Shown here: positions 1 to 64,000 of the stretch, one piece after another | Numbering within the stretch: position 1 is the stretch's first letter | Layout of the letters: every line of letters starts with the position of its first letter | Assembly (NCBI RefSeq): GCF_037031225.1 | Contig: NZ_JAYEZN010000001.1 | Coordinates: forward strand, 2,542,001 to 2,606,000 | Source: Halorientalis sp. LT38 | GTDB taxonomy: Archaea; Halobacteriota; Halobacteria; Halobacteriales; Haloarculaceae | Reading direction: 5' to 3' | DNA: 64,000 nucleotides | Program-made: the position numbers and the translations under genes | The notes under the pieces: generated by a model | Seen by the model: the letters and a program-made list of their open reading frames with translations, nothing else | What the model was told of the DNA's origin: nothing | Database searches by the model: none

Positions 1-42
1 ATGGTACACTTTTGTCCCGGCACGTCGTCCGACCAACCGCTC

Positions 43-50
43 TATTTTAA
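43..50 (+). promoter_or_regulatory. TATA-like box of the first glycosyltransferase gene
   Basis: TATTTTAA is centred about 26 bp before the ATG at 73, the spacing of a leaderless haloarchaeal promoter. It supports the start at 73. Confidence 0.5.
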
Positions 51-72
51 CCGTCCGCTTCTAGGACTGTTC

Positions 73-984
73 ATGGTCTCTGTCAGTGTCGTCATTCCGA
101 CGTTGGGTCGGACCGAACGCCTTCGTCGCGCTATCGAGAGCGTTACAGCGCAGACCGTGCTCCCCGATTCGATGATCGTCGTCGACGGATCCGACGACGG
201 GGCAGCAAAGCCGCTCGTCTCAGATCAGAATCTCCCTTTTGATTGTACCTACACTCTCCAAGATGGCGACGGTGGCCCCTCTGAAGCTCGAAACATCGGT
301 ATCGAAGCCACTGACGCCGAATTAGTCGCCTTCCTCGACGACGACGATCATTGGCATCCGAAGAAACTCGAAACTCAACTGGACGCGTACGATCGACTCG
401 GTGCTGGACTGATCTTCTGTGGTATCGAGAACGTCCGGCTCGACGGAACCGTCACGAACCGATCGTGTCCGACCGCTGCTCCGGACGCGAAATCGATCCT
501 CGTAAACGACGGTATCGGATCGCCATCGGCTGTTCTCGTTCGTCGTGAAGACGCCGAAGCCGTCGGGGGCTTCGACGAAGCGTTCCCCGTGCGCGAGGAC
601 TGGGAGTTCTACGTTCGGCTCCTACAGGTGACCGAAGCTGCGGCAGTTCCCGAGCCGCTGGTGACGAAAGAGTACAACCCGGAAGGGCTGTCCAGAAACG
701 TTGAGCTCGCCGAGCGGTACATCATGAAAATCCACGAGAAGCACCGTGAAAAGTACGACGCGGAACTGACGCGGAAGTTCAAGCGAAACAACCACTTCAT
801 CCTTGGCCGGCGATACGCGAAGGCTGGGAAGACGGCCCAGGCTCGATCCCACTTTTCGACGTCCCTCTCGAACGGATTCCAGGTGAAGACCGCCCTCTAC
901 CTGTTCGCTTCCTGTCTCGGTCCCTGGGGCTACGAGAGCATCCGGAAGATCTCGCGCCGACTTCGGGTCGGTCAGTCCGCGTAG
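73..984 (+). CDS. Family 2 glycosyltransferase
   Basis: Predicted cytoplasmic GT-A glycosyltransferase that moves a sugar from a nucleotide donor to a growing surface glycan. The 303-residue protein opens with VVIPTLGR (7-13 region), has GPSEARNIGI at 68-77, a DDDD metal/donor cluster at 89-92 and a late REDWEFYVRL acceptor-site motif. The ATG at 73 is preferred over the in-frame ATG at position 1 because the fold begins there and a TATA box is correctly spaced. Its 3' end overlaps the convergent sulfatase-like gene by 13 bp. Donor and acceptor cannot be read from sequence. Confidence 0.87.
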   Translation: MVSVSVVIPTLGRTERLRRAIESVTAQTVLPDSMIVVDGSDDGAAKPLVSDQNLPFDCTYTLQDGDGGPSEARNIGIEATDAELVAFLDDDDHWHPKKLETQLDAYDRLGAGLIFCGIENVRLDGTVTNRSCPTAAPDAKSILVNDGIGSPSAVLVRREDAEAVGGFDEAFPVREDWEFYVRLLQVTEAAAVPEPLVTKEYNPEGLSRNVELAERYIMKIHEKHREKYDAELTRKFKRNNHFILGRRYAKAGKTAQARSHFSTSLSNGFQVKTALYLFASCLGPWGYESIRKISRRLRVGQSA

Positions 985-1925
985 CCGAGTTGCTCCAGTC
1001 GGTCAGAAACGACCTCACTCGCGACCGACTCGCGCTCGCCGGTCGGCTCTTCGGCGACAATCGCTCGTCGCTCCCCGGATTCGTGGACGTGCCACGGGAC
1101 CTTCACGAGGTGTTCGGTGTAGGTCGCACGTGGATGGCCCCACTCGCGAACCGGGATCGGGAACGAGCGTTCGCCGACCATGTTTCCGTGGTCGGCCGTG
1201 ACGACCGTCTTCCCGTCTATTTCGTTCAGGTACTGCTCGACGTGAGGGAGCGCCCGTGTCAGGTTGTCAGTGTAGAGTTCCCACACCTCCGCTCGATCAA
1301 TCGACAGGTCACCGGTCATCAGTCGATTCCAGAGGTTGAGTCCCGCGTCGTCTGGGTTGTCCAGGTGATCCTTGTCGAAGTCGGTCTCGGCACCGAGAAA
1401 CGGGTAGTGTGGTTGGACGTAGTGTGCGAGGATCCGCTTGTCGGGGTACTTTCTGGCGGCCTCGAGTGCGTATTCGGTCATCGTCTCGGGACGGACGGTC
1501 CCCGTTTCCGCATCCCAGTCGGTCTCACTCCAGACGTTGATCACCTCGTGGAACTGTGCGTCGATGCGGTCTCGATTCCGGTACAGTTGCGGGTTTGCCG
1601 TTACGTAAACGGTGTCGAGTAAATCGCGGCCGTCGAAGTTCGCGAGGAGAAACTCGGTGGTACTCGACCCTCTCGATATTCGATGTTCCAGCGTCCCTGG
1701 CAGGGTCGCGTGGTTCGCGAACATGTCGTAGCGGCACGCGTCGAGGATGAGGAGGCTGTCCCAGTCTTCCGCGAAAATATCGACACCGTCGGTGTTATAC
1801 GATCGTCGATACAGTCGACGATGGTAGAGTCGGTTGAACTCCCGAAAGAAAAGCGTCGGGTTCTGTATTCCCCGTCGAAGTTGCGTGAGAGAGTACATGC
1901 CTCTTTTTGATCGGACGGGACACAT
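972..1925 (-). CDS. Sulfatase-like alkaline phosphatase superfamily protein
   Basis: Predicted metal-dependent hydrolase or phospho/sulfo-transferase of the alkaline phosphatase superfamily, last gene of a glycan operon read leftward from 4380. Residues matching metal sites are D62 in LILDACRYD, D245-H246 in TADHGN and H272; the nucleophile is probably in RGSSTTEF (85-92). HYVQPHYPF (168-176) is typical of sulfatase-like proteins in glycan clusters. The ATG at 1925 has GGAG (1931-1934, minus strand) five bases upstream; an internal ATG at 1898 is possible. No signal peptide is seen, so it may act in the cytoplasm. Substrate unknown. Confidence 0.78.
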   Translation of the reverse strand: MCPVRSKRGMYSLTQLRRGIQNPTLFFREFNRLYHRRLYRRSYNTDGVDIFAEDWDSLLILDACRYDMFANHATLPGTLEHRISRGSSTTEFLLANFDGRDLLDTVYVTANPQLYRNRDRIDAQFHEVINVWSETDWDAETGTVRPETMTEYALEAARKYPDKRILAHYVQPHYPFLGAETDFDKDHLDNPDDAGLNLWNRLMTGDLSIDRAEVWELYTDNLTRALPHVEQYLNEIDGKTVVTADHGNMVGERSFPIPVREWGHPRATYTEHLVKVPWHVHESGERRAIVAEEPTGERESVASEVVSDRLEQLGYAD

Positions 1926-1964
1926 GAAGACTCCTATCGTGACCGTCTACATCCCGGCCCCGCT

Positions 1965-3272
1965 CTACTCTGCATGAGGTGTCCTCGTCGAACCGGTGCT
2001 CACCTCGTCGGTTCCGATGCCTTGATCTTCACCGGAGTCGGTCGGCTTGATACCGTATCCGAAGGTGATGGCCGCGATCAGCGATGCGATACTGAAACCG
2101 AACAGCGTGTATCCTCGAAAGATCATCGAAACGGCGATCGCAGAGCAAAGCACGAGTGTCGTCAGATCACTCACCGAAAGCTCTCCGAACAGCCGAGAGA
2201 AGAGTGTTCGCCCGACGAGCATGAGGTACGCGATACCTCCGACGACCCCCGTCTCTACGAACACTCTGAGATACGAATTGTGGGGTGTGTATCCCGAATA
2301 CTTCCCCGAAATAAATGGGGCCAAGAACTCTCCAGTTTCGCCAGCACCGTACCCGAACGTTGGCTGTTCGAGGATGGCGCGCACTCCCCCAGCCCAGATC
2401 ACGGGCCGTCCGGTGACGTTTACATTCGTGATGAAACTCGGGCCCGGAATGTACCCGAACACGGCTAGTATCACGTAGATACCACTGATCCCGCCTAGAA
2501 TGTATCCGGCTCTGAACGTTCGTTTCGTGCCCAACATGTACAGGCCAAACAGGCAAACGCCGGCGACGCCAGCGAGCATACTCGATCGACCGTGTGCCAG
2601 ATACAGTCCTGACCCGTTGATCACCGTCAGCATCGCTGGCACTCGTCGATGAGTTTCGACGAATTCCCCGAGGGCAGTCAAAAATCCCAGCAGCGTCACG
2701 TACGACATCGTGTTCGGGTTCAGAAAGATCGAACTGACGACGTTGCGTCCGGCCGACGTGAACGGGATCGACTCGCCCCTGATGCTCACGACGTCGATCA
2801 CCAGGAGTGTGTAACTATCGACGAACAGGGTAGGGAGGCCGATAACGACCAGCGCCGCAGATATTCTCGCGATGATTGCAAAGAAGCCCCGGCGAGTCAC
2901 GACCTGCGGGATGAAAAATAGGTTCACCCCGGTCAGCAGAACGAACGGTGGAACACGGACCAGCGCCTCGGTGTTTATCGGTCCCTGAACGATGTCGACG
3001 AACAGGTGGCCGAGGTAGATCAGCCAGACGGACCCGAGCATGAGAAGGGCCCACCCCGGGACGGCGAGTCGCAGTTGCTGGCCGCTCGCGACGACGACGC
3101 AAGCAAAGACCAGATACGCGGCGAGGACGACGATGTAGGATACCGACGACGGCAGATATCCGGTGAACGGCAGCGCACTCGTTCCGACGACGAGTGCCAG
3201 TGCAGCCAACACCGGGGTCGGATCCGACTCTTCGACGGTCCCGCGGGGTTGTTCCGATTCGGAATGGTTCAT
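1965..3272 (-). CDS. O-antigen ligase / Wzy-like polytopic membrane protein
   Basis: A 435-residue integral membrane protein with about eleven hydrophobic segments after a short acidic N-terminus. The large loop near residues 290-345 carries GYGAGETGEF and then TPHNSYLRVFVETG, which matches the Wzy_C/O-antigen-ligase signature whose histidine is needed for polymerisation or ligation in bacteria. By family it would join or polymerise lipid-linked glycan repeats on the outside of the membrane. It sits 13 bp after the family 4 glycosyltransferase gene and 39 bp before the sulfatase-like gene, so the three are probably co-transcribed. Confidence 0.8.
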   Translation of the reverse strand: MNHSESEQPRGTVEESDPTPVLAALALVVGTSALPFTGYLPSSVSYIVVLAAYLVFACVVVASGQQLRLAVPGWALLMLGSVWLIYLGHLFVDIVQGPINTEALVRVPPFVLLTGVNLFFIPQVVTRRGFFAIIARISAALVVIGLPTLFVDSYTLLVIDVVSIRGESIPFTSAGRNVVSSIFLNPNTMSYVTLLGFLTALGEFVETHRRVPAMLTVINGSGLYLAHGRSSMLAGVAGVCLFGLYMLGTKRTFRAGYILGGISGIYVILAVFGYIPGPSFITNVNVTGRPVIWAGGVRAILEQPTFGYGAGETGEFLAPFISGKYSGYTPHNSYLRVFVETGVVGGIAYLMLVGRTLFSRLFGELSVSDLTTLVLCSAIAVSMIFRGYTLFGFSIASLIAAITFGYGIKPTDSGEDQGIGTDEVSTGSTRTPHAE

Positions 3273-3285
3273 CGAGTGTGCTGTT

Positions 3286-4380
3286 TCACTGCTCGGCTGT
3301 CATACGACGGTACAGGTCGACATACTCCGTCGTGGTGTGTTCGAGACTGAACTGTTCCTCGATACGGGTCGCTCCCTCTGCTCCGAGTTCGACACGTCGC
3401 GGTTCATCCTCGAGCAGTGACTGTAGAGCGTTCGCAAACTCGTCGGTATCCGTGGCGTCGACGAAGACGCCGGCGTCGCCGACCACCTCGTGGAGTATCG
3501 GGATATCGTTGACGACGACCGTCGTCCCCAGTGCCATCGCCTCCGCGACGGCGACGCCGAATCCTTCCGAGCAAGTCGGGAAGGCGAAGACGTCGAGTCG
3601 ATCCATCACGGCGTGAACCTCGGCTCGCGTCGGCAGAAAGCCGGTGAAGAGGACGCGATCACGGATCTCTAGTCGCTCCGCGAGCCCCTCCAGTCGTTCC
3701 CGTTCGGGTCCGTCACCCACGACGACGAACTTGGCGTCGACGTCCGAGTCCTCGAGCCTCCTGGCCGCCCGGAGCAGTTCGTGAACCTGTTTGTGTGGGA
3801 CCAGTCGACTCGCCGTGCCGACGAGAGGCCCGTCCGGGAGATCCGGTGGCGTTACCTCTCGCGCGCGTCGTATCTCGGCAAGGTCCACGCCGTTCGGGAT
3901 GACGAGCTTCTCCGTCCCGGAGAGGCGTATCAACGCCGATTCGAGGTCATGGAAGCTCGCTGCCGTCACGTTCGACGGGCAGACGATGACGTCGTTGAGC
4001 CAGTTGGTACTCCCGTTGACGACGTTTTTGGCGAGTCCGAAGTCCTCGTGTGGATGATGCTGTGTGGAGAGGAGTGGAATCCCGAGTATTTTCACGAGGA
4101 CTCTGACGATCGAGCCGGTGGCGTTCGGGTGGACGTGGACGAGGTCGGGATCACGCTCCTGGATCAGCTGAAGGAGCCGCACGTAGGGACGCGGATCTAG
4201 CTGTGATGACGCATCGAGGGAGTGTACGTCGACGCCGAAAGTTTCTTCGTCGGGTTCGAAGAATGCACAGACCTCCAGTGAGATGTCGGATGCGTCCATG
4301 TTGGCCGCGACCTCGAGTGGGATCGAAGCCTCTCCGGCTTCGTTCAGGACGACCAGCACGCAGATCCCATCGTCGGTCAT
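3286..4380 (-). CDS. Family 4 glycosyltransferase
   Basis: GT-B glycosyltransferase of 364 residues. The C-terminal donor domain shows GTASRLVPHKQVHELLRA, GDGPERERLEGLAE, FTGFLPTRAEV and the GT4 signature PTCSEGFGVAVAEAMALGT with its conserved glutamates. The N-terminal domain (1-180) has the DPDLVHVHPN acceptor-side motif. It is the first gene of the leftward operon 4380-972 and would extend a lipid-linked glycan at the cytoplasmic face. The sugar is unknown. Confidence 0.87.
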   Translation of the reverse strand: MTDDGICVLVVLNEAGEASIPLEVAANMDASDISLEVCAFFEPDEETFGVDVHSLDASSQLDPRPYVRLLQLIQERDPDLVHVHPNATGSIVRVLVKILGIPLLSTQHHPHEDFGLAKNVVNGSTNWLNDVIVCPSNVTAASFHDLESALIRLSGTEKLVIPNGVDLAEIRRAREVTPPDLPDGPLVGTASRLVPHKQVHELLRAARRLEDSDVDAKFVVVGDGPERERLEGLAERLEIRDRVLFTGFLPTRAEVHAVMDRLDVFAFPTCSEGFGVAVAEAMALGTTVVVNDIPILHEVVGDAGVFVDATDTDEFANALQSLLEDEPRRVELGAEGATRIEEQFSLEHTTTEYVDLYRRMTAEQ

Positions 4381-4451
4381 CTATTGCAAGGCGGCGTTAT
4401 ATCGAGAGGGGCGACCGGAGCGTGTATGAAGCTGTCGTTCCGCTCGAACAG

Positions 4452-4460
4452 TAAAGATAA
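4452..4460 (+). promoter_or_regulatory. TATA-like box before the phosphodiesterase gene at 4486
   Basis: AAAGATAA-type sequence centred 28-30 bp before the ATG at 4486, in the 105-bp divergent gap. A second AT-rich core, TTATAT (4398-4403), lies 20 bp from the minus-strand start at 4380 and may serve that gene. Confidence 0.4.
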
Positions 4461-4485
4461 CATGTAGCACCTGTTATCGACGGCA

Positions 4486-6066
4486 ATGACCGAGACGATT
4501 GTCCTGGGTCTCGATGGTGCGACCTGGGACGTGTTGGATCCCCTCATCGAGGGTGGCGAGTTGCCCAACATCGCCGCCGTCCGGGACGAGGGATACTCGG
4601 GCGCACTCGAAAGCGTATACCCGCCGACGAGCGGACCGGCGTGGGCTTCGATGGCGACCGGGATGAACCCGGGGAAGACCGGTGTCTTCTACTTTCTGAA
4701 CCGGACCGATCCCGACTCCTTCGAGTTCGAATCGATGAGTAGCCGCGATTTCGAGGGGCGGAGTTTCTGGGACGTACTCGGCCGAGAGGGAAAGTCGACG
4801 GGCGTGTTCAACTTCCCGATGCTCCACCCACCCTACGAGATGGAGGGGTACATGGTGAGTGGCTTCGGCGCGCCGAAAGAGGAGTTCACTTACCCGTCGG
4901 ACCTCGCCGCGGAGCTCGAAGTTGTCGCCGGCGAGTACGAGATCAAGATCCCCTTCTCCGATCCGAAGTACGCCGGTCGCCCGGGGGAGCTGGCGACGAC
5001 GCTGCTCGAGCACCTCGACGGTCGGGAAGCGGTGATCGATCACCTGCTGACCGAACGGCGAACTGACGTGTTCTGTGGGGTCGTCAGCGTCACCGACTGG
5101 ATGCAACACTACTACTGGAAGTACGCCGACGATCGACACGTCCTGCACGACCCAGAGGGAATCGACGGCGAGTCACACTACCGCGAACTCTGGCGACGGG
5201 TCGACGACCTCGTCGGGACGGTCCACCGGATCGCACGAGAGCGCAATGCGACGCTACTGCTCATCTCCGATCACGGTTTCGGTCCCTTCGACGGGACCTT
5301 CTACGTGAACGACTGGCTCGAAGCCGAGGGTTTTCGCGTCCCGGCCAAACAGTCAAAGCTCGGCCGGGCGCGGGACCTGCTGTTCCCGCACGTGCGCCGA
5401 ATCGCCGAGCCGGTCGTCGAACGCGTTCCGGTCCTGAACGACCTAGCGACGTCCGTCGGCCGGTCGATGAAACCGACACCGACCGAAACCGTCGATATCG
5501 ACCGCAGCATCGCCTGTGCGACCGACAAGGGGTTCATCCATATGCTCTCGGACGACCCGGCCGACCGGGAGCGGGTCGTCGACGCACTCGGCGGGCTGTT
5601 CGAGGATCACGACCTCGAGTACGAAATATTCGCGCCCGAGGACCTCTACGCGGGGCCGGCGATCGACCTGGCGCCCGATATCCTCTACACCATCGAGGAC
5701 TTCGAGTATGCGCTCCAGGCCAACCGGTCGCCGACCGACGAGGTGCTGATCGAACGACCGCCTTCGCCGTCGCGTAGCGGCGGGCACAAGCGGGATGGGA
5801 TCTTCGTCGTCGCCGGTGAGGGCGCCGCTTCAGGGAGCGGTGCCAGGGCGTCCCTGCTGGATATCGCACCGACCATCCTGTATTCCCAGAACGTTCCGAT
5901 CCCGACCGGGATGGATGGCGATGTTATCAAGGACGCCTTCGAACCTGCCTATCGGGACGACCGCGAGATCGAGTTCCGTGAGTACGGGATCGTGGAACCG
6001 TCCGGTGGCCGCGGCGGTGACGCAGACGCAGTCCGGGAACACCTCGAAGACCTCGGCTACGTCTGA
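4486..6066 (+). CDS. Type I phosphodiesterase-like alkaline phosphatase superfamily protein
   Basis: A 526-residue protein of the phosphodiesterase/nucleotide pyrophosphatase branch. It begins with the metal aspartate D10 in VLGLDGATWDVLDPL; the predicted nucleophile is T48 in PPTSGPAW. SDHGFGPFDGTFYVNDWL gives the DHG metal site, and GGHKRDGIFVVAGEG supplies the late histidine. All key positions therefore look intact, unlike the neighbour at 6057. There is no signal peptide. It is convergent with, and overlaps by 10 bp, its paralogue. A role in removing or transferring phospho-groups on glycan intermediates is inferred only from context. Confidence 0.82.
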   Translation: MTETIVLGLDGATWDVLDPLIEGGELPNIAAVRDEGYSGALESVYPPTSGPAWASMATGMNPGKTGVFYFLNRTDPDSFEFESMSSRDFEGRSFWDVLGREGKSTGVFNFPMLHPPYEMEGYMVSGFGAPKEEFTYPSDLAAELEVVAGEYEIKIPFSDPKYAGRPGELATTLLEHLDGREAVIDHLLTERRTDVFCGVVSVTDWMQHYYWKYADDRHVLHDPEGIDGESHYRELWRRVDDLVGTVHRIARERNATLLLISDHGFGPFDGTFYVNDWLEAEGFRVPAKQSKLGRARDLLFPHVRRIAEPVVERVPVLNDLATSVGRSMKPTPTETVDIDRSIACATDKGFIHMLSDDPADRERVVDALGGLFEDHDLEYEIFAPEDLYAGPAIDLAPDILYTIEDFEYALQANRSPTDEVLIERPPSPSRSGGHKRDGIFVVAGEGAASGSGARASLLDIAPTILYSQNVPIPTGMDGDVIKDAFEPAYRDDREIEFREYGIVEPSGGRGGDADAVREHLEDLGYV

Positions 6067-7511
6067 GCGACGGGGTCGAGTACCGTTCCGTCCATGTCGT
6101 CGGGAACGGGCAGATCGAACAATCGCAGGATCGTCGGCGCGAGGTCGTAGATCTCGGCATCGACCCGCGCTCCGCGTTCGGTGTCGTCAGCGAGGACGTA
6201 CAGTCCCTGGCGAGCGTTGTTGCCGCGCCACTCGGACTCGCCGAACAGCGTCCGTTTGCCGATCCCACCTTTGTTGTGATAGCGGGGCGCGTCGAGTGCG
6301 ACCAGGTCGGGCGCGTCGTCCAGATAGGGGCCCTCGTAGATCTCTTCTCGTTTGAACACCTGCTGGACAGGATGCTGGCCGGTTTCGTCGTCTTCGAGCG
6401 CTTCGAGTTCTCTGATCAACTCCTCGCGGAACCCCTCGTAGGTCTCAGCGTCCATCTCCGCATCGTGGACGTAGAGCGGCCCCTGTGCGAGACCGACCGC
6501 GCGGGTCTCGTCCCAGTCGATCTTGTCGAAGATCGCGGTGCCCTCTGTCTCACCGAACTGGCCCGAGGAGTCGGGGATGTGCTGTGCAATCGACCTGAGA
6601 AACCCGACGTTGCTCAGCCGTTTCCGGAGCCCGACTCGATCCAGTGCACCACGGATATTGTCCCGTGTCACCCCGTAGTCTGCCAGCCGCTCGAACGGTG
6701 ATCGGTTGCGGCTGAGGTATCCCTCCCGATCCAACCAGCTATTGACGTAGAACTGTTTGTCCATCTCGCTGGTCCCGTGATCGGAGTGGATGACCACGGT
6801 CTCGAACTGTTCGGCGAGCGTTCCCACGTGTTCGTCGATAACCTGCCAGGCCCGCTTCGTCGGTTCGCCGTCGTAGAAGAGGTGCTGGAGCGGACCGTTG
6901 ATCTCGAAGGTACACACCTGCAGGAAGTCGACCTCGTACTCCTCGAAGAGGTGCTCGGCGACGGCGAAGTCGCGATCGATCTGTTCGATGCTCTCCTCGA
7001 CGAACTGTTCTTTCGAGCCCTCCTCGACGGTACTGGGGTAGGTCGGCCGGGGCGTGTAATCGAACTCCGTCTTCAGCTCGTTTTCTACCGACTGGGGGCG
7101 TGCGAACCCCTCGTCTGGGACGCCGGGACCGCCCGCAACCATGAATCCGTCCAGGGACTTCGGTGGATACGTCAGCGGCATCCCGACGACGCCCGTCGAA
7201 ATTCCGTGATCGTTCAGCAGATCCCACAGCTCAGGTTCGGTGAAATCCCTGGCGGTCGGAATCGTGGACTCCTGCCGGTCGAGATCCAGATTCTCCCACC
7301 AGAAGACGCCGAGCTTCCCGGGATTCTTTCCCGTCGAGTAGCACTTCCAGGCCGGGCAGGTGACTGGCGGGACGCACGATTCGAGGTCGCCCCAGACGCC
7401 CTCGTCTCGCAACCGGGCGATGTTGGGCAACTGGCCGTCGTCGATCCACTGGTCGACCAACGGCCAGCAGGCCCCGTCGATGGCGACCGCCAGGACGTCA
7501 CCCTCGGTCAT
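6057..7511 (-). CDS. Alkaline phosphatase superfamily protein, divergent metal site
   Basis: A 484-residue paralogue of the gene at 4486, recognisable from D12 in AVAIDGACW, LPNIARLRDEGVWG, predicted nucleophile T51 in PPVTCPAW, and SDHGTSEMDKQFYVNSWL. In the C-terminal region the paralogue has SGGHKRDGIFVVAG, while this protein has RGNNARQGLYVLAD, so the usual histidine is an asparagine. This suggests altered metal binding or activity. A TATA box (7535-7542) precedes the start. Substrate unknown. Confidence 0.8.
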   Translation of the reverse strand: MTEGDVLAVAIDGACWPLVDQWIDDGQLPNIARLRDEGVWGDLESCVPPVTCPAWKCYSTGKNPGKLGVFWWENLDLDRQESTIPTARDFTEPELWDLLNDHGISTGVVGMPLTYPPKSLDGFMVAGGPGVPDEGFARPQSVENELKTEFDYTPRPTYPSTVEEGSKEQFVEESIEQIDRDFAVAEHLFEEYEVDFLQVCTFEINGPLQHLFYDGEPTKRAWQVIDEHVGTLAEQFETVVIHSDHGTSEMDKQFYVNSWLDREGYLSRNRSPFERLADYGVTRDNIRGALDRVGLRKRLSNVGFLRSIAQHIPDSSGQFGETEGTAIFDKIDWDETRAVGLAQGPLYVHDAEMDAETYEGFREELIRELEALEDDETGQHPVQQVFKREEIYEGPYLDDAPDLVALDAPRYHNKGGIGKRTLFGESEWRGNNARQGLYVLADDTERGARVDAEIYDLAPTILRLFDLPVPDDMDGTVLDPVAQT

Positions 7512-7534
7512 ATCCGTGTCTCTCGAACCAGTGG

Positions 7535-7542
7535 TTTATAAT
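7535..7542 (-). promoter_or_regulatory. TATA-like box of the gene starting at 7511
   Basis: TTTATAAT lies 28 bp upstream of the minus-strand ATG at 7511, fitting a leaderless transcript. Confidence 0.5.
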
Positions 7543-7560
7543 CTGCCGTATTCGCCGGCT

Positions 7561-8622
7561 TCATCCGTAGCGCTTGTACAGCGTCCGAGCGTTGCTGTAC
7601 ACCCACCAGAGGGGCGATTGCCCACGCTCCCAGGTAAGGATCGGGAGGGCCGTTCCGCCGTACTGGTGTTTGTACGAGAACAGTCCGTCCTCGAGATTCG
7701 AGGGTGTCGGTCCGAAGTCGTACGTTCGAAATCCTTCCTCCTGTGCCCACTGCATCGTGTGTTCGTGGATGAGCTCCGACGGATAGTACTCGAAGTCGGC
7801 CGCGCTGACTGCGGAGAACTCGTGTCGAACGGTGGCCTGTGACTCGTCGAGAAGGTACAGGTGCTGGCCGACGGTATTGCCGTCGATTTCGGCGGCGACG
7901 ACCCGGACCGCATCTTCCAGCCGATCCGCAATCTCACGGAATATCTCGACGGGTTGTGGTTCGGCCCCAACGCGCTCCATCGTCTCCACGTACGTCGAAT
8001 GAAACGATCGGAGCACGTCTGCTGTCGGTGACTGAACGACGACCGCCGCGTCGTTCTCTCTGGCTTTCCGAAGGCTGTACCGACGGTCCTTGTGCATGTC
8101 GCCGAGGATGTCGTCGTACTCCCGACCGAGATCGACGACCGGCCGACAACGCGAGACGTTCGGCGTGTAGCCTCGTGCCTCGAACTGCTCGGCGTAGCGG
8201 ACGTAGTCTACGTCGGGCGCACTGACGTAGTGGGAGAGCACCGTTCCCCCACACGCTTCCTCGAGACGATCGAGCGCGAGTGCGAGCGCGTCCTGCTCTG
8301 GACCCGTCAGGACTGGGCCACCGAACCCTGGCCGCGTCGAGGCGAGTTCTCCGATCCGGTCGACCAGCGGGTCCGGAATCCGATCTCGAACGCCGCCCGG
8401 GAGACGAACGGGAGCGACGACGTTCGGGAACACACCGACCGGATTCCCGTCTTTCTCGACGACGACGTGTTTTCCTTCGAGATGTAGCCCTCGCTCGATC
8501 GCCTCGACCCACTCCGTTCGCTGATAGATACTGCCGCGGTCGGACTGCTCGACGACCTGATTCCACTGGTTGGCGTCGACCGCGTCGATAGAGTCGTAGA
8601 CGGAAGCTGACAACTGAGACAT
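7561..8622 (-). CDS. FemAB/GNAT-like N-acyltransferase
   Basis: A 353-residue protein with the double-GNAT layout of the FemAB/BioF2-like group. The N-terminal half has SIYQRTEWVEAIERG, the middle has DMHKDRRYSLRKARE (a basic helix common in this group), and the C-terminal half has YYPSELIHEHTMQWAQEEGFRTYDFGPTP-type sequence followed by FSYKHQYGG. Bacterial relatives add amino acids to peptidoglycan or acyl groups to sugars; archaea lack murein. Here, inside a glycan cluster, aminoacylation or acylation of a sugar is the likely role (inference). It ends 50 bp before the minus-strand gene at 7511. Confidence 0.75.
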   Translation of the reverse strand: MSQLSASVYDSIDAVDANQWNQVVEQSDRGSIYQRTEWVEAIERGLHLEGKHVVVEKDGNPVGVFPNVVAPVRLPGGVRDRIPDPLVDRIGELASTRPGFGGPVLTGPEQDALALALDRLEEACGGTVLSHYVSAPDVDYVRYAEQFEARGYTPNVSRCRPVVDLGREYDDILGDMHKDRRYSLRKARENDAAVVVQSPTADVLRSFHSTYVETMERVGAEPQPVEIFREIADRLEDAVRVVAAEIDGNTVGQHLYLLDESQATVRHEFSAVSAADFEYYPSELIHEHTMQWAQEEGFRTYDFGPTPSNLEDGLFSYKHQYGGTALPILTWERGQSPLWWVYSNARTLYKRYG

Positions 8623-8689
8623 CGTGTGCGGGTGCGGTGTTGGTGCTGTCGTAAGGGGGGGCTAAAACTGTTGGTTTCCCGGTGACCGG

Positions 8690-9817
8690 TCAGGGTTCGT
8701 TCGGGAGGAGTTCGGCGTACAACCTCCGGTAGGTCTCCTGTGCCGTGTCGATCTCGAACTTCTCGACTGAGCGGGCAGCGCGGTCGCCCATCGTCCGTCG
8801 AGTCTCCCCATCGGTGAGCAGCCGCCGCAATCGATCGGTCAGCGCCGCGACGTCTCCTGGCGTGACGAGATAGCCGGTCGCGCCGTCTTCGACTTGCTCC
8901 GGAATCCCGGCGATGTCGGTCGCAACGACCGGCGTTCCGGCCGCGAGCGCCTCCGTGATGACTCGCGGTGTCCCCTCCCGGTAGGAAGGGAGCACCAGCG
9001 CCTCCGAACTGGCCATCAGCTCCGGCACGTCGTCACGATACCCCAGCAGTTCGACTACGGCGTCGAGTCCCCGGGACTCCACGCGGTCGGCCAGATCGTC
9101 GGCCAGCGGCCCATCGCCCGCGACCAGCAACTCGAATTCGGCGTCGCTCCGGAGCCGGTCGACGGCATCGAGGAGGTCCAACAGCCCTTTGCCGTCCGCG
9201 AGCCGTCCCACGAACAGCAGCGTCGGTACGTCGCTCTCGCGGACCGGTATCGCCGACCGGAACCGGTCTAACTCGACGCCGTGATAGATGGTGTGGTACT
9301 GCTCCGGCGTACCGATTCCACGGTCGATATACGTCTGTCTGATGTGTTCGGACTTGACGATCAGCGCCGTGCAGTCTGTCGCTGCCAGTCGCTCCAGTCG
9401 GAGGATCGCGGCGTTGAGAAGTGGGTTCCGGTCTGCCGCGATCGGATCGCCGTGGATCTCGTGGATCACGACCGGTGTGTCGGCCAGTCGCGCCGCGAAA
9501 CGGCCGATGATCCCTGCTTCGGTGCTGTGGGTGTGGAGGAGATCGATGCGCTCACGACGGAGATACCGGGCGACGGCACCGACGGCGACGACTGCCGTCA
9601 CCGGGTTGTAGTGACGGATCGAGTCGAAGACGATGGTGTCGATTCCCCGCTCGGCGACAGACGCCAGTCGATCCGGGTCGTGTCCGGCACCGACACCGAG
9701 TCGAAGGTCGTAGGGCTCCGGCGCCATAGAAAGTGCCTCCAGTGTGTTGAGCGTGGTCTCTTCGGCCCCGCCGTGGAAGAATCGCGTGATGAGGTGGAGG
9801 ACGCGTGGCTCACTCAT
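8690..9817 (-). CDS. Family 4 glycosyltransferase
   Basis: GT-B enzyme of 375 residues. The N-terminus shows HLITRFFHGGAEETTLNTLEAL, where GGAEE is the acceptor-domain loop. The donor domain shows LLFVGRLADGKGLLDLLDA, VAGDGPLADDLADRV and PSYREGTPRVITEALAAGTPVVAT with the conserved glutamates. It overlaps the deacetylase gene start-to-end by 8 bp (9810-9817), so the two are translationally coupled and probably work on the same glycan. Confidence 0.88.
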   Translation of the reverse strand: MSEPRVLHLITRFFHGGAEETTLNTLEALSMAPEPYDLRLGVGAGHDPDRLASVAERGIDTIVFDSIRHYNPVTAVVAVGAVARYLRRERIDLLHTHSTEAGIIGRFAARLADTPVVIHEIHGDPIAADRNPLLNAAILRLERLAATDCTALIVKSEHIRQTYIDRGIGTPEQYHTIYHGVELDRFRSAIPVRESDVPTLLFVGRLADGKGLLDLLDAVDRLRSDAEFELLVAGDGPLADDLADRVESRGLDAVVELLGYRDDVPELMASSEALVLPSYREGTPRVITEALAAGTPVVATDIAGIPEQVEDGATGYLVTPGDVAALTDRLRRLLTDGETRRTMGDRAARSVEKFEIDTAQETYRRLYAELLPNEP

Positions 9818-10793
9818 CTATTCCCTCCGCCGTCCATCGACCGTCCCGGAATTGTCGTGCGATTTCGCCCAAGGGCAGGACCTCGATCCGTTCGGCCGCT
9901 CGTTCGCTCGCGGCGTACGTCAGGACGTCTTCGAGTGCCGTAAGCAATCGATCCGATTCCAGTGCCAGGTTGAACGGGTGAAACCAAAGGTGGAATATCT
10001 CGCCGGTCTCGGCCGCCCGGTCGATTCCCTTCTTTGCCCGGGTCACCTGCGACCGGTCGGGGGTGTACTGCCAGCCACCGTGGTAGGGCCGGAACACCTG
10101 CGAACCGGGGACCGCGACGAGTCCGTCGATGGGTCTCGGGGCCCCCACCGGCGGTGTGGCCATCCGGAACTCGGTCGCGAACCGGAGGCCCTTCCGTACC
10201 GCTGTCGGTAGCCTGGCCCGCTCGTACCACTGCAGATCCGGACTCCGGTACGTTTCGATGCCGTTGTCGGCCAGCACGGAACGGTAGCCGACGCGATTAC
10301 GTGGATACACGAAGGAATCGGGCGACAGGCCCGCCTCCCGTGCCACCGAAAGAGCGCTTTCGATCTCACGTTCGGCGGCATCGCGGTTGCACTCGTTCTC
10401 GTCCAGAACCATGTGGGAGTAGCCGTGGAGACCGATCTCCTGGTCGGTCGAACACCCTTGGATCGTCTCCAGCACGTCCGGTGCGTACCAGAGGTCCCTA
10501 TCGACGCCGGTCTGACAAGGTAAGGCCGCTTTCCAGTCGCCGACCCACTCGAACTGGGGGTCGATCATGTCGGCGTGGACCTGGGCGGTGGCGGAGCAGT
10601 CGTCGAGGAGATGTGCGACGAGTGCCCATGTCGCAGGAATCTCGTACTTGGCGAAGAGATTACACAGTCGATCGACGACCTCTCGTGTTCGGGTGTACGC
10701 TCGCTCGTGAGCTACGACGCCGACGGTGTCGAAACAACCCCATGCAAACTCCGTGTCCAGCGAGATCGTCACGACACCCGGCCGCTTCGACAT
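9810..10793 (-). CDS. Polysaccharide deacetylase-like protein
   Basis: A 327-residue NodB/carbohydrate esterase 4-type protein. It starts VVTISLDTEFAWG, where the aspartate would be the catalytic base, and has EIGLHGYSHMVLDENECN supplying the HxxxH metal pair. SFVYPRNRVGYRSVLADNGIETYRSPD resembles the RPP and C-terminal motifs. No signal peptide is present, so it would act on cytoplasmic, lipid-linked sugars, removing N- or O-acetyl groups. Its stop overlaps the downstream glycosyltransferase start. Confidence 0.82.
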   Translation of the reverse strand: MSKRPGVVTISLDTEFAWGCFDTVGVVAHERAYTRTREVVDRLCNLFAKYEIPATWALVAHLLDDCSATAQVHADMIDPQFEWVGDWKAALPCQTGVDRDLWYAPDVLETIQGCSTDQEIGLHGYSHMVLDENECNRDAAEREIESALSVAREAGLSPDSFVYPRNRVGYRSVLADNGIETYRSPDLQWYERARLPTAVRKGLRFATEFRMATPPVGAPRPIDGLVAVPGSQVFRPYHGGWQYTPDRSQVTRAKKGIDRAAETGEIFHLWFHPFNLALESDRLLTALEDVLTYAASERAAERIEVLPLGEIARQFRDGRWTAEGIDE

Positions 10794-10817
10794 GCTGTCT
10801 CCCTTGGGACACCCGCC

Positions 10818-10824
10818 ATTTAAC
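10818..10824 (-). promoter_or_regulatory. TATA-like box of the deacetylase operon
   Basis: ATTTAAC (read GTTAAAT on the minus strand) is centred 28 bp upstream of the minus-strand ATG at 10793 and forms one half of a divergent promoter. Confidence 0.45.
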
Positions 10825-10851
10825 GCCTGAGGTTCCTGCCGTCGTGCTTAG

Positions 10852-10860
10852 TATTTTTAC
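10852..10860 (+). promoter_or_regulatory. TATA-like box of the gene at 10884
   Basis: TATTTTTAC centred 28 bp before the ATG at 10884; the plus-strand half of the divergent promoter region 10794-10883. Confidence 0.5.
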
Positions 10861-10883
10861 CCCCCGCCTTTGTTTGGACCCCT

Positions 10884-12356
10884 ATGTCATCTTTCGTCGA
10901 CAGTCTCTCGGATCGAACCCACTCTCTGATCGGGGCAATCATCGGTGGGTATTTTCTCCTCACCCGGTTGCCGACGTTGAGCGACGCCCTCGTCGGGTAC
11001 TACCATCCCCGTCTCCCGGTTTTGAACGTTATCCTGTCGTACTCGTTTCTCGACTACGGATTAGGGACCTACGGCTTTGAGACCTACGCCGAGAGTAGCG
11101 GCGGCCTGCACCTTTTTTCGCTTCTCAGTGCCCCGTTTGTCGCTGCGTTTGGACCCCCAGGGACCCGAATCGTCGCCATCCTGTTGACCGGGCTGACAGT
11201 CGTCGTGACCTTTCTCACGGTTCGCCGACTCTACGATGAGCGGACGGCGTTACTCGCGGCTGCGATTCTGACAGTGAGCCCGATGTTCCAGTTTTTCGGG
11301 ACGGCCGCTTTCCCGGAGGCTTTTGAAATATTCGCCGTCACCGTCGCCGTGTACGCCTTCGTTCGGTACCGTGACGATGCTGGCTACCCCTGGCTCGGCG
11401 TGAGCGTCATCTTTCTGATCGCCGGCATTCTCGACCACGCGTGGGCGGCACTCGTGTTCGCGCCACTGGCCGTCGTCACATTCGTGGACCGCAAGTACGC
11501 TGTGACCGTGCTGTACGGCGTCGCTACTGCTCTCTCGGCGGTCTTCGTCTATTATGTGACTAACATCTCCGGGAAGGGTTCTTCACTCGAAGCTTACAGC
11601 GTCTTCTATCGACCCGGGCCGCTCTTCGATCCGATGTTCTACATTGAGTTCTCGTACAATGCGCTCGGATTCGCTCTCTCGCCGGTGTTCGGTGTACTCG
11701 TGATCCCTTTCGCAGTGTACTACTTTCTGCAAAGGCGGCACCTCCTCGTTGCCTCGTGGGCAATTGCCGGTATTTCACCCGTCATACTGTTCCCGCGCGG
11801 TGCGTCTATTCACTTCTACTATCTCTGGGGGCTCCTCGTTCCCGGATCTATGTTACTTTCTGTTATGGTGTTTGATGTCGCCGAATGGGTAAGTGGGATC
11901 CGCAATCAGGTGACTACCGATCGGGCGGTACAGATCGGGGCGGTGGTCGTGCTCGGACTCGTGCTGGTCTCGTCATTAGTCGTCGGTCCGCTCGGACTCA
12001 TTATGCCTCCACCAGCTGGCGCAGACCGACTTCTAGAGGGTACTTGTGTTCAGGAACAGATCGACAATCGGGGTATCATGAGCGACGACGTGGCCATCGT
12101 TACGTCGCTTGACGCGACGAAAGAGGAGTCGGGAGAGACGATCTACCTGCACGCCTATCTCATGTACGCGAGATTGTACATGAGAGCGCCCGATTCGCCT
12201 CAAGTATACCGGAACCTGACGGTGGCACGGGCGGACGGTCGTCCGCTCGTCGTCGATTTCAAAGGGACTTACGTGGAGGCCCAGAGCGAACGGGGGCCGT
12301 CACCAGTCGTCTACGCTCGAGAGAACGGCTCGTACACGCGGGTCTGCCTGGCCTAA
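10884..12356 (+). CDS. Polytopic membrane protein, GT39/PMT-like
   Basis: A 490-residue protein with about eleven to twelve membrane segments and a C-terminal soluble part (about 385-490). The topology, the early YYHPRLPVLNVILSYSFLDYG loop and FFGTAAFPEAFEIFAVTVAVY resemble ArnT/PMT-type GT-C glycosyltransferases, which use dolichyl-phosphate sugars outside the membrane. An acidic pair expected in the first loop is not clear (FETYAE is the best candidate), so the enzymatic call is tentative. It stands alone on the plus strand between minus-strand glycan genes. Confidence 0.6.
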   Translation: MSSFVDSLSDRTHSLIGAIIGGYFLLTRLPTLSDALVGYYHPRLPVLNVILSYSFLDYGLGTYGFETYAESSGGLHLFSLLSAPFVAAFGPPGTRIVAILLTGLTVVVTFLTVRRLYDERTALLAAAILTVSPMFQFFGTAAFPEAFEIFAVTVAVYAFVRYRDDAGYPWLGVSVIFLIAGILDHAWAALVFAPLAVVTFVDRKYAVTVLYGVATALSAVFVYYVTNISGKGSSLEAYSVFYRPGPLFDPMFYIEFSYNALGFALSPVFGVLVIPFAVYYFLQRRHLLVASWAIAGISPVILFPRGASIHFYYLWGLLVPGSMLLSVMVFDVAEWVSGIRNQVTTDRAVQIGAVVVLGLVLVSSLVVGPLGLIMPPPAGADRLLEGTCVQEQIDNRGIMSDDVAIVTSLDATKEESGETIYLHAYLMYARLYMRAPDSPQVYRNLTVARADGRPLVVDFKGTYVEAQSERGPSPVVYARENGSYTRVCLA

Positions 12357-12414
12357 ATTGTCAGCGGACAGAGTAAACGACCGAGTTATTCCTCGCTCCG
12401 GGCGAAGCGGTTCG

Positions 12415-13866
12415 TCAGGTATCCCCATTCTCTGTACTGAGAAACCGAGAAGCGTCACTCGCGACGGCCCACAGCTGTCGAACGACGATCTTCACATCGA
12501 ACCAAAAAGACTGTCGGCGGATGTACTCCACGTCGTACCGGAGTTTCTGCGCTGGTTCGTGGCCGGTCGCGTTGTTGATCTGAGCCAGGCCGGTGAGTCC
12601 CGGCTTGACGAACCAGCGACTCCGCCAGTCCTCGGCCCCGGAGGCCATGTCCGTGTCAAGTTCGGGCCGTTCCGGTCGAGGACCGACGACGCTCATGTGT
12701 CCCACCAGAATCGACCATAGCTGTGGGATCTCGTCGAGGTGGGTCTGCCGGAGTATCCGGCCGACTCGAGTGACGCGCGGATCGACACCTCCACTGTCTT
12801 CCTCGGAGAGTTTCGCGCCAGACTCCACCTCGGCTTCTGGGATCATGCTCCGGAACTTGTATACGGTGAATGTGTCGCCGAACTCGGCGGTCCGCTCCTG
12901 ACTGTAGAGGATCGGGCCGGGGCTGTCCAATTTTACCGCGACTGCGATGGCCAGGATTACTGGCAAGAGCAGGAGCAACCCAATGGCCCCGAACGACACG
13001 TCGAACAGTCGCTTGATCACGTAATCCTGCCAGTCCCACGGATCGAGATCGACCTCGACGAGGTCGCCGCCGGCCAGCCCTGCAGTCAGCACGTCGTCGG
13101 CGTGTTCGCGGTGGACCATCGCCGTAACACCGCGATCGTAACAGGTGTCGAGCGTCCCGAAGAACTCAGCCCGATCCGTGTCGGCGAAGGCCAGAAGCGC
13201 AGTGTCGATCTCGTGTTTGACCAGCACTTCGTCCAGCCGCGAGAGTCCGCCTAGGTTCGAGAGTTCGTCCAGACGCGTCTCGACCGTTCCGCCGTCCGAG
13301 ATCTCTGGTTCCCCCGTTACAGCTCCCCGATCGGTCTCGTACGACGACGGCGGCGAGACGTACCCGATCACTGGCAGCTCGGTCTCCTCCAGGATCGCCG
13401 CCATCGCCGTCGGGTCGTCGCCGACGATGATCGCTCGCGATCGTTCACTGGGCCGCCGCCGGATCGCGACCGCCCAGGCCGGCAGCCAGAGTAACAGGAA
13501 GCCGGTCGCCAACATCAGCGTCGCTCGCGGGACCCGATAGTTGTAGTCGAAATAGCCCAGCGCTGCCAGGCCGACCATCGCCAGCATGAGCCGCTTCTGG
13601 GTGAGCAGTATCGTGTCCAGTACGCGGCGGGGCCGCGGTTTGAAGAGCGGCCACATCGCGGCCAGCGTCACGAGCAGCGTCGTCGCGACGACCAGGATCA
13701 GCTCGCCGTTCGACAACACGGCCGGCGCTGGACCGCCGATATACGGCACGCGACTCAACGCGTTCTGAAGCAGTGGGTAGTTGACCAACCAGACAGCGAA
13801 CGCGGTGAGCCCGGCAGTCCCGAGGACGCTCGCGACCCGGTACCGCCAGCCCGTAGCCATTAGCAC
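12415..13866 (-). CDS. Polyprenyl glycosylphosphotransferase (WbaP/bacterial sugar transferase family)
   Basis: Initiating enzyme that moves a sugar-1-phosphate from a nucleotide sugar to polyprenyl phosphate. The 483-residue protein has about four N-terminal membrane helices, a nucleotide-binding-like middle domain (about 130-280) and the diagnostic C-terminal domain: [71 protein letters not shown] and [10 protein letters not shown]. It probably starts the glycan built by the surrounding genes. It is transcribed divergently from the large membrane protein at 13995. Confidence 0.9.
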
Positions 13867-13994
13867 TGATAACTCGACCGCCGGACATAAGGCCTACGAC
13901 AGCCGTCATGCGAGCGTCTGACCGAGGTCGAAGGCCCGTTTCGACGCGTCGACTCGGGGATAACCTCTTACCCTCACCATACAGACACACGAAC

Positions 13995-16055
13995 GTGTCA
14001 CGGCTGTCGGGGTTTGCGCAGATCGAGAGCCAGGATCTGTCCGGGAGCGCTGCGCAGTGGCGGCACCGACTCGGCCAGGCCCTCTTCGGCGACCGTTACG
14101 GCGTCGTCCTCTTCCTCGGGACGCTCACCCTCCTCGCGACGTACTGGCGGGTCGGCGTCTTCATCACCGACAGTTACGCCATCGCAAACGGCCTCGTCAA
14201 CGTCGCGGACGGTCACCTCGCGATCACGCGGATGGAGTACTCGATCACCCTCGGCTCCCAGCCCGGCCTCTGGTACGCCGACGGCGCTGTCTACGCCCGC
14301 AATTACACGCACATCTTCCTCTCGTTGCCCGTCTACTGGCTTCTAGAGGCCCTCACAGTCCTCTTCGACCTGCGGCTGGTCCTCGTGGCCGCATGGTCGG
14401 GCCTCCTCGTCCTCCTGTTCGACCGGGTCGGCCGCCTCACGAACCGCCACCGGTCGATCGCGACCACCGGCGCAGTATTCGCCCTTCTGGCCTTCCTCGC
14501 GAGCACACTCGTCGCCGCCCCGCTCCCCGATCGGTGGACGGCATTCCTCGCGCTGCAGGTGACGACGATGGCCGCAGTGGCGTTCACCGCCGTGGTCCTC
14601 TACAGAGTGCTGGCACACGCTCACGGACGCCGTGTCGGGCTCCTGTTCGGTGCGGCAGCCGGAGTCGCCTCGCCGATTGGGTTCTGGGCCTCACTCCCGA
14701 AACGCCACGCTCTCTCGGCGCTCGCGGTTGTCGCCGTCCTGGGAGCGTTCTACTTCAGCCGGGCGGCCGACACCCGTCGACGTGTGCTCGGCCTGCGGGC
14801 GCTCGCCTACGCCGTCGTGGCGCTGTTCGCGTGGCTCCACGCGCTGGAGGCGCTGGTGGTCTTCGCAGTTCTGATCCCGATAGACCTCGCGACGGCGCGC
14901 TCGAATCACCCGAAACACCTCGCGGTCGTCGGCGTCGTCTTCCTGGTCGCGCTCTCGCCTTTCCTCGCGACCAACGCGGCCATCAACGACAATCCGTTCC
15001 AGCCGCCCCGGTCGCTCGAAGGCTACTCCGGACAGGTCGACCCGCTCGCCATCGATGGCGGACAGAACGGTGGTGACGGAACCGCAACGCCGACACCGAC
15101 ACCAACTGCGACCGATACACCCACACGAAACGGGACCGGGACGACCAGCGAGACGCCGCCCGAGAACGCTACTAGGGGATCGACGGCTCCGGAGTCGCCG
15201 GACTCGGACTCCGCACCGGGGCCGATCGCCTTGCTCCTGGCCGCAATGACGGCCATTCTCGCGGTCGTCGTCGAGGGGAGTACCTGGGCGTTCGGCAAGG
15301 CGTGGTCCTACGTCGATCCCGGCCTCACGCTAGCCCAGGAGGAACCGGAGCGCCTCTACCGCATTTTCGTCAGGAGCGGCAGGATTCCGGAGTACGTCGA
15401 CTACCATATGACCGACCACGAGGCGGTCGACCTCGCGCTGCTCGAAGTCGCACCGCTGCTCGGCGCCCTCCTCGGTGTCGTTGGGGCGAGTCTCCGGAAC
15501 CTCCAGTCGATCTCCGCCGACGGCCTTCGCACCGCACTCGACCGGCCTACGCGCCAGACCGACTTGCTTGTGGTCGCCATGGTGGGCGCGCTCGCGCTGA
15601 TGAACGTCGAGCGACTGCCGCGTCACACTCAGATCACCGCAAGATACCTCGCTCCCGTCGTCCCCCTGTTGCTGTACGGCGTCGCCCGCCTGAACTGCGT
15701 CCACCGCGTCCTCAGGACTGATTCGCGCTTGATCGCCAGCGCGTACCTCGCCACCCTCGTCACCGGTGGTCTCGGCTTCCTGGCGGCCAACCTGTTACTC
15801 GGACTCGCGCTCGGCGAAGCGATGCAACTCCACGCGCTGGTCAATCTGGCGAGTGCCGGCTTGCTGGCAGGCTGGGCGTTCGTGGCTGGGGCCGGTGTCG
15901 ACCTCGACGAGCGAGTCGGCGTCGTCTCGCTCGCTGTCCCCGCAGCGTTGTCGACGCTGTTTCTCCTCTTCACTGGCCTCATCTACTTCCAGTACGCGGA
16001 CTACGCATTACCGCTGGTCGAGACGTTAGTGGAGCTGTTGCCGATCAGCGTCTGA
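13995..16055 (+). CDS. Large haloarchaeal polytopic membrane protein of unknown function
   Basis: About 686 residues with roughly twelve hydrophobic helices. The early loop GSQPGLWYADGAVYARNYTH resembles the substrate loops of GT-C-type proteins. An extracytoplasmic low-complexity insert rich in Thr/Pro (about 355-410, TPTPTPTATDTPTRNGTG) looks like a site for O-glycosylation. The GTG at 13995 is chosen because a TATA-like ATAACC box lies about 27-35 bp upstream; an in-frame ATG at 13908 would add 29 basic residues. It sits beside the initiating sugar transferase. Possibilities are a GT-C enzyme or a glycan export component; neither is proven. Confidence 0.6.
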   Translation: MSRLSGFAQIESQDLSGSAAQWRHRLGQALFGDRYGVVLFLGTLTLLATYWRVGVFITDSYAIANGLVNVADGHLAITRMEYSITLGSQPGLWYADGAVYARNYTHIFLSLPVYWLLEALTVLFDLRLVLVAAWSGLLVLLFDRVGRLTNRHRSIATTGAVFALLAFLASTLVAAPLPDRWTAFLALQVTTMAAVAFTAVVLYRVLAHAHGRRVGLLFGAAAGVASPIGFWASLPKRHALSALAVVAVLGAFYFSRAADTRRRVLGLRALAYAVVALFAWLHALEALVVFAVLIPIDLATARSNHPKHLAVVGVVFLVALSPFLATNAAINDNPFQPPRSLEGYSGQVDPLAIDGGQNGGDGTATPTPTPTATDTPTRNGTGTTSETPPENATRGSTAPESPDSDSAPGPIALLLAAMTAILAVVVEGSTWAFGKAWSYVDPGLTLAQEEPERLYRIFVRSGRIPEYVDYHMTDHEAVDLALLEVAPLLGALLGVVGASLRNLQSISADGLRTALDRPTRQTDLLVVAMVGALALMNVERLPRHTQITARYLAPVVPLLLYGVARLNCVHRVLRTDSRLIASAYLATLVTGGLGFLAANLLLGLALGEAMQLHALVNLASAGLLAGWAFVAGAGVDLDERVGVVSLAVPAALSTLFLLFTGLIYFQYADYALPLVETLVELLPISV

Positions 16056-16078
16056 CTAATCTGTCCCGGCCTAAACCC

Positions 16079-17404
16079 TCACTCCGGCGAACCTGCCGCA
16101 AACTCGCCGTCCTCGTCGAACTCGACCACCTCTGGCTCTTCCACCACCCGAAGATCATCGCGTTCACGTGCCGCCTCGACCAGCGGCTCGGAAGCGTAAC
16201 ACTGCTTCAGTCGCATCGTGTCCGTCACCCGCAACAGACGCGCCTCCGGCCCCGGAACCGGCCCGATCGTTCCCAACGTCGCCAGCAGCCCCGCCCGATC
16301 CGACTCGACGACGGGTGGCAGTCGCACGCCCCGAACGGTACTCGCGGTAATGGCGTTGATCAGCGATTTCGACCAGTCGAGTTCAGACGCGATGGTCTCG
16401 TGGGCCACGTCGGCCTGTCCCATCCCCATCGCGTTGCCCTTCGTCTTGTCCGTGTAGCCGCGGAGGTAGATGCGCTTGATCTCGGGCGACTCGGGTTCGG
16501 GTTCGGCGATCGTGAAGTGGCGTCGACCGGTGACGTTCGTGTCCATCCCCTGGCCGCTGACGTCCTTCCCGAGCTGGTCGACCACCAGCACGTCCAGTTC
16601 GTCGAAGGGGAGCTTCGGCATGCGCTCCCAGGCGGTCTCCAACAACTCGGCCTCCCGATCCAGGAAGTCCGACGCGGGGACGCCCTCGAGCAGCGTGGTG
16701 TCGTCGTGTTCGTCTTCGACGATGGCGACGCCGCCAGCGACGGGCAACTCCGCGAGGAGCCGATCGGCTATCTCGGGAAGCATGTTCCGGAGGCTCCAGT
16801 CGACGGCCCAGTCGTGGGCCATCTTCGCGCCGCGCTGTTTGCCCATCCCGATGACGAGCATCTTCGAGAGCCCGCTCTCGACCTCGCCCGAGAAGTCGGT
16901 GTGGGGCTTGATCCGGTTGACCGGGACGATCGCGTCGGCCTCGGCGGCGATCGAATCGAAGTAGACCCGCACGTCGCGGTCGGGCGTGCGGCCGACCTCG
17001 ACGACGTCCATCGTCGCTCGGATCTCACAGCCGATCGACTCCTCGGTGACGCCGAGCGTGGCGAGTTTGTCGCGCTGGCCCTCGGCCGTCGCGCCGCCGT
17101 GGCTCCCCATCGCAGGGAAGACGAACGGTTCGAATCCCTGTTCGCGCACGCCGCGGACGACGCCGCCGACGATGGTAGATAGGTTCGCGATACCGCGACT
17201 GCCCGCGCCGACCGCGACTTCGCCCCCCTCCGGCACCCCCTCGAAGTCCAGGTCCGCGACGGCGTCGGCCGCGCGGCGTTCGATCTCGTCGGTCGGGATC
17301 GGGTCCACGTCCCAGACCTGCTCTACGACGCCCAGCTTCGGGAATTCGAGGTCGCCGGTCGCTTTCCGGACGTCGGTTTCGGGGATCGTGAGGGAGTCTC
17401 GCAT
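16079..17404 (-). CDS. LarA N-terminal-like (DUF2088-type) protein
   Basis: About 441 residues. GSRGIANL and FVFPAMGSHGGATAEGQ near residues 70-110 and VNRIKPHTDFSGEVESGLSKM near 165-190 resemble the lactate racemase N-terminal domain family. The true LarA cofactor lysine and C-terminal motifs cannot be confirmed by eye. No larB/larC/larE cofactor genes are nearby, so lactate racemisation is not supported; a related 2-hydroxyacid or sugar-acid enzyme is possible. The ATG at 17404 is chosen because the in-frame upstream extension (to 17539) is poorly conserved in character. It is convergent with the gene ending at 16055. Confidence 0.58.
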   Translation of the reverse strand: MRDSLTIPETDVRKATGDLEFPKLGVVEQVWDVDPIPTDEIERRAADAVADLDFEGVPEGGEVAVGAGSRGIANLSTIVGGVVRGVREQGFEPFVFPAMGSHGGATAEGQRDKLATLGVTEESIGCEIRATMDVVEVGRTPDRDVRVYFDSIAAEADAIVPVNRIKPHTDFSGEVESGLSKMLVIGMGKQRGAKMAHDWAVDWSLRNMLPEIADRLLAELPVAGGVAIVEDEHDDTTLLEGVPASDFLDREAELLETAWERMPKLPFDELDVLVVDQLGKDVSGQGMDTNVTGRRHFTIAEPEPESPEIKRIYLRGYTDKTKGNAMGMGQADVAHETIASELDWSKSLINAITASTVRGVRLPPVVESDRAGLLATLGTIGPVPGPEARLLRVTDTMRLKQCYASEPLVEAARERDDLRVVEEPEVVEFDEDGEFAAGSPE

Positions 17405-17692
17405 AAGTACCGAGGGGAGGGGCCAGACGGCCAATAAGGCCACGGTCGATGGCCGCTCGAAAGCTCTCGATGGTCTCGAACAGCCGCTTGCTCGGCCGAA
17501 AGTGACTATCTCGCGGGGTGTGGAGGACAGCGAGTTCATTATTACGATAACAAGTGGTCGAACAATGGATCGAGAGTCGCTGGAACTGACAGGAACACCA
17601 GAATCCGCTGTCGATCTGTCGTCGGGATAGCGACCGTCTCTCCGCAGATCCCATTCGTAAGCGTCTTTCCGGACGCTTCCGAACGACTGTCA

Positions 17693-18865
17693 GTGAGTCG
17701 TCGGTACGCGTCCGTTGTCCTCGCGCTCTGTACCCTCGCGTTCTTCGCGACGATGGTGGCGCGGCTGGTGATCAGCCCCGTCGTCCCGGACCTCACCGCG
17801 GCCTTTGACGTTACCAACGGGACCATCGGCCTCGCGCTGACGGGGATGTGGGTCGCCTACGCGACGACGCAGTTCCCCAGCGGCGTCCTCGGGGACCGCT
17901 TCGGCGAACGGCGGATCATCCTCATCGCGCTCGGCGGCACCGCGGTGACGAGCCTCCTTCTTACCACCGCGCCGAACTTCCCGCTCTTTTTCGCCGGGAC
18001 GGTCCTCCTCGGGGCGGTCGCCGGCCTGCACTACAGCGTCGCGACCACCCTGTTGGCCCGGTACTTCGACGACATCGGCTGGGCCATCGGCATCCACGTC
18101 TCCGGCGGGCCGCTCGCCGGCCTGCTCGCGCCCATCGCGGCCGCTGTGGTCGCCTCGCGATACGGCTGGCGCCCGGCAATCGGTCTCGGCGTCGTCGTCG
18201 CCGTGCCGGTGTTCGTCGCGTTCGCGCTGTCCGTGCGGTCTACCGAGCCGCGGCGACCCGACCAGCCGATGCGCGAGCGCTTCGAGTTCGCGGCCGTGTC
18301 CGAACTGCTCTCCCGGCCGGAGATCCGCTTCACCACCTCGCTATCCGTCCTCGGCGCCTTTTCCTGGCAGGCGACGGCCTCGTTCCTGCCGACGTTTCTG
18401 GGGGCCCATCACGGCCTCTCGACGACGATGGCCGGAATCCTCTTCTCGGCGTACTTCGTGATTCACGGGCTCACCCAGCCGCTGTTGGGCTCCCTGTCGG
18501 ATCGGCTCTCGCGGGATCTCGTGGTCGCCGGGACGCTCGCGCTCGCGGCCGTCGGGTACGCGACGCTCGTCGTCGTCGATCAGTTCGTCCTGGTCGTCGG
18601 CGGCGTCGTCCTCGTCGGCATCGGAATGAGCTGGGGCGCGCCGCTGCAGTCGCGGTTCATGGACATCCTCTCGGACACCGAGCGCGGGGCCGGCTTCGGG
18701 CTGGTCCGGAGCGTCTACATGACCATCGGCGCGTCGGGGAGCGTCGTCGTCGGCGTCCTCTCGGACACGGTCGGCTGGGCCGTCGCCTTCGGCCTGCTCG
18801 CCGTGCTGGTGAGCGTGGCCGTCTGCGTTATCGCCACGAATCGGGTGCTGGGGCTCGGGTTGTAA
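17693..18865 (+). CDS. MFS transporter
   Basis: A 390-residue major facilitator with twelve predicted helices. The loop between helices 2 and 3 has the MFS signature GVLGDRFGERRIIL (59-72 region), and its repeat in the second half is GSLSDRLSRDLVV. The start is a GTG at 17693. Substrate cannot be assigned; the nearest family resemblance is to organic anion or nitrate/drug-type exporters. It is followed by a separate regulator gene with its own promoter. Confidence 0.85.
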   Translation: MSRRYASVVLALCTLAFFATMVARLVISPVVPDLTAAFDVTNGTIGLALTGMWVAYATTQFPSGVLGDRFGERRIILIALGGTAVTSLLLTTAPNFPLFFAGTVLLGAVAGLHYSVATTLLARYFDDIGWAIGIHVSGGPLAGLLAPIAAAVVASRYGWRPAIGLGVVVAVPVFVAFALSVRSTEPRRPDQPMRERFEFAAVSELLSRPEIRFTTSLSVLGAFSWQATASFLPTFLGAHHGLSTTMAGILFSAYFVIHGLTQPLLGSLSDRLSRDLVVAGTLALAAVGYATLVVVDQFVLVVGGVVLVGIGMSWGAPLQSRFMDILSDTERGAGFGLVRSVYMTIGASGSVVVGVLSDTVGWAVAFGLLAVLVSVAVCVIATNRVLGLGL

Positions 18866-18903
18866 ATTGATGCTGCTTGTCGATATATTTTGGCCAGAGG
18901 AAG

Positions 18904-18909
18904 AAATAT
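18904..18909 (+). promoter_or_regulatory. TATA-like box of the regulator gene at 18935
   Basis: AAATAT is centred about 28 bp before the ATG at 18935. The flanking 18870-18910 is AT-rich compared with neighbours. Confidence 0.45.
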
Positions 18910-18934
18910 GTGTTCTGGGCCCGTATGAAGTCGT

Positions 18935-19453
18935 ATGACTGACGACGCCCATCGCGAGGGGCCGCCCCCGTTCGATCGGCCCTTCGACGGTGCGGACACG
19001 AAACAGCGCGTGTACGGGGCCGTGCTGCACGCTCGTGAGCCGATGGCGGCCGCCGAGATCGCAGAGCGAGCGGACTGTTCCGAGGAGTCGGCACGGACAC
19101 ACCTGTCCTTCTACGCCGACCTCGGAATCGTCGTTCGACACGAGGGGCGGCCGGTCAGGTACGAACGCAACGACGACTACTTCGAGTGGCGGCGGGTGAA
19201 CGAACTCGCGCGAAACCGTACTGTCGACGAATTGCAGGCACGCGTTTCGGAGCTGACCGACCGGATCGAAGACTACCGCGAGGAGTTCGACGCCGACTCG
19301 CCCGCAGACGTCGACGTTCTCGAGTACCCGTCGGAGCGAGTCGACGACGTGTACGTCGACCTCGGTGATTGGGCCACCGCCATCGAGGAGCGCCGTCTGC
19401 ACGAACGCGCTCGGCAGAAGGCCGCCGGGTCGACCGCACCGTCGCACGGCTAG
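18935..19453 (+). CDS. Winged-helix DNA-binding protein (ArsR/TrmB-like, DUF7342-type)
   Basis: A 172-residue predicted repressor. Residues 26-75 form a winged helix (VYGAVLHAREPMAAAEIAE, then ESARTHLSFYADLGIVV as recognition helix and wing), followed by RPVRYERNDDYFEWRRVNEL and a helical C-terminus (90-120) likely used for dimerisation. The next gene starts 2 bp after the stop, so the two form a bicistron like those in which an HTH protein controls a small partner. Ligand unknown. Confidence 0.72.
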   Translation: MTDDAHREGPPPFDRPFDGADTKQRVYGAVLHAREPMAAAEIAERADCSEESARTHLSFYADLGIVVRHEGRPVRYERNDDYFEWRRVNELARNRTVDELQARVSELTDRIEDYREEFDADSPADVDVLEYPSERVDDVYVDLGDWATAIEERRLHERARQKAAGSTAPSHG

Positions 19454-19455
19454 CG

Positions 19456-19887
19456 ATGGGACCGGCAGGCTCCGGCGCGAGTCCCGCGCCGATCGATCGG
19501 CCACTCCTGGAGCGGATGCGATCTCGATTCGCCGGCAGCAGTCTAGCCGAGTCGGCGGCGATCGTCGAGGAGGGGAAGCTACACCTCCGCGTCGAGTTGG
19601 CCGACGACTACTACCCGAGTTCGGTGTCCGCTCGCCTCGAGATTCGGTGGTACCGCAACGACGACTTCAATTTCCACTACCAGGAGAAGCGACGGGAGGG
19701 GACGTGGGAGTGTCGCTGGGATCGACATCCGAACGCGCACAATTCGCGGGACCACTTCCATCCGCCACCAGCCGCCAGTCGCACAGACGCGACGGACGCT
19801 GAGTGGCCGGCCGACCATCGGGACCTGTGCCGTCTCGTCCTCGACGACCTCGAGGAGCGCATCGAGACGCTTTGGGAACAGGTATAG
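19456..19887 (+). CDS. Small haloarchaeal protein paired with the upstream regulator
   Basis: A 143-residue soluble protein of no assigned function. It has a central beta-rich stretch (KLHLRVELADDYYPSSVSA, then LEIRWYRNDDFNFHYQEK) and a histidine-rich segment (RHPNAHNSRDHFHPPP). The ATG at 19456 lies 2 bp after the regulator stop, so an upstream in-frame start is unnecessary. The gene order (HTH protein, then a small cytoplasmic partner) resembles toxin-antitoxin-like pairs, but no toxin motif is recognised. Confidence 0.62.
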   Translation: MGPAGSGASPAPIDRPLLERMRSRFAGSSLAESAAIVEEGKLHLRVELADDYYPSSVSARLEIRWYRNDDFNFHYQEKRREGTWECRWDRHPNAHNSRDHFHPPPAASRTDATDAEWPADHRDLCRLVLDDLEERIETLWEQV

Positions 19888-19966
19888 GAAAATAAGTCAC
19901 TCCCACTTCCAGTAGCCGTCAGGTTCCAACCGAACCCTCAAGGCCGGTGACGTGGACGGATCCAAC

Positions 19967-21262
19967 ATGCACGTAAGCGTCGTCGGCAGCGGCTACGTCG
20001 GGACGACGATCGCGGCCTGTTTCGCCGACCTCGGCCACGAGGTCACGACCATCGACGTCGACGAGGCCGTGGTCGACGCGATCAACGACGGCGAGGCGCC
20101 CATCCACGAACCCGGGCTCGACCCGCTGGTGTCGGCCTACGGCGGCGATCGGTTGCGCGCCACGACGGATTACGACGCCGTCGCCGACACCGACGTGACC
20201 TTCCTGGCGCTCCCGACGCCCGCGAACGACGACGGCAGCATCGACACCTCGATCATGGAGGCCGGCGCCGAGTCGGTCGGCGAGGCCATCGCCGACAAAG
20301 ACGGCTACCACCTCGTCGTCGTCAAGAGCACCGTCGTCCCCGGCACCACGGAGGACGTCCTGACGCCGCTCCTCGAGGAAGCGTCGGGCAAGACCGCGGG
20401 CGAGGAGTTCGGGGTCGCGGTCAATCCCGAGTTTCTCCGGGAGGGGACGGCCGTCGACGACTTCATGGAACCGGACAAGATCGTCGTGGGCACCGACGGC
20501 GACGACCGCGCGCTCGACCTGCTCGCAGAGATCTACGAACCGCTGGTCCTCCAGTGGGACGTGCCGGTCTTCGAGACCGGCCAGCGCGAGGCCGAGATGA
20601 TCAAGTACGCCAACAACGGCTTCCTCGCCGCGAAGGTCAGCCTGATCAACGACATCGGGAACGTCTGCAAGGAGTACGGCGTCGACGCCTACGAGGTGGC
20701 CGAGGCCATCGGCCTCGACGACCGGATCGGCGAGCGCTTCCTCCGGAGCGGGGTCGGCTGGGGCGGCAGCTGCTTCCCGAAGGACACCTCGGCGATCATC
20801 CAGCACGCCCGCGATGCCGGGTACGAGCCCCGGATGCTGGAGGCCGCGGTGGAGGTCAACGACCGCCAGCCAGAGCGCCTGCTCTCGCTGCTCGACGACC
20901 ACGTCGACGTGGACGGCGAGCGGGTCGCCGTCCTTGGACTCGCGTTCAAACCCGGCACGGACGACATCCGGAACTCCCGGGCGATCCCGGTCATCGAGGG
21001 GCTCCGGGAGCGCGGAGCGGAAGTGGTCGGCTACGATCCCGTCGCCGCCCCCGAGATGGCCGAGCGATTCCCCGACATCGAGTACGCGGATTCGGCGGCC
21101 GCGGCACTGGAGGGCGCAAGCGGCGCCGTCGTCGTCACGGACTGGGACGAGTTCGCGACGCTCGATTCGGAGTTCGACGCGATGGCCGAGCCAGTGGTGG
21201 TCGACGGCCGGCGCGTCGTCGAACCCCACGAGGGGATCACCTACGAAGGTCTCACCTGGTAG
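19967..21262 (+). CDS. aglM: UDP-glucose/nucleotide-sugar 6-dehydrogenase
   Basis: Oxidises a UDP-hexose to the UDP-hexuronic acid with two NAD+. The 431-residue protein has the Rossmann motif GSGYVG (7-12), conserved K120/T122 in [12 protein letters not shown]214 and N217 in [13 protein letters not shown], and the catalytic cysteine C269 in [12 protein letters not shown]. The C-terminal third has [15 protein letters not shown]. In Haloferax the AglM enzyme provides UDP-glucuronate for S-layer N-glycosylation; this is a strong homologue by motif, but the exact sugar is unproven. The start at 19967 is the ATG just before the Rossmann strand. Confidence 0.87.
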
Positions 21263-21298
21263 CCCGGGTCGAGTGATAGCGCCACGGGCTGAACCGGT

Positions 21299-21862
21299 TT
21301 ATTCCGGCTGTTCTCCGGGGTCGCCCTCACTGTAGCCGGGCAGCAGCACGGACAGCCCAGGACAGCCGTGGCGGTACCAGAGAGCCATCGCGATCAGGGC
21401 GAGTCCCAGCTCGAAGACGGCGTCCGGACCGAGTTCGAGCGAGAGGAGACTCGCGAGAAAGCCCTTGCCTGCGAGATCGTACTCGACGGCCGGGACCAGC
21501 GGCCAGCCGAGGAAGCCGAGATAGTAGAACTCGCCGGCCAACACGTGGTAGAACGCGTCCCCGAATAGATGGCCGACGTAGCCGACGCCGAACGCGACCG
21601 CGCTCTCGCCGGCGTCGACGCGTCGGGCGACGACCCACAACAGCGCCACGAGCAGGAGGGCGACGACGAGCGAGTGCCCGAGCGAGCGCCCGTTTGGCAG
21701 CAGCGCGTACTGCCAGGCCAGGGGCTTGTCGATCAGGTCGGGCAGTTGCGTTCCGACGGCGAGCGCGACGACGGCGACGCCGTGCGGTCGGAGGTCGAAT
21801 CGCTTGCGCCGATAGACGGTGTACAGGAGGTACCCGACGGCGGCGTGTCCCCAGGGCCACAT
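21299..21862 (-). CDS. DUF457/YdjM-type membrane-bound metal-dependent hydrolase
   Basis: A 187-residue membrane protein with about four helices. It begins MWPWGHAAVGYLLY, and has LPDLIDKP, GRSLGHSLVV and GYVGHLFGDAFYH: the scattered H/D motifs that define the DUF457 (LexA-binding, inner-membrane hydrolase) family. The catalytic role in archaea is not established. It is convergent with the dehydrogenase gene, 36 bp away. Confidence 0.72.
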   Translation of the reverse strand: MWPWGHAAVGYLLYTVYRRKRFDLRPHGVAVVALAVGTQLPDLIDKPLAWQYALLPNGRSLGHSLVVALLLVALLWVVARRVDAGESAVAFGVGYVGHLFGDAFYHVLAGEFYYLGFLGWPLVPAVEYDLAGKGFLASLLSLELGPDAVFELGLALIAMALWYRHGCPGLSVLLPGYSEGDPGEQPE

Positions 21863-21945
21863 CGCCGGAACCGACGGCGCCGGGCGTCAAACGAGTGTCG
21901 GATCGACGTGGTCGACACAGTACTCCACACCGGCAGCTGTACGTT

Positions 21946-21953
21946 TTTATAAT
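21946..21953 (+). promoter_or_regulatory. TATA box of the AbrB-like gene
   Basis: TTTATAAT centred 28 bp before the ATG at 21978; one of the clearest promoters in the window and consistent with a leaderless start. Confidence 0.6.
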
Positions 21954-21977
21954 TTCAAGGAGTCGTATTCTCCAGTC

Positions 21978-22235
21978 ATGGAATCGACGCGAATCACAGA
22001 GAAGGGGCAGGTGACGATTCCGAAGGCGTTCCGTGAGAAGTACGATCTTGAATCCGGCGACGAGGTCCTCTGGTTCGATACGGACGAAGGTCTCGTCGTG
22101 AAAACGCTGACACGGAACGCTGGCCGAGGACTGCTCGTCCCGGACGACATCTCGGCCGAAAAACGAGCTGTAGTTGCTGAGGAACTCTGTCGGGGAATCC
22201 GCGAACGTCGGGAGCAATACCGAGAGAATTCGTAA
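21978..22235 (+). CDS. AbrB/MazE/SpoVT-family DNA-binding protein
   Basis: An 85-residue protein. Residues 3-46 form the swapped-hairpin AbrB domain: STRITEKGQVTIPKAFREKYDLESGDEV-type sequence, where KGQVTIP and the later GDEV are diagnostic. The C-terminal helical tail (58-85) is charged and could bind a partner. Homologues often serve as antitoxins before PIN-domain toxins, but here no toxin gene follows; the next gene is on the other strand. It may be a stand-alone transcription factor or an orphan antitoxin. Confidence 0.85.
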   Translation: MESTRITEKGQVTIPKAFREKYDLESGDEVLWFDTDEGLVVKTLTRNAGRGLLVPDDISAEKRAVVAEELCRGIRERREQYRENS

Positions 22236-22293
22236 CTATACCACAGACGAGGTCCGCCAGAACGCGCAACACGAGACACTCTGGTGACCCCGG

Positions 22294-24657
22294 CTACCCG
22301 ACCCGATCCCCCGACGTGACGTTTCGCTCGCTCACGGTCACCGTCTCGTTCCAGAGCCGGTACTCGCCGGGGTAGGGGACGGTGACGGCGTACGCGCCGT
22401 CGGCGTCCGTCTCGACGGTTCGCTCGTAGGTGAACGACGCGCCGGGGATCTCGATCGACCGCGAGAGCGTCGTCGTGGCGTCGGGCGGGCCGGAGCCGGC
22501 GATCGTCGCCCCGGGGACGAGCCGGAAGGTCTTGTACTGGCCGTCTTCGGTGGCGTGGACGGCCCGGAAGTGCGACATGCCGGTAGCTGTGGAACTCTCG
22601 GTCCCGAAGCCGTCGTGGAGTCTGGGGAACAGCGACGCGGAACTGACGTTGCCGCCGGGAGCAGATTGCGTGACGACGTAGCCCACTCGATTGCGATGCT
22701 GACGGTACCACTGCGACTCGTTGGTCTCGGTGAACAGCGTCTCGTAGTGGTACCGAGCGTAGCTGTACGACCGCGACTCGCCGTTGACGAAGTAGTTGTA
22801 CACGCGGTTGCGGCCCCACTCGGTGAGGACGTAGTCGTCGGGGTAGCTCAGGTTGGCGACGCGGGCGTCCTCCTCGATCCAGGCCGCGGTCTCGTAGGTC
22901 CCGTCGGTGATCGTGATCTGGCTCGTCTTGATCGGCGTCTGGAGGACGCCGACGCCGCCGACGAGCAAAAAGAGCGCGAGGAGGAGGCCGGCCTCCCGCG
23001 CGGTCGGCACCCGGAGCGTCTCGAGACTGCCGTCGGCGGCTTCCGCACCTCTCGTGGCTCTCGGATCCGGCTTCTCGTCGGCGAAGGGCCGGGGCACCGA
23101 CGCGAGATCGACCCAGTGGGCCATCCAGACGAAGCCGAGGCCGCCGAAGAGGGCGGTGAACGCGGCGAGTTCGCCGACGAAGCGGACCTGGATCGCCGCG
23201 AGCGCGAGCAGGAACCAGGCGTAGACGCTGCCGATCAGCCACGGTTTCGCGCCGTCGGCGGCGCGTCTGCTGGCCCAGATTAATGGGGGGATCGCGATCA
23301 CGAGGACGAGGCCCAGCAACAGGAACCAGGTGAGATCGCCGCTGATCAGGGGTTGCGTCTCGACGATGTTCCGCGTGTCGAAGAAGCGGTCGAGTCGGCC
23401 GTCAGCCCGAGACCAGAAGTCAGGGACAACCGTGGGGACGAGGAAGAAGGCGGCGACAGCCCCGGCGAGCTCGGCCCCGACGAACGCAAGCGTGGGGAGG
23501 TCGAGCCGGTGGACGGCCTCGCCGATCGCGAGCACGCCCACGGTACCCGCGAGCAGCAACAGGGGGACGCCGACGACGAAGTCCGTGTGCCAGCCCATTT
23601 CGCCGTGGGCTCTGCGGACGACCAGTGTCGCGAACGCGAGGCCGCCGACGAGGGGTGCGTTCGCCAACACGGGTGATCGATCGGCGTCGACGTCCAGCAA
23701 GACGCCGAGGGCGACGACCAGCGCGACGGGTACGACCAGGGCGGTTCCGTTGTCCCAGGCCAGGATCTGTCCCGCGACCCCGACACCGATGCCAAGTCCT
23801 GCGAGCCAGGCGCGGGGGTCTCGGTACGCTTCTTCGCCCTGGTCCGCGAGGACGACGAGGGCGAAGGCTGCGAGGACGAGCCAGGGGTAGTCGAAGGCGT
23901 GGTGGTCGGCGAAGCCCAGACTCGTCCGGAGGGCGTGGGCGGGCGTCGTCGCCAGCAGGACGACCGCGGCCAGCCCCACGCGCCTGTCGTCGGTGAGCCT
24001 GACCGCGAGGAGGTAGAGCAATAAACCTGTGACGAGCGCCGAGACGACGGGGTACCACGCCATGACGGCGCCGGCCGCCGATGCGCCGTCACCGAGCAGG
24101 CCGGCGACCCAGTACAGCGTCGCGATAGTGAGCGGTTCACCCTGCGCCATCGGCATGTCGGTCAGGAGCGCGGCGTCGAAGCCCCCGCCCTCGGTCAGGA
24201 GTCCCTCGACGATATAGCGGTAGGCGTAGGGATCGTTTCCGGAGAGGACGACCGCGCCGTCGCGGAAGACCGAGCCGACGGAGAAGGCGGTTCTGAAGAG
24301 GACGACCACGGCGAGCGCGCCCGCGAGCGCCGCGACCCCTCGCCAGTCGGGGTCCGGAACCGCGATCGAGAGGTTCCGGCTCGGGTTTCGATCGTCTTCG
24401 ATATTCGTACCACCGGCGGTCCCCGGTTCCGCGTCGCCGTCGAGCGCCTGGAGGGTCGCGTCGGGGAGGCGGTACTCGCCGTCGACTTTTGCCACGAGGT
24501 CAGCGGCGACGAGTTCGCCGAAGGTGCCCGAGTCGACGGGGACGTCCTCGAAGGTCCAGGTGTCCATGTCGTCGTCGACGGGGCGAACGGAGTCGAGTGC
24601 GGACGCCAGCTCGGGACGCTCTGCGAGCGTCGCGGCGACGTCCCGCTCGTCGGCCAT
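22294..24657 (-). CDS. STT3/AglB-like membrane protein lacking the WWDYG motif
   Basis: A 787-residue protein. Residues 1-75 form a soluble winged-helix-like domain, 105-580 hold about thirteen membrane helices, and 580-787 form an outside soluble domain. Oligosaccharyltransferase-like features are GNDPYAYRYIVEG (140-152), DHHAFDYPW (251-259), NIVETQPL (430-437) and VRFVGELA (491-498). At the start of the soluble domain, where AglB has WWDYG, it reads VLTEWGRNRVYNYF (610-623). It is therefore either a diverged glycosyltransferase with another acceptor or an inactive paralogue. The C-terminus has a beta-rich carboxypeptidase-regulatory-like region. Confidence 0.72.
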   Translation of the reverse strand: MADERDVAATLAERPELASALDSVRPVDDDMDTWTFEDVPVDSGTFGELVAADLVAKVDGEYRLPDATLQALDGDAEPGTAGGTNIEDDRNPSRNLSIAVPDPDWRGVAALAGALAVVVLFRTAFSVGSVFRDGAVVLSGNDPYAYRYIVEGLLTEGGGFDAALLTDMPMAQGEPLTIATLYWVAGLLGDGASAAGAVMAWYPVVSALVTGLLLYLLAVRLTDDRRVGLAAVVLLATTPAHALRTSLGFADHHAFDYPWLVLAAFALVVLADQGEEAYRDPRAWLAGLGIGVGVAGQILAWDNGTALVVPVALVVALGVLLDVDADRSPVLANAPLVGGLAFATLVVRRAHGEMGWHTDFVVGVPLLLLAGTVGVLAIGEAVHRLDLPTLAFVGAELAGAVAAFFLVPTVVPDFWSRADGRLDRFFDTRNIVETQPLISGDLTWFLLLGLVLVIAIPPLIWASRRAADGAKPWLIGSVYAWFLLALAAIQVRFVGELAAFTALFGGLGFVWMAHWVDLASVPRPFADEKPDPRATRGAEAADGSLETLRVPTAREAGLLLALFLLVGGVGVLQTPIKTSQITITDGTYETAAWIEEDARVANLSYPDDYVLTEWGRNRVYNYFVNGESRSYSYARYHYETLFTETNESQWYRQHRNRVGYVVTQSAPGGNVSSASLFPRLHDGFGTESSTATGMSHFRAVHATEDGQYKTFRLVPGATIAGSGPPDATTTLSRSIEIPGASFTYERTVETDADGAYAVTVPYPGEYRLWNETVTVSERNVTSGDRVG

Positions 24658-24755
24658 GTCTCGGCCATCCCCCGACGCGTGAATAAACCCATCGACAGGT
24701 CACGACGTATCGAACGGACCGACGCCGTCAAGAGGCCGACCGCCGACGCCTCGGT

Positions 24756-25352
24756 ATGCGCCAGTTCCTCCTGCTGGGCCACCGCGTGCCGACGACGCCC
24801 GAGTTCTCCCTGGACGCGCTGCCGAGCGACGCCGGCAGACTCGACGTCCTCTGTCGGGCCGTGAGCGCCGCCTTCGTCCTGTCCCACGACATCCGCGAGG
24901 ACGTTCGCGTCCACCTCGTCCTGCAGGACGAGTTCACGATCACCTTCGAGGGAGCCGACCTGCGAAACCTCAACCCAGACGAGCGCAGCACGGCCGCCCT
25001 GATCCGCACGGCCCTGGAACACCGCGAGGACGCCATCGGCCACGTGGCCGCCGAGAGCTCACCCGGCGTCTCTATCTCCCGGAAGGGCCTGGAGACGACG
25101 CTCGCGGAGGCCGCCGAAGACAGCACCGTCGTATGCCTCCACGAGGACGGCGACCCCATCGTCGACGTCGACCCGCCCGAGGACTCCCTGTTCGTCCTCT
25201 CGGATCACGAGTCCTTCACCGACGCGGAGGCGGCCCTCGTCGACGAGCACGCCGACCATCGGTGTCGCCTCTCGCCGCGGGCGCTCCACGCCGACCACGC
25301 CGTCACCGTCGCGCACAACTACCTCGACACCGACGGTTTCCGACGGTTCTAA
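24756..25352 (+). CDS. trmY: tRNA (pseudouridine54-N1)-methyltransferase TrmY
   Basis: SPOUT-class enzyme that methylates pseudouridine 54 in the T-loop of archaeal tRNAs using S-adenosylmethionine. The 198-residue protein has the family start MRQFLLLGHRVPTTPEFSL and DVLCRAVSAAFVLSHDIREDV. The knot region runs from SISRKGLE to the end, with LFVLSDHESFTDAE and LSPRALHADHAVTVAHNYLD. Length and motifs match the archaeal family throughout. Confidence 0.9.
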   Translation: MRQFLLLGHRVPTTPEFSLDALPSDAGRLDVLCRAVSAAFVLSHDIREDVRVHLVLQDEFTITFEGADLRNLNPDERSTAALIRTALEHREDAIGHVAAESSPGVSISRKGLETTLAEAAEDSTVVCLHEDGDPIVDVDPPEDSLFVLSDHESFTDAEAALVDEHADHRCRLSPRALHADHAVTVAHNYLDTDGFRRF

Positions 25353-25372
25353 TCACGCCGCTCGATCCAGAA

Positions 25373-25380
25373 TTTTAAAT
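25373..25380 (+). promoter_or_regulatory. TATA-like box of the PKD-protein operon
   Basis: TTTTAAAT is centred 35 bp before the ATG at 25412, giving a short leader of roughly 9 nt for the two-gene unit 25412-27442. Confidence 0.45.
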
Positions 25381-25411
25381 ACCAGCACGCGACCAGTTCC
25401 GATCACGAGAC

Positions 25412-26467
25412 ATGTATCGGGGATTTCGGGGTGGGCTCGCCTTCCTGCTGGTGGTGGCGTCGCTGGCGCTGTCGGGCGTCGCCGCGGGCGCGGGGAACGA
25501 ACCACCGTTGGCGGACGCCGGCCTGGACCAGGCGGTCGCGGCGAACGAGACGGTCAGGCTGGACGCGACGGGGTCGCGAGACCCGGACGGTAACGTGACG
25601 GCCTACCAGTGGGAGATCGAGACGCCCGACGGGCGAACGGTGGCGCCGGACTGCCCCACCTGCGGGACCACGTCCTTCCGGCCGACGATGCCCGGGCGGT
25701 ACAACGTGACGGTCACGGTGACCGACGACGACAACGCCACTGCGTCGGACACCCTGTACCTCCGGGCCGAGGCGGTCGCGGGCCCCACCGTATCGCTGTC
25801 TGGTCCCACCTCGCCGTCGGTCGATCAGCCCGTCTACGGGGACGAGTTCTCGGACACGGTGCCATACGCGGCGAACCTCTCCAGCGGCGGGTACCCGATC
25901 GACCGCGTCGAGTGGCTGGTCGATGGCCAGCAGGTCGACCAAATGTCGGTCGACGGCTCGGCACCCGGCACGGTCCAGTTCAACCACACGATCGAGAACG
26001 AGTCACAGCGGACGCTCACGGCCAGGGTGGTCGACGTCAGCGGTCGGGTAGCGACCGACTCGCTATCGGTCACGCCGAACGCGGTGAGAGCATCCACGGG
26101 TTCCGCCGGGGGTGACGACGACGGAGAGACCTGGATGCAGGGCGAATTCGCTGGACAGGACGTGTCCTATAGACCGCCCACGCTCGATACCGAAACCGGG
26201 GAGATCGTCAGACGGGCCGACCCGACCGAGGAGGAGTACATGAACATCGCAGATGCAAGACCCGGTGAAGAGGTGCAAACGAGGTTCGGTGGGGATGATG
26301 AAGATGACAATGAAAATACTGGGAGTAATAATGACAATCCAAAGGACGGTATTAATCAAATAACCGACACTGTGAATACAGGATTTGGATTTGAAACCGA
26401 TCCTCTTGGGGGAAGTAACGATGAAAATGAACAGATAGATACCGATGATATATTCGGAGGGATATGA
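25412..26467 (+). CDS. Secreted PKD-domain protein with an AT-rich, acidic tail
   Basis: A 351-residue exported protein. Residues 1-26 are a signal peptide (FLLVVASLALSGVAAGA). Residues 28-125 form a PKD domain (PPLADAGLDQAV, DATGSRDPDGNVTAYQWEI, GRYNVTVTVTDDDN), and 126-220 look like a second Ig-like domain. The last 65 residues are low-complexity acidic and Asn-rich (DDEDDNENTGSNNDNP) and lie in DNA that turns abruptly AT-rich near 26280. The stop is directly followed by the ATG of the lipoprotein gene. The tail may be a recombinant graft (see findings). Confidence 0.8.
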   Translation: MYRGFRGGLAFLLVVASLALSGVAAGAGNEPPLADAGLDQAVAANETVRLDATGSRDPDGNVTAYQWEIETPDGRTVAPDCPTCGTTSFRPTMPGRYNVTVTVTDDDNATASDTLYLRAEAVAGPTVSLSGPTSPSVDQPVYGDEFSDTVPYAANLSSGGYPIDRVEWLVDGQQVDQMSVDGSAPGTVQFNHTIENESQRTLTARVVDVSGRVATDSLSVTPNAVRASTGSAGGDDDGETWMQGEFAGQDVSYRPPTLDTETGEIVRRADPTEEEYMNIADARPGEEVQTRFGGDDEDDNENTGSNNDNPKDGINQITDTVNTGFGFETDPLGGSNDENEQIDTDDIFGGI

Positions 26468-27290
26468 ATGAGTAACTTTGGCAAAAATGTTCTGTTGGTA
26501 TGCGTTTGCCTACTACTCGTTTTCGCCGGTTGTAGTAGCATTCAGAATATAGGGATGGAGACAGAGGTTGACACCACCGATAGTACAGAGAAAGAAACCA
26601 CTGACCGTACTCAAACCCCTAAGGATAACGAATCAGGCCAAAAACACAACAATAATATAAATAAATCAACACATTCTTATTACACGCTAAATTTCATATC
26701 TGAAATCAGAGACTCACCTATAAACATAACTACTATTGAAGAAGACGGGGACACTATTAGAGTCTCTTATGTTGGGAATTATAGTAATACCTCTAGAACA
26801 ACTTCGGAAATTATGTACTTAACGTCATCTTTCGCAAAAGTAGTAAATGAAAGCTATCATAATTCTTCAAACTGGAATATTTCTCGCCTTAATATTGAGG
26901 GGATGGCTGGAAATAACTCGGTCATTTGGGACACGATTACTGAAGACTGGTGGGCCATGAAATATGCCAAAAATAAATGGGACTTGATAAATTATCTCAA
27001 TGCAACTATTGCTACGGGTGACTTCTGGAATCTGCAGACGAACAATCCCCCTGAAGCCGGTGAAGAATACCTCTATGAAATTGAATATAAACTACAAAAC
27101 AAGTCAGACATTGATCTAAAATCGCTTCATAGGCATGGTGGGGATGCGTTTTTGGCTTATAGCACGGCCCACAAACCGAATTCCAGCAATTATTACTCCC
27201 AACTTGGAAACGTAACCCGAATATATCGGAATTTCACACTCCCACGCCGCCTCAACAAAACTGAGGGATGGTACGCTGGAGTGCTAAATA
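26280..27290. other. AT-rich island inside GC-rich chromosome
   Basis: Base composition drops sharply here, with runs of A/T and codons such as AAT, ATA and AAA that neighbours avoid, then returns to the GC-rich pattern within the last 50 codons of the gene ending at 27442. Both edges fall inside coding sequence. No terminal repeats, integrase or transposase accompany it. Confidence 0.75.
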
Positions 27291-27442
27291 TCGAGATCCA
27301 ACGAGGGAACGATACGGTGGAATGGTACCGGTACCAGATCCGGTGGGCAGAGGCGGAATCGAAAGGTGAGATCACGCGGGAGGACGAGGCAGCACTCCTC
27401 CGCAACTCTCGATTCGTCGAAAAAGACAAACTCCGGGATTAG
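26468..27442 (+). CDS. Putative lipoprotein of unknown function
   Basis: A 324-residue exported protein. The signal VLLVCVCLLLVFAGC ends in a lipobox (AGC, Cys at 22), followed by a Thr/Ser/Asn-rich linker and a soluble domain with aromatic strands (TEDWWAMKYAKNKWDLINYL, TRIYRNFTLPRRLN). Many NxS/T sequons suggest surface glycosylation. No family is recognised. It begins immediately after the PKD gene stop and probably forms a surface pair with it. Codon use is AT-rich except for the last 45-50 codons, indicating foreign origin or chimerism. Confidence 0.75.
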   Translation: MSNFGKNVLLVCVCLLLVFAGCSSIQNIGMETEVDTTDSTEKETTDRTQTPKDNESGQKHNNNINKSTHSYYTLNFISEIRDSPINITTIEEDGDTIRVSYVGNYSNTSRTTSEIMYLTSSFAKVVNESYHNSSNWNISRLNIEGMAGNNSVIWDTITEDWWAMKYAKNKWDLINYLNATIATGDFWNLQTNNPPEAGEEYLYEIEYKLQNKSDIDLKSLHRHGGDAFLAYSTAHKPNSSNYYSQLGNVTRIYRNFTLPRRLNKTEGWYAGVLNIEIQRGNDTVEWYRYQIRWAEAESKGEITREDEAALLRNSRFVEKDKLRD

Positions 27443-27483
27443 ACCCATTGCGAGAAATCAAGTAACTGATTTCGAAACCAGGC

Positions 27484-27945
27484 TCACTCTAGAACGCCAG
27501 CGTCCTCCAGATACGCCTCGACGTACGGGTGCAGATCGAACTCGAACGGCGGCGAGACGGTCCGGATCGAACTGTGCTGGTCGTCGGGCCGCAACTCGCT
27601 GCCCTCCTCGGGCCGGACGTGAAACCCGATGGGGACGTAGTGCTTGCCGCCGACGTCGTCGAGTTCCGCGGTATCGTAGAAGTGTTCGTAGACGCCCAGC
27701 TGGCGCTCGACGGTGACGTTGCAGCCCAGCTCCGCGGCCGCCACCCGGTCGACGGCGTCGGTCAACGACTCGTGCTTGTGGGCGCGGCCGCCGGGCACGA
27801 ACCACTCGCCTTTCGCGGGGTCGTTCTCCCGCTTGCCCAGCACGACGCCGTCGTCGGTCTCGACGACGAGATCGACCGACACGAGAGGCACGTTGCGGAC
27901 GATCGTCTCCCACTCCCCTGCCGGGACCGGTGCGTTGTCGCTCAT
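27484..27945 (-). CDS. NUDIX hydrolase, GDP-mannose mannosyl hydrolase-like
   Basis: A 153-residue NUDIX protein close to the GDP-mannose mannosyl hydrolase (Gmm) subgroup. It has VRNVPLVSVDLVVE, GKRENDPAKGEWFVPGGR and the variant NUDIX box KHESLTDAVDRVAAAELGC, which lacks the canonical second REUxEE glutamate, as in Gmm enzymes. YEHFYD supplies the substrate-loop tyrosine and histidine. It would hydrolyse GDP-mannose or GDP-glucose to GDP and sugar, tuning nucleotide-sugar pools. Upstream in-frame starts at 27984 and 28026 exist; 27945 gives the usual family length. Confidence 0.84.
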   Translation of the reverse strand: MSDNAPVPAGEWETIVRNVPLVSVDLVVETDDGVVLGKRENDPAKGEWFVPGGRAHKHESLTDAVDRVAAAELGCNVTVERQLGVYEHFYDTAELDDVGGKHYVPIGFHVRPEEGSELRPDDQHSSIRTVSPPFEFDLHPYVEAYLEDAGVLE

Positions 27946-28037
27946 GCGAGCGACGGCGTCCCCCACCCTCTTCGGGGTTGCCATCTTGGCAACACGGGGG
28001 GTCGGTGACGTACCAACCGGGTGCACGAACGACCGTG

Positions 28038-28046
28038 ATAATTATA
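28038..28046. promoter_or_regulatory. Palindromic TATA element between the NUDIX and small-protein genes
   Basis: ATAATTATA is a perfect palindrome and so could direct initiation either way. On the plus strand it is centred 24 bp before the GTG at 28066; on the minus strand it would give the NUDIX gene a leader. A second AT-rich core, TTTATGTA, follows at 28057-28064. Confidence 0.4.
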
Positions 28047-28065
28047 GACCGTGATGTTTATGTAG

Positions 28066-28251
28066 GTGTACGACGCAGGGTGTGATGAGAACAAAATGAC
28101 CGAACGGCCCGAACTCGAAACGACGGCTCCGCTCGTCCCCGAGATGCCCAAGAACCCCATCCGTACCGACGGTGGGCGCAAGGCGCGCAGCACGTCCGGA
28201 GCCGAGGCCGTAGACGAACTCGACGCACCGCTGGTCCCGGATCTCTCCTGA
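28066..28251 (+). CDS. Small hypothetical protein
   Basis: A 61-residue reading frame starting at GTG 28066, or 51 residues from ATG 28096. It has two similar end motifs, APLVPEMP and APLVPDLS, separated by a basic GGRKARST segment. No family is recognised. The promoter-like palindrome upstream, haloarchaeal codon use and separation from neighbours favour a real gene; the N-terminus is unsure. Confidence 0.42.
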   Translation: MYDAGCDENKMTERPELETTAPLVPEMPKNPIRTDGGRKARSTSGAEAVDELDAPLVPDLS

Positions 28252-28293
28252 ACGGGACCGCGTTTTCCGTGTTTTCCAGACGAACCAGCCGCG

Positions 28294-28806
28294 CTACTCG
28301 TCGACGCTGACGAACTCGATCTCGTCGGTGTCGGTGTCGAGCACCGCAACGCTGCGGTACTGCTCGGGAACGGTGGGGAAGTGCGCGCCGGGGTTGACGA
28401 CGGTCGTGTCGCCGACGGAGCGCTCTTCGGCCACGTGGAAGTGGCCGTAGCAGACGTAGTCGTAGCCGCCGGATTCGGCGCGGCTGTTGACTTCCTCGAG
28501 GCCCTGATCGCCGTGGAGGACGTGGACCTCGGTTCCGTCGAACGTCAGGTCGGCGTAGCGGCCGTGGAGTTGGCTATCGTCGCTGAGGTCCTCGATCGTC
28601 TGCTCTAGCCCGTCGAGTTCGCCGTCGTTGTTCCCGAGGACGCCGTGGAGGTCGAACCCGTGGCCCTCGAAGGCCGCGAGCAGCGGCGGGGCGACGAAGT
28701 CGCCGCAGTGGACGACGGTGTCGATCCCCCGGTCGGCGAAGACCGCGGCTATCGCCTCGGCCGCGGCGTAGTTGTCGTGCGTGTCGGAGACGATGCCTAC
28801 CTGCAT
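28294..28806 (-). CDS. YfcE/MJ0936-type phosphodiesterase
   Basis: A 170-residue calcineurin-like metallophosphoesterase. Metal motifs in order are GIVSDTHDN (residues 4-12), VVHCGDFV, GVLGNNDGE, VHVLHGDQG and YVCYGHFHV, followed by NPGAHF. That is the full set for a two-metal phosphodiesterase. Relatives cleave model phosphodiesters in vitro; the natural substrate is unknown. It stands alone on the minus strand. Confidence 0.87.
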   Translation of the reverse strand: MQVGIVSDTHDNYAAAEAIAAVFADRGIDTVVHCGDFVAPPLLAAFEGHGFDLHGVLGNNDGELDGLEQTIEDLSDDSQLHGRYADLTFDGTEVHVLHGDQGLEEVNSRAESGGYDYVCYGHFHVAEERSVGDTTVVNPGAHFPTVPEQYRSVAVLDTDTDEIEFVSVDE

Positions 28807-29053
28807 GGTCGAACCCTCGGCCGGGCGAACAATGAATCCCGTCCCTCCGGGCGGACACGTCGCTGCATGACGAGCTACCGGCTGGGTCCACTGGAGTGAT
28901 TACGGCAATCGCTGGCCCTGGCGGTGCTGCTCGGGCTGTGGTCGTTCCATGCATCGCTCGCCGGTCCGAGGGGGACGCGATCGACTGCCCGGCCGGCCCC
29001 GGTTTTCGCAACCGTTAAAACTGCCCCGTGCCTCCTCCGACTTGCTATCGCAC

Positions 29054-29126
29054 GGGCCGGTGGGGTAGCTTGGTATCCTTCGGCCTTCGGGTGGCCGTAA
29101 CCGCAGTTCGAATCTGCGCCGGCCCA
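29054..29126 (+). tRNA. tRNA-Pro (anticodon CGG)
   Basis: A 73-nt cloverleaf without intron. The acceptor GGGCCGG (29054-29060) pairs with CCGGCCC (29119-29125), with A as discriminator. The anticodon arm CGGCC/GGCCG holds the loop TTCGGGT, giving anticodon CGG with G37, as expected for proline. The T-arm CGCAG/CTGCG encloses TTCGAAT. CCA is not encoded; a T-run (29127-29131) follows and may end transcription. Confidence 0.92.
29106..29126 (+). repeat. tRNA-Pro 3'-end repeat, copy 1 (inside the tRNA gene)
   Basis: This 21-nt segment (T-arm through discriminator, GTTCGAATCTGCGCCGGCCC plus A) is the source of two degraded downstream copies, as at integration sites of elements that use tRNA 3' ends. 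Confidence 0.6.
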
Positions 29127-29250
29127 TTTTTACGCGACGCTAACCGAGGAGCGACAGCGACGAGTGTCCGTCGCGGAGAAGTGGCTCCGTAGATTCGAAG
29201 TAGACCGGAGGCAGCCCGCGCAGCGGAGCGAGCAGGAACCTCTGGGCGTG

Positions 29251-29272
29251 GTTCGACATCTGCGCCGGCCCA
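29251..29272 (+). repeat. tRNA-Pro 3'-end repeat, copy 2
   Basis: GTTCGACATCTGCGCCGGCC followed by CA: identical to the tRNA 3' end apart from one inserted C in the T-loop. It is followed by CTTTTGCGACGCG, similar to the flank of copy 1 (TTTTTACGCGACGC). Confidence 0.6.
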
Positions 29273-29373
29273 CTTTTGCGACGCGAGTAACTCCGTGAGC
29301 GGCGCACCCGTGCGAGGCGCAGATTCGAGCAGGGTGGTCCCAGCGCGAACGGAGTGAGCGACCGTCTTCCCGT

Positions 29374-29395
29374 CTTCGACATCTGTGCCGGCCCA
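29374..29395 (+). repeat. tRNA-Pro 3'-end repeat, copy 3
   Basis: CTTCGACATCTGTGCCGGCC followed by CA. It shares the T-loop inserted C with copy 2 and has two further base differences from it. It is followed by TTTTCACG. The shared insertion suggests copies 2 and 3 derive from each other. Confidence 0.55.
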
Positions 29396-29448
29396 TTTTC
29401 ACGGGAGGTTGAGACGATGAGCGGAGCGGACCGTTGCTGTACCGTCAG

Positions 29449-29472
29449 GGGGGCTTTCCGGGTGCAGCCCCC
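29449..29472 (-). terminator. Hairpin downstream of the small regulator gene
   Basis: GGGGGCT (29449-29455) and AGCCCCC (29466-29472) form a 7-bp GC-rich stem with a 10-nt loop, just 3' of the minus-strand gene ending at 29479. There is no clear T-run on the minus strand, so termination is only a suggestion. Confidence 0.3.
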
Positions 29473-29478
29473 ACAGAA

Positions 29479-29814
29479 TCAGTTGCGCTGATACGGGTTC
29501 ATCTCGTCGTCATTGTCCTCGACGATCCGGAGGAAGGGGCGGAGGTTCTGGAAGTTGCTCCCTCGCTCGATGGTGTCGGCGTCCCGGTCCCAGTCGATGA
29601 AGCCGGCGTTATCGAGATACGGAAAGTGCTGGTGCTGGAGAAGGATCGCCAACTTCGTCTCTTCCTCGGCGTCTATCTCGTCCGGGATGAAATCCGCCTG
29701 GCTACGGGGGTTATCGCTCGCAATCGTGAGCAAAACCCGGCGCCGGCTCGCGTTGCTGAGCGCGTCCAGTATCATATCGATCATCAACGGTCGAAGTGCT
29801 AGTGTGTTTCCCAT
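29479..29814 (-). CDS. Small winged-helix-like protein (DUF7344-type)
   Basis: A 111-residue protein. ILDALSNASRRRVLLTIA is the haloarchaeal HTH opening helix pair, and KLAILLQHQHFPYLDNAGFIDWDRDADTIERG is the recognition-helix and wing region, matching the DUF7344-like group. The C-terminus (RPFLRIVEDNDDE) is short. The start at 29814 is chosen; an upstream ATG at 29841 adds nine residues. It lies beside the tRNA-Pro repeats, a typical place for acquired regulators. Target unknown. Confidence 0.68.
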   Translation of the reverse strand: MGNTLALRPLMIDMILDALSNASRRRVLLTIASDNPRSQADFIPDEIDAEEETKLAILLQHQHFPYLDNAGFIDWDRDADTIERGSNFQNLRPFLRIVEDNDDEMNPYQRN

Positions 29815-30069
29815 TACCAACCTAAGCAGCGGAGCAGGCATACCGTCGTTCCCTATGTCTTTACCCCGGTGTATTCGTGCGCGAAATCGCCTCTCTGTCG
29901 CATTCTATCTATATAGAACGTTACAATATCTCGATCGAATAGCAGGCCCAGTGGAACCGAACTGCGATTCGTCGAGAAATCACGCTCGAATGGACGAGTA
30001 CCAGCGGGTCCAGTTCTCGGCACAGCGGAGGTCAGTACAGGCCGTGGCCCCTGCGGGATAGTCGGATCG

Positions 30070-30459
30070 CTATTCTTTCATCGAGTCTTTAACTGGGATC
30101 AGCTTCAGGTTTCCCCGCTGATCGATCGTGATTCGGTAGCCGGCATACGAGAAACTCATCTCGACCTGGGCCTGCTGTGACGGCGGGTTGTTGTACAACA
30201 TCTCGATCAAGTGGCCCACTTCGTCGTAGAGTGGTGGAAGCTCGTCCGATTCCTTCGTTTCGAGTTCCGAAATGATCTCTATCAGCTCGAACTCGGACGT
30301 CTCGCGGGACGGTCGTATGTGATCTCGATAAAATCCGTCACGGCCCCATTCTCTCCCGCCGGGGTTGCTGGTATCGTTCACAGAAGCGGCTACCGCCGGG
30401 AGAACCTCAATAGTACCTGCCACCTTGTTACCGACTATCTGACGACGGCACCCACTCAT
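30070..30459 (-). CDS. HalOD1 output-domain protein
   Basis: A 129-residue protein whose C-terminal 75 residues match the haloarchaeal HalOD1 domain: LIEIISELETKESDELPPLYDEV, then VEMSFSYAGYRITIDQRGNLKL. The domain is found alone or at the end of signal-transduction proteins, and its molecular role is unknown. Residues 1-45 are not recognised and the true start may be internal. The 255 bp between it and the regulator at 29814 hold no visible gene. Confidence 0.75.
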   Translation of the reverse strand: MSGCRRQIVGNKVAGTIEVLPAVAASVNDTSNPGGREWGRDGFYRDHIRPSRETSEFELIEIISELETKESDELPPLYDEVGHLIEMLYNNPPSQQAQVEMSFSYAGYRITIDQRGNLKLIPVKDSMKE

Positions 30460-30561
30460 CTCGGGCTGCAGCGGCCGGAGTACTACCGTGACGACGTGAT
30501 GCCGGTCACCACCCAGCGAGCGGCGCGTCGCTCGACGTGCCGGATCACTCGGTGCCTGCCC

Positions 30562-32214
30562 TCACCCCGCGTCGGCGATCGCGCCGAGTTCGAAGCCGTC
30601 GTAGTCGTCGCGGGCGACCCGGGCGCAGATCTCCCGGTAGTTGTCGAGGCCTCCGGGGAAGGGCGTGAACACCTGGGTCTTTCCGGGGACGTTCGCACCC
30701 CGGTACCAGGACTTGGCCTCGGAGAACAGCATGTTCTCGGCCAGCATGTTGGTGTTCTGGACCCACTGGCTCTCCGACTCGGCCTCGGCCTCGATGCGGT
30801 CGTAGCCGTGCTCGTCCATGTACGCGATGCAGTCTGCGATCCACTCGACGTGCTGCTCGATGGACAACGGCATGTTGGTCAGCACGGAGGGGCTCTGTGG
30901 CCCGGTGATCGTGAACAGGTTCGGGAAGCCGTGGGTCATGAGGCCGAGGTAGGTCCGCGGGCCCGCCTCCCACTTCTCCTCGAGCGTCTGGTCCCGGCCC
31001 TCGATATCCAGCGCGAGGAGCGCGCCCGTCATCGCGTCGAACCCCGTCGCGAAGACGAGCGTATCGAGTTCGTAGTGGCCGTCTTCGGTCTGGACGCCCT
31101 CGGCGGTCACCCGCTCGATGGGGCTCTCGTCCACGTCGACGAGGGACACGTCGTCGCGGTTGTAGGTGCCGTAGTAGTCATTGTAGTCCATCGGCGGGCG
31201 TTTCGCGCCGTAGGGGTGGTCGGTCGGGACGAGTTTCTCGGCGGTCTCGGGGTCGTCGACCCGCTCGCGGATCTTCTCGCGGATGAATTCGGAGACCTTC
31301 TCGTTGAGTTCCGCGTCGGACAGGATGGCGCCGGGCTCGAAGGCGTGGAGAAAGCGAAAGCCACCCTGCTGCCAGCGCTCTTCGAGGATCGCTTCGATCT
31401 CCTCGTCGGAGAGGCCGTAGTCGGTCTCGTGTTCGTGGTCGAACGGCATTCCCAGTCTCGAGTCACGGGCGCGTTCCCAGATGTCGTCGTAGTTCGCCCG
31501 GATCTCTTCGTACTCGTCCGCCGAAAGCGGGCGGTTCCGGGCGGGCACCGCGTAGTTCGGCGTCCGCTGGAAGACCGTCAGGTGCTTCGCTCGCCCGCCG
31601 ACCTCCGAGATGAACTGGATGCCGGTCGACCCCGTCCCGATCACGCCCACGTGCTGGTCGCCGAAGTCGGGGTCCTCCTCGGGCCACCGCGCCGTGTGGT
31701 ACCAGTCGCCCTCGAACTCGTCCAGCCCGTCGAAGTCGGGCCGGAACGGCTTGGAGAGACAGCCGACGGCCGTGATGAAAAAGCGCGTGGTGACCGGCTC
31801 GCCGTCGGCCATCTCGACCGTCCACCTCGCCGATTCGTCGTCGTAGGTCGCCGACGCGACCTCCGTCTCGAACTCGACGTTGCGACGCAGGTCCAGCCGT
31901 TCGGCTACCCACTGGAGGTACTCGAGGATTTCCGGCTGTTCGGGGTAGCGTTCGCTCCACTCCCACTCCTCGTGCAGGTCATCGTCGAAGGAGTAGCAGT
32001 AGATGTGGCTCTCGCTGTCACAGCGTGCGCCGGGATAGCGGTTCCAGTACCACGTCCCGCCGACGGCGTCGCCCTTCTCGTAGACCCGGACGGAGAGACC
32101 CTGCTCTCGCAGCCGGTGCAGCATGTACAGCCCCGAGAAGCCTGCGCCCACCACCACGGCGTCCACGTCCACCTCGCTGGCACCCCCTTCGCGTCCGCCC
32201 CTGTCAGACACCAT
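30562..32214 (-). CDS. Baeyer-Villiger-type flavin monooxygenase
   Basis: A 550-residue FAD/NADPH monooxygenase. The FAD Rossmann motif GAGFSG is at 23-28, followed by VGGTWYWNRYPGARCD (51-65). The Baeyer-Villiger fingerprint FxGxxxHxxxWP is exact as FEGDWYHTARWP (167-178). The NADPH Rossmann motif is GTGSTG (193-198), and ATGFDAMTG lies near the end. Such enzymes insert oxygen next to a ketone or oxidise heteroatoms. It has its own transcription unit; substrate unknown. Confidence 0.86.
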   Translation of the reverse strand: MVSDRGGREGGASEVDVDAVVVGAGFSGLYMLHRLREQGLSVRVYEKGDAVGGTWYWNRYPGARCDSESHIYCYSFDDDLHEEWEWSERYPEQPEILEYLQWVAERLDLRRNVEFETEVASATYDDESARWTVEMADGEPVTTRFFITAVGCLSKPFRPDFDGLDEFEGDWYHTARWPEEDPDFGDQHVGVIGTGSTGIQFISEVGGRAKHLTVFQRTPNYAVPARNRPLSADEYEEIRANYDDIWERARDSRLGMPFDHEHETDYGLSDEEIEAILEERWQQGGFRFLHAFEPGAILSDAELNEKVSEFIREKIRERVDDPETAEKLVPTDHPYGAKRPPMDYNDYYGTYNRDDVSLVDVDESPIERVTAEGVQTEDGHYELDTLVFATGFDAMTGALLALDIEGRDQTLEEKWEAGPRTYLGLMTHGFPNLFTITGPQSPSVLTNMPLSIEQHVEWIADCIAYMDEHGYDRIEAEAESESQWVQNTNMLAENMLFSEAKSWYRGANVPGKTQVFTPFPGGLDNYREICARVARDDYDGFELGAIADAG

Positions 32215-32387
32215 GTATCACTGTCACATCCTGGGACTGCCCGCTGTTAAACCCATCCCACCAGAAACCTGGATCCTTTTACGGGCGTTCACCTGCGGTG
32301 CCGCGTTCGCCGTCTCGACCCGGGCCGAAGGCTTTTGATCGCGTACGTCCTATCTTCCGAATCCGCATCGCGACGACCGAGAGACAG

Positions 32388-33038
32388 ATGGTATCCGAGT
32401 ACGACTTCTGGCTGCTGGACCTTGACGGGACGCTGGTGGACGTCGAGCAGAGCTACGTCCACGGGGTGTTCGAGACGGTCGGGGGCCGGCTTGGACGCGA
32501 GTTCACCGAGCGCGAGGCGGAAATCGTCTGGCACGGGCTGGGTGGGTCGCGCAACGAGCAGTTACGCGAGTGGGGGATCGACGTCGAGGCCTTCTGGGAG
32601 GTGTTCCACGACGTCGAGGACGCGCAGGCCCGCGCCGCCCACACGTACCTCTACGACGACGCGAGTTTCGTCGCGGACCTCGACGCCCCGGTCGGGCTGG
32701 TGACCCACTGCCAGCAGTACCTCACCGATCCCGTCCTGGACCGCCTCGACATCCGGGACTGGTTCGACACGGTCGTCTGCTGCACCGAGGACATCGGCTG
32801 GAAACCCGACCCCGCCCCCGTCGAGATGGCGATGGAGGATCTCGGAGTCGGCTCCAACGGCCACATCGGTGTCCTCGCAGGGGACGGCCCCCACGACATC
32901 GGCGCGGCGTGGAACGCCGGCCTCGACGGGATCCACGTCGAGCGCCACGACCCACACCGCCGGGGCCAGTGCGTCCTGGGCGACCACCGGATCGAGAGCT
33001 TCACCGAACTGGGCGGCCCCTCGATCGGCGGCGACTGA
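32388..33038 (+). CDS. HAD-superfamily hydrolase (phosphoglycolate phosphatase-like)
   Basis: A 216-residue HAD phosphatase. Motif I is DLDGTLVD (nucleophile D11 region), motif II is VGLVTHCQQ with Thr, motif III is the lysine in GWKPDPAPVEMAME, and motif IV is GDGPHDIGAAWNAGL. The alpha-helical cap lies between residues 18 and 85. It probably dephosphorylates a small phosphorylated metabolite. The ATG at 32388 precedes the first strand. Confidence 0.86.
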   Translation: MVSEYDFWLLDLDGTLVDVEQSYVHGVFETVGGRLGREFTEREAEIVWHGLGGSRNEQLREWGIDVEAFWEVFHDVEDAQARAAHTYLYDDASFVADLDAPVGLVTHCQQYLTDPVLDRLDIRDWFDTVVCCTEDIGWKPDPAPVEMAMEDLGVGSNGHIGVLAGDGPHDIGAAWNAGLDGIHVERHDPHRRGQCVLGDHRIESFTELGGPSIGGD

Positions 33039-33053
33039 AGCAGCCGGTCCGTC

Positions 33054-35006
33054 TCAGTCCTGGGGGCTGTAGCCCGCCAATTCACCCAGCACCGACTCGA
33101 CGTTCGCCACGGCCGCTCGCAGGTCCTGCACGCCCGCTTTCTCCGTTCGCTCGGGGTTGGCCAGCACCCGCACGTCCTGCTCGCCCAGCGAGACGAACCC
33201 GAGCCCCAGTTTCTCCGCGGTGTGTCGCAGCCCCAGTCCCGCGTCGGCGTCGCCAGCCGCGACCTTCCGCGCGGGGCTCTCGTGGGCCTTCACGGTGAGT
33301 TCGTAGCCGTCGATCGCGTCCGTCAGCTCCCGCCGCGAGGACTCGCGTTCGTCCGCCAGCGCGGCGACGGCGTCGTCCAGCGCCGCCCGGAGCCCAGAGT
33401 TCGACCCGCGGTTCACGAGCCGCAGGTCCCGGTCCGCGAGGTCCGCCACGCCGGTCACGTCCGCCGGGTTCCCGTCGGGGACCACGAGCCCCCACTCGCG
33501 GGTCCAGCCGCCGAGTTCCTCGTGGTCGGCGGCGATCTCGGGATCGCCCGCGGCGACGGCCGCGTCGGGCACGCCGTTGCGGAGTCGTCGGAGTCCTTCG
33601 CGGGTACCCACCGAGAGGTACCGCGGTCGGTCGAGGTCGTCGAGCAGTCTGGAGAGGGCGGGGTCGTCCTCGCCGACGGCGTAGAGCGAGGGGACGCGCA
33701 CGTCCGGCGAGAAAAGCTGGACGGAGACGGCTTCGCCCGCGGCGAGGTACTCCGTCTCCGCGGGCACCTCGACGATGCCGTCGGCCTCGACGAGACTCGT
33801 CGTCGCGCCGCTGCCCTTGTCGACGGGGTAGACGAGGGTGTCCCCGGTTCCATCGTCGACGAGTCCCACGGGCATCAGGCGGCGCCGACCCTCAGAATAC
33901 CGCTCCTCGACGGCCATTTTGCCTTCGACGGTAGCCGTTCTGGGTTCGGGGCGGCCCGCGGCCTCGCGGATGGCCGGCGCGACGAACGCCCGGAAGATGG
34001 TCAGCGCCGAGACGGGGTAGCCCGGGAGGCCGACGTACGCGGAGGGCGAGTCCCCGCCGTCGAGCCGGCCGACCAGCATGGGTTTGCCGGGCTTGACCGC
34101 GACGCCGTGCAGGAGGAGTTCACCCCGTTCCTCGATCACCCGGTAGATCACGTCCACGGCCGAGGCGCTGGTCGACCCCGAGGAGAGGACGAGATCGCAC
34201 TCCGCGGCGGCCTCCGTGAGCAGGCGCTCCATCTCGTCGTAGTCGTCGCCAGCGTGGGGGTAGAGGACGGCCTCGCCGCCGGCCTCCTCGACTGCGGTCG
34301 CCGTCGTGTAGCTGTTGACGTCGTAGATCTGACCGGCCGCGGAGTCCAGATCCCCACCGGGGCGGACGAGTTCGTCGCCCGTCGAGACGATGCCGACCCG
34401 CGGTTTCGCGCGGACGGGCACCTCGTCGATCCCCAGCGCCGACAGCAGGCCGATCTCACGGGGCGTGAGTTCCGTTCCGGTCCCCAGGGTCCGCTCGCCG
34501 GCGGCGACGTCCGCCCCCGCGAGCATCACGTGGTCCCCCGGCGCGAGCGAGGTGCGGACGAGGACCGCTCCCTCGTCGGTCCCGCTCACGGCTTCGCCGT
34601 TCGCGCGTTCCGTCGAGCTTCTCTCGACGCGGTCCGTTCGCTCGACCATCACCACCGCGTCGGCCCCAGGCGGCATCACTGCGCCCGTCGAGATTTCTGC
34701 GGCGGTCCCCTCTTCGACGGTCACGTCCGGTTCCGATCCGGCGTGGACCGTTCCCACCAGTTCCAGTCTGGCGGGGTCGGCCTCGTCGGCCCCGAAGGTG
34801 TCCCGGGCCCGGATCGCGTAGCCGTCCATCGAGGCCCGATCGAACCCCGGCACGTCGAGTTCGGCGTCGATCCGTTCCGCGAGGACCCGCCCCCTCGCCT
34901 CCCGGAGCGGGACGGTCTCCGTTCCACCACCGAGATCGAGCGACGCGATGGCCTCGTGGGCCGCCTCGGGGGACGCGAGGTCGTGGAATTCCCGGCGATC
35001 TGTCAT
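33054..35006 (-). CDS. moeA: MoeA fused to a LysR/periplasmic-binding-like domain
   Basis: A 650-residue two-part protein. Residues 1-405 are MoeA (SMDGYAIRARDTFG, STGAVMPPGADAVVMVE, VGIVSTGDELV, LSSGSTSASAVDVIYRV, KPGKPMLVGRLDG, GLPGYPVSALTIF), which inserts molybdate into adenylylated molybdopterin. Residues 410-650 resemble the PBP-like domain seen in archaeal MoeA fusions, with NRGSNSGLRAALDD. It could sense or bind molybdate/tungstate. The ATG at 35006 starts at the MoeA domain. It follows a second moeA gene by 88 bp on the same strand. Confidence 0.86.
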   Translation of the reverse strand: MTDRREFHDLASPEAAHEAIASLDLGGGTETVPLREARGRVLAERIDAELDVPGFDRASMDGYAIRARDTFGADEADPARLELVGTVHAGSEPDVTVEEGTAAEISTGAVMPPGADAVVMVERTDRVERSSTERANGEAVSGTDEGAVLVRTSLAPGDHVMLAGADVAAGERTLGTGTELTPREIGLLSALGIDEVPVRAKPRVGIVSTGDELVRPGGDLDSAAGQIYDVNSYTTATAVEEAGGEAVLYPHAGDDYDEMERLLTEAAAECDLVLSSGSTSASAVDVIYRVIEERGELLLHGVAVKPGKPMLVGRLDGGDSPSAYVGLPGYPVSALTIFRAFVAPAIREAAGRPEPRTATVEGKMAVEERYSEGRRRLMPVGLVDDGTGDTLVYPVDKGSGATTSLVEADGIVEVPAETEYLAAGEAVSVQLFSPDVRVPSLYAVGEDDPALSRLLDDLDRPRYLSVGTREGLRRLRNGVPDAAVAAGDPEIAADHEELGGWTREWGLVVPDGNPADVTGVADLADRDLRLVNRGSNSGLRAALDDAVAALADERESSRRELTDAIDGYELTVKAHESPARKVAAGDADAGLGLRHTAEKLGLGFVSLGEQDVRVLANPERTEKAGVQDLRAAVANVESVLGELAGYSPQD

Positions 35007-35094
35007 TCGCACACCTCCGGTGAGCGAACGACGCTCGGTAGTCGCAGTCCCGTACAGCGAGCGGAGCGAGCGAGCGGGAACGTCTTCCGGTGTG

Positions 35095-36342
35095 TCATGG
35101 GTACCACTCCCAGTCCTGCACCGCGACGCGTTCGCCTTCGGGGATCCCCTCGCTCTCCTCGGGCACTGCGACCCAGCCGTCGGCCAGCGCGACCGAGGAG
35201 AGCACGCCCGCGCCGCTGGCCCGGGTGGGCGTCGCCGTCGGCGGATCCCCGTCGCCGTCCTCCCCATCGCCGCGGTCGAGTTCCACGCGAGCGAACGTCC
35301 GGACGCCGGGTTCGCTGGGGATCTTCCGTTCGAGGACGGCCTCGGTCCGCGGATGGGGGGCACAGGGCATGTGTCCGGCCGCCTTCAGCGCGGGTCGGAG
35401 CAACTGGACGGCGTTGACGATGCAGGCCACCGGATAGCCGGGGAGCATGATCACGGGCGTCTCCTCGACGACGCCGAAGCCCGCGGGGTGGCCGGGCTTG
35501 ACCCCGATGCCGTGGACAAGCACCTCGCCGAGCTCGTCGACGACGCCGGGGAGCAGGTCGCGCTCGCCCACGGAGGACCCGCCCGTGGTGACGATCACGT
35601 CCTTGGTGAGGTCCCGCTGGATCGCCGCCCTGAGGGCGTGTTCGTCGTCGGTGACGACGTCGCGGTACTCGGGGACACCGCCCCAGCGCTGGACGTACTG
35701 GGCGACGGTCAGCCCGTTCGTCTCGATGATCTCCCCCGGTTCCGGGTCGGCCTGCACGAGCTCTTCGCCCGTCGGTACGACGCCGACCGTCGGCGCCCGG
35801 TAGCACTCGACCTGGTCGACGCCGGTCGATTTCAGCAGGCCCACGTCCGAGGGGCGCAACTGGTGGCCCGGCTCGAAGAGCGTCCGGCCGTCCGCGACGT
35901 CTTCGCCCGCTGGCGCGACGTTCTCGCCCTCGGCGACGGCGTCGAATATCTCCACGTCGCCCGCGACGACGTCGGTTTGCTCGATCATCACAACTGCGTC
36001 GGCCCCAGCCGGGAGTTCGCTGCCAGTGTGGACCCGGACGGTCGCGTCGGGGGCCACTTCGTCGCCGTCCTCGGCGTGGCCGGCGACCCGGAGGACGGCC
36101 GGCGAGCGGTCGCCTGCGCCGAACGTGTCCGCGGCCCGGACGGCGAACCCGTCCATGGCCGCCCGGTCGTAGTGGGGGACCGCGCGCCGTGCCGTGATCG
36201 GCTCGGCCACGGTCCGGCCAGCGGCCGTCGAGAGCGGGACCACCTCGGTCCGGTCGTGCGGGCGGACGGCCGCGAGGAGTCGCTCGCGCGCCTCAGCGAG
36301 TGGCGTGACGTCCTTGAACCCCGACTCGCGTGGGTCAGTCAT
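35095..36342 (-). CDS. moeA: Molybdopterin molybdenumtransferase MoeA
   Basis: A 415-residue MoeA without fusion. It has AAMDGFAVRAADTFGAG, HTGSELPAGADAVVMIEQTD, VGVVPTGEELVQADP, VTTGGSSVGERDLLPGVVDELGE, HGIGVKPGHPAGFGVVE and MLPGYPVACIVN in family order. It catalyses the last step of molybdenum (or tungsten) cofactor assembly. Archaea often carry two moeA genes, possibly one per metal. It is probably co-transcribed with the fused copy downstream. Confidence 0.88.
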   Translation of the reverse strand: MTDPRESGFKDVTPLAEARERLLAAVRPHDRTEVVPLSTAAGRTVAEPITARRAVPHYDRAAMDGFAVRAADTFGAGDRSPAVLRVAGHAEDGDEVAPDATVRVHTGSELPAGADAVVMIEQTDVVAGDVEIFDAVAEGENVAPAGEDVADGRTLFEPGHQLRPSDVGLLKSTGVDQVECYRAPTVGVVPTGEELVQADPEPGEIIETNGLTVAQYVQRWGGVPEYRDVVTDDEHALRAAIQRDLTKDVIVTTGGSSVGERDLLPGVVDELGEVLVHGIGVKPGHPAGFGVVEETPVIMLPGYPVACIVNAVQLLRPALKAAGHMPCAPHPRTEAVLERKIPSEPGVRTFARVELDRGDGEDGDGDPPTATPTRASGAGVLSSVALADGWVAVPEESEGIPEGERVAVQDWEWYP

Positions 36343-36482
36343 GGCGGGGGGTTAGTGTGGGGCGGGGAAAAAGCGTCGGGCGAACTGGTCGCCCGGCGTG
36401 TGGTGGTGGCCGGTCTCGAGCCGTATCGGGCCCGGCGCGCACGACCGCGGGCTTTTTCGGCTCCCCGTTCCTAGACCTGTCT

Positions 36483-36845
36483 ATGTCAGCGCTGCGCGAT
36501 GCGTTGCGGGACCTCCCCGAGACGGTGTTCGCGGACCTGCTCGAGAGCGAGGACGCCTACCTCCTCGTGATCGACCTGCCCGGCGCGACGGCCGAGACCG
36601 TCGACGTGCGGGTTTCGGCCGGACGGCTGGCCATCGAGGCGCGGCGCGAGAAGGACCTCCCGACGGAGTTCCGGTACGTCGAGGAGGAACGCGCGCTCTT
36701 TCTGGACGCCGAACTCCCCCTGCCGCCGGACGCGACCGGCGCCGACGCCGACGGCACGGTCGACCGGGGCGTGCTGGAACTCCGCCTGCCCAAGGCGGGG
36801 GCCGAGCCCGAGACGTCCATCCCCATCGACGACGCCGAGGCCTGA
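36483..36845 (+). CDS. Hsp20/alpha-crystallin-like small heat shock protein
   Basis: A 120-residue protein with an alpha-crystallin-type beta-sandwich: YLLVIDLPGATAETVDVRVSAGRLAIEAR, then RALFLDAELPLPPDATGADADGTVDRGVLELRLPK. The GVLELRLPK strand and the preceding linker are diagnostic. The N-terminal arm is short (about 20 residues), and the C-terminal IxI-like tail reads TSIPID. It holds unfolding proteins in the cytoplasm. The UbiB-kinase gene starts 18 bp later. Confidence 0.82.
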   Translation: MSALRDALRDLPETVFADLLESEDAYLLVIDLPGATAETVDVRVSAGRLAIEARREKDLPTEFRYVEEERALFLDAELPLPPDATGADADGTVDRGVLELRLPKAGAEPETSIPIDDAEA

Positions 36846-36863
36846 TCCAGGGGTGGCCGCTCG

Positions 36864-38732
36864 GTGAACCTCCGTGCGTACCGACGGTTTTTCACCGTCG
36901 CACGCCAGTTCCTGCCGCTGTTGCTCGCCTACGCGCGTGACCGCAACCGGTTCCTGCTGTTCGGCCGGTCCCGCGACGTCACGCCCGAGAAGCGCCGCGA
37001 GCGGGCCGCCACGCTGCTCGATTCGCTGTTGACGCTCGGCCCCACCTTCATCAAACTCGGCCAGTTGCTCTCGACCAGGCCGGACGTGCTCCCACCGGAG
37101 TACATCGACGAGTTCACCAAACTCCAGGACGAGGTGCCGCCGGCCGCGTGGGCGGACGCACGGCAGGTCCTCGAGGGCGAACTGGGCCCCGTCGAAGAGA
37201 ACTTCGAGCACTTCGACACCGACTCGATCAGCGGCGCGAGTCTGGGCCAGGTGTACTACGCCGAGACCGAAGCCGGCCCCGTGGCCGTGAAGGTCCGCCG
37301 GCCCGGCGTCGAGGACCTCGTCGAGTCCGACCTGCGAGTGATCCGCTGGTCGCTGCCGCTGCTCATGCGCTTCGTCGACGAGACGCGCTCGTTTTCCCTG
37401 GAGACGCTGGCCGACGAGTTCGAGAAGACGATCCGCCAGGAGATGGACTACGGGCGCGAGCGGCGGATGCTCCAGGAGATCAGCGAGAACTTCGCCGACG
37501 ACGACCGTGTCCGGATCCCCGACGTGGACGAGGCCCGCTCGACCGGCCGGGTCCTGACGATGGAGTACGTCGCGGGCACCAAGATCTCCGACGTCCGGGG
37601 CCTCGACGAGGCCGGCATCGACCGGACGGAGATCGCGGAGACGCTCCAGCGGGTCTACCTCCAGATGATCGTCGAGGACGGCGTCTTCCACGCCGATCCG
37701 CACCCGGGCAACCTCGCCGTGCAGGACGACGGCACTCTCGTCTTCTACGACTTCGGCATGTCGGGCTACGTGGACGCGTTCATCCAGGAGAAGATCGTCG
37801 ACTTCTACGTCGCCGTCGCCGAGCAGGACACGGACAAGATCCTCGACACCCTCATCGAGATGGGGACACTGAGTCCGGAGGCCGACCGCGAGGTGATGGG
37901 CGAGGTGATGGAACTGGCCATCGCCGACGCCCGCGGGGAGGACATCGAGCAGTACCGCGTCCAGCAGATCGTCCAGCAGGTCGAGGACACCATCTACGAG
38001 TTCCCCCTCAGACTGCCCGCCAACCTGGCGCTGGTCCTGCGAGTCGCCACCGTCGTCGAGGGCGTTTGCGTCACCCTCGACCCCGACTTCGACTTCATCC
38101 GGGTCGCGACCGACTACCTGGGCGACCAGGGCTACGTCCAGGCGGGCGTCCGCCAGTTCGTCGAGGACCGGGCCGACGAACTCCAGGAGGCCGCCAAGTC
38201 GACGATCCGGACGCCGCCGAAACTCGAACGAACTCTCGACCGCATCGACCGCGACGACCTGCGGGTCAACGCCGACATCGAGGATTCGGACGGGCTACTG
38301 GCCACGCTGGCCAAACGGCTGATCTACGGGATGACGCTGGCGGCTGGGATCCTCTCGACGGCTTTACTCTACGCCTTCAGCACCGTCGAGGCGGCGGCCG
38401 TCGCCGGCGGCGGCACCGTCGCGATCGCCGGCCTGCTCTACTGGTCGTTCCGGAAGAAGCGCGGCATCCGCGCCCAGCCGCAGTTCACCCGGCAGAGCAT
38501 GCGCGAGCGCCAGGAGGGGCCGGCCGACGAGGGATCGGCCGTCGGCGAGATCGGCCTGGGCGGCGGCTTCGGACCCGACGCCGGGGGGGCCGGCGAACGG
38601 ACGGCCGACACAGGGGACGGCACCGACTCGGCGGCCGTGGGGGTGGAGGCCGTCGACGAGGGCGGGCCCGGAACCGAGGTCGACGTGACGACCGGCGAGA
38701 CCGACCGCGACCGGACGGGCGACGACGCCTGA
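36864..38732 (+). CDS. ABC1/AarF/UbiB-family atypical kinase
   Basis: A 622-residue protein with a GTG start. The UbiB hallmarks are TFIKLGQLLSTRPDVLPPEYIDEFTKLQD (the KxGQ motif), SGASLGQVYYAE (Ala-rich nucleotide loop), VAVKVRRPG, HADPHPGNLAVQDDG and FYDFGMSG. Two membrane helices follow (about 485-530), then a Gly/Asp-rich tail. Relatives support quinone or isoprenoid-lipid metabolism as ATPases. It follows the Hsp20 gene closely. Confidence 0.88.
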   Translation: MNLRAYRRFFTVARQFLPLLLAYARDRNRFLLFGRSRDVTPEKRRERAATLLDSLLTLGPTFIKLGQLLSTRPDVLPPEYIDEFTKLQDEVPPAAWADARQVLEGELGPVEENFEHFDTDSISGASLGQVYYAETEAGPVAVKVRRPGVEDLVESDLRVIRWSLPLLMRFVDETRSFSLETLADEFEKTIRQEMDYGRERRMLQEISENFADDDRVRIPDVDEARSTGRVLTMEYVAGTKISDVRGLDEAGIDRTEIAETLQRVYLQMIVEDGVFHADPHPGNLAVQDDGTLVFYDFGMSGYVDAFIQEKIVDFYVAVAEQDTDKILDTLIEMGTLSPEADREVMGEVMELAIADARGEDIEQYRVQQIVQQVEDTIYEFPLRLPANLALVLRVATVVEGVCVTLDPDFDFIRVATDYLGDQGYVQAGVRQFVEDRADELQEAAKSTIRTPPKLERTLDRIDRDDLRVNADIEDSDGLLATLAKRLIYGMTLAAGILSTALLYAFSTVEAAAVAGGGTVAIAGLLYWSFRKKRGIRAQPQFTRQSMRERQEGPADEGSAVGEIGLGGGFGPDAGGAGERTADTGDGTDSAAVGVEAVDEGGPGTEVDVTTGETDRDRTGDDA

Positions 38733-38772
38733 CGGTCCCAAGAGCTACGTGGATCCCACCGCATTCGCGGGT

Positions 38773-39150
38773 ATGAGCAGCATCGCCGAGGGCGAGGTCG
38801 TCACCCACGAGCGCACGTTCTCCGAGTCGGAGGTCCGGACGTTCGCCGCCCTCTCCGAGGACCGCCAGCCCCGTCACCTCGACGCCGACGACGAGGGCCG
38901 GCTCATGGTTCACGGCCTGTTGACGGCGACGCTGCCGACGAAGGTCGGCGGGGACCTGGAAGTTCTCGCCAGTCGGATGGAGTTCGAGTTCCACCGCCCG
39001 GTCTACACCGGGCAGGAAGTCCACTGCCGGGTCGAACTGACCGACGTGGATCCGGGTGAGGATCGCGACGAGGTGCGGGCAGACGTGACGTGTACGGTGG
39101 CCGGGGAGACGGTGCTGACGGGCGGTTTCGAGGGCGTGATTCTGCGGTGA
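38773..39150 (+). CDS. MaoC-like hotdog-fold protein
   Basis: A 125-residue single-hotdog protein. The MaoC pattern is TFSESEVRTFAALSEDRQPRHLD, then MVHGLLTATLPTKVGG and FEFHRPVYTGQEVHCRVEL. The usual hydratase signature DxNPxH is replaced by DRQPRHLD, so it may be a hydratase, a thioesterase or a binding protein. The ATG at 38773 is chosen over 38749. Confidence 0.74.
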   Translation: MSSIAEGEVVTHERTFSESEVRTFAALSEDRQPRHLDADDEGRLMVHGLLTATLPTKVGGDLEVLASRMEFEFHRPVYTGQEVHCRVELTDVDPGEDRDEVRADVTCTVAGETVLTGGFEGVILR

Positions 39151-39183
39151 CGCCGGAGAACGGCCCCGATTCGTTCCAAACCG

Positions 39184-39190
39184 TTTATAC
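39184..39190 (+). promoter_or_regulatory. TATA box of the eIF5A-agmatinase operon
   Basis: TTTATAC is centred 27 bp before the ATG at 39214, a typical leaderless promoter. Confidence 0.55.
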
Positions 39191-39213
39191 CGGTTCACAG
39201 ACTACCGCGGGAC

Positions 39214-39597
39214 ATGGCGAGACAGCAGACGGAAGTTCGCGAACTCGACGAGGGAAGTTACGTGATGATGGACGACGTCCCCTGTGAGATCGACTCCTAC
39301 AGTACGGCCAAACCCGGCAAGCACGGCAGCGCGAAGGCCCGGGTCGAGGGCAAGGGCGTCTTCGACGGGAAGAAGCGCAACCTCTCCCAGCCAGTCGACG
39401 CGAAGATCTGGGTCCCGATCATCGAGCGCAAGCAGGGCCAGGTCGTCAACGTCGAGAGCGACGACGTCGCCCAGGTCATGGACCTGGACACCTACGACAC
39501 GATCACGATGAAGGTGCCCGGTGACGTCGACCTGTCGCCCGACGACGACATCGAGTACCTCGAGTACGAGGACCAGCGCAAGATCATCCGCAGCTGA
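39214..39597 (+). CDS. eif5A: Translation factor eIF5A (aIF5A)
   Basis: A 127-residue translation factor that relieves ribosome stalling and carries the hypusine or deoxyhypusine modification. The modified lysine is K36 in [12 protein letters not shown], in the N-terminal SH3-like domain; the C-terminal OB fold runs from about 72 to 127 ([20 protein letters not shown]). The stop TGA overlaps the start ATG of the agmatinase gene by one base, so the two should be co-translated. Confidence 0.94.
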
Positions 39598-40406
39598 TGT
39601 TTCCCGGCGCGCGGGCCCACCGAGGTTCAGCCGCATACGTCGTCGTCGGCGCCCCACTCGACGCCTCGACGACGTTCCAGCCCGGCACCCGGTTCGGCCC
39701 GCGTCGCGTCCGCCACTTCGCCGAGTCCTTCGACGACTACGATCACCACACCGACAGCGAGTTCTCCGCCCTCGGCGTCGCCGACCACGGCGACGTCGGC
39801 CCGACCGACGACGCCGCCGAGTACCTCGAGTTCCTCCGCGGCACGCTCGCCGACGTCCGCGAGGACGGCGCGGTTCCCCTGACGATCGGCGGCGAACACA
39901 CCGTGACCGTCGCCGGCGTCCGCGCCGTCGACCCCGACGTCGTCGTCTGTCTGGACGCGCACCTCGATCTGCGCGAATCGTACGCGAACAACGAGCTGAG
40001 CCACGCGACCGTCACGCACCACGCGCTGGAGGTGGCCGACGAAGCCATCGTGCTGGGGGCACGCACCGGCAGCGAGGCCGAGTGGGACCGCGCGAGCGAG
40101 GACGACGTGACGGTCGTGCCACCCGAGGAGGTGGCCGACTGGGAACCCCCGGCCGCCGTGCGGGAGGGCCGGACCTACCTGAGCGTGGATATCGACGCCG
40201 CCGACCCCGGCTTCGCACCCGGGACGGGAACGCTCGAACCGTTCGGACTGGCACCCCGGGAACTGCACGAGGTCGTGCGAGCCGTCGCGCCCCACGCCGC
40301 GGGCTTCGACGTGGTCGAGGTGAACGACCGCGACGACGGCCAGGCGGCGACGCTCGCGGCGAAACTCCTGCGAGCGTTCGTCTACGCCCACGCCGCGGGG
40401 GAGTGA
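39597..40406 (+). CDS. speB: Agmatinase/ureohydrolase
   Basis: A 269-residue arginase-fold enzyme with all manganese ligands visible: H101 in GGEHTVT, D120/H122/D124 in LDAHLDLR, and D198/D200 in SVDIDAADPGFAPGT. By family it converts agmatine to putrescine and urea. In Haloferax an agmatinase-like gene has been linked to eIF5A modification through agmatine. The one-base overlap with eif5A here is strong contextual support for the same role. Confidence 0.88.
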   Translation: MFPGARAHRGSAAYVVVGAPLDASTTFQPGTRFGPRRVRHFAESFDDYDHHTDSEFSALGVADHGDVGPTDDAAEYLEFLRGTLADVREDGAVPLTIGGEHTVTVAGVRAVDPDVVVCLDAHLDLRESYANNELSHATVTHHALEVADEAIVLGARTGSEAEWDRASEDDVTVVPPEEVADWEPPAAVREGRTYLSVDIDAADPGFAPGTGTLEPFGLAPRELHEVVRAVAPHAAGFDVVEVNDRDDGQAATLAAKLLRAFVYAHAAGE

Positions 40407-40463
40407 CGACCGCGACCGGGGTGGCACGTAGCTTTTAGACAGTGGCGCGAGTGGGTCCCGAGC

Positions 40464-41243
40464 ATGCCCGAGTTCGCGTCGTGTTACTTCTGCGGAGCGG
40501 CCCTGGACGCACAGATCGAGCCCTATCCCGTGGTACCCGAGGACGCCACGGGCGACGGCCGGCCGACCGTCGACCTCTGCCCGCCCTGTCGCCGAAAGCT
40601 CGCGAAGGTGCTCGACGTGGCCCTGTCTGCCGCCGACGGCGCGACGGTGACGGCGACCCCCCTCGCCGCCGGGCCGGACCGCGCGGCGCTGGAGGCCGAC
40701 GCCGACGACTACGAGACGCCCGGCGATGGCGACGAGGACGCCGCAGACTCAGAGGACGTCGCCTACGCCGTCGAACCGGACGGGGAGGCGACGGCGGTCG
40801 AGGAGGAGGACGACGACGCGGCCGAAGCGGCGGTCGAACCGACCGTCGACGGCGACGCCGCCGAAACGGAACCGGCCGAGCAGGAAGACGAGGCGACCGA
40901 AGCCGACGAATCGGACGTCGCAGACGTCGGGGGTTCGGAAAACGGGAGCGACCCGGACGCGGAAGAGACTGCGGACGCGGACGAACCGACGAGCGTCGAC
41001 GGCGAGGGGGAGACGGCCGACGACGGGTCGAGCAAGCCGTCGATCCTCTCGACGCCGGCGGCCCAGAAGGTGATCAAACTGCTCCAGAACCGGGAGTTCC
41101 CGGTCGAGCGCGAGGAGATCGAGGTCGTCGCTTCGAACGCCTACGAGATCCCCTACCAGGACTGCGAGGACGTGCTCGACGCGCTGGTCCAGGAGGGGTA
41201 CGTCGCCGAGAAGCGCGGGCGACTCGTGCGTCCCGAGGAGTAA
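40464..41243 (+). CDS. Zinc-ribbon, acidic-linker, winged-helix-like protein
   Basis: A 259-residue protein in three parts. Residues 1-55 have a treble-clef/zinc-ribbon pattern, CYFCGAAL then CPPCRRKL. Residues 75-190 are a disordered stretch that is mostly Asp, Glu, Ala and Thr. Residues 195-259 look like a small helical/winged domain (LSTPAAQKVIKLLQNREFPVEREEIEVVA, then VLDALVQEGYVAEKRGRLVRP). It may bind nucleic acid or RNA polymerase, but no family is assigned. It lies between the agmatinase and Nif3 genes on the same strand. Confidence 0.7.
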   Translation: MPEFASCYFCGAALDAQIEPYPVVPEDATGDGRPTVDLCPPCRRKLAKVLDVALSAADGATVTATPLAAGPDRAALEADADDYETPGDGDEDAADSEDVAYAVEPDGEATAVEEEDDDAAEAAVEPTVDGDAAETEPAEQEDEATEADESDVADVGGSENGSDPDAEETADADEPTSVDGEGETADDGSSKPSILSTPAAQKVIKLLQNREFPVEREEIEVVASNAYEIPYQDCEDVLDALVQEGYVAEKRGRLVRPEE

Positions 41244-41274
41244 CCACTACCACCCCGGCCCGCGAAGGCGGGCC

Positions 41275-42042
41275 ATGGACACAGGCGAGTTCTGCGCGCG
41301 ACTCGACGAGGAGCTACGGACCGACGCGTACGCCGACATCGACGCCAGCCCCAACGGGCTCCAGGTGGGGACGCCGGCGGGCGACGTGGAGCACGTCGCG
41401 TTCGCCGTCGACGCTGCGGCAGCGACGGCCGACGCGGCCGTCGAGGCGGGCGCGGACCTGCTCGTGACCCACCACGGTTACGTGTTCGGCGGCGTCGAGC
41501 GCGTGACCGGGCGCCTGTACGAGCGCCTCGAACCGCACTACGAGCACGACCTGCCGGTGTACGTCTCGCACCTCCCGCTGGACGGGCATCAGGAACTGGG
41601 CAACGCCGCGGGGCTGGCCGACCTGCTCGATCTCGCGGATCGCGAACCGTTCGGCGAACTCGGGCCCGAACACATCGGGCAGCGCGGGACCGCCACGGAC
41701 CCGTTCACCACAGACGAACTGCAGGACCTGCTGGCCGCGGAACTCGATCACGGCGGCGAAGGCGTCCAGGTGCTGGATTTCGGCCCCGACGAGATCGAGG
41801 ACATCGCGATCGTCACCGGCAGCGGCGTCGACTGGCTGGACGAGGCCGAAGCCGTGGATGCGGACGCGCTGATTACTGGCGAGGGCAAACAGCAGGTATA
41901 CCACGATGCTCGTGAGGCCGGGATCACGGTCCTCCTGGGCGGGCACTACGGCACCGAGACCATCGGGGTCCGGAACCTCGCGGATCTGGCCACGGAGTGG
42001 GGGCTGGAGACGACGTTCGTCGACCACCCGACCGGGCTGTGA
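41275..42042 (+). CDS. Nif3-family dinuclear-metal protein
   Basis: A 255-residue member of the Nif3/YqfO family (GTP cyclohydrolase I type 2 homologue). Metal-site motifs are SPNGLQVGTP, DLLVTHHGYVFGG, VSHLPLDGH, DALITGEGKQQVYHDARE and GGHYGTE. The proteins form hexamers with two metals per subunit; the physiological reaction is unknown. It starts 31 bp after the upstream gene. Confidence 0.86.
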   Translation: MDTGEFCARLDEELRTDAYADIDASPNGLQVGTPAGDVEHVAFAVDAAAATADAAVEAGADLLVTHHGYVFGGVERVTGRLYERLEPHYEHDLPVYVSHLPLDGHQELGNAAGLADLLDLADREPFGELGPEHIGQRGTATDPFTTDELQDLLAAELDHGGEGVQVLDFGPDEIEDIAIVTGSGVDWLDEAEAVDADALITGEGKQQVYHDAREAGITVLLGGHYGTETIGVRNLADLATEWGLETTFVDHPTGL

Positions 42043-42222
42043 GCCGAATTAGCAGGTCTAGGAACCGATCCGAACCACCGCGAGCAGGCGGCAAAATTTC
42101 ACGGTAAGGTGCTGCTGGACACGCGTCCTCCATCTCGGACGAGCGCCGACGACCTGTAGTTTTCCTGCCAAGTACTGCGTGACCGATATAGGTGGTACAT
42201 CCTGGAGCCCCGCGGCCAGTAT

Positions 42223-42250
42223 TCGATATCGATCGAACGGACGATATCGG
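42223..42250. promoter_or_regulatory. Paired GATATC palindromes upstream of the HU-like gene
   Basis: TCGATATCGA (42223-42232) is a perfect palindrome, and ACGATATCGG (42241-42250) repeats its core after 18 bp, about 35-60 bp before the TATA box. A dimeric activator or repressor could bind here. No matching regulator is known. Confidence 0.35.
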
Positions 42251-42281
42251 ATAACATATTCAAAGCGTAATTTACAATAGA

Positions 42282-42290
42282 TTTATATAT
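42282..42290 (+). promoter_or_regulatory. TATA box of the HU-like gene
   Basis: TTTATATAT in a strongly AT-rich stretch (42253-42294) predicts transcription starting near 42311-42314, downstream of the in-frame ATG at 42305. This supports the ATG at 42326 as start. Confidence 0.6.
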
Positions 42291-42313
42291 TTATCGAGCG
42301 ATAGATGACTGTG

Positions 42314-42318
42314 GGTGA
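42314..42318 (+). promoter_or_regulatory. Shine-Dalgarno site deciding the HU-like gene start
   Basis: GGTGA, complementary to the anti-SD of archaeal 16S rRNA, lies 7 nt before the ATG at 42326. Confidence 0.5.
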
Positions 42319-42325
42319 AAATTAC

Positions 42326-43033
42326 ATGTCTCGAACGGAGCTCTCGCGGCGAACCGTACTGGGGAGGGGTGCGATCCTCTCGACGTCCCTCGGACTGGGC
42401 CTGTTGACGACGACGGGTCGGGCCGTGGCGATGAACAAAGCGGAACTGATCGAGCAGATGGCGAGTGAGGCCGGACTGCACAAATCGGAGATGCAGACGG
42501 CACTGGACGCGTTCATCGACGCGACGACGACGGCCCTGCAGAAGGGTGACAGTGCCGTACTGGTCGGATTCGGGTCGTTCAGTATCTCGAAGCGCTCCGC
42601 CCGGACGGGGCGGAATCCAGCGTTCGGAAACGGGCCTGCGGACGACTCGCCAGTGACCTTCGAATCGTGCCCGGAGTTCGCGGCCGCCCTCGATCTGAAC
42701 CCCGGCAAGGGTGACGAGGCCAGCGCCAGGTGCCGGGACGCCGACGTGGTGATCGACGCGGCGTACATCGCGAGTGAAACGGGGCGTGACTCCGACAGCA
42801 GGCTATCGGAGGCGGACGCGAAGCGGGCGCTCGACGCGTTCATCAACGCGACGACGAAGGCCCTGAAGAAGGGTGACAGGTTGTCGTTGGGCGAGCGGTT
42901 CGGGGTGCTTTCCATCTCGAAACGGTCGGCACGGACAGGGCGAAATCCGCAGACCGGGAAGGAAATCCAGATCGCGGCGAAGAATGTGGTCAAGTTCAAG
43001 GCGGGTGCCGAGCTCTCCAAGGCCGTCAACTGA
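42326..43033 (+). CDS. Tat-exported tandem HU-family DNA-binding protein
   Basis: A 235-residue fusion. Residues 1-35 are a Tat signal (SRRTVLGRG, hydrophobic core, cleavage after AVA). The mature chain begins MNKAELIEQ, the normal first residues of bacterial HU. HU domain 1 spans 36-125 (VGFGSFSISKRSARTGRNP, with the DNA-intercalating RNP at 96-98). HU domain 2 spans about 137-235 (SARTGRNPQTGKEIQIAA, then FKAGAELSKAVN, very close to E. coli HU). A linker with C136 joins them; C115 is in domain 1. If exported, it would bind DNA outside the cell. Tandem HU domains could act as a one-chain dimer. Confidence 0.83.
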   Translation: MSRTELSRRTVLGRGAILSTSLGLGLLTTTGRAVAMNKAELIEQMASEAGLHKSEMQTALDAFIDATTTALQKGDSAVLVGFGSFSISKRSARTGRNPAFGNGPADDSPVTFESCPEFAAALDLNPGKGDEASARCRDADVVIDAAYIASETGRDSDSRLSEADAKRALDAFINATTKALKKGDRLSLGERFGVLSISKRSARTGRNPQTGKEIQIAAKNVVKFKAGAELSKAVN

Positions 43034-43175
43034 GACTGTTGCGGCGCATCCGTCGCAGTCCTCGCCGGCACCATGGGTGACCCTTCGTCAGACCGCGCTC
43101 GCCACTTGCAGTCCGATTCAGGTCACCCGTTTCGACTGCGAGGCAATCTCACGCACGACTTATCAGATTCAAAAC

Positions 43176-43182
43176 CATTTAG
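43176..43182 (+). promoter_or_regulatory. TATA-like element of the YchF/OLA1-type gene
   Basis: CATTTAG is centred 28 bp before the ATG at 43207. Confidence 0.35.
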
Positions 43183-43206
43183 CGCGGCTCCGTGGTAAGA
43201 GGGGTA

Positions 43207-44394
43207 ATGAGTTACCGGATCGGTCTCGTCGGCAAGCCCTCCGTGGGGAAGTCGACGCTCTTCAACGCGGCGACGATGAACGACGTGCCCGAGGGGGCCT
43301 ACCCGTTCACGACCATCGACCCGAGCGTGGGGGAGGCCTACGTCAGGGTCGACTGCGCGGCGCCCGAGTTCGACCACGAGTGCACTCCCAACCACGGTTA
43401 CTGCCGGGAGGGGGTCCGATACGTCCCCGTCAAACTCGTCGACGTGGCGGGCCTGGTCCCGGGCGCCCACGAGGGTCGCGGCCTGGGCAACCAGTTCCTC
43501 ACTGACCTGAACGAGGCCGACGTGCTGGTCCACGTCGTCGACTTCTCGGGCGAGACGGACATCGAGGGCGAACCGACCGAGGACCACGACCCGCGGGAGG
43601 ACATCGACTTCCTCGAGAACGAACTCGACATGTGGTATCTGGACGTCCTCGAGAAGGGCATCGAGCGCTACCGATCCGGATACCACGGCGAGGACGGCGA
43701 CATCGAGGTCGAACTGGCCGAGCAGATGAGCGCCTTCCGCACGAACGAGGACGAGATCAAGCAGGTGATCCTCTCGCTCGACCTCGAACTCGATCCCGAC
43801 GCGTGGGACGAGGCGGACAAGGAGGAACTGGCCCGGGAGATCCGCAAGCGGACCAAGCCGATGGTCGTCGCGGCGAACAAGATGGACACGCCGGCGGCCC
43901 AGGACAACTACGAGGACATCACGAGCGACCCCGAGTACGACCACCTCACCGTCGTCCCGGTGTCGGCCCACGCGGAGAAGGCGCTGAAGACGGCCGACGA
44001 GGGTGGCGCCGTCGAGTACCGGCCGGGTGCGTCGGACTTCGAGATCGTCGGCGACGTGAGCGACGAGCAGGCCGCGGGCCTCGAACAGATCCGGGGCTTC
44101 GTCGAGTCATTCGAGGGGACCGGCGTCCAGGCGGCCCTGGAGACGGCGCTGTTCGAGGAGTTCGGCGCGAAGGCCATCTTCCCCGGCGACGGGAGCCCCC
44201 GCGACGACGGCACGTTCCTGCAGGACTGTTTCGTCCTGCCGGAAGACGCGACCGCCGAGGAGTTCGCGTACTTCCTCCACTCGGACATCGGGGAGGGGTT
44301 CCTCCACGGGATCGACGCCCGCTCGGGCCGACAGGTCGGCGCCGACACGACGCTGGATCACCGGGACGTGCTGGAAGTCGTGACGACGAACTAG
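43207..44394 (+). CDS. OLA1/YchF-type translation-associated GTPase
   Basis: A 395-residue P-loop protein of the Obg/YchF group. G1 is [18 protein letters not shown] (6-23), G3 is [20 protein letters not shown] (about 80-99), and the base-recognition site is [11 protein letters not shown]. The C-terminal TGS domain follows ([38 protein letters not shown]). [17 protein letters not shown] supplies a cysteine/histidine-rich insert typical of archaeal members. It binds GTP or ATP and probably acts on ribosomes. Confidence 0.9.
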
Positions 44395-44464
44395 GACTTC
44401 CCACGGACCGCGGCGTCGGCACTAACCGCGGCCTTCAAGCGCGTCCGGCGGTCAGAGAGGGCCA

Positions 44465-45499
44465 ATGAGCGACGACGAGGCGACAGACGACGGAGGGCAC
44501 GACCAGCCGCCGAGGGAGACGTTCCACCACGACCCCATCGGCCACGCCGAGGCGCGGGCGGGGATGACGGTCGGCGAACTCGCCGAGGAGTACGGCGAGG
44601 CGGGCATCGGCGCCTCGGACATGCACGAGGCCGTCGACGTCTACGCCGAGATGCTCGGCGACGACGTGACCGTGATGATGGGGCTGGCCGGGGCGATGGT
44701 GCCCAGCGGGATGCGCCGCATCGTCGCGGACCTGATTCGGGACGGCCACGTCGACGCGCTGGTGACGACCGGCGCGAACCTCACGCACGACGCCATCGAG
44801 GCCATCGGCGGCAAGCACCACCACGGAGCCGTCCACGACGAAGCGAAGACCGAGCGCGAACACGACGAACAGTTGCGCGACGAGGGCGTCGACCGGATCT
44901 ACAACGTCTACCTCCCACAGGAGCACTTCGCGCTGTTCGAGTCCCACCTCCGCGAGGAAGTCTTCCCCCCGCTGGCCGAGGAAGGGACCGTCGGCATCCA
45001 GCGGCTGACCGAGGAACTGGGCCGGGCCAACGCCGCAGTCAACGAGCGCGAGGGGATCGACGAGGGTGCGGGCATCGCCGCGGCCGCGTACGAGGCGGAC
45101 GTGCCGATCTACTGCCCGGCGATCCAGGACTCCGTGCTCGGCCTGCAGGCCTGGATGTACAACCAGACGTCCGACTTCGCACTGGACGCGCTTTCGGACA
45201 TGGACACCATCACCGACCAGGCGTTCGACGCCGATCGGACCGGGGCGCTGGTCGTCGGCGGTGGCGTCCCGAAGAACTACGTCCTCCAGACGATGCTGGT
45301 CGCGCCCGGCGCGTACGACCTTGCCGTCCAGTTGACCATGGATCCGCCCCAGACCGGCGGCCTCTCCGGTGCGACCCTGGAGGAGGCTCGCTCGTGGGGC
45401 AAACTCGAGAAGGCCGCCCGGAACGTCTCCGTCTACGCCGACGCGACGATCACGCTGCCCCTGCTCGTGGCCGCCGCGCGCGAGCGGATCGCTGACTGA
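44465..45499 (+). CDS. dys: Deoxyhypusine synthase
   Basis: Transfers an aminobutyl-type group to the modification lysine of eIF5A. The 344-residue protein has TTGANLTHDAIEAIGGKHHHG (101-121), IYCPAIQDSVLG (215-226), GALVVGGGVPKNYVLQ (260-275) and the catalytic lysine K313 in RSWGKLEKAARN. Archaeal enzymes use spermidine or, in halophiles, probably agmatine. The substrate protein gene eif5A and an agmatinase gene lie 5 kb upstream on the same strand. Confidence 0.93.
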   Translation: MSDDEATDDGGHDQPPRETFHHDPIGHAEARAGMTVGELAEEYGEAGIGASDMHEAVDVYAEMLGDDVTVMMGLAGAMVPSGMRRIVADLIRDGHVDALVTTGANLTHDAIEAIGGKHHHGAVHDEAKTEREHDEQLRDEGVDRIYNVYLPQEHFALFESHLREEVFPPLAEEGTVGIQRLTEELGRANAAVNEREGIDEGAGIAAAAYEADVPIYCPAIQDSVLGLQAWMYNQTSDFALDALSDMDTITDQAFDADRTGALVVGGGVPKNYVLQTMLVAPGAYDLAVQLTMDPPQTGGLSGATLEEARSWGKLEKAARNVSVYADATITLPLLVAAARERIAD

Positions 45500-45631
45500 C
45501 GGCGGCTCCCGTCGCGCCGTATCCTGCCATCGCACTGGTTGCCGCCTCCCGTCGGATCCCTGCCCGATGGAACCGACCGGTTGCCCGAACCCCTCCGGCT
45601 GAAGTCTTCTATTCGTAAGATAATCACGCGA

Positions 45632-45656
45632 AAAAATTAATGACTATGGGGTCATA
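45632..45656 (+). promoter_or_regulatory. AT-rich promoter with small palindrome
   Basis: AAAAATTAA (45632-45640) is a TATA-like core in the 230-bp gap before 45730. ATGAC and GTCAT (about 45640-45655) form inverted arms beside it. Initiation near 45664 would leave a 65-nt leader; the element may be an operator. Confidence 0.35.
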
Positions 45657-45729
45657 TGTAACGCACATTGCGGTACGTCCGGCTCTGGACGGGGCATAGA
45701 CAGCCAGGTATCGGCGGTTCCCTGCACCC

Positions 45730-46731
45730 ATGGTACGAATTCTCTACACGTTCGATCGGTCGTTCATGCGAAAGACCGTCGCCGCGATCGACACACACGT
45801 CCCGGCGACGTCGGCGGCGCTCCCCCTGCGCCCCGAGGCGGCGAGCGACGACGACGCGCTCGAAGACGTCCACGCGGAGATCGAAGACGCGGCGGATCTC
45901 GACGCCGCGATCGACGAGATCGACCCCGACGTGGTCGTCGTGAATCACAGGTTCGAGGCCGAGGTCCTCGACGGGAAACCCACCTATCACGAGCGGTATC
46001 CCGTCGTCCACGTCCGCCACGGCGCGTCGCTCGGCCGCGGCGAGACGGCGAACACCACTCGCGACCTCGCCGGGACGATCGCCCTCGCGCTCGCGCCCGG
46101 CGAGCGCTGGGCCGCCCAGTACAGGACGGCCTTCCCCGAGACCGTCGACGTGGCGACCGTCGGCATCCCGGAGGCAGACGACCTGGTCGGCGCCGACCCG
46201 CCCCGCAAGCGGCGCGTGCTCTACGCGCCGACCAACCACAACTACGGCGGCGGCAGTTACCTCGAGACCGCCGACTCGGTCCTCGACGTCTTCGCCGACT
46301 CGGATTTCGAGTTGCGATTCCGCCCCCACCCGATGGACCGGATCGAGGAGCCGGGCCGGTCGGTCACCGAGCGCTGTCGCGACCGGATCGACGACCTCTC
46401 GAACGTCACCGTCGACGACGCGGCGACGCCCGGGGAGAGTCTCCGCTGGGCGGACCTCCTGCTCTCCGATTGCTCGGGGATCGTGACCGAGTGGCTCCAC
46501 ACCGGTCGTCCCCTGATCCAGTTGACCGCGACCGCCGCCGACCACCAGATCCCCGAGGTCGGCCTGCAGACCGACCGCCTCTCGCTGTCGACCGTCGAGA
46601 CGCTGTACGACGACGGTTACCCGCAGGAGACGGCCGAGCGGATCGAAGCGCAGGTCGGCGCGCTGGGGGTTCCGATGGACGGCCGTGCCGGCGAGCGGGC
46701 CGCCCGGGAGGTGCTCGCATGCACGCAGTGA
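45730..46731 (+). CDS. CDP-glycerol glycerophosphotransferase-like (TagF/TagB family) protein
   Basis: A 333-residue GT-B-like transferase. Matching segments are DPDVVVVNHRFEAE, HVRHGASLGRGE, KRRVLYAPTNHNYGGGSY, FELRFRPHPMDRIEE and LLLSDCSGIVTEWLHTGRPLIQL, the last equivalent to the family's D(Y/C)SSxxxE site. Bacterial relatives add phosphoglycerol or phosphoribitol from CDP-polyols to wall polymers or glycans. It overlaps the nucleotidyltransferase gene by 13 bp, which could supply the CDP-activated donor. Confidence 0.74.
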   Translation: MVRILYTFDRSFMRKTVAAIDTHVPATSAALPLRPEAASDDDALEDVHAEIEDAADLDAAIDEIDPDVVVVNHRFEAEVLDGKPTYHERYPVVHVRHGASLGRGETANTTRDLAGTIALALAPGERWAAQYRTAFPETVDVATVGIPEADDLVGADPPRKRRVLYAPTNHNYGGGSYLETADSVLDVFADSDFELRFRPHPMDRIEEPGRSVTERCRDRIDDLSNVTVDDAATPGESLRWADLLLSDCSGIVTEWLHTGRPLIQLTATAADHQIPEVGLQTDRLSLSTVETLYDDGYPQETAERIEAQVGALGVPMDGRAGERAAREVLACTQ

Positions 46732-47408
46732 TCCTCGCCGCGGGCGAAGGCAGCCGGATGGACGGCGCGACCGCGGACGTCCCGAAGGCGTTCATGGAAC
46801 TGGCCGGGGCGACCCTCTACGAGCGCCAGCGGGCGGCCATCGACGCCCACGTCGACGCCGTGACGGTCGTGTTAGGCCACGCTTACGAGAACGTGCGCGA
46901 CGACGTGGGCGACGCGCGGACGGTCGTCCTCGAGGACTGGGACGACTACGAGAACGCCGAGTCGCTACGGCGCGGCCTCCGCGGCATCGACGACGACGTG
47001 CTCGTGCTCAACGGCGACGTGGTGATCACCGACGCCGTGGTCGCCCGACTGCGCACGCGCCACCGGGCCGCCGCCGGCCGCAGCGTGGTCGCGTGCCTCC
47101 CCGGCCGCGAGGACGAGGCCACCGCCATCCGCTGTGACGACCAGGGGCTGGTCACCGACTACGGACTCATCACGGGGCGCCGACACGCCGGGCTCGGGGT
47201 CGTCGACCGGCGCCACGTCGGCGCGGCACGGGCGTGGCTCGGGGACCACCGCCGCCAGTGGTACCCCGGACTCTACACCGAGGTGCCGACCGAGGCGGTC
47301 GCGATCCCCCCCGGCCAGCACATCGAGATCAACTATCCGAGTGATCGCGTCGCCGCCCGCGGCAAGCTCCCCCTGAACCCCGCCGACGAAATCGACGTCG
47401 GCACCTGA
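46719..47408 (+). CDS. Nucleotidyltransferase (sugar/polyol-phosphate type)
   Basis: A 229-residue protein with the pyrophosphorylase start MHAVILAAGEGSRM (1-14), the phosphate-binding lysine in DVPKAFMELAG, VLNGDVVITD as metal-binding aspartate, and EINYPSDRVAARGKLP near the end. It would make an NDP-sugar or CDP-polyol. Its start lies within the end of the transferase gene, so the two are coupled. The missing C-terminal hexapeptide domain sets it apart from GlmU-type enzymes. Confidence 0.8.
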   Translation: MHAVILAAGEGSRMDGATADVPKAFMELAGATLYERQRAAIDAHVDAVTVVLGHAYENVRDDVGDARTVVLEDWDDYENAESLRRGLRGIDDDVLVLNGDVVITDAVVARLRTRHRAAAGRSVVACLPGREDEATAIRCDDQGLVTDYGLITGRRHAGLGVVDRRHVGAARAWLGDHRRQWYPGLYTEVPTEAVAIPPGQHIEINYPSDRVAARGKLPLNPADEIDVGT

Positions 47409-47616
47409 CGACTCTTTTCGGACCCGGCGGCGCCCGAGCCCCTCGCGCGCCGCAGCCCCCGATCGTAGCCACCACGTATTTCCATTCAGATCTCCTTACC
47501 GTTCGGGAGCGGGCCTGAGGCGCCCCTTCGGCGTGGCCCCGGTGTTCGCCGGCCCCGGGTGCGGGCCAGCGAGCAGGCCGATACCGTTAACCCGTTCCTA
47601 CCCCTCGCCTCGGGTG

Positions 47617-48279
47617 ATGGAGATCATCGGTCACCGGGGATGCGCCGACCAGTGTCCGGAAAACACCGTCGCAGCCGTCGAACGCGCCGGCCAGTACGTC
47701 GACGCCGTCGAAGTCGACGTGCGTCGCTGTGGCTCCGGTGAACTCGTCGTCTTTCACGACGAGCGCGTCGACGACCTCACCGACGGCTCCGGTCGCGTGG
47801 CCGACCTCACTCTCGCCGAACTCCGCGCACTCGACGTGGGCGGGTCCGGCGAGCCGATCCCGCGCCTCGACGCGGTCCTCGAGGCCGTCCCGCCGGGAGT
47901 GCGAGCCCAGCTCGAACTGAAAGAGACCGGGCTCGCCCCCGACGTCCGCGACCGGCTCGCCCAGGCCCCCGTCGAGGCCTCGATCTCGTCATTTCGCACC
48001 GACGCGCTCGAGAGCGCCCTCGAACTGGACTGGTCGGTCCAGACCGGCTACCTCTTCGCCGAGGACCCGCTCGCGAACCTCCGGACGGCCGTCGAGATGG
48101 GCTGTGACGCCGTCCACCCGCACTTCGACCTCTGTCTCGATACCGACGTCGTCGAGGAGGCCCACGCCGTCGATCTGGACGTGATCGCCTGGAAGGCCGC
48201 CAAGACCCAGGAGGAGATCGCCACGATCCGGGCCTGCGGCGTCGACGGCGTCACCGCCGACCGCTGGGACATCGCTTGA
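47617..48279 (+). CDS. Glycerophosphodiester phosphodiesterase (UgpQ/GlpQ-like)
   Basis: A 220-residue TIM-barrel enzyme with the family signature HRGCADQCPENT (6-17), VEVDVRRCGSGELVVFHDERVD with the metal-binding E/D and the second catalytic histidine, QLELKETG, and AVHPHFDLC. It hydrolyses glycerophosphodiesters to glycerol-3-phosphate and an alcohol. No signal peptide is present. It lies 208 bp after the nucleotidyltransferase gene and may turn over products of the same phosphoglycerol chemistry. Confidence 0.88.
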   Translation: MEIIGHRGCADQCPENTVAAVERAGQYVDAVEVDVRRCGSGELVVFHDERVDDLTDGSGRVADLTLAELRALDVGGSGEPIPRLDAVLEAVPPGVRAQLELKETGLAPDVRDRLAQAPVEASISSFRTDALESALELDWSVQTGYLFAEDPLANLRTAVEMGCDAVHPHFDLCLDTDVVEEAHAVDLDVIAWKAAKTQEEIATIRACGVDGVTADRWDIA

Positions 48280-48376
48280 GAGAAACCGACTTGGGGCCGG
48301 CCCGCCTACGACTCGCCGGCCGATGACGAAGCGACGGGGCCGAGCCGGGCTGACGACCCGGCGGTGACGAGCCCTA

Positions 48377-48418
48377 TGAGTGCCGAGGCCGACTTTCTAC
48401 CCATACACTTGCGAGGAG
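48377..48418 (+). repeat. 42-bp direct repeat, copy A
   Basis: Matches copy B at 49717-49758 in 35 of 42 bases. It lies in a gap before the membrane-protein gene. Read from ATG 48376 it encodes MSAEADFLPIHLRGE, and copy B in the same frame encodes VSVEADFLSRPLRGG, so both may descend from one gene start. Confidence 0.6.
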
Positions 48419-48510
48419 AGACGGGCACCCGACACAGGCCCACGTTTTCACACGTTATTTCAGTGCTACCGTCTGTAGCAGCCAACTACTAATGCGGGCG
48501 AGCCGGCCTA

Positions 48511-49596
48511 GTGGACCCAATCGGGTCAGTGGTATTCATTCTCGACCAGCTCACAGATTCGGCCGACACGGGAGCTGGTTCCGACGCGTCCGGGGGTGAT
48601 CCCGTCGATCCGGTCACCTGGTCGGTTCGATGGGTTTTCCTGTACGGTGATCGGCGGGTACTCGCACTCGTCACCCTCCTCGTCATCCTGACAACGCTGC
48701 TGTTCGTCGGGAGCGTCTGGGAGTTCGAGATGGAGCGACTCGTCACCGAGACGCGAGCGGTCCAGACCCTGTTCAACACGTTGCTCGGTGGCATCATCCT
48801 CTTCGTCTCGGTCGTGCTCTCGATCAACATCGCGGCCCTCGCCCAGGAGTTCGCCCCGCTCCAGGTCAAACTGGCACGCATGGAGGATTCCATCGAGTTC
48901 CAGATCGAACTGGAGGAACTCGTGGACGATGGCGTCAGCCCGGCCGGACTGCGGCCGTTCATCGAGTACGTCATCGGGGCGATCAACACCGAAACGGAAT
49001 CGCTCCGGACCGCCGAGGACTCGACCGGCGACGACCGCGCCAGGGCGGACCTGCTGGCTTTCGTCGACGAGCTCGACACCCAGCTGTCGCTGATCGAGAA
49101 TCGCATCGGCAGACCGAACCCGCAAGTCTCCGTCGTCCTGTTGAGCACGCTCGATTACCCCCACGCTCGCCACATCAACCTGACCCGTCGCCTGAAATCC
49201 GTCCACGGGGACGAACTCACGGAATCGGATCACGAGTCGCTCGCGACACTGCTGGAAGTACTCACCGTCCTCGCGTCCGGTCGAGAGTACTTCACGACGT
49301 TGTATTTCAAACGGGAGCTCCGGAACCTGTCGAGTAACCTCCTCGTCCTCTCGCTTCCGGTGATCGTCTTCACGGCGTACGTCTTGCTCGCGATCGATGC
49401 CGGACTGTTCCCGCGACCGACGTTCCTCGAGCTCGGAACGCGGCTACTCTACGTCAACCTCGCGTTCGTCATCGCGCTCTCCCCGTACGTCCTCCTCAGT
49501 TCGTACATGCTTCGCATCCTCACCGTCTCGAAACATTCCCTCGAATCGACCGTGTTCACCCTCGATTCCGACGTCGCCCTCGAGTTCGACCGGTAG
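48511..49596 (+). CDS. Four-helix membrane protein of unknown function
   Basis: A 361-residue protein with a GTG start. Two N-terminal membrane helices (about 48-70 and 85-110) and two C-terminal ones (about 270-295 and 305-335) flank a soluble helical middle (115-260), with FIEYVIGAINTETES and ADLLAFVDELDTQLSLIENRIG suggesting coiled-coil packing. No family is recognised; the layout resembles small-molecule sensors or bestrophin-like channels, without proof. The gene lies between two 42-bp direct repeats. Confidence 0.7.
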   Translation: MDPIGSVVFILDQLTDSADTGAGSDASGGDPVDPVTWSVRWVFLYGDRRVLALVTLLVILTTLLFVGSVWEFEMERLVTETRAVQTLFNTLLGGIILFVSVVLSINIAALAQEFAPLQVKLARMEDSIEFQIELEELVDDGVSPAGLRPFIEYVIGAINTETESLRTAEDSTGDDRARADLLAFVDELDTQLSLIENRIGRPNPQVSVVLLSTLDYPHARHINLTRRLKSVHGDELTESDHESLATLLEVLTVLASGREYFTTLYFKRELRNLSSNLLVLSLPVIVFTAYVLLAIDAGLFPRPTFLELGTRLLYVNLAFVIALSPYVLLSSYMLRILTVSKHSLESTVFTLDSDVALEFDR

Positions 49597-49716
49597 GACA
49601 CTCGGCCGACAGCCAACTACCGGACGGAACCGGGAGTACGTCGGAGTCGACGAAACCGGGACCCAGATCGATTCTCAGTGGTAATGGGTGTGCGCTGGTG
49701 TGGATTGCAAACGTCG

Positions 49717-49758
49717 TGAGTGTCGAGGCCGACTTTCTATCCAGACCTCTCCGAGGAG
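49717..49758 (+). repeat. 42-bp direct repeat, copy B
   Basis: The second copy, 1340 bp after copy A. It sits about 60 bp before the GTG start of the DCC-like gene and could belong to an extended N-terminus of that frame. Confidence 0.6.
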
Positions 49759-49820
49759 GCGTGACCGCCCCTCCCGATTCACTCGGAAACACTCAAACCG
49801 CCGAAGCCCCTAGGGAGCCC

Positions 49821-50249
49821 GTGAAAAAGTCGCTCCTCGTCTACGACGGTAGCAACGCGCTGTTCCGCGCGGCCGTCGAGGCGGCGACCAGTCGCTCGGA
49901 CGAAGTCGTGGCCGCTCGCTGGGACTCGGAACCAGTGCAGGCGTTCCTCGAGGCGCAGTTCGACGCCCGGCCCTTCGCGTTCATCCTCGTCGAGGGGGAC
50001 TCGGTCCACGTCGGCGAGGAGACCGTCGGACGGGTCCTCGATCGGATGGGCCTCGCCGACCCGGTCGTCGACGGGCTGCAACGAGCCTACGGAATTGGCG
50101 GCGTCCCCTTCGGCAGGCTACTTCACGGGCGAACGGTGGCGGACCTCGACGGGACGTTCCCGCTCTCTGAGGAGGCCGCAGCCCACCTCGTGGGACTCCG
50201 TGAGGTTCGTGAGATACCCGTCGAGGACGCGCCCGCAGAGGAGTCCTGA
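49821..50249 (+). CDS. DCC/DUF393-like protein without the redox cysteines
   Basis: A 142-residue protein with the thioredoxin-like DCC layout: KKSLLVYDGSNALFRAAVEAA at the N-terminus, an AARWDSEPVQAFLEAQF middle, and a late GGVPFGRLLHGR. Active DCC proteins have YDGxCxxC near the start; here the aligned cysteines are Asn and Phe, so disulfide chemistry is unlikely. The GTG at 49821 is chosen; the frame stays open to 49698. It ends exactly where the convergent SDR gene stops. Confidence 0.65.
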   Translation: MKKSLLVYDGSNALFRAAVEAATSRSDEVVAARWDSEPVQAFLEAQFDARPFAFILVEGDSVHVGEETVGRVLDRMGLADPVVDGLQRAYGIGGVPFGRLLHGRTVADLDGTFPLSEEAAAHLVGLREVREIPVEDAPAEES

Positions 50250-51134
50250 TCAGTCCGCCGCGAGCGCTCGCCGGACCGCCACCTCGACCGGCGTCTGCTC
50301 GATGGGGACGACCGACTGGAGGTCCCGCTCGGGGTCGACGGTCACGGGGTTGCGCATGCTCTCGACCAGCGGCCGGGCGATGGCGTACTGGACGTCCGTC
50401 GTCAGTCGGAGCCAGTGCGAGGACAGTCCCGGGGACATCACCGGCACCGGCACGATCAGGACCCGCTTTCCCTTCTCCTGGGCGGTCAACTTCATGAGGG
50501 ACTCGTAGGACCACACCGTCGGCGCGCCGATGTCGTAGATGCCGCCCCGGGTCTCGTCGACGTCGAGGACGCCGATCAGGTACGCGATGGCGTCGTCGAT
50601 ACCGATCGGCTGACACGGCGTCCGCACCCACTTCGGGACCGTCATCACCGGCAGCCGGTCGGTGAGGTCGTCGACGATGCGAAAGCTCGCGCTGCCGGAT
50701 CCGATGACGATCGCCGCCCGGAGGACGGTCAGGTCGAAGCTTCCGGCTTCGAGCACGGACTCGACCTCCCGGCGGGAGGCGAGGTGCGGCGAGAGGTTCC
50801 GCTCGTCGCCGCTGATGCCGCTCAGATAGACCACTCTGTCGACGCCGGCCGCCGACGCCAGCTCCCGGAACCGGCGGGCGTAGGTCCGGTCCAGTTCCGC
50901 GAAGTTCTCGGCCGTGAGCGAGTGGATCAGGTAGTAGGCCGCGTCGATCCCCTCACAGAGCCCCGAAAGCGACGCCGGATCGCCGAGGTCGCCCTCGAAG
51001 AGCTCGACGTCGTCCGGAAACGCCGACCCGTCGACGCTCCGTGAGAAGGCGACGACGTCGTGGCCGGCCGAGCGTAGCGATTCGACGAGTCTGCTGCCGA
51101 CGAACCCGGTCGCTCCGACGACGAGAACACGCAT
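50250..51134 (-). CDS. NAD(P)-binding SDR protein (NmrA/YbjT-like)
   Basis: A 294-residue atypical short-chain dehydrogenase/reductase. The nucleotide motif is GATGFVGSRLV (7-17); FEGDLGDPASLSGLCEGIDAAYYLIHSL follows, then YLSGISG. The active-site YxxxK is absent, as in NmrA-like proteins, which sense the NAD(P) state or act on quinones or lipids. The ATG at 51134 begins the first beta strand. The small gap to 51189 suggests co-transcription with the lipoprotein gene. Confidence 0.82.
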   Translation of the reverse strand: MRVLVVGATGFVGSRLVESLRSAGHDVVAFSRSVDGSAFPDDVELFEGDLGDPASLSGLCEGIDAAYYLIHSLTAENFAELDRTYARRFRELASAAGVDRVVYLSGISGDERNLSPHLASRREVESVLEAGSFDLTVLRAAIVIGSGSASFRIVDDLTDRLPVMTVPKWVRTPCQPIGIDDAIAYLIGVLDVDETRGGIYDIGAPTVWSYESLMKLTAQEKGKRVLIVPVPVMSPGLSSHWLRLTTDVQYAIARPLVESMRNPVTVDPERDLQSVVPIEQTPVEVAVRRALAAD

Positions 51135-51188
51135 TGACGTGTATACGACGTGTTGCGACAAGGATGTTCGGTTGCTCGCCGCCCGGAA

Positions 51189-53282
51189 TCAGAGTTTTTC
51201 GGCGTCGACTGCCTGTTCGGTTCGACGACGCGCCTGCGCGAGTCGGTTGTCGGTCGCGCGACCGATATCGTCGGGGAGCGAGCCGCGGGCGTCGGCCAGT
51301 CGGGTCGAGACGCGCTCCAGCCGGGTCGCCACCGTTTCGAGATTGCGGTCCGCGTTCCCCCGGTTCCCGGCCTCGGCGTTCTCGGCCGCGCGTCGAGCGG
51401 CGGCCGTGACGGCGTCCAGCGCGTTCGCGAGCCCTTCCACGGCGTTTTGCTGGCCGCCACCACCGGCGCCGCCGGTCCTGTCGTCGTCGGTGTCGTCGGA
51501 GTCGCCGTCGCCCTCGACGGCCGCCACTTCGTCGCGGGTCTCGGCGGCCACGTCGGCGAGGTACGTCGCGAGCGGCGCCTTCCCCGTCCGGGGGTCGTCG
51601 ATCTGCACGCGCTCTTCCTGGCCCGGGTTGACGCGGAACGCACCGACCTCGTCCTCGCGGTCTCTGACTTCTGCGGTGTAGGCCCCGCCGCCGTGGACGT
51701 AGACGGCGTCCGGGCCGCTGAGGGGCGCGTCGTACATGCGCCCCGCGAAGTCGTCCTCGACCGCCAAGTCGCGCAAGTCGCTGTCCGCCTCGCTCGGGTC
51801 GATCTCCATCTTCACGGAGTTCTCGCGGGGCACGACGGGGATCTCGCCCTCGACACCCGCCGCGGTCACTGCCTCGTCCTCGGCGACGGTCACGGTCTCC
51901 GAGTGGGGTGTGACGCCCGCGCCGTTGATCGTCAGTTCGTGGTCGCCCGGCGGGACGTCCTGGACGACGGCGACGCCGTTGAACGTCGGGACGGCCTCGG
52001 GGTCGCTCCGGAGGAGCGCGATCGACTCGAGCGGCGAGGAGACGGTCGTCACCCCCTCGTCGTCGGGGGCGTCCTCGTCGGAGACGGCGGTGGTCACGCC
52101 GGCGACGACCTGGTGGACCGGCGAGGGCTCGCCGATGGCGTCGTAACGGTCGGCCAGCGCCTGGCGGTGGTTCGGTTCCGTGATGTCCGAGGCCGGGTCC
52201 GCGTAGCGCGGGTCCGTCCACGGCACGCCCGTGGTCGTGATGTGGCTGGCGATGGCGTCCTCCGCGAACTCCGGGATGGCGAACTCGAAACTCAACTGGG
52301 GACCGGTGAAGTCCGCGATGTGTTCGAGGTCGGCGCTCGGCTGTAACTCGTAGGACACGTCGGTCTCCTCGGCACTGGCGTCCTGGTAGTCGAACCGGGA
52401 GCCGGTCTCCCGCGCCGGGAGGTCCGGCGGCGACTGCAACGCGTCGAACGAGCGGATCGTCAGCGCGTCCGGAACGAGGTCCGCGGCCGCCACGGCCGGG
52501 AGGCGCTCGTGCTCGTAGATCGGGGCCCCGTCGAGTTCCGGGACCGCGTACGGGAGCGCGAGCCCTTCGTCACGCGGGAGCCCGTACGCCAGCGGGATCG
52601 CCGCGATGGCGTCGACGCCCTCGATGACGCTGTTGGTGATGTCGGCGACGCTCCCGTCCAGGGGGAATCGCTGGAAGTGTTCGGCGTCCTCGTTGACCGA
52701 GAGGCCGCTGGAGTGCGAGCCGAGCTCCGTCAGAATCCGCGGCCGGGTGCGGTCGGGGTCGAGGAACTCGTTGTTCGGGACCTTCCGCGAGTGCGAACTC
52801 GCGACGTGGAGTTGGGGAGCGCCGCTGTCGGTGTCCACGAACACCTGCAGGAGCTCCCAGTCGTGCCAGTGGAAGTTCGTGGTGAACTGGTCGAACACGG
52901 AGTAAAACCAGTACTGCACCACTGCGAGCGGCGACTCGTCGTACTCGACGACGTTGAAGAACGCGACCGGATCCGTGGGCTCGTCGCCGCCGGCCTCGAC
53001 GTAGCCGTTCAGCGCGTCGAACCCGTCGACGACGGTCTCGCCGTCCCGCTCGCTCTCGTAGGCTCGCGGGTCCGTCGGGAACCACTGCTCGTTCGCGTCG
53101 AAGTACAGCGTCGGTGCGAACCGCTCGGCGAGCGTCCGCGCCCGGTCGCCGTCGACGCTCGAGACCGAACCGTCGTCGCCGCCCTCGAACAGCGAACAGC
53201 CCGCCATCGAGGCCGCGGCGACGCCGGCCACGCCCGTCAGCACCGTCCGCCGGTCGATCGGGTGCGAGCGGTCGTCGCTCAT
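51189..53282 (-). CDS. Tat-exported lipoprotein with Vps62-like domain
   Basis: A 697-residue surface protein. The signal DRRTVLTGVAGVAAASMAGC combines a Tat twin-arginine with a lipobox (Cys 29). Residues 45-300 contain FAPTLYFDANEQWFPTDP, then VQYWFYSVFDQFTTNFHWHDWELLQVFVD, resembling the Vps62-like fold. Residues 430-560 are beta-rich, and 590-697 are helical and charged (AVEGLANALDAVTAAARRAAENAEAG region). Function unknown; the twin-domain arrangement suggests binding at the cell surface. The promoter is unclear. Confidence 0.68.
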   Translation of the reverse strand: MSDDRSHPIDRRTVLTGVAGVAAASMAGCSLFEGGDDGSVSSVDGDRARTLAERFAPTLYFDANEQWFPTDPRAYESERDGETVVDGFDALNGYVEAGGDEPTDPVAFFNVVEYDESPLAVVQYWFYSVFDQFTTNFHWHDWELLQVFVDTDSGAPQLHVASSHSRKVPNNEFLDPDRTRPRILTELGSHSSGLSVNEDAEHFQRFPLDGSVADITNSVIEGVDAIAAIPLAYGLPRDEGLALPYAVPELDGAPIYEHERLPAVAAADLVPDALTIRSFDALQSPPDLPARETGSRFDYQDASAEETDVSYELQPSADLEHIADFTGPQLSFEFAIPEFAEDAIASHITTTGVPWTDPRYADPASDITEPNHRQALADRYDAIGEPSPVHQVVAGVTTAVSDEDAPDDEGVTTVSSPLESIALLRSDPEAVPTFNGVAVVQDVPPGDHELTINGAGVTPHSETVTVAEDEAVTAAGVEGEIPVVPRENSVKMEIDPSEADSDLRDLAVEDDFAGRMYDAPLSGPDAVYVHGGGAYTAEVRDREDEVGAFRVNPGQEERVQIDDPRTGKAPLATYLADVAAETRDEVAAVEGDGDSDDTDDDRTGGAGGGGQQNAVEGLANALDAVTAAARRAAENAEAGNRGNADRNLETVATRLERVSTRLADARGSLPDDIGRATDNRLAQARRRTEQAVDAEKL

Positions 53283-53541
53283 CTGTCACACGGTCCGAGC
53301 ACACGGGTGTGACGGCGCCGCGGAGACGAGAATTCCCGTAGACGTATTGTTTGCATACTGATATACGCTAGTTCGGGCGACCGCTCATATCGCTTGTGGC
53401 CCCGCGGACGCGAGCGCGAGACCGGCGCCGTCGAACCGGCGACGCCGACCACGAGCCGCAAGCCTCGACCATTTTAGTGGATGGGCCGACTCGACCCGGT
53501 ATGGAATCACAGCGACCGGACGGCCCAGGTGGGGCGGGCTC

Positions 53542-54924
53542 ATGGTGAACGTCGCCCTCTCGGTGGGACAATTGCTCCTCGCGCTCGTCCTCGTCGTGCT
53601 GAACGGCTTCTTCGTCGCCGCGGAGTTCGCGTTCGTCCGCGTTCGCGGGACCTCGGTCGAACAGCTGGCCGCGGAGGGACGGACCGGCGCCGGCGCGCTG
53701 GAGGACGTGATGGCGGGCCTCGACGACTACCTCGCGACGACTCAGCTCGGCATCACCATCGCCTCGCTGGGGCTGGGGTGGGTCGGCGAACCCGCCGTGG
53801 CGTCGCTGCTCGAACCCGTGCTGGCACCGATCCTGCCGGAGAGCCTCCTCCACCTGGTGTCCTTCGCCATCGGCTTCACCATCGTCACCTTCCTCCACGT
53901 CGTCTTCGGCGAACTCGCGCCGAAGACCATCGCCATCTCGAAGACCGAGCAGCTCTCGCTGTTTCTCGCCCCGCCGATGAAGCTCGCGTACTTCCTGCTC
54001 TATCCGGGGATCGTCGTCTTCAACGGCGCGGCCAACGCCTTCACGCGGATGCTCGGCGTCCCGCCGGCCTCCGAGTCCGACGAGACGCTGGGCGAGCGGG
54101 AGATCCGCCGGGTGCTGGCGCGCTCGGGCGAGGAGGGCAACATCGACGCGGCGGAGGTGGAGATGATCGAGCGGGTGTTCGACCTCGACGACACGGTCGT
54201 GCGGGAGGTCATGGTTCCGCGGCCGGACGTGGTGAGCGTGCCGGCCGACGCCACGCTGGCCGAACTCCGGACGATCGTCCTCGAGGCCGGCCACACGCGG
54301 TATCCGGTCCGCGACGCCGAGGACGAGGATCAGATCGTCGGCTTCGTCGACGTCAAGGACGTGCTGGCCGCGACAGAGGCCGAGGACGGCGCGGGCACGA
54401 CCGCCGGCGACCTCGCCCACGAGGTGATCGTGGTGCCGGAGACGACGGCGATCGACGACCTGCTGTTGCAGTTCCAGGCCGAACACCAGCAGATGGCCGC
54501 GATCATCGACGAGTGGGGCTCTCTCGAGGGGATCGCGACCGTCGAGGACGTCGTCGAGGCCGTCGTCGGCAACCTCCGCGACGGGTTCGACGTCGACGCG
54601 CGCGAACCCGGGATCCGCGAGCGCGACGACGGCGGCTACGACGTCGACGGCGGCGTCCCGCTGTCGGCCGTCAACGACGACCTCGGGACCGCCTTCGAGA
54701 GCGAGGCGGTCGAGACCATCGGCGGACTGGTCCTCGCCGGCCTGGACCGCGCGCCCGAAGTCGGCGACACCGTCGACGTGGACGGCTACCCCGTCGAAGT
54801 GACGGGCGTTGATGGCAACCGGATCTCGACGGTCCGGATCCAGGAGTCGGACGACGGTGACGGAGAGGGCGGTGACGGCGACGACCGGGAGGGCGACGAG
54901 GGCGACGATCCGGCGGCCGAGTGA
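53542..54924 (+). CDS. CNNM/CorC-type membrane protein with CBS pair
   Basis: A 460-residue protein of the HlyC/CorC family. DUF21 transmembrane residues 1-175 contain NGFFVAAEFAFVRVR and TTQLGITIASLGLGWVGEP. The CBS pair (about 205-330) has VREVMVPRPDVVSVPADATLAELRTI and DEWGSLEGIATVEDVVEAVVG, and the CorC_HlyC domain is at 350-440. The tail is Asp/Glu/Gly-rich. CNNM proteins move or regulate Mg2+ and other divalent cations. Confidence 0.86.
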   Translation: MVNVALSVGQLLLALVLVVLNGFFVAAEFAFVRVRGTSVEQLAAEGRTGAGALEDVMAGLDDYLATTQLGITIASLGLGWVGEPAVASLLEPVLAPILPESLLHLVSFAIGFTIVTFLHVVFGELAPKTIAISKTEQLSLFLAPPMKLAYFLLYPGIVVFNGAANAFTRMLGVPPASESDETLGEREIRRVLARSGEEGNIDAAEVEMIERVFDLDDTVVREVMVPRPDVVSVPADATLAELRTIVLEAGHTRYPVRDAEDEDQIVGFVDVKDVLAATEAEDGAGTTAGDLAHEVIVVPETTAIDDLLLQFQAEHQQMAAIIDEWGSLEGIATVEDVVEAVVGNLRDGFDVDAREPGIRERDDGGYDVDGGVPLSAVNDDLGTAFESEAVETIGGLVLAGLDRAPEVGDTVDVDGYPVEVTGVDGNRISTVRIQESDDGDGEGGDGDDREGDEGDDPAAE

Positions 54925-54929
54925 GGCCG

Positions 54930-56204
54930 CTACGGCCGGTCGAGAAAGAGCGTCAGGTGGCTGACGACGGTCCGGTTCTCCAGGCCGCCGGCGAGTGCGC
55001 CCGAGAGGACGCCGATGGTGCTGATGAACGCCCCGGTGCGGACGAGGTCGACAAGCCCGATCGAGGGGTCCTCGAGGCTGGGCCAGTTCGCCATCAGGTT
55101 CGGCGGGAAGACGGCCAGTTCGACGACCAGGATGATCGACAGCACGAGCGCGAACAGCCCGCACATCGCCAGGACGAGGACGAGGAAGACGGTTACATTT
55201 ACGAGGGCCGTGTGCTCGGTCACCAGCCGCTGACGTCGCCGCGGGAAGGAGAGATTCTGCGCGAACAGGAGATAGATCGCGGCCGCGAGGACGCTGACGG
55301 CGGCGAACAGCGTCGCAGTGAGGTTGTCCATGTGGACGCCCACGTCCCACGACTCGGCGCTGAAGACGATGACCAGCGTCGGGGTCACCGCCGCCGTCGA
55401 CAGTTTCGGCAGCGACAGCGGCAACAGCGGCGCCCGGCTGTCGACGAGCGCGCGCCCGATCCGGCCGGCGTTGCCGAGCGCGCTCTTCGCGTGGAAGCCG
55501 ACGCGGGCGAGGGCTCCCTTCGGACTGACCTCCGTCGCGGGGATCTCGCCGGCGATCCGACGGAGGTAGGTCTCGACGTCCGCGTCCATCGCCGGGACGG
55601 CCCGGCGATCGGACTCGAAGACGAACGGTTCCATGACGCCGCCGTCGGCGTCGCGGTGGCGGGCGCCGAGGACGTGGCCGATCAGGTGGACCAGCAGGGT
55701 CGCCCCGTTCCAGCGGACGGCCGGGTCGTCGAGCGCGCGTTCGGACTCGCCGCGGGGGGCGCGCCGCAGGTTCCGCGTCGAGACGACGGTGACGCGGGCC
55801 AGCGGCGAGGCCAGTCCCGGGACGAACCGCTCCTTGCTCGAGACGAGGGGCACGTCGGTCACCGCGACCACGAGGTCGTACGGTCCCTCGACCATCAGGT
55901 GGGTGGCGCGGTCGAGGAACTCCGAGGGACGGCGCCGGTCGTGGTCCGGGAGCCGCGCCGGATCCTCGAGGTAGAACCGCCAGCCGACGGCCGTAGCCGC
56001 GGCCAGTTCGTCGACCGCATCCGCGGCCGCCTGCGCCGCGAACGAGCGGAGCCCGTCGGCGTCGCCCCCGGGCGCGTGGGCGACCAGCACGCCGACGTCG
56101 ACCTGCAGGTCGAGCGACCCCTCGCACTCGGCTGCAATCAACTGGGCCCCCTCGGGGTCCGCCCCCGTGGCGGCAGGGCCCCGATCCGATTCCGGGCGAG
56201 TCAT
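54930..56204 (-). CDS. Metzincin-like membrane protein with HLIGH motif
   Basis: A 424-residue protein. Residues 30-200 form a soluble zincin-like domain ending in HLIGHVLGARH (173-183), followed by GGVMEPF (188-194), which resembles a metzincin Met-turn. The pattern HxxxHxxGxxH is complete, but the catalytic Glu at the second position is Leu 174. Residues 260-420 contain four membrane helices. It could be an inactive metal-binding protease relative or a membrane-anchored sensor. The convergent CNNM gene ends 5 bp away. Confidence 0.7.
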   Translation of the reverse strand: MTRPESDRGPAATGADPEGAQLIAAECEGSLDLQVDVGVLVAHAPGGDADGLRSFAAQAAADAVDELAAATAVGWRFYLEDPARLPDHDRRRPSEFLDRATHLMVEGPYDLVVAVTDVPLVSSKERFVPGLASPLARVTVVSTRNLRRAPRGESERALDDPAVRWNGATLLVHLIGHVLGARHRDADGGVMEPFVFESDRRAVPAMDADVETYLRRIAGEIPATEVSPKGALARVGFHAKSALGNAGRIGRALVDSRAPLLPLSLPKLSTAAVTPTLVIVFSAESWDVGVHMDNLTATLFAAVSVLAAAIYLLFAQNLSFPRRRQRLVTEHTALVNVTVFLVLVLAMCGLFALVLSIILVVELAVFPPNLMANWPSLEDPSIGLVDLVRTGAFISTIGVLSGALAGGLENRTVVSHLTLFLDRP

Positions 56205-56315
56205 CGAGGTCGTCCGTTCCCCGCGAACGCACTTAACGGCCCGTGAGGACGTGCTTTTCTGGCCCGAAGTCGGCCACAGGTTTTTGTAGGCCAGTACGAT
56301 ACGTTGTGTCATCCC

Positions 56316-58112
56316 ATGAACGCCGGGCGCGTCGTGTTGTACGTGGGGGCCGACGAGGAGCGGGCCGCGTCGCTGCGGGGGGAGAGCGACGACGCGACGG
56401 TGGTCGAGCGGGTGGCCACGGTGGCCGAGGCGACGGAGCGACTGGACGACGTCGTCTCGGTCGTGAGCGAGGCGACGCTCGCGGACGGGACCGGTCTCGA
56501 CCTCTGCCGGACGATCAGGACGCGGTACGACGACGTGGCCTTCGTCCTCGTCCCCGAGACGGGGAGCGACGAGGGGGCGCGGCGGGCCGTGTCCGCCGGC
56601 GTCGACGAGTACGTCCCCGCCGGGACGATCGACGGCCCGGCGGACCTCTGGTCGGTGGTGCTCGACGCCATCGAGCGGGCCTGTGACGAACAGCGGCGGT
56701 ACCGAAAACTGGTCGAGCAGACGACGGACGCCATCGCGATCGTCGACCCCGACACGACGATCCGGTACGTCAGCCCGGGCATCGAGGAGATCCTGGGGTA
56801 TCCCCCGGCCGAACTGGTCGGCCGACGCGGCACCGAGATCGTCCATCCCGAGTATCGTGAGCAGGTACTCGAACGGCTCGCGGCCAGCCTCGCCGACCCG
56901 GAGGAGAGCATCGGCCTGGTCTACCGGGCCGAACACGCAGACGGCGGGTACCGCTGGCTCGAGACGCGGGGCCGGAGCTACCTCGACGATCCGGCCATCG
57001 CCGGGACGGTCGTCAGCATCCGTGACGTCACCGAGCGCCGGGAACGCAAGCGCGAACTCGAGCTGTACGAGAACATGCTCAACACGGTTCCGGACTGCGT
57101 CTACGCCGTCGACGAGGACGGGAACTTCCTCGCGGCCAACGAGACCGCGCTCGAGACCGTGGGGGCCCCGGAGTCGGACGTGATCGGCAGCCACGCCTCG
57201 ATCTGTATGACCGAGCACGACATCGAGCGCGGCCGGGACCTCATCCGGGACCTGCTCGAGAGCGACGCGGAGAAGGCGATCTACGAGATGGACCTGCACC
57301 CGATCGAGGGCGAGCCGATCCCCGCGGAGAACCACGTGGCACTGCTGACCGACGAGGACGGGCGCTTTCGCGGCTCGGTCGGCGTCCTCCGCGACGTCAG
57401 CGACCGCCTGGAGCGAGAACGGCGCCTCACCGTCCTCAACCGGGCGTTGCGTCACGACCTGCGCAACAGCATGCACGTCGTCATGGCCAACGCCGAACTG
57501 ATCCGGCACTCCGTCTCGGACCCGGCGGCACAGGCCAAACTCGACACGATCGTCGAGCGGGCCGAACAGATCGACAGCCTGAGCGAGAAGGCACGAGAGA
57601 TCGAGCAGACGCTGGGCCACCGCGAGCGGACGCGGCGGTCGATCGACCTGGCGGCGCTGCTGTCCGACCAGATCGAGCGGTTCCGGACTGCACACCCCGA
57701 GGCGACCGTCGAGGCCGACCTGCCCGACCACGCCTGGGTGGCGGCGACCGGGCTGATCGACACGGCCGTCGAGAACCTCATCGAAAACAGCATTCAACAC
57801 ACCGACGAACCGCGGGTCCGCGTGTCGCTCGCGGTCGAGGACGACACCGTCACCGTCTCGGTCGCCGACGACGGCCCGGGGATTCCGGAGAAGGAGCGCC
57901 GCGTGGTCGGCAAGGGGAGCGAGACGCCGCTCGACCACGCCAGCGGTCTCGGGCTGTGGCTGGTCACCTGGATCACCCGCGACTCCGGCGGCGAGGTGGC
58001 GTTCGAGACGTCCGAGGACGGCGGGAGCCTGGTGCGCATCCGCCTGGACCGGGCGAACCCACGGGTCGACGGCGACGGGGGCCCGGCGTCCGCGGACGAA
58101 GCGAGCGAGTGA
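56316..58112 (+). CDS. PAS-domain sensor histidine kinase with pseudo-receiver
   Basis: A 598-residue cytoplasmic kinase. Residues 5-125 are receiver-like but the phosphoacceptor segment reads VVSEATLADGTG, without the usual Asp. Two PAS domains lie at about 128-245 (IAIVDPDTTIRYVSPGIEEILGY) and 255-365 (VYAVDEDGNFLAANETALETVG). The dimerisation box is LRHDLRNSMHVV with the phospho-histidine, and the ATPase domain has NLIENSIQH, DDGPGI and GLGLWLV. The partner regulator is not nearby. Confidence 0.86.
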   Translation: MNAGRVVLYVGADEERAASLRGESDDATVVERVATVAEATERLDDVVSVVSEATLADGTGLDLCRTIRTRYDDVAFVLVPETGSDEGARRAVSAGVDEYVPAGTIDGPADLWSVVLDAIERACDEQRRYRKLVEQTTDAIAIVDPDTTIRYVSPGIEEILGYPPAELVGRRGTEIVHPEYREQVLERLAASLADPEESIGLVYRAEHADGGYRWLETRGRSYLDDPAIAGTVVSIRDVTERRERKRELELYENMLNTVPDCVYAVDEDGNFLAANETALETVGAPESDVIGSHASICMTEHDIERGRDLIRDLLESDAEKAIYEMDLHPIEGEPIPAENHVALLTDEDGRFRGSVGVLRDVSDRLERERRLTVLNRALRHDLRNSMHVVMANAELIRHSVSDPAAQAKLDTIVERAEQIDSLSEKAREIEQTLGHRERTRRSIDLAALLSDQIERFRTAHPEATVEADLPDHAWVAATGLIDTAVENLIENSIQHTDEPRVRVSLAVEDDTVTVSVADDGPGIPEKERRVVGKGSETPLDHASGLGLWLVTWITRDSGGEVAFETSEDGGSLVRIRLDRANPRVDGDGGPASADEASE

Positions 58113-58157
58113 CCGGTCACGGGCGCGCAATTAAGGGGGAAGCCGACGTAGGTCGGT

Positions 58158-58568
58158 GTGAGCGGGACGATGACGGCACAGGACGACGACGACCGCTTCG
58201 CCATCCCCAGTCGGCCGGAGCGGCGCTACCCCCGCGGTGGCGGCGTCGAGTACGAGGGCGGGACGACGTTCTCGCTCGCGGCCGTCCCCGAGCGGGAGGA
58301 CGCCTGGCTCGGGGGCGTCGTCCGGAGTGTCCTCGACGGCGAGGGCTACACGTACGGTGACTGGCTCGACCTGCCGATGCCGCTCTATCTGGTCCACGAC
58401 GAGGCGACCGGCGACGTGTTCCGGGTCAGCGTCCGCGACTCGCGGGTGCGGCTACACGTCCTGCCGGAGACGGAGACGGTCGGGCTCCGGCGCTTTTTCG
58501 ACCGTCTGCGGGGCCACACGGACGAGATCGAGTGGGAGGTGACCCGCCGGGTCGAGGGCGGGGTCTGA
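58158..58568 (+). CDS. Small haloarchaeal protein of unknown function
   Basis: A 136-residue protein with a central alternating pattern (AWLGGVVRSVLDGEGYTYGDWLDLPMPLYLVHDEATG) and a charged C-terminus (LRRFFDRLRGHTDEIEWEVTRRV). No family is recognised. The GTG at 58158 has a TTAA core about 27 bp upstream; an internal ATG at 58170 is possible. It follows the kinase gene after 45 bp. Confidence 0.6.
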   Translation: MSGTMTAQDDDDRFAIPSRPERRYPRGGGVEYEGGTTFSLAAVPEREDAWLGGVVRSVLDGEGYTYGDWLDLPMPLYLVHDEATGDVFRVSVRDSRVRLHVLPETETVGLRRFFDRLRGHTDEIEWEVTRRVEGGV

Positions 58569-58639
58569 ACGATACCCACCGAACCCCGGCCGACGCAGGA
58601 CACGTAACCGACTTATCACCGGGTACCCATTCCACGAGC

Positions 58640-59866
58640 ATGACCGTCTCCCGCGAAGTCGAGTTGCAGGGACACATCATCGACTCGGGGATGATGCAGA
58701 CCTGTTTCGGCATCATCATGGACATGGGCGGGGCTTTCGAGGTCGAGCAGTTCGACATCGGTCGCCAGAAGGACAAACAGTCCTACGCGAAACTGCTCGT
58801 GACCGCCGACTCGGAGGAACGGCTCCAGTCCATCGTCCACGAACTCCACCAGAACGGGGCCAATCCCGCCGACCCGGACGACGCCACGCTCGAACCCGCG
58901 CCGGCCGACCAGGTCGTCCCGAAGGGCTTCTACTCGACGACCAACCACCCCACCGAGATCCGCTACGACGGCCAGTGGATCGCCGTCGAGAACATCGAGA
59001 TGGACTGTGCGGTGATCGTCGAAGACGGTGACGACCCGAGAGCGTACACGAAAGTCCTCAACGGCGTCGAGAAGGGCGATCTGATCGTCACGGGCGAGGC
59101 GGGCATCCGCGTCAGCCCGCCCGAACGCCCCCGCGACTCGGGCGGGGCCTTCGGCTTCATGCAGGGCGGCGTCTCCTCGGAGCGCCCCTCGGAAACTACT
59201 ATCGCGAACATCGCGGAGGCCATCGAGGAGACCAAGGCCGAGGGCGGGAAGGTCCTGGCCGTCTGTGGCCCCGCGCTGATCCACTCCGGCGCTCGCGAGG
59301 ACCTCGCGCGTCTGGTCCGCGAGGGGTACGTCGACATGATCTCGGCGGGCAACGGCTTCGCCGTCCACGACATCGAGCGGGACATCTACGGCACCTCGCT
59401 GGGGATGGACACCGAGAGTCTCGACCACCCCCGGAAGGGCCACAAACACCACATCTACACCATCTCGGAGGTGATCCGCGCCGGCGGCATCGAGGACGCC
59501 GTCGACGAGGGCGTCATCGAGTCCGGCGTCATGTACGAGTGCGTCGACAACGACCGCCCCTACGTGCTGGCGGGATCGGTCCGCGACGACGGCCCCCTGC
59601 CGGACACCATTACCGACGCCGTCGAGGCCCAGAACGCCATCCGCGAGCAGGCCCACGAGGCCGACATGGTGCTCATGCTGTCTACCATGCTCCACTCCGT
59701 CGCCGTGGGGAACTGCCTCCCCTCCACGACGCGGGTCGTCTGCGTCGACATCAACCCCGCGACGGTCACCCAGTTGCTGGATCGCGGCTCGGCGCAGGCC
59801 GTCGGGATGGTGACCGACATCGGCACCTTCGTGCCGATCCTGTCGGAGAAGATTCTGGAGGAGTAG
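58640..59866 (+). CDS. LOR/SDH-type bifunctional conserved-domain protein (TIGR00300)
   Basis: A 408-residue protein of the archaeal family related to the LOR/SDH domain of plant lysine-degrading enzymes and to cyanobacterial ArgZ-type ornithine/arginine enzymes. The first domain begins VSREVELQGHIIDSGMMQTCFGIIMDMGG. The NAD(P)-binding half has KVLAVCGPALIHSG and VVCVDINPATVTQLLDRGS. Archaeal members have been associated with ornithine cyclodeaminase activity, giving proline from ornithine. The ATG at 58640 precedes the first strand. Confidence 0.8.
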   Translation: MTVSREVELQGHIIDSGMMQTCFGIIMDMGGAFEVEQFDIGRQKDKQSYAKLLVTADSEERLQSIVHELHQNGANPADPDDATLEPAPADQVVPKGFYSTTNHPTEIRYDGQWIAVENIEMDCAVIVEDGDDPRAYTKVLNGVEKGDLIVTGEAGIRVSPPERPRDSGGAFGFMQGGVSSERPSETTIANIAEAIEETKAEGGKVLAVCGPALIHSGAREDLARLVREGYVDMISAGNGFAVHDIERDIYGTSLGMDTESLDHPRKGHKHHIYTISEVIRAGGIEDAVDEGVIESGVMYECVDNDRPYVLAGSVRDDGPLPDTITDAVEAQNAIREQAHEADMVLMLSTMLHSVAVGNCLPSTTRVVCVDINPATVTQLLDRGSAQAVGMVTDIGTFVPILSEKILEE

Positions 59867-59974
59867 CGAGCCCTCGGCCTGGCGAACGGTGAAACCGTGA
59901 GCCAGTGAGCGAGGGATTCCGGCACCGCCGGTCTGCCGGGTACATTTATTTGCTCGACCTGTGAACGAGCCGAC

Positions 59975-60514
59975 ATGGGTAACGCGGACGCCGCGTCGGC
60001 ATCCACCGACGCGGACGCGAGGGGCGAACCGGCGGGGGAGGAGGCGGCGACGGAACTGGGCGAGCGATGGGCACTCGGCAACTGGGTCCTGATCGGCGTG
60101 TTCACGGTCCTGACGCTCGTCGGCGTGGGGCTGTCGATGGAGGTCCCGCCCTTCGACGGGTGGCTCACGGCCGGCGACGGCGCGGTGGTCGTCCCGCCGT
60201 ACGTGTACGTCTACGCGTCGCTGGGTGCGTTCGGGTACGTGTTCACCCGGTTGATGACGAATCTCGAAGCCTTCGACGAGTGGGACGAGTTCCAGGAACT
60301 CGCGGAGATGGCCCTCCGGGTGCCGGCGGCCTGGGTCCTCGCCGCGGGCGCGTTCCTCCTGTTCACCACGGTCGTCGGGTCGCCGGAGGGCGTCTCCGGA
60401 CAGCGGTACACGGCGGGCCTGGCCTTCCTCGTCGGGCTGTACGTCAACGTCGCGATGAAGTCGCTCGGGAGCCTCGCCGACCGGTTGCTCGGCCGAACCG
60501 CGCCCGGGAAGTAG
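59975..60514 (+). CDS. Four-helix membrane protein of unknown function
   Basis: A 179-residue protein. An acidic disordered N-terminus (1-30) is followed by four membrane helices (about 36-56, 75-97, 112-135 and 142-165). The loop TRLMTNLEAFDEWDEFQELAE is charged and conserved-looking. No family is recognised. The upstream gap holds TTTATTTGC (59945-59953), a possible TATA box 25-30 bp before the start. Confidence 0.7.
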   Translation: MGNADAASASTDADARGEPAGEEAATELGERWALGNWVLIGVFTVLTLVGVGLSMEVPPFDGWLTAGDGAVVVPPYVYVYASLGAFGYVFTRLMTNLEAFDEWDEFQELAEMALRVPAAWVLAAGAFLLFTTVVGSPEGVSGQRYTAGLAFLVGLYVNVAMKSLGSLADRLLGRTAPGK

Positions 60515-60544
60515 GGCCGCGGCCGGCGGGCGGGAGGCTGGCGC

Positions 60545-61081
60545 TCAATCGGCCGTCTCCTCCTCGATCAACTGGGTCACGCCGTCGTCGAAGATCTCCG
60601 CGACGAGGTCCTCGGCGTACTCGCCCTCGATGGCGGCCTCGATGGCGATCTCGAGCGACGCCTCGACCAGCGCGTCGGCGTGGCCGTTCTCGATCAGCGT
60701 GGCGACGATCTCGTCGCTCACCTGCTGGACGATGGTTTCCGACCGGCCGCTCGTCAGCCGCGTCACGATGCGGCGAACGGACCGGCGGATCACGACCGAG
60801 TGTCTGAGTCCCGGCAGGTTGTCCATCACGACGTCGGCGACGGCCTCGATCAGTTCGTCCGCGGTCTCCCCGTCGAGTTTCGAGACGATCTCGTCGCCGA
60901 CGGCGGCCACGAGCGCCGCGGCGTCGTCCTCGCGGTCGACGTGGGCCGCGATGATGCGGCTGACGCTCCGTGCGATCTCTTCGGCTTCCTGTTCCCCCAG
61001 TTCGGCGGCGATGACGGCTCGCACGCGTTCTGCGATCTCCTCGCGGTCGCTGCCCGCGATCCCCTCGTCCCCTGGTGTCAT
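60545..61081 (-). CDS. Helical haloarchaeal protein of unknown function
   Basis: A 178-residue protein predicted to be almost all helix. Repeated short patterns such as EEIAERVRAVIAAEL, EEIARSVSRIIAAHV, VSDEIVATLIENG and EIAIEAAIEGEYAEDLV suggest four to five similar helical units of about 30 residues. A basic patch (RHSVVIRRSVRRIVTRL) lies in the middle. The role is unknown; it may form coiled bundles or bind membrane or DNA. Confidence 0.68.
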   Translation of the reverse strand: MTPGDEGIAGSDREEIAERVRAVIAAELGEQEAEEIARSVSRIIAAHVDREDDAAALVAAVGDEIVSKLDGETADELIEAVADVVMDNLPGLRHSVVIRRSVRRIVTRLTSGRSETIVQQVSDEIVATLIENGHADALVEASLEIAIEAAIEGEYAEDLVAEIFDDGVTQLIEEETAD

Positions 61082-61133
61082 GGGCGCCGGTACGCGGCCG
61101 CGGATACAAAAGATTCGCGAACTGACTGTTCCG

Positions 61134-61403
61134 CTAGACCCCTTCGAGGGTCTCGCGGTAGGCGTTGATGGCGTCGTTCGCCTCGTCGATGTCGCCCGCG
61201 GCGTCGGCGTCGACCTCGTCGCCGAGGTCGGCGAGCGAGGACTGGATGCGGGCCAGTCGGCCGTGGTCGGGCCCCGACTCACGGGTAGCAAGCGAGTCGA
61301 GCTGGTCGGCCAGCTCGCCCAGTCGCTCGCTGGCGTCGTCGGTCGTCGCGTCGCTCGCGCTGTGCAACTTCGCGGCCGCGGTTTCGAGTTCCTCTCGAGC
61401 CAT
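61134..61403 (-). CDS. Small haloarchaeal helical protein (DUF7553-type)
   Basis: An 89-residue acidic protein with two long helices: REELETAAAKLHSASDATTDDASERLGELADQL, then HGRLARIQSSLADLGDEV. This matches the pattern of the DUF7553 family, common in haloarchaea; function unknown. It is read leftward, 52 bp before the helical gene at 61081, and may be co-transcribed with it. Confidence 0.75.
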   Translation of the reverse strand: MAREELETAAAKLHSASDATTDDASERLGELADQLDSLATRESGPDHGRLARIQSSLADLGDEVDADAAGDIDEANDAINAYRETLEGV

Positions 61404-61598
61404 ACGTTCAGTTCGATGGAGGGCGGCAAAAACGCTTTCCGAACGCGTTCGCGGCCGACCGCTGCGGTCGCATGAGATACCAACCAGTAAGGTACCGTGA
61501 TTAAGCGGATAGGCCCCTTACGAGTAGTTAGTGACCCAGTCCCACCCCCACCTCGCCAGTGACCGCGCCGTCGGCCGACTCGAACGCCCGTTTCTAGT

Positions 61599-62555
61599 AT
61601 GATCGGAGACGACTCGCTCGAGAAGAGCCGCGGCATTCACCGGCGGACGGGGAAGACGTTCTACTACGCGACGAGATTGTTCCCCGAGCGGATCCGGCAC
61701 AAGACCTACGTCCTGTACGCCTTCTTCCGGATCGCCGACGAGGTCGTCGACGACGAGGACGCCGACCTGTCGCCGGCCCGGCAGCGCGAGGAACTGGCGC
61801 GAATCCGCGCGGGGGCCCTGGGACGGCGGGAGACCGACGACCCCGTACTGCAGGCGTTCGACGAGATCAGACGCGAGACGGACATCACCGATGCGGACGT
61901 CGAGCGGTTCGTCGACGCGATGGCGACCGACATCGAGACCAGCCGGTACGAGACCTACGAGGATCTGGAGTCCTACATGCGTGGCTCGGCGGCGGCGGTC
62001 GGCCACATGATGACTGGGATCATGGACGTCGACGAACCGTCGGTCGCGCGACCCCACGCCCGCGCCCTCGGGGAGGCCTTCCAGCTCTCGAACTTCCTCC
62101 GGGACGTCCGCGAGGACGTCGTCGATCGCGACCGGATCTACCTGCCACTGGAGACCCTGGAGCGATACGGCGTCACCGAGTCCCAGATCGAGACCCTCGA
62201 ACTCAGCGACGGGTTCCGTTCGGCGATGATGCACGAGATGGCCCGGGCGGAGGACCTGTACCGCGAGGGGGTCGCGGGCATCAAGTACCTGCCGCGGGAC
62301 TGCCAGTTCGCCGTCCTGCTGGCGGCCGTGCTGTACGCCGACCACCACCGACTGATCCGCGAGCGCGACTACGACGTGCTCTCGGCGACGCCCCAGCTAT
62401 CGACGACGCGAAAGCTCTGGCTGATCGCCCGGACCCGCTGGTGCTGGCACTGGAACAAGGATCCAGAGGCCGTCTTCGAGCGCGTGTCGACCATCGGCGA
62501 CGCGCCCACGCCGGCCTCGGGTCCGGAGCCGTCGGAGTGGACGCCGACGCAGTAG
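61599..62555 (+). CDS. crtB: Phytoene/squalene synthase
   Basis: Head-to-head prenyl synthase joining two geranylgeranyl diphosphates to phytoene, the first step to bacterioruberin. The 318-residue protein has the first aspartate motif in FFRIADEVVDDED (42-54) and the second in LSNFLRDVREDVVDRDRIYLP, with YMRGSAAAVGHMM between them. Haloarchaeal carotenoid synthesis is the likely pathway; a squalene synthase role is less likely. No other carotenoid gene is nearby. Confidence 0.89.
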   Translation: MIGDDSLEKSRGIHRRTGKTFYYATRLFPERIRHKTYVLYAFFRIADEVVDDEDADLSPARQREELARIRAGALGRRETDDPVLQAFDEIRRETDITDADVERFVDAMATDIETSRYETYEDLESYMRGSAAAVGHMMTGIMDVDEPSVARPHARALGEAFQLSNFLRDVREDVVDRDRIYLPLETLERYGVTESQIETLELSDGFRSAMMHEMARAEDLYREGVAGIKYLPRDCQFAVLLAAVLYADHHRLIRERDYDVLSATPQLSTTRKLWLIARTRWCWHWNKDPEAVFERVSTIGDAPTPASGPEPSEWTPTQ

Positions 62556-62556
62556 C

Positions 62557-62784
62557 TCACTCGATCAGCGGCATCACGATGCCGAAGACGATCGGCGAGA
62601 AGAATCCGACGAGGATGCCGACGACCTCGGCGCTCAGAAAGAGCGTGTTCTCCCAGGCCGGCAGCGGCTCGAAGAAGGCGTGGCCGACGATTTCGCCGCC
62701 CGCCCCGAACAGAAGCAGTGCGAGGCCGACGAAAAAGCCCCACTTGGCGTACGTCTGGTAGTCGAACGTCGCGTGCTGTGGCAT
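62557..62784 (-). CDS. Small two-helix membrane protein (DUF7860-type)
   Basis: A 75-residue protein: a short polar start (QHATFDYQTYAKWG), one membrane helix (15-36), the loop HAFFEPLPAWENTLF, and a second helix (48-73). This is a known haloarchaeal small-membrane-protein pattern; function unknown. It ends 1 bp after the convergent crtB stop. Confidence 0.78.
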   Translation of the reverse strand: MPQHATFDYQTYAKWGFFVGLALLLFGAGGEIVGHAFFEPLPAWENTLFLSAEVVGILVGFFSPIVFGIVMPLIE

Positions 62785-63118
62785 ACGCGGAGATACTTCG
62801 CTACCGGTCGAAGTTTTTTCGGTCCGGTCGCCGCCCCCAGATCCGCCGTACCATTCAGAAGTAATTTCTCACTCATCCATCTCGGTTGCTGTCCGCGGTC
62901 GAGCGTGGTGGATCGGAGTCACGACGGGCGACCGGATCCCCCACCAAGTCGCTCGATAACTGCCAGAGACGCCGGCAACAGTCCCCATGCGCCCTGCTGG
63001 CGAGTTTTCGAACGCGAACTACCAGCCGTCCGTCGTCGAGCCGACGGGTGGCGACTCGAACCGCACTAGTATAGGATCTCTGTCTATCACAGAAAACCGA
63101 TCGTAATCGCACGAAGTC
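62785..63118. other. Intergenic stretch without a gene
   Basis: No frame on either strand has convincing haloarchaeal protein character. The right end (63066-63110) is AT-richer, with TAGTATAGG, but no start codon at a suitable distance follows. Confidence 0.5.
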
Positions 63119-63589
63119 CTACTCCGGCCGCCACTCGCCGCGGCGTCCGTCGCCGCCTTCTCGATATCGTAACCCTGCTTCCTTCAGCAACCGCCGACAG
63201 CTCGGTAACGAGTACTCGACCCCGTAGGTCTCCGCCAGGTACTCCCGAACCAGTGCCGGCGTCCACGCTGGAGCGTCGACGCCTGCCTCGGTCGGCGGCT
63301 CCTGCACTGTCGCCTCGAACTCCTCTTTCCGAGATCCCGATAACTTTCGATTCCTACCGCTTCGCGTATCGTCGGAGGCGGCCACTGCGAGCGGCTCGTC
63401 GGTGTCGAGGCGCCGGAGCCAGCTGTAGATCGTCCGCCGGTCCACCCCGAACCACTCCGCGAGCTCGGTCTGGCTCACGCCGTTCTCGTACGCGATAGCC
63501 GCCAGCAAGCGCATAGCGGGCTTCTTTTCGTCCACGTCGTCGAGGGCTTCCTGCAACCGTTCGACCGGGACGTCGTCGAGGTGCTCCAC
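63119..63589 (-). CDS. IS630-type helix-turn-helix protein without transposase domain
   Basis: A 156-residue protein with a GTG start. Residues 20-60 are a Psq/homeodomain-like HTH (AIAYENGVSQTELAEWFGVDRRTIYSWLRRLD), and 95-150 are the second winged helix of IS630-family transposases (PAWTPALVREYLAETYGVEYSLPSCRRLLKEAGLRYR). The DDE catalytic domain is absent and the frame simply ends. This form is common in haloarchaea and may be a domesticated regulator or a transposon remnant. Confidence 0.75.
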   Translation of the reverse strand: MEHLDDVPVERLQEALDDVDEKKPAMRLLAAIAYENGVSQTELAEWFGVDRRTIYSWLRRLDTDEPLAVAASDDTRSGRNRKLSGSRKEEFEATVQEPPTEAGVDAPAWTPALVREYLAETYGVEYSLPSCRRLLKEAGLRYREGGDGRRGEWRPE

Positions 63590-63853
63590 AGTGTCGAGCT
63601 TCGAGGTATGGGAAAATAGTTCTAACGGAGTGGGTCGAGGTCGGGGTAACGAACGACGGGTGCCCTGACGCCATCGCGGTGATGGGCGGTCCCCCACGTC
63701 GGGCGTCCATGGCAAACTGTCGAAGACCGTCGATTCGCGGGCGTGGTCCGGACGATGGGCCGGCGGGCAAGGTCCTCGTCGGGGGCGATTCTCGGACACG
63801 TAATGAGAGAAAAGATTTTGCCCCACGGCTGTATCCCACCGGTAGTCTCAGGT

Positions 63854-64000
63854 ATGAGTAGTCTGTTACCGCGGTCCGAGGAGGCGGACGATCTGGCGGC
63901 CTCCGAGCCGCTCTGTCGGCAGATACTGGACAATCTCGTGGCCGCGTTCCCCGAGCCGGTCCTGGCGATCGACGCCGACGGGGTCCTCACCCACTGGAAC
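63854..64000 (+). CDS. PAS-domain sensor or transducer (5' part only)
   Basis: The reading frame from ATG 63854 is open to the window edge (49 residues). It begins MSSLLPRSEEADDLAAS and continues ILDNLVAAFPEPVLAIDADG, VLTHWN, the first strand pair of a PAS domain. The continuation is likely a histidine kinase or a Htr-type transducer, but this cannot be decided here. Confidence 0.6.
   Translation, partial: MSSLLPRSEEADDLAASEPLCRQILDNLVAAFPEPVLAIDADGVLTHWN

Follow-up and report, generated by a model that had tools for sequence, protein, structure and literature searches.

Polymorphic toxin systems combine a constant head with a variable end and a co-varying next gene. This organisation has also been described in the work on VARTIG (Makarova et al. 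2021, PMC8416519), a module of the Thermococcales in which the upstream protein is a large Ig protein (arCOG07710). The authors looked in particular for large Ig proteins of 1000 aa or more, and that account reports no counterparts outside the Thermococcales. In haloarchaea, replacement flexible genomic islands such as the Haloquadratum cell-wall island GI1 are multi-gene segments, sampled on fosmids of 36-42 kb, in which strains of one species differ; homologous recombination via conserved flanks has been described for them and phage avoidance has been proposed as their role (PMC4535781, PMC4033161). Exchange of surface determinants in Haloferax, namely of the S-layer glycoprotein and the agl glycosylation clusters, was proposed to affect both virus sensitivity and mating (PMC5867893).

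The locus of Halorientalis sp. LT38 presented here resembles VARTIG, as characterised in the account cited, in having an Ig-fold surface protein upstream with a constant N part and a hypervariable 3' part, variable downstream genes, and in-place exchange between species rather than within a genome. Its host does not belong to the Thermococcales, and its upstream gene encodes a PKD protein of 351 aa with a head of about 220 aa. The variable part in VARTIG is described as a C-terminal Ig domain, whereas here it is the conserved head that holds the Ig-like domains, and the tail is predicted to be disordered. Some of the VARTIG downstream genes carry Ig domains; in Halorientalis it is an acidic tail and a genus-wide homologous lipoprotein that vary, and the highly variable downstream lipoprotein has no Pfam Ig match and a poor fold model. 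Unlike in that account of VARTIG, one exchanged tract could be mapped here at the nucleotide level. The locus works like VARTIG but is not a member of it. With the flexible islands it shares probable surface genes of different content at the same site between conserved flanks (PMC4535781, PMC4033161), but the Halorientalis cassette measures only about 1.1 kb, has both its edges in genes and was compared between species. The likeness to Haloferax lies in the exchange of surface determinants between lineages, although the variation set out there does not take the form of an AT-rich unit with a constant head and a variable tail (PMC5867893). The literature on haloarchaeal and archaeal PKD, lipoprotein, hypervariable and cassette loci, searched by title and start of abstract and with subscription papers mostly outside its scope, gave no match. 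Interspecies replacement of a surface-gene cassette is in itself a process of a known type.

The PKD-lipoprotein locus and its AT-rich stretch

The window is the whole stretch of 64,000 nucleotides that was analysed (contig NZ_JAYEZN010000001.1, positions 2,542,001 to 2,606,000). Its features at and around the locus are as follows, in window positions.

22294..24657, minus strand: AglB/STT3-type oligosaccharyltransferase (Pfam STT3 and AglB_L1), 5' flank context
24756..25352, plus strand: TrmY-type RNA methyltransferase (Pfam PF04013), conserved 5' neighbour
25353..27483, no strand: PKD plus lipoprotein insert of 2.13 kb between TrmY and Nudix, its site empty in two congeners
25412-26467, plus strand: PKD protein, whole gene, 351 aa
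25412..26071, plus strand: conserved GC-rich head of the PKD protein, with a signal-like N-terminal segment, PKD (Pfam PKD_4) and a second Ig-like domain
26072..26281, plus strand: linker of the PKD protein, two sequence groups among species, approximate 5' crossover zone
26282..26467, plus strand: acidic Asn-rich tail of the PKD protein, predicted disordered, variable, AT-rich, GC3 0.30
26187..27326, no strand: counterpart of the tract that H. regularis and H. persicus have exchanged, transferred approximately via codon numbers
26468-27442, plus strand: lipoprotein, whole gene, 324 aa, directly after the PKD protein
26468..27118, plus strand: N part of the lipoprotein, with lipobox FAGC, stalk and first ectodomain part, variable, AT-rich, GC3 0.38
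27119..27442, plus strand: C part of the lipoprotein, genus-conserved, with a GC3 that increases to 0.57 and the approximate 3' crossover zone at about 27,320
27484..28026, minus strand: Nudix hydrolase (Pfam NUDIX), conserved 3' neighbour
28294..28806, minus strand: YfcE-like phosphoesterase (Pfam Metallophos_2), conserved 3' flank context

Between about 26,000 and 27,300, the GC content falls from 0.64-0.70 to 0.33-0.45. A fit with two change points gave a GC of 0.415 inside and 0.672 outside the trough (LLR 114.5); within 3 lnL, it places the start in the range 26,220-26,307 and allows 27,226-27,526 for the end. The 5' edge is sharp and lies inside the PKD gene, while the 3' edge is a ramp in the 3' end of the lipoprotein gene, the GC3 of which is 0.38 over codons ~1-217 but 0.57 over the final ~107. 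The 1-kb trough, with a GC of 0.39 against a sampled mean of 0.675 (sd 0.042), was the sole place with a GC below 0.47 among 3,878 one-kb windows in the 404 kb sampled (17 pieces of 20 kb plus the window, from a genome of 3.58 Mb), and it is therefore not a matter of chance composition. An abrupt AT-rich segment at 26255-27330 had been proposed in the initial annotation; the trough was confirmed and these edges fit the change-point ranges. The abrupt edge in the PKD gene was borne out as well, but a return to normal composition within the last codons of the lipoprotein proved too narrow a description of the ramp. Both reading frames stay open across the edges, as had been noted.

In relatives, the frames of the PKD protein and the lipoprotein overlap at their junction, where the PKD C-terminal CPIC and the lipoprotein start MSNML share overlapping DNA (L038 10640-10670). 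There is no overlap in the window genome: the PKD protein ends in GGI and a stop, followed by the ATG of the lipoprotein. The CxIC sequence conserved at the C-terminus of the tail in relatives was considered as a motif and rejected as a product of the overlap with the lipoprotein start codons.

The same locus in other Halorientalis species

All comparisons were made between species, with one genome per species. The relatives named at the locus are Halorientalis pallida, H. persicus (G005), H. regularis (G002) and Halorientalis sp. LUM.68; G003 is a further congener. Among eight genomes of the genus, four besides the window genome carry a close relative of the lipoprotein (45-49 % identity), H. 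pallida adds one more, and two further matches in genus genomes were weak. G002, G003 and G005 have retained the order TrmY - PKD - lipoprotein - Nudix - YfcE, as has G007, in which it is split over two contigs with a 149-nt overlap within the PKD gene. The AglB flank has the same order in the first three and on the upstream contig of G007, and TrmY is 82-93 % identical at the amino acid level among six species. In the five genomes compared, the lipoprotein has a GC3 of 0.44-0.47 vs 0.78-0.94 in the neighbouring genes, and that of its N part is 0.30-0.38 in all six Halorientalis alleles. The AT-richness is thus old and a property of the locus, because all Halorientalis alleles compared, and 43 of 47 haloarchaeal loci considered below, are AT-rich at this place.

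TrmY and Nudix are separated by only 12 and 17 nt in G004 and G006, while the PKD-lipoprotein pair occupies this site in six species, with an insert size of 2.1 kb in the four species measured. In G004 and G006, a PKD-lipoprotein pair adjoins pyrG instead, and its lipoprotein could be linked by profile to P0002, the lipoprotein of the window (E 8e-7 for G004; E 2e-5 after one iteration for G006), as could that of G001 (E 8e-10). The pair changes place as well. A reciprocal look for an empty site at pyrG was set aside, since some 47 kb separate pyrG from the second flanking gene in the window genome. Further downstream in the window, the 3' end of tRNA-Pro(CGG) (29054-29126) is repeated at 29258-29283 and 29381-29406 (81 % and 88 % over 26 nt); these repeats could have been left by integrations at the tRNA. 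The GC content is also lower at 29.6-30.3 kb, 3' of the repeats.

Exchange was resolved in the case of H. regularis and H. persicus. In an alignment of four species, the flanks of these two are mostly ~77-95 % identical and the AT-rich stretch is 95-99 % identical. Compared with G003, either of them is mostly ~75-95 % identical outside and ~47-58 % across most of the AT-rich stretch, and identities in such barely alignable cassettes (45-65 %) are partly an effect of alignment optimisation. Synonymous divergence between H. regularis and H. persicus amounts to a dS of 0.44 in AglB, 0.31 in TrmY, 0.40 in the PKD head and 0.28 in the linker on the 5' side, drops to 0.00 for the PKD tail and to 0.06 for the N part of the lipoprotein, and is again 0.30 in the lipoprotein C part, 0.48 in Nudix and 0.22 in YfcE on the 3' side. 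A difference scan delimited the similar tract to L038 10372-11512, with 25 of 1,140 nt differing inside and 246 of 1,988 outside (LLR 57.4; best of 500 permutations 10.1). Transferred to the window, its edges lie at about 26,120-26,190 and ~27,320, near those of the initial annotation. The annotation's view of a recombination that took the terminal part of the PKD gene together with most of the lipoprotein gene was supported: they are replaced as one unit, with both edges in genes. Over 87.7 kb of aligned DNA, the two genomes have a mean identity of 0.902, and the 1.3 % of 784 windows that reach 0.97 are located at the cassette and one other place only. That other place (L093 15200-17000; G005:C64) has a GC of 0.55 and no Rfam match.

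The linkers of G002, G003 and G005 are alike and those of H. pallida and G007 stand apart, while the lipoprotein N parts group G002, G005 and G007 vs G003 and H. pallida; the region is therefore mosaic. For the cassette of the window genome itself, no close relative, donor or shared allele was present among the genomes compared. It had been suggested that relatives carrying the same AT-rich segment with normal divergence would speak against recombination; the segment is indeed there, but its divergence departs widely from the normal, to the low side as well as the high.

Cassettes beyond Halorientalis and the alternatives to exchange

At E<=1e-20, a profile of the PKD head had matches in 83 of the 242 haloarchaeal genomes and 32 of 74 genera, in a family that includes proteins of ~900-1200 aa with C-terminal parts that may be ordinary conserved domains. 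Exactly one match was obtained in 81 of the 83 genomes. A trough, taken as a GC fall of >0.12, immediately follows the head in 25 of 29 loci (one of 30, L012, was too short and left out) and in all 18 new loci scored out of 30 from the PKD-head profile; a drop upstream was seen in 3 of the 47 (1 of 29 and 2 of 18). L047, L049 and L055 have the same PKD head in proteins of ~1,120 aa with another AT-rich ORF behind; this subfamily may be a different module. In other genera, the exchanged stretch contains other downstream proteins, some plus an extra membrane protein, and the homology of downstream proteins outside the genus to P0002 was not clearly above that of shuffled controls.

A second genus of the same family (g6) has the locus in 14 syntenic species, which form 91 pairs. 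After omission of 24 pairs with flanks <0.83, 63 of the remaining 67 have a cassette identity >0.15 below that of the flank, and the other 4 are at or above the flank minus 0.02, so that the divergence falls into two classes. The 14 species carry 11 allele groups. Three pairs with flanks of ~0.95 have cassettes of only 0.61-0.68. G195 and G137 have a common allele (cassette 0.965, flank 0.915), yet the cassettes of G195 and G184 are 0.623 identical with closer flanks (0.945). Over the 91 pairs, the identities of tail and lipoprotein N part are correlated with r=0.92, those of flank and tail with r=0.72. The allele common to G119, G032 and G141 (L146, L144 and L149) has a GC of ~0.55 vs ~0.48 in most other g6 alleles, which is what a gain of GC by recombining alleles would predict. 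In a third genus, G031 and either G099 or G148 have flanks of ~0.95 and a cassette identity down to ~0.45. Between G012 and G236, ~95 % identical over 160 kb, two of the alignment gaps are two-sided replacements of at least 1 kb, the cassette among them. The second exchanged segment (L167; G012:C25 132568-136212) is an AT-rich (~0.38) stretch of 3.6 kb where G236 has 1.5 kb of different sequence. G014 and G033, which do not have shared context, were left out of the cassette evidence.

Taken together, the AT-rich stretch is very probably an allelic cassette that has been replaced between species via homologous recombination in conserved flanks. The initial annotation had read the AT-rich stretch as a graft, and low GC on its own would suggest a recent entry of foreign AT-rich DNA, from a virus, a plasmid or a distant archaeon, into the window genome. 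The singularity of the trough in the sampled 404 kb and the two congeners with an empty site favour such an event, but the pair also occupies this site in five other Halorientalis genomes, with a lipoprotein N-part GC3 of 0.30-0.36, and the trough recurs behind the head in nearly all haloarchaeal loci scored. Relatives of the lipoprotein were found in none of the viral contigs, plasmids or phages searched and relatives of the PKD protein in none of the plasmids, so that the proposed search for an origin there came up empty. The shared AT-richness already largely refutes a recent foreign graft, which we consider very unlikely. If tail and lipoprotein simply evolved very fast in AT-biased DNA, because selection is relaxed or positive and with no recombination at all, this would account for the saturated divergence between most alleles and for acidic tails that look unconstrained; such a course is hard to reconcile with the collapse of dS inside the tract of one species pair, the two-class distribution in g6 and allele sharing out of step with the flanks, and is very improbable.

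Programmed variation in one genome, by silent cassettes or a diversity-generating retroelement, would suit the cassette-like anatomy and its fixed borders. P0002, however, is present only once in the window genome, as is a strong match to the PKD head; the multiple donor copies of vls- or pilin-type systems are absent, and this is not switching from silent cassettes. The genome also has no reverse transcriptase (PF00078), the cassette edges have no strong repeats, just a 17-nt inverted pair of 82 %, and none of the four neighbouring genes checked encodes a recombinase. The chance of this alternative is minimal. A polymorphic toxin/immunity pair, in which a variable C-terminal effector would be delivered by the PKD head, with the lipoprotein as cognate immunity protein, matches the constant head, the variable end and the next gene that co-varies with it in g6, and the layout resembles that of polymorphic toxins and VARTIG as described in PMC8416519. 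Yet the tail is short, acidic, predicted to be disordered and devoid of a domain, physical linkage also predicts co-variation, and Pfam, NCBIfam and PADLOC recognised no toxin, immunity or defence family in P0001, P0002 or five downstream proteins. A toxin/immunity pair is therefore unlikely.

Probable surface role, proposed mechanism and meaning

The PKD head was modelled by AF2 with a pLDDT of mostly 80-90 over residues 61-220, as two Ig-like domains; with low TM-scores, it resembles proteins of adhesins, S-layers and biofilms. Each of the six lipoprotein alleles contains 16-17 N-x-S/T sequons vs 4.3-6.6 expected by shuffling, with 6 of 34 sequon positions common to all alleles, and no such excess was present in the cytosolic neighbours tested. 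Because of the lipobox, the PKD domain and the sequons, the lipoprotein and the PKD head are probably surface-exposed, and the module would suit recognition at an exposed surface that selection diversifies, in line with what has been argued for surface islands of haloarchaea (PMC4535781, PMC4033161, PMC5867893); it may function as a phage receptor or in self-recognition. The lipoprotein could be assigned to no named family: its sole Pfam match fell short of the cut-off and extends over signal and stalk, and a PHROGs match (E 0.067) spans only these. A weak PDB sequence match (E 0.63) and Foldseek matches (best E 5e-3) to a model that was too poor (mean pLDDT 49) were set aside, as was an internal duplication with scores overlapping those of shuffled controls.

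In-place exchange of the cassette probably works as follows. A secreted PKD/Ig-like protein and the sequon-rich lipoprotein directly 3' of it, with frames adjacent or overlapping, form a two-gene surface module, in which the cassette begins where the PKD head ends and stops shortly before the lipoprotein does. Homologous recombination between species would replace it in place, with crossovers in conserved and more GC-rich sequence: the PKD head or linker on the 5' side and the lipoprotein C part plus the next gene on the 3' side. Diversifying selection at the cell surface, by phage attachment or cell recognition, would favour different alleles, and the PKD tail and the lipoprotein would be matched partners. 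The low GC may persist since alleles too diverged for internal recombination would escape GC-raising conversion or selection. A result in Haloferax, according to which GC content might not steer conversion (PMC8223754), speaks against the simple form of this idea.

In conclusion, genomes carry one PKD-head gene, with alleles that occur in place and have intragenic edges, and the window genome has no second copy; the alleles have been shared recently between species, and their divergence is of two classes. The route by homologous recombination, diversifying selection, the matching of tail and lipoprotein, and the cause of the persistent low GC are what we infer from these patterns. Tentatively, the locus might be the haloarchaeal equivalent of VARTIG, a recognition locus present once per genome and in many alleles, whose tail and lipoprotein would be passed on together as matched partners and set which cells (mating partners, kin) or viruses are engaged, its alleles forming a between-species pool.

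A compact surface locus diversified by between-species exchange is now at hand in archaea outside the Thermococcales, with one exchanged tract that can be read at the nucleotide level and many alleles per genus. Two questions thereby become testable in culturable organisms: what haloarchaeal cells rely on to distinguish partners or viruses, and what keeps certain loci AT-rich in GC-rich genomes in the long term.
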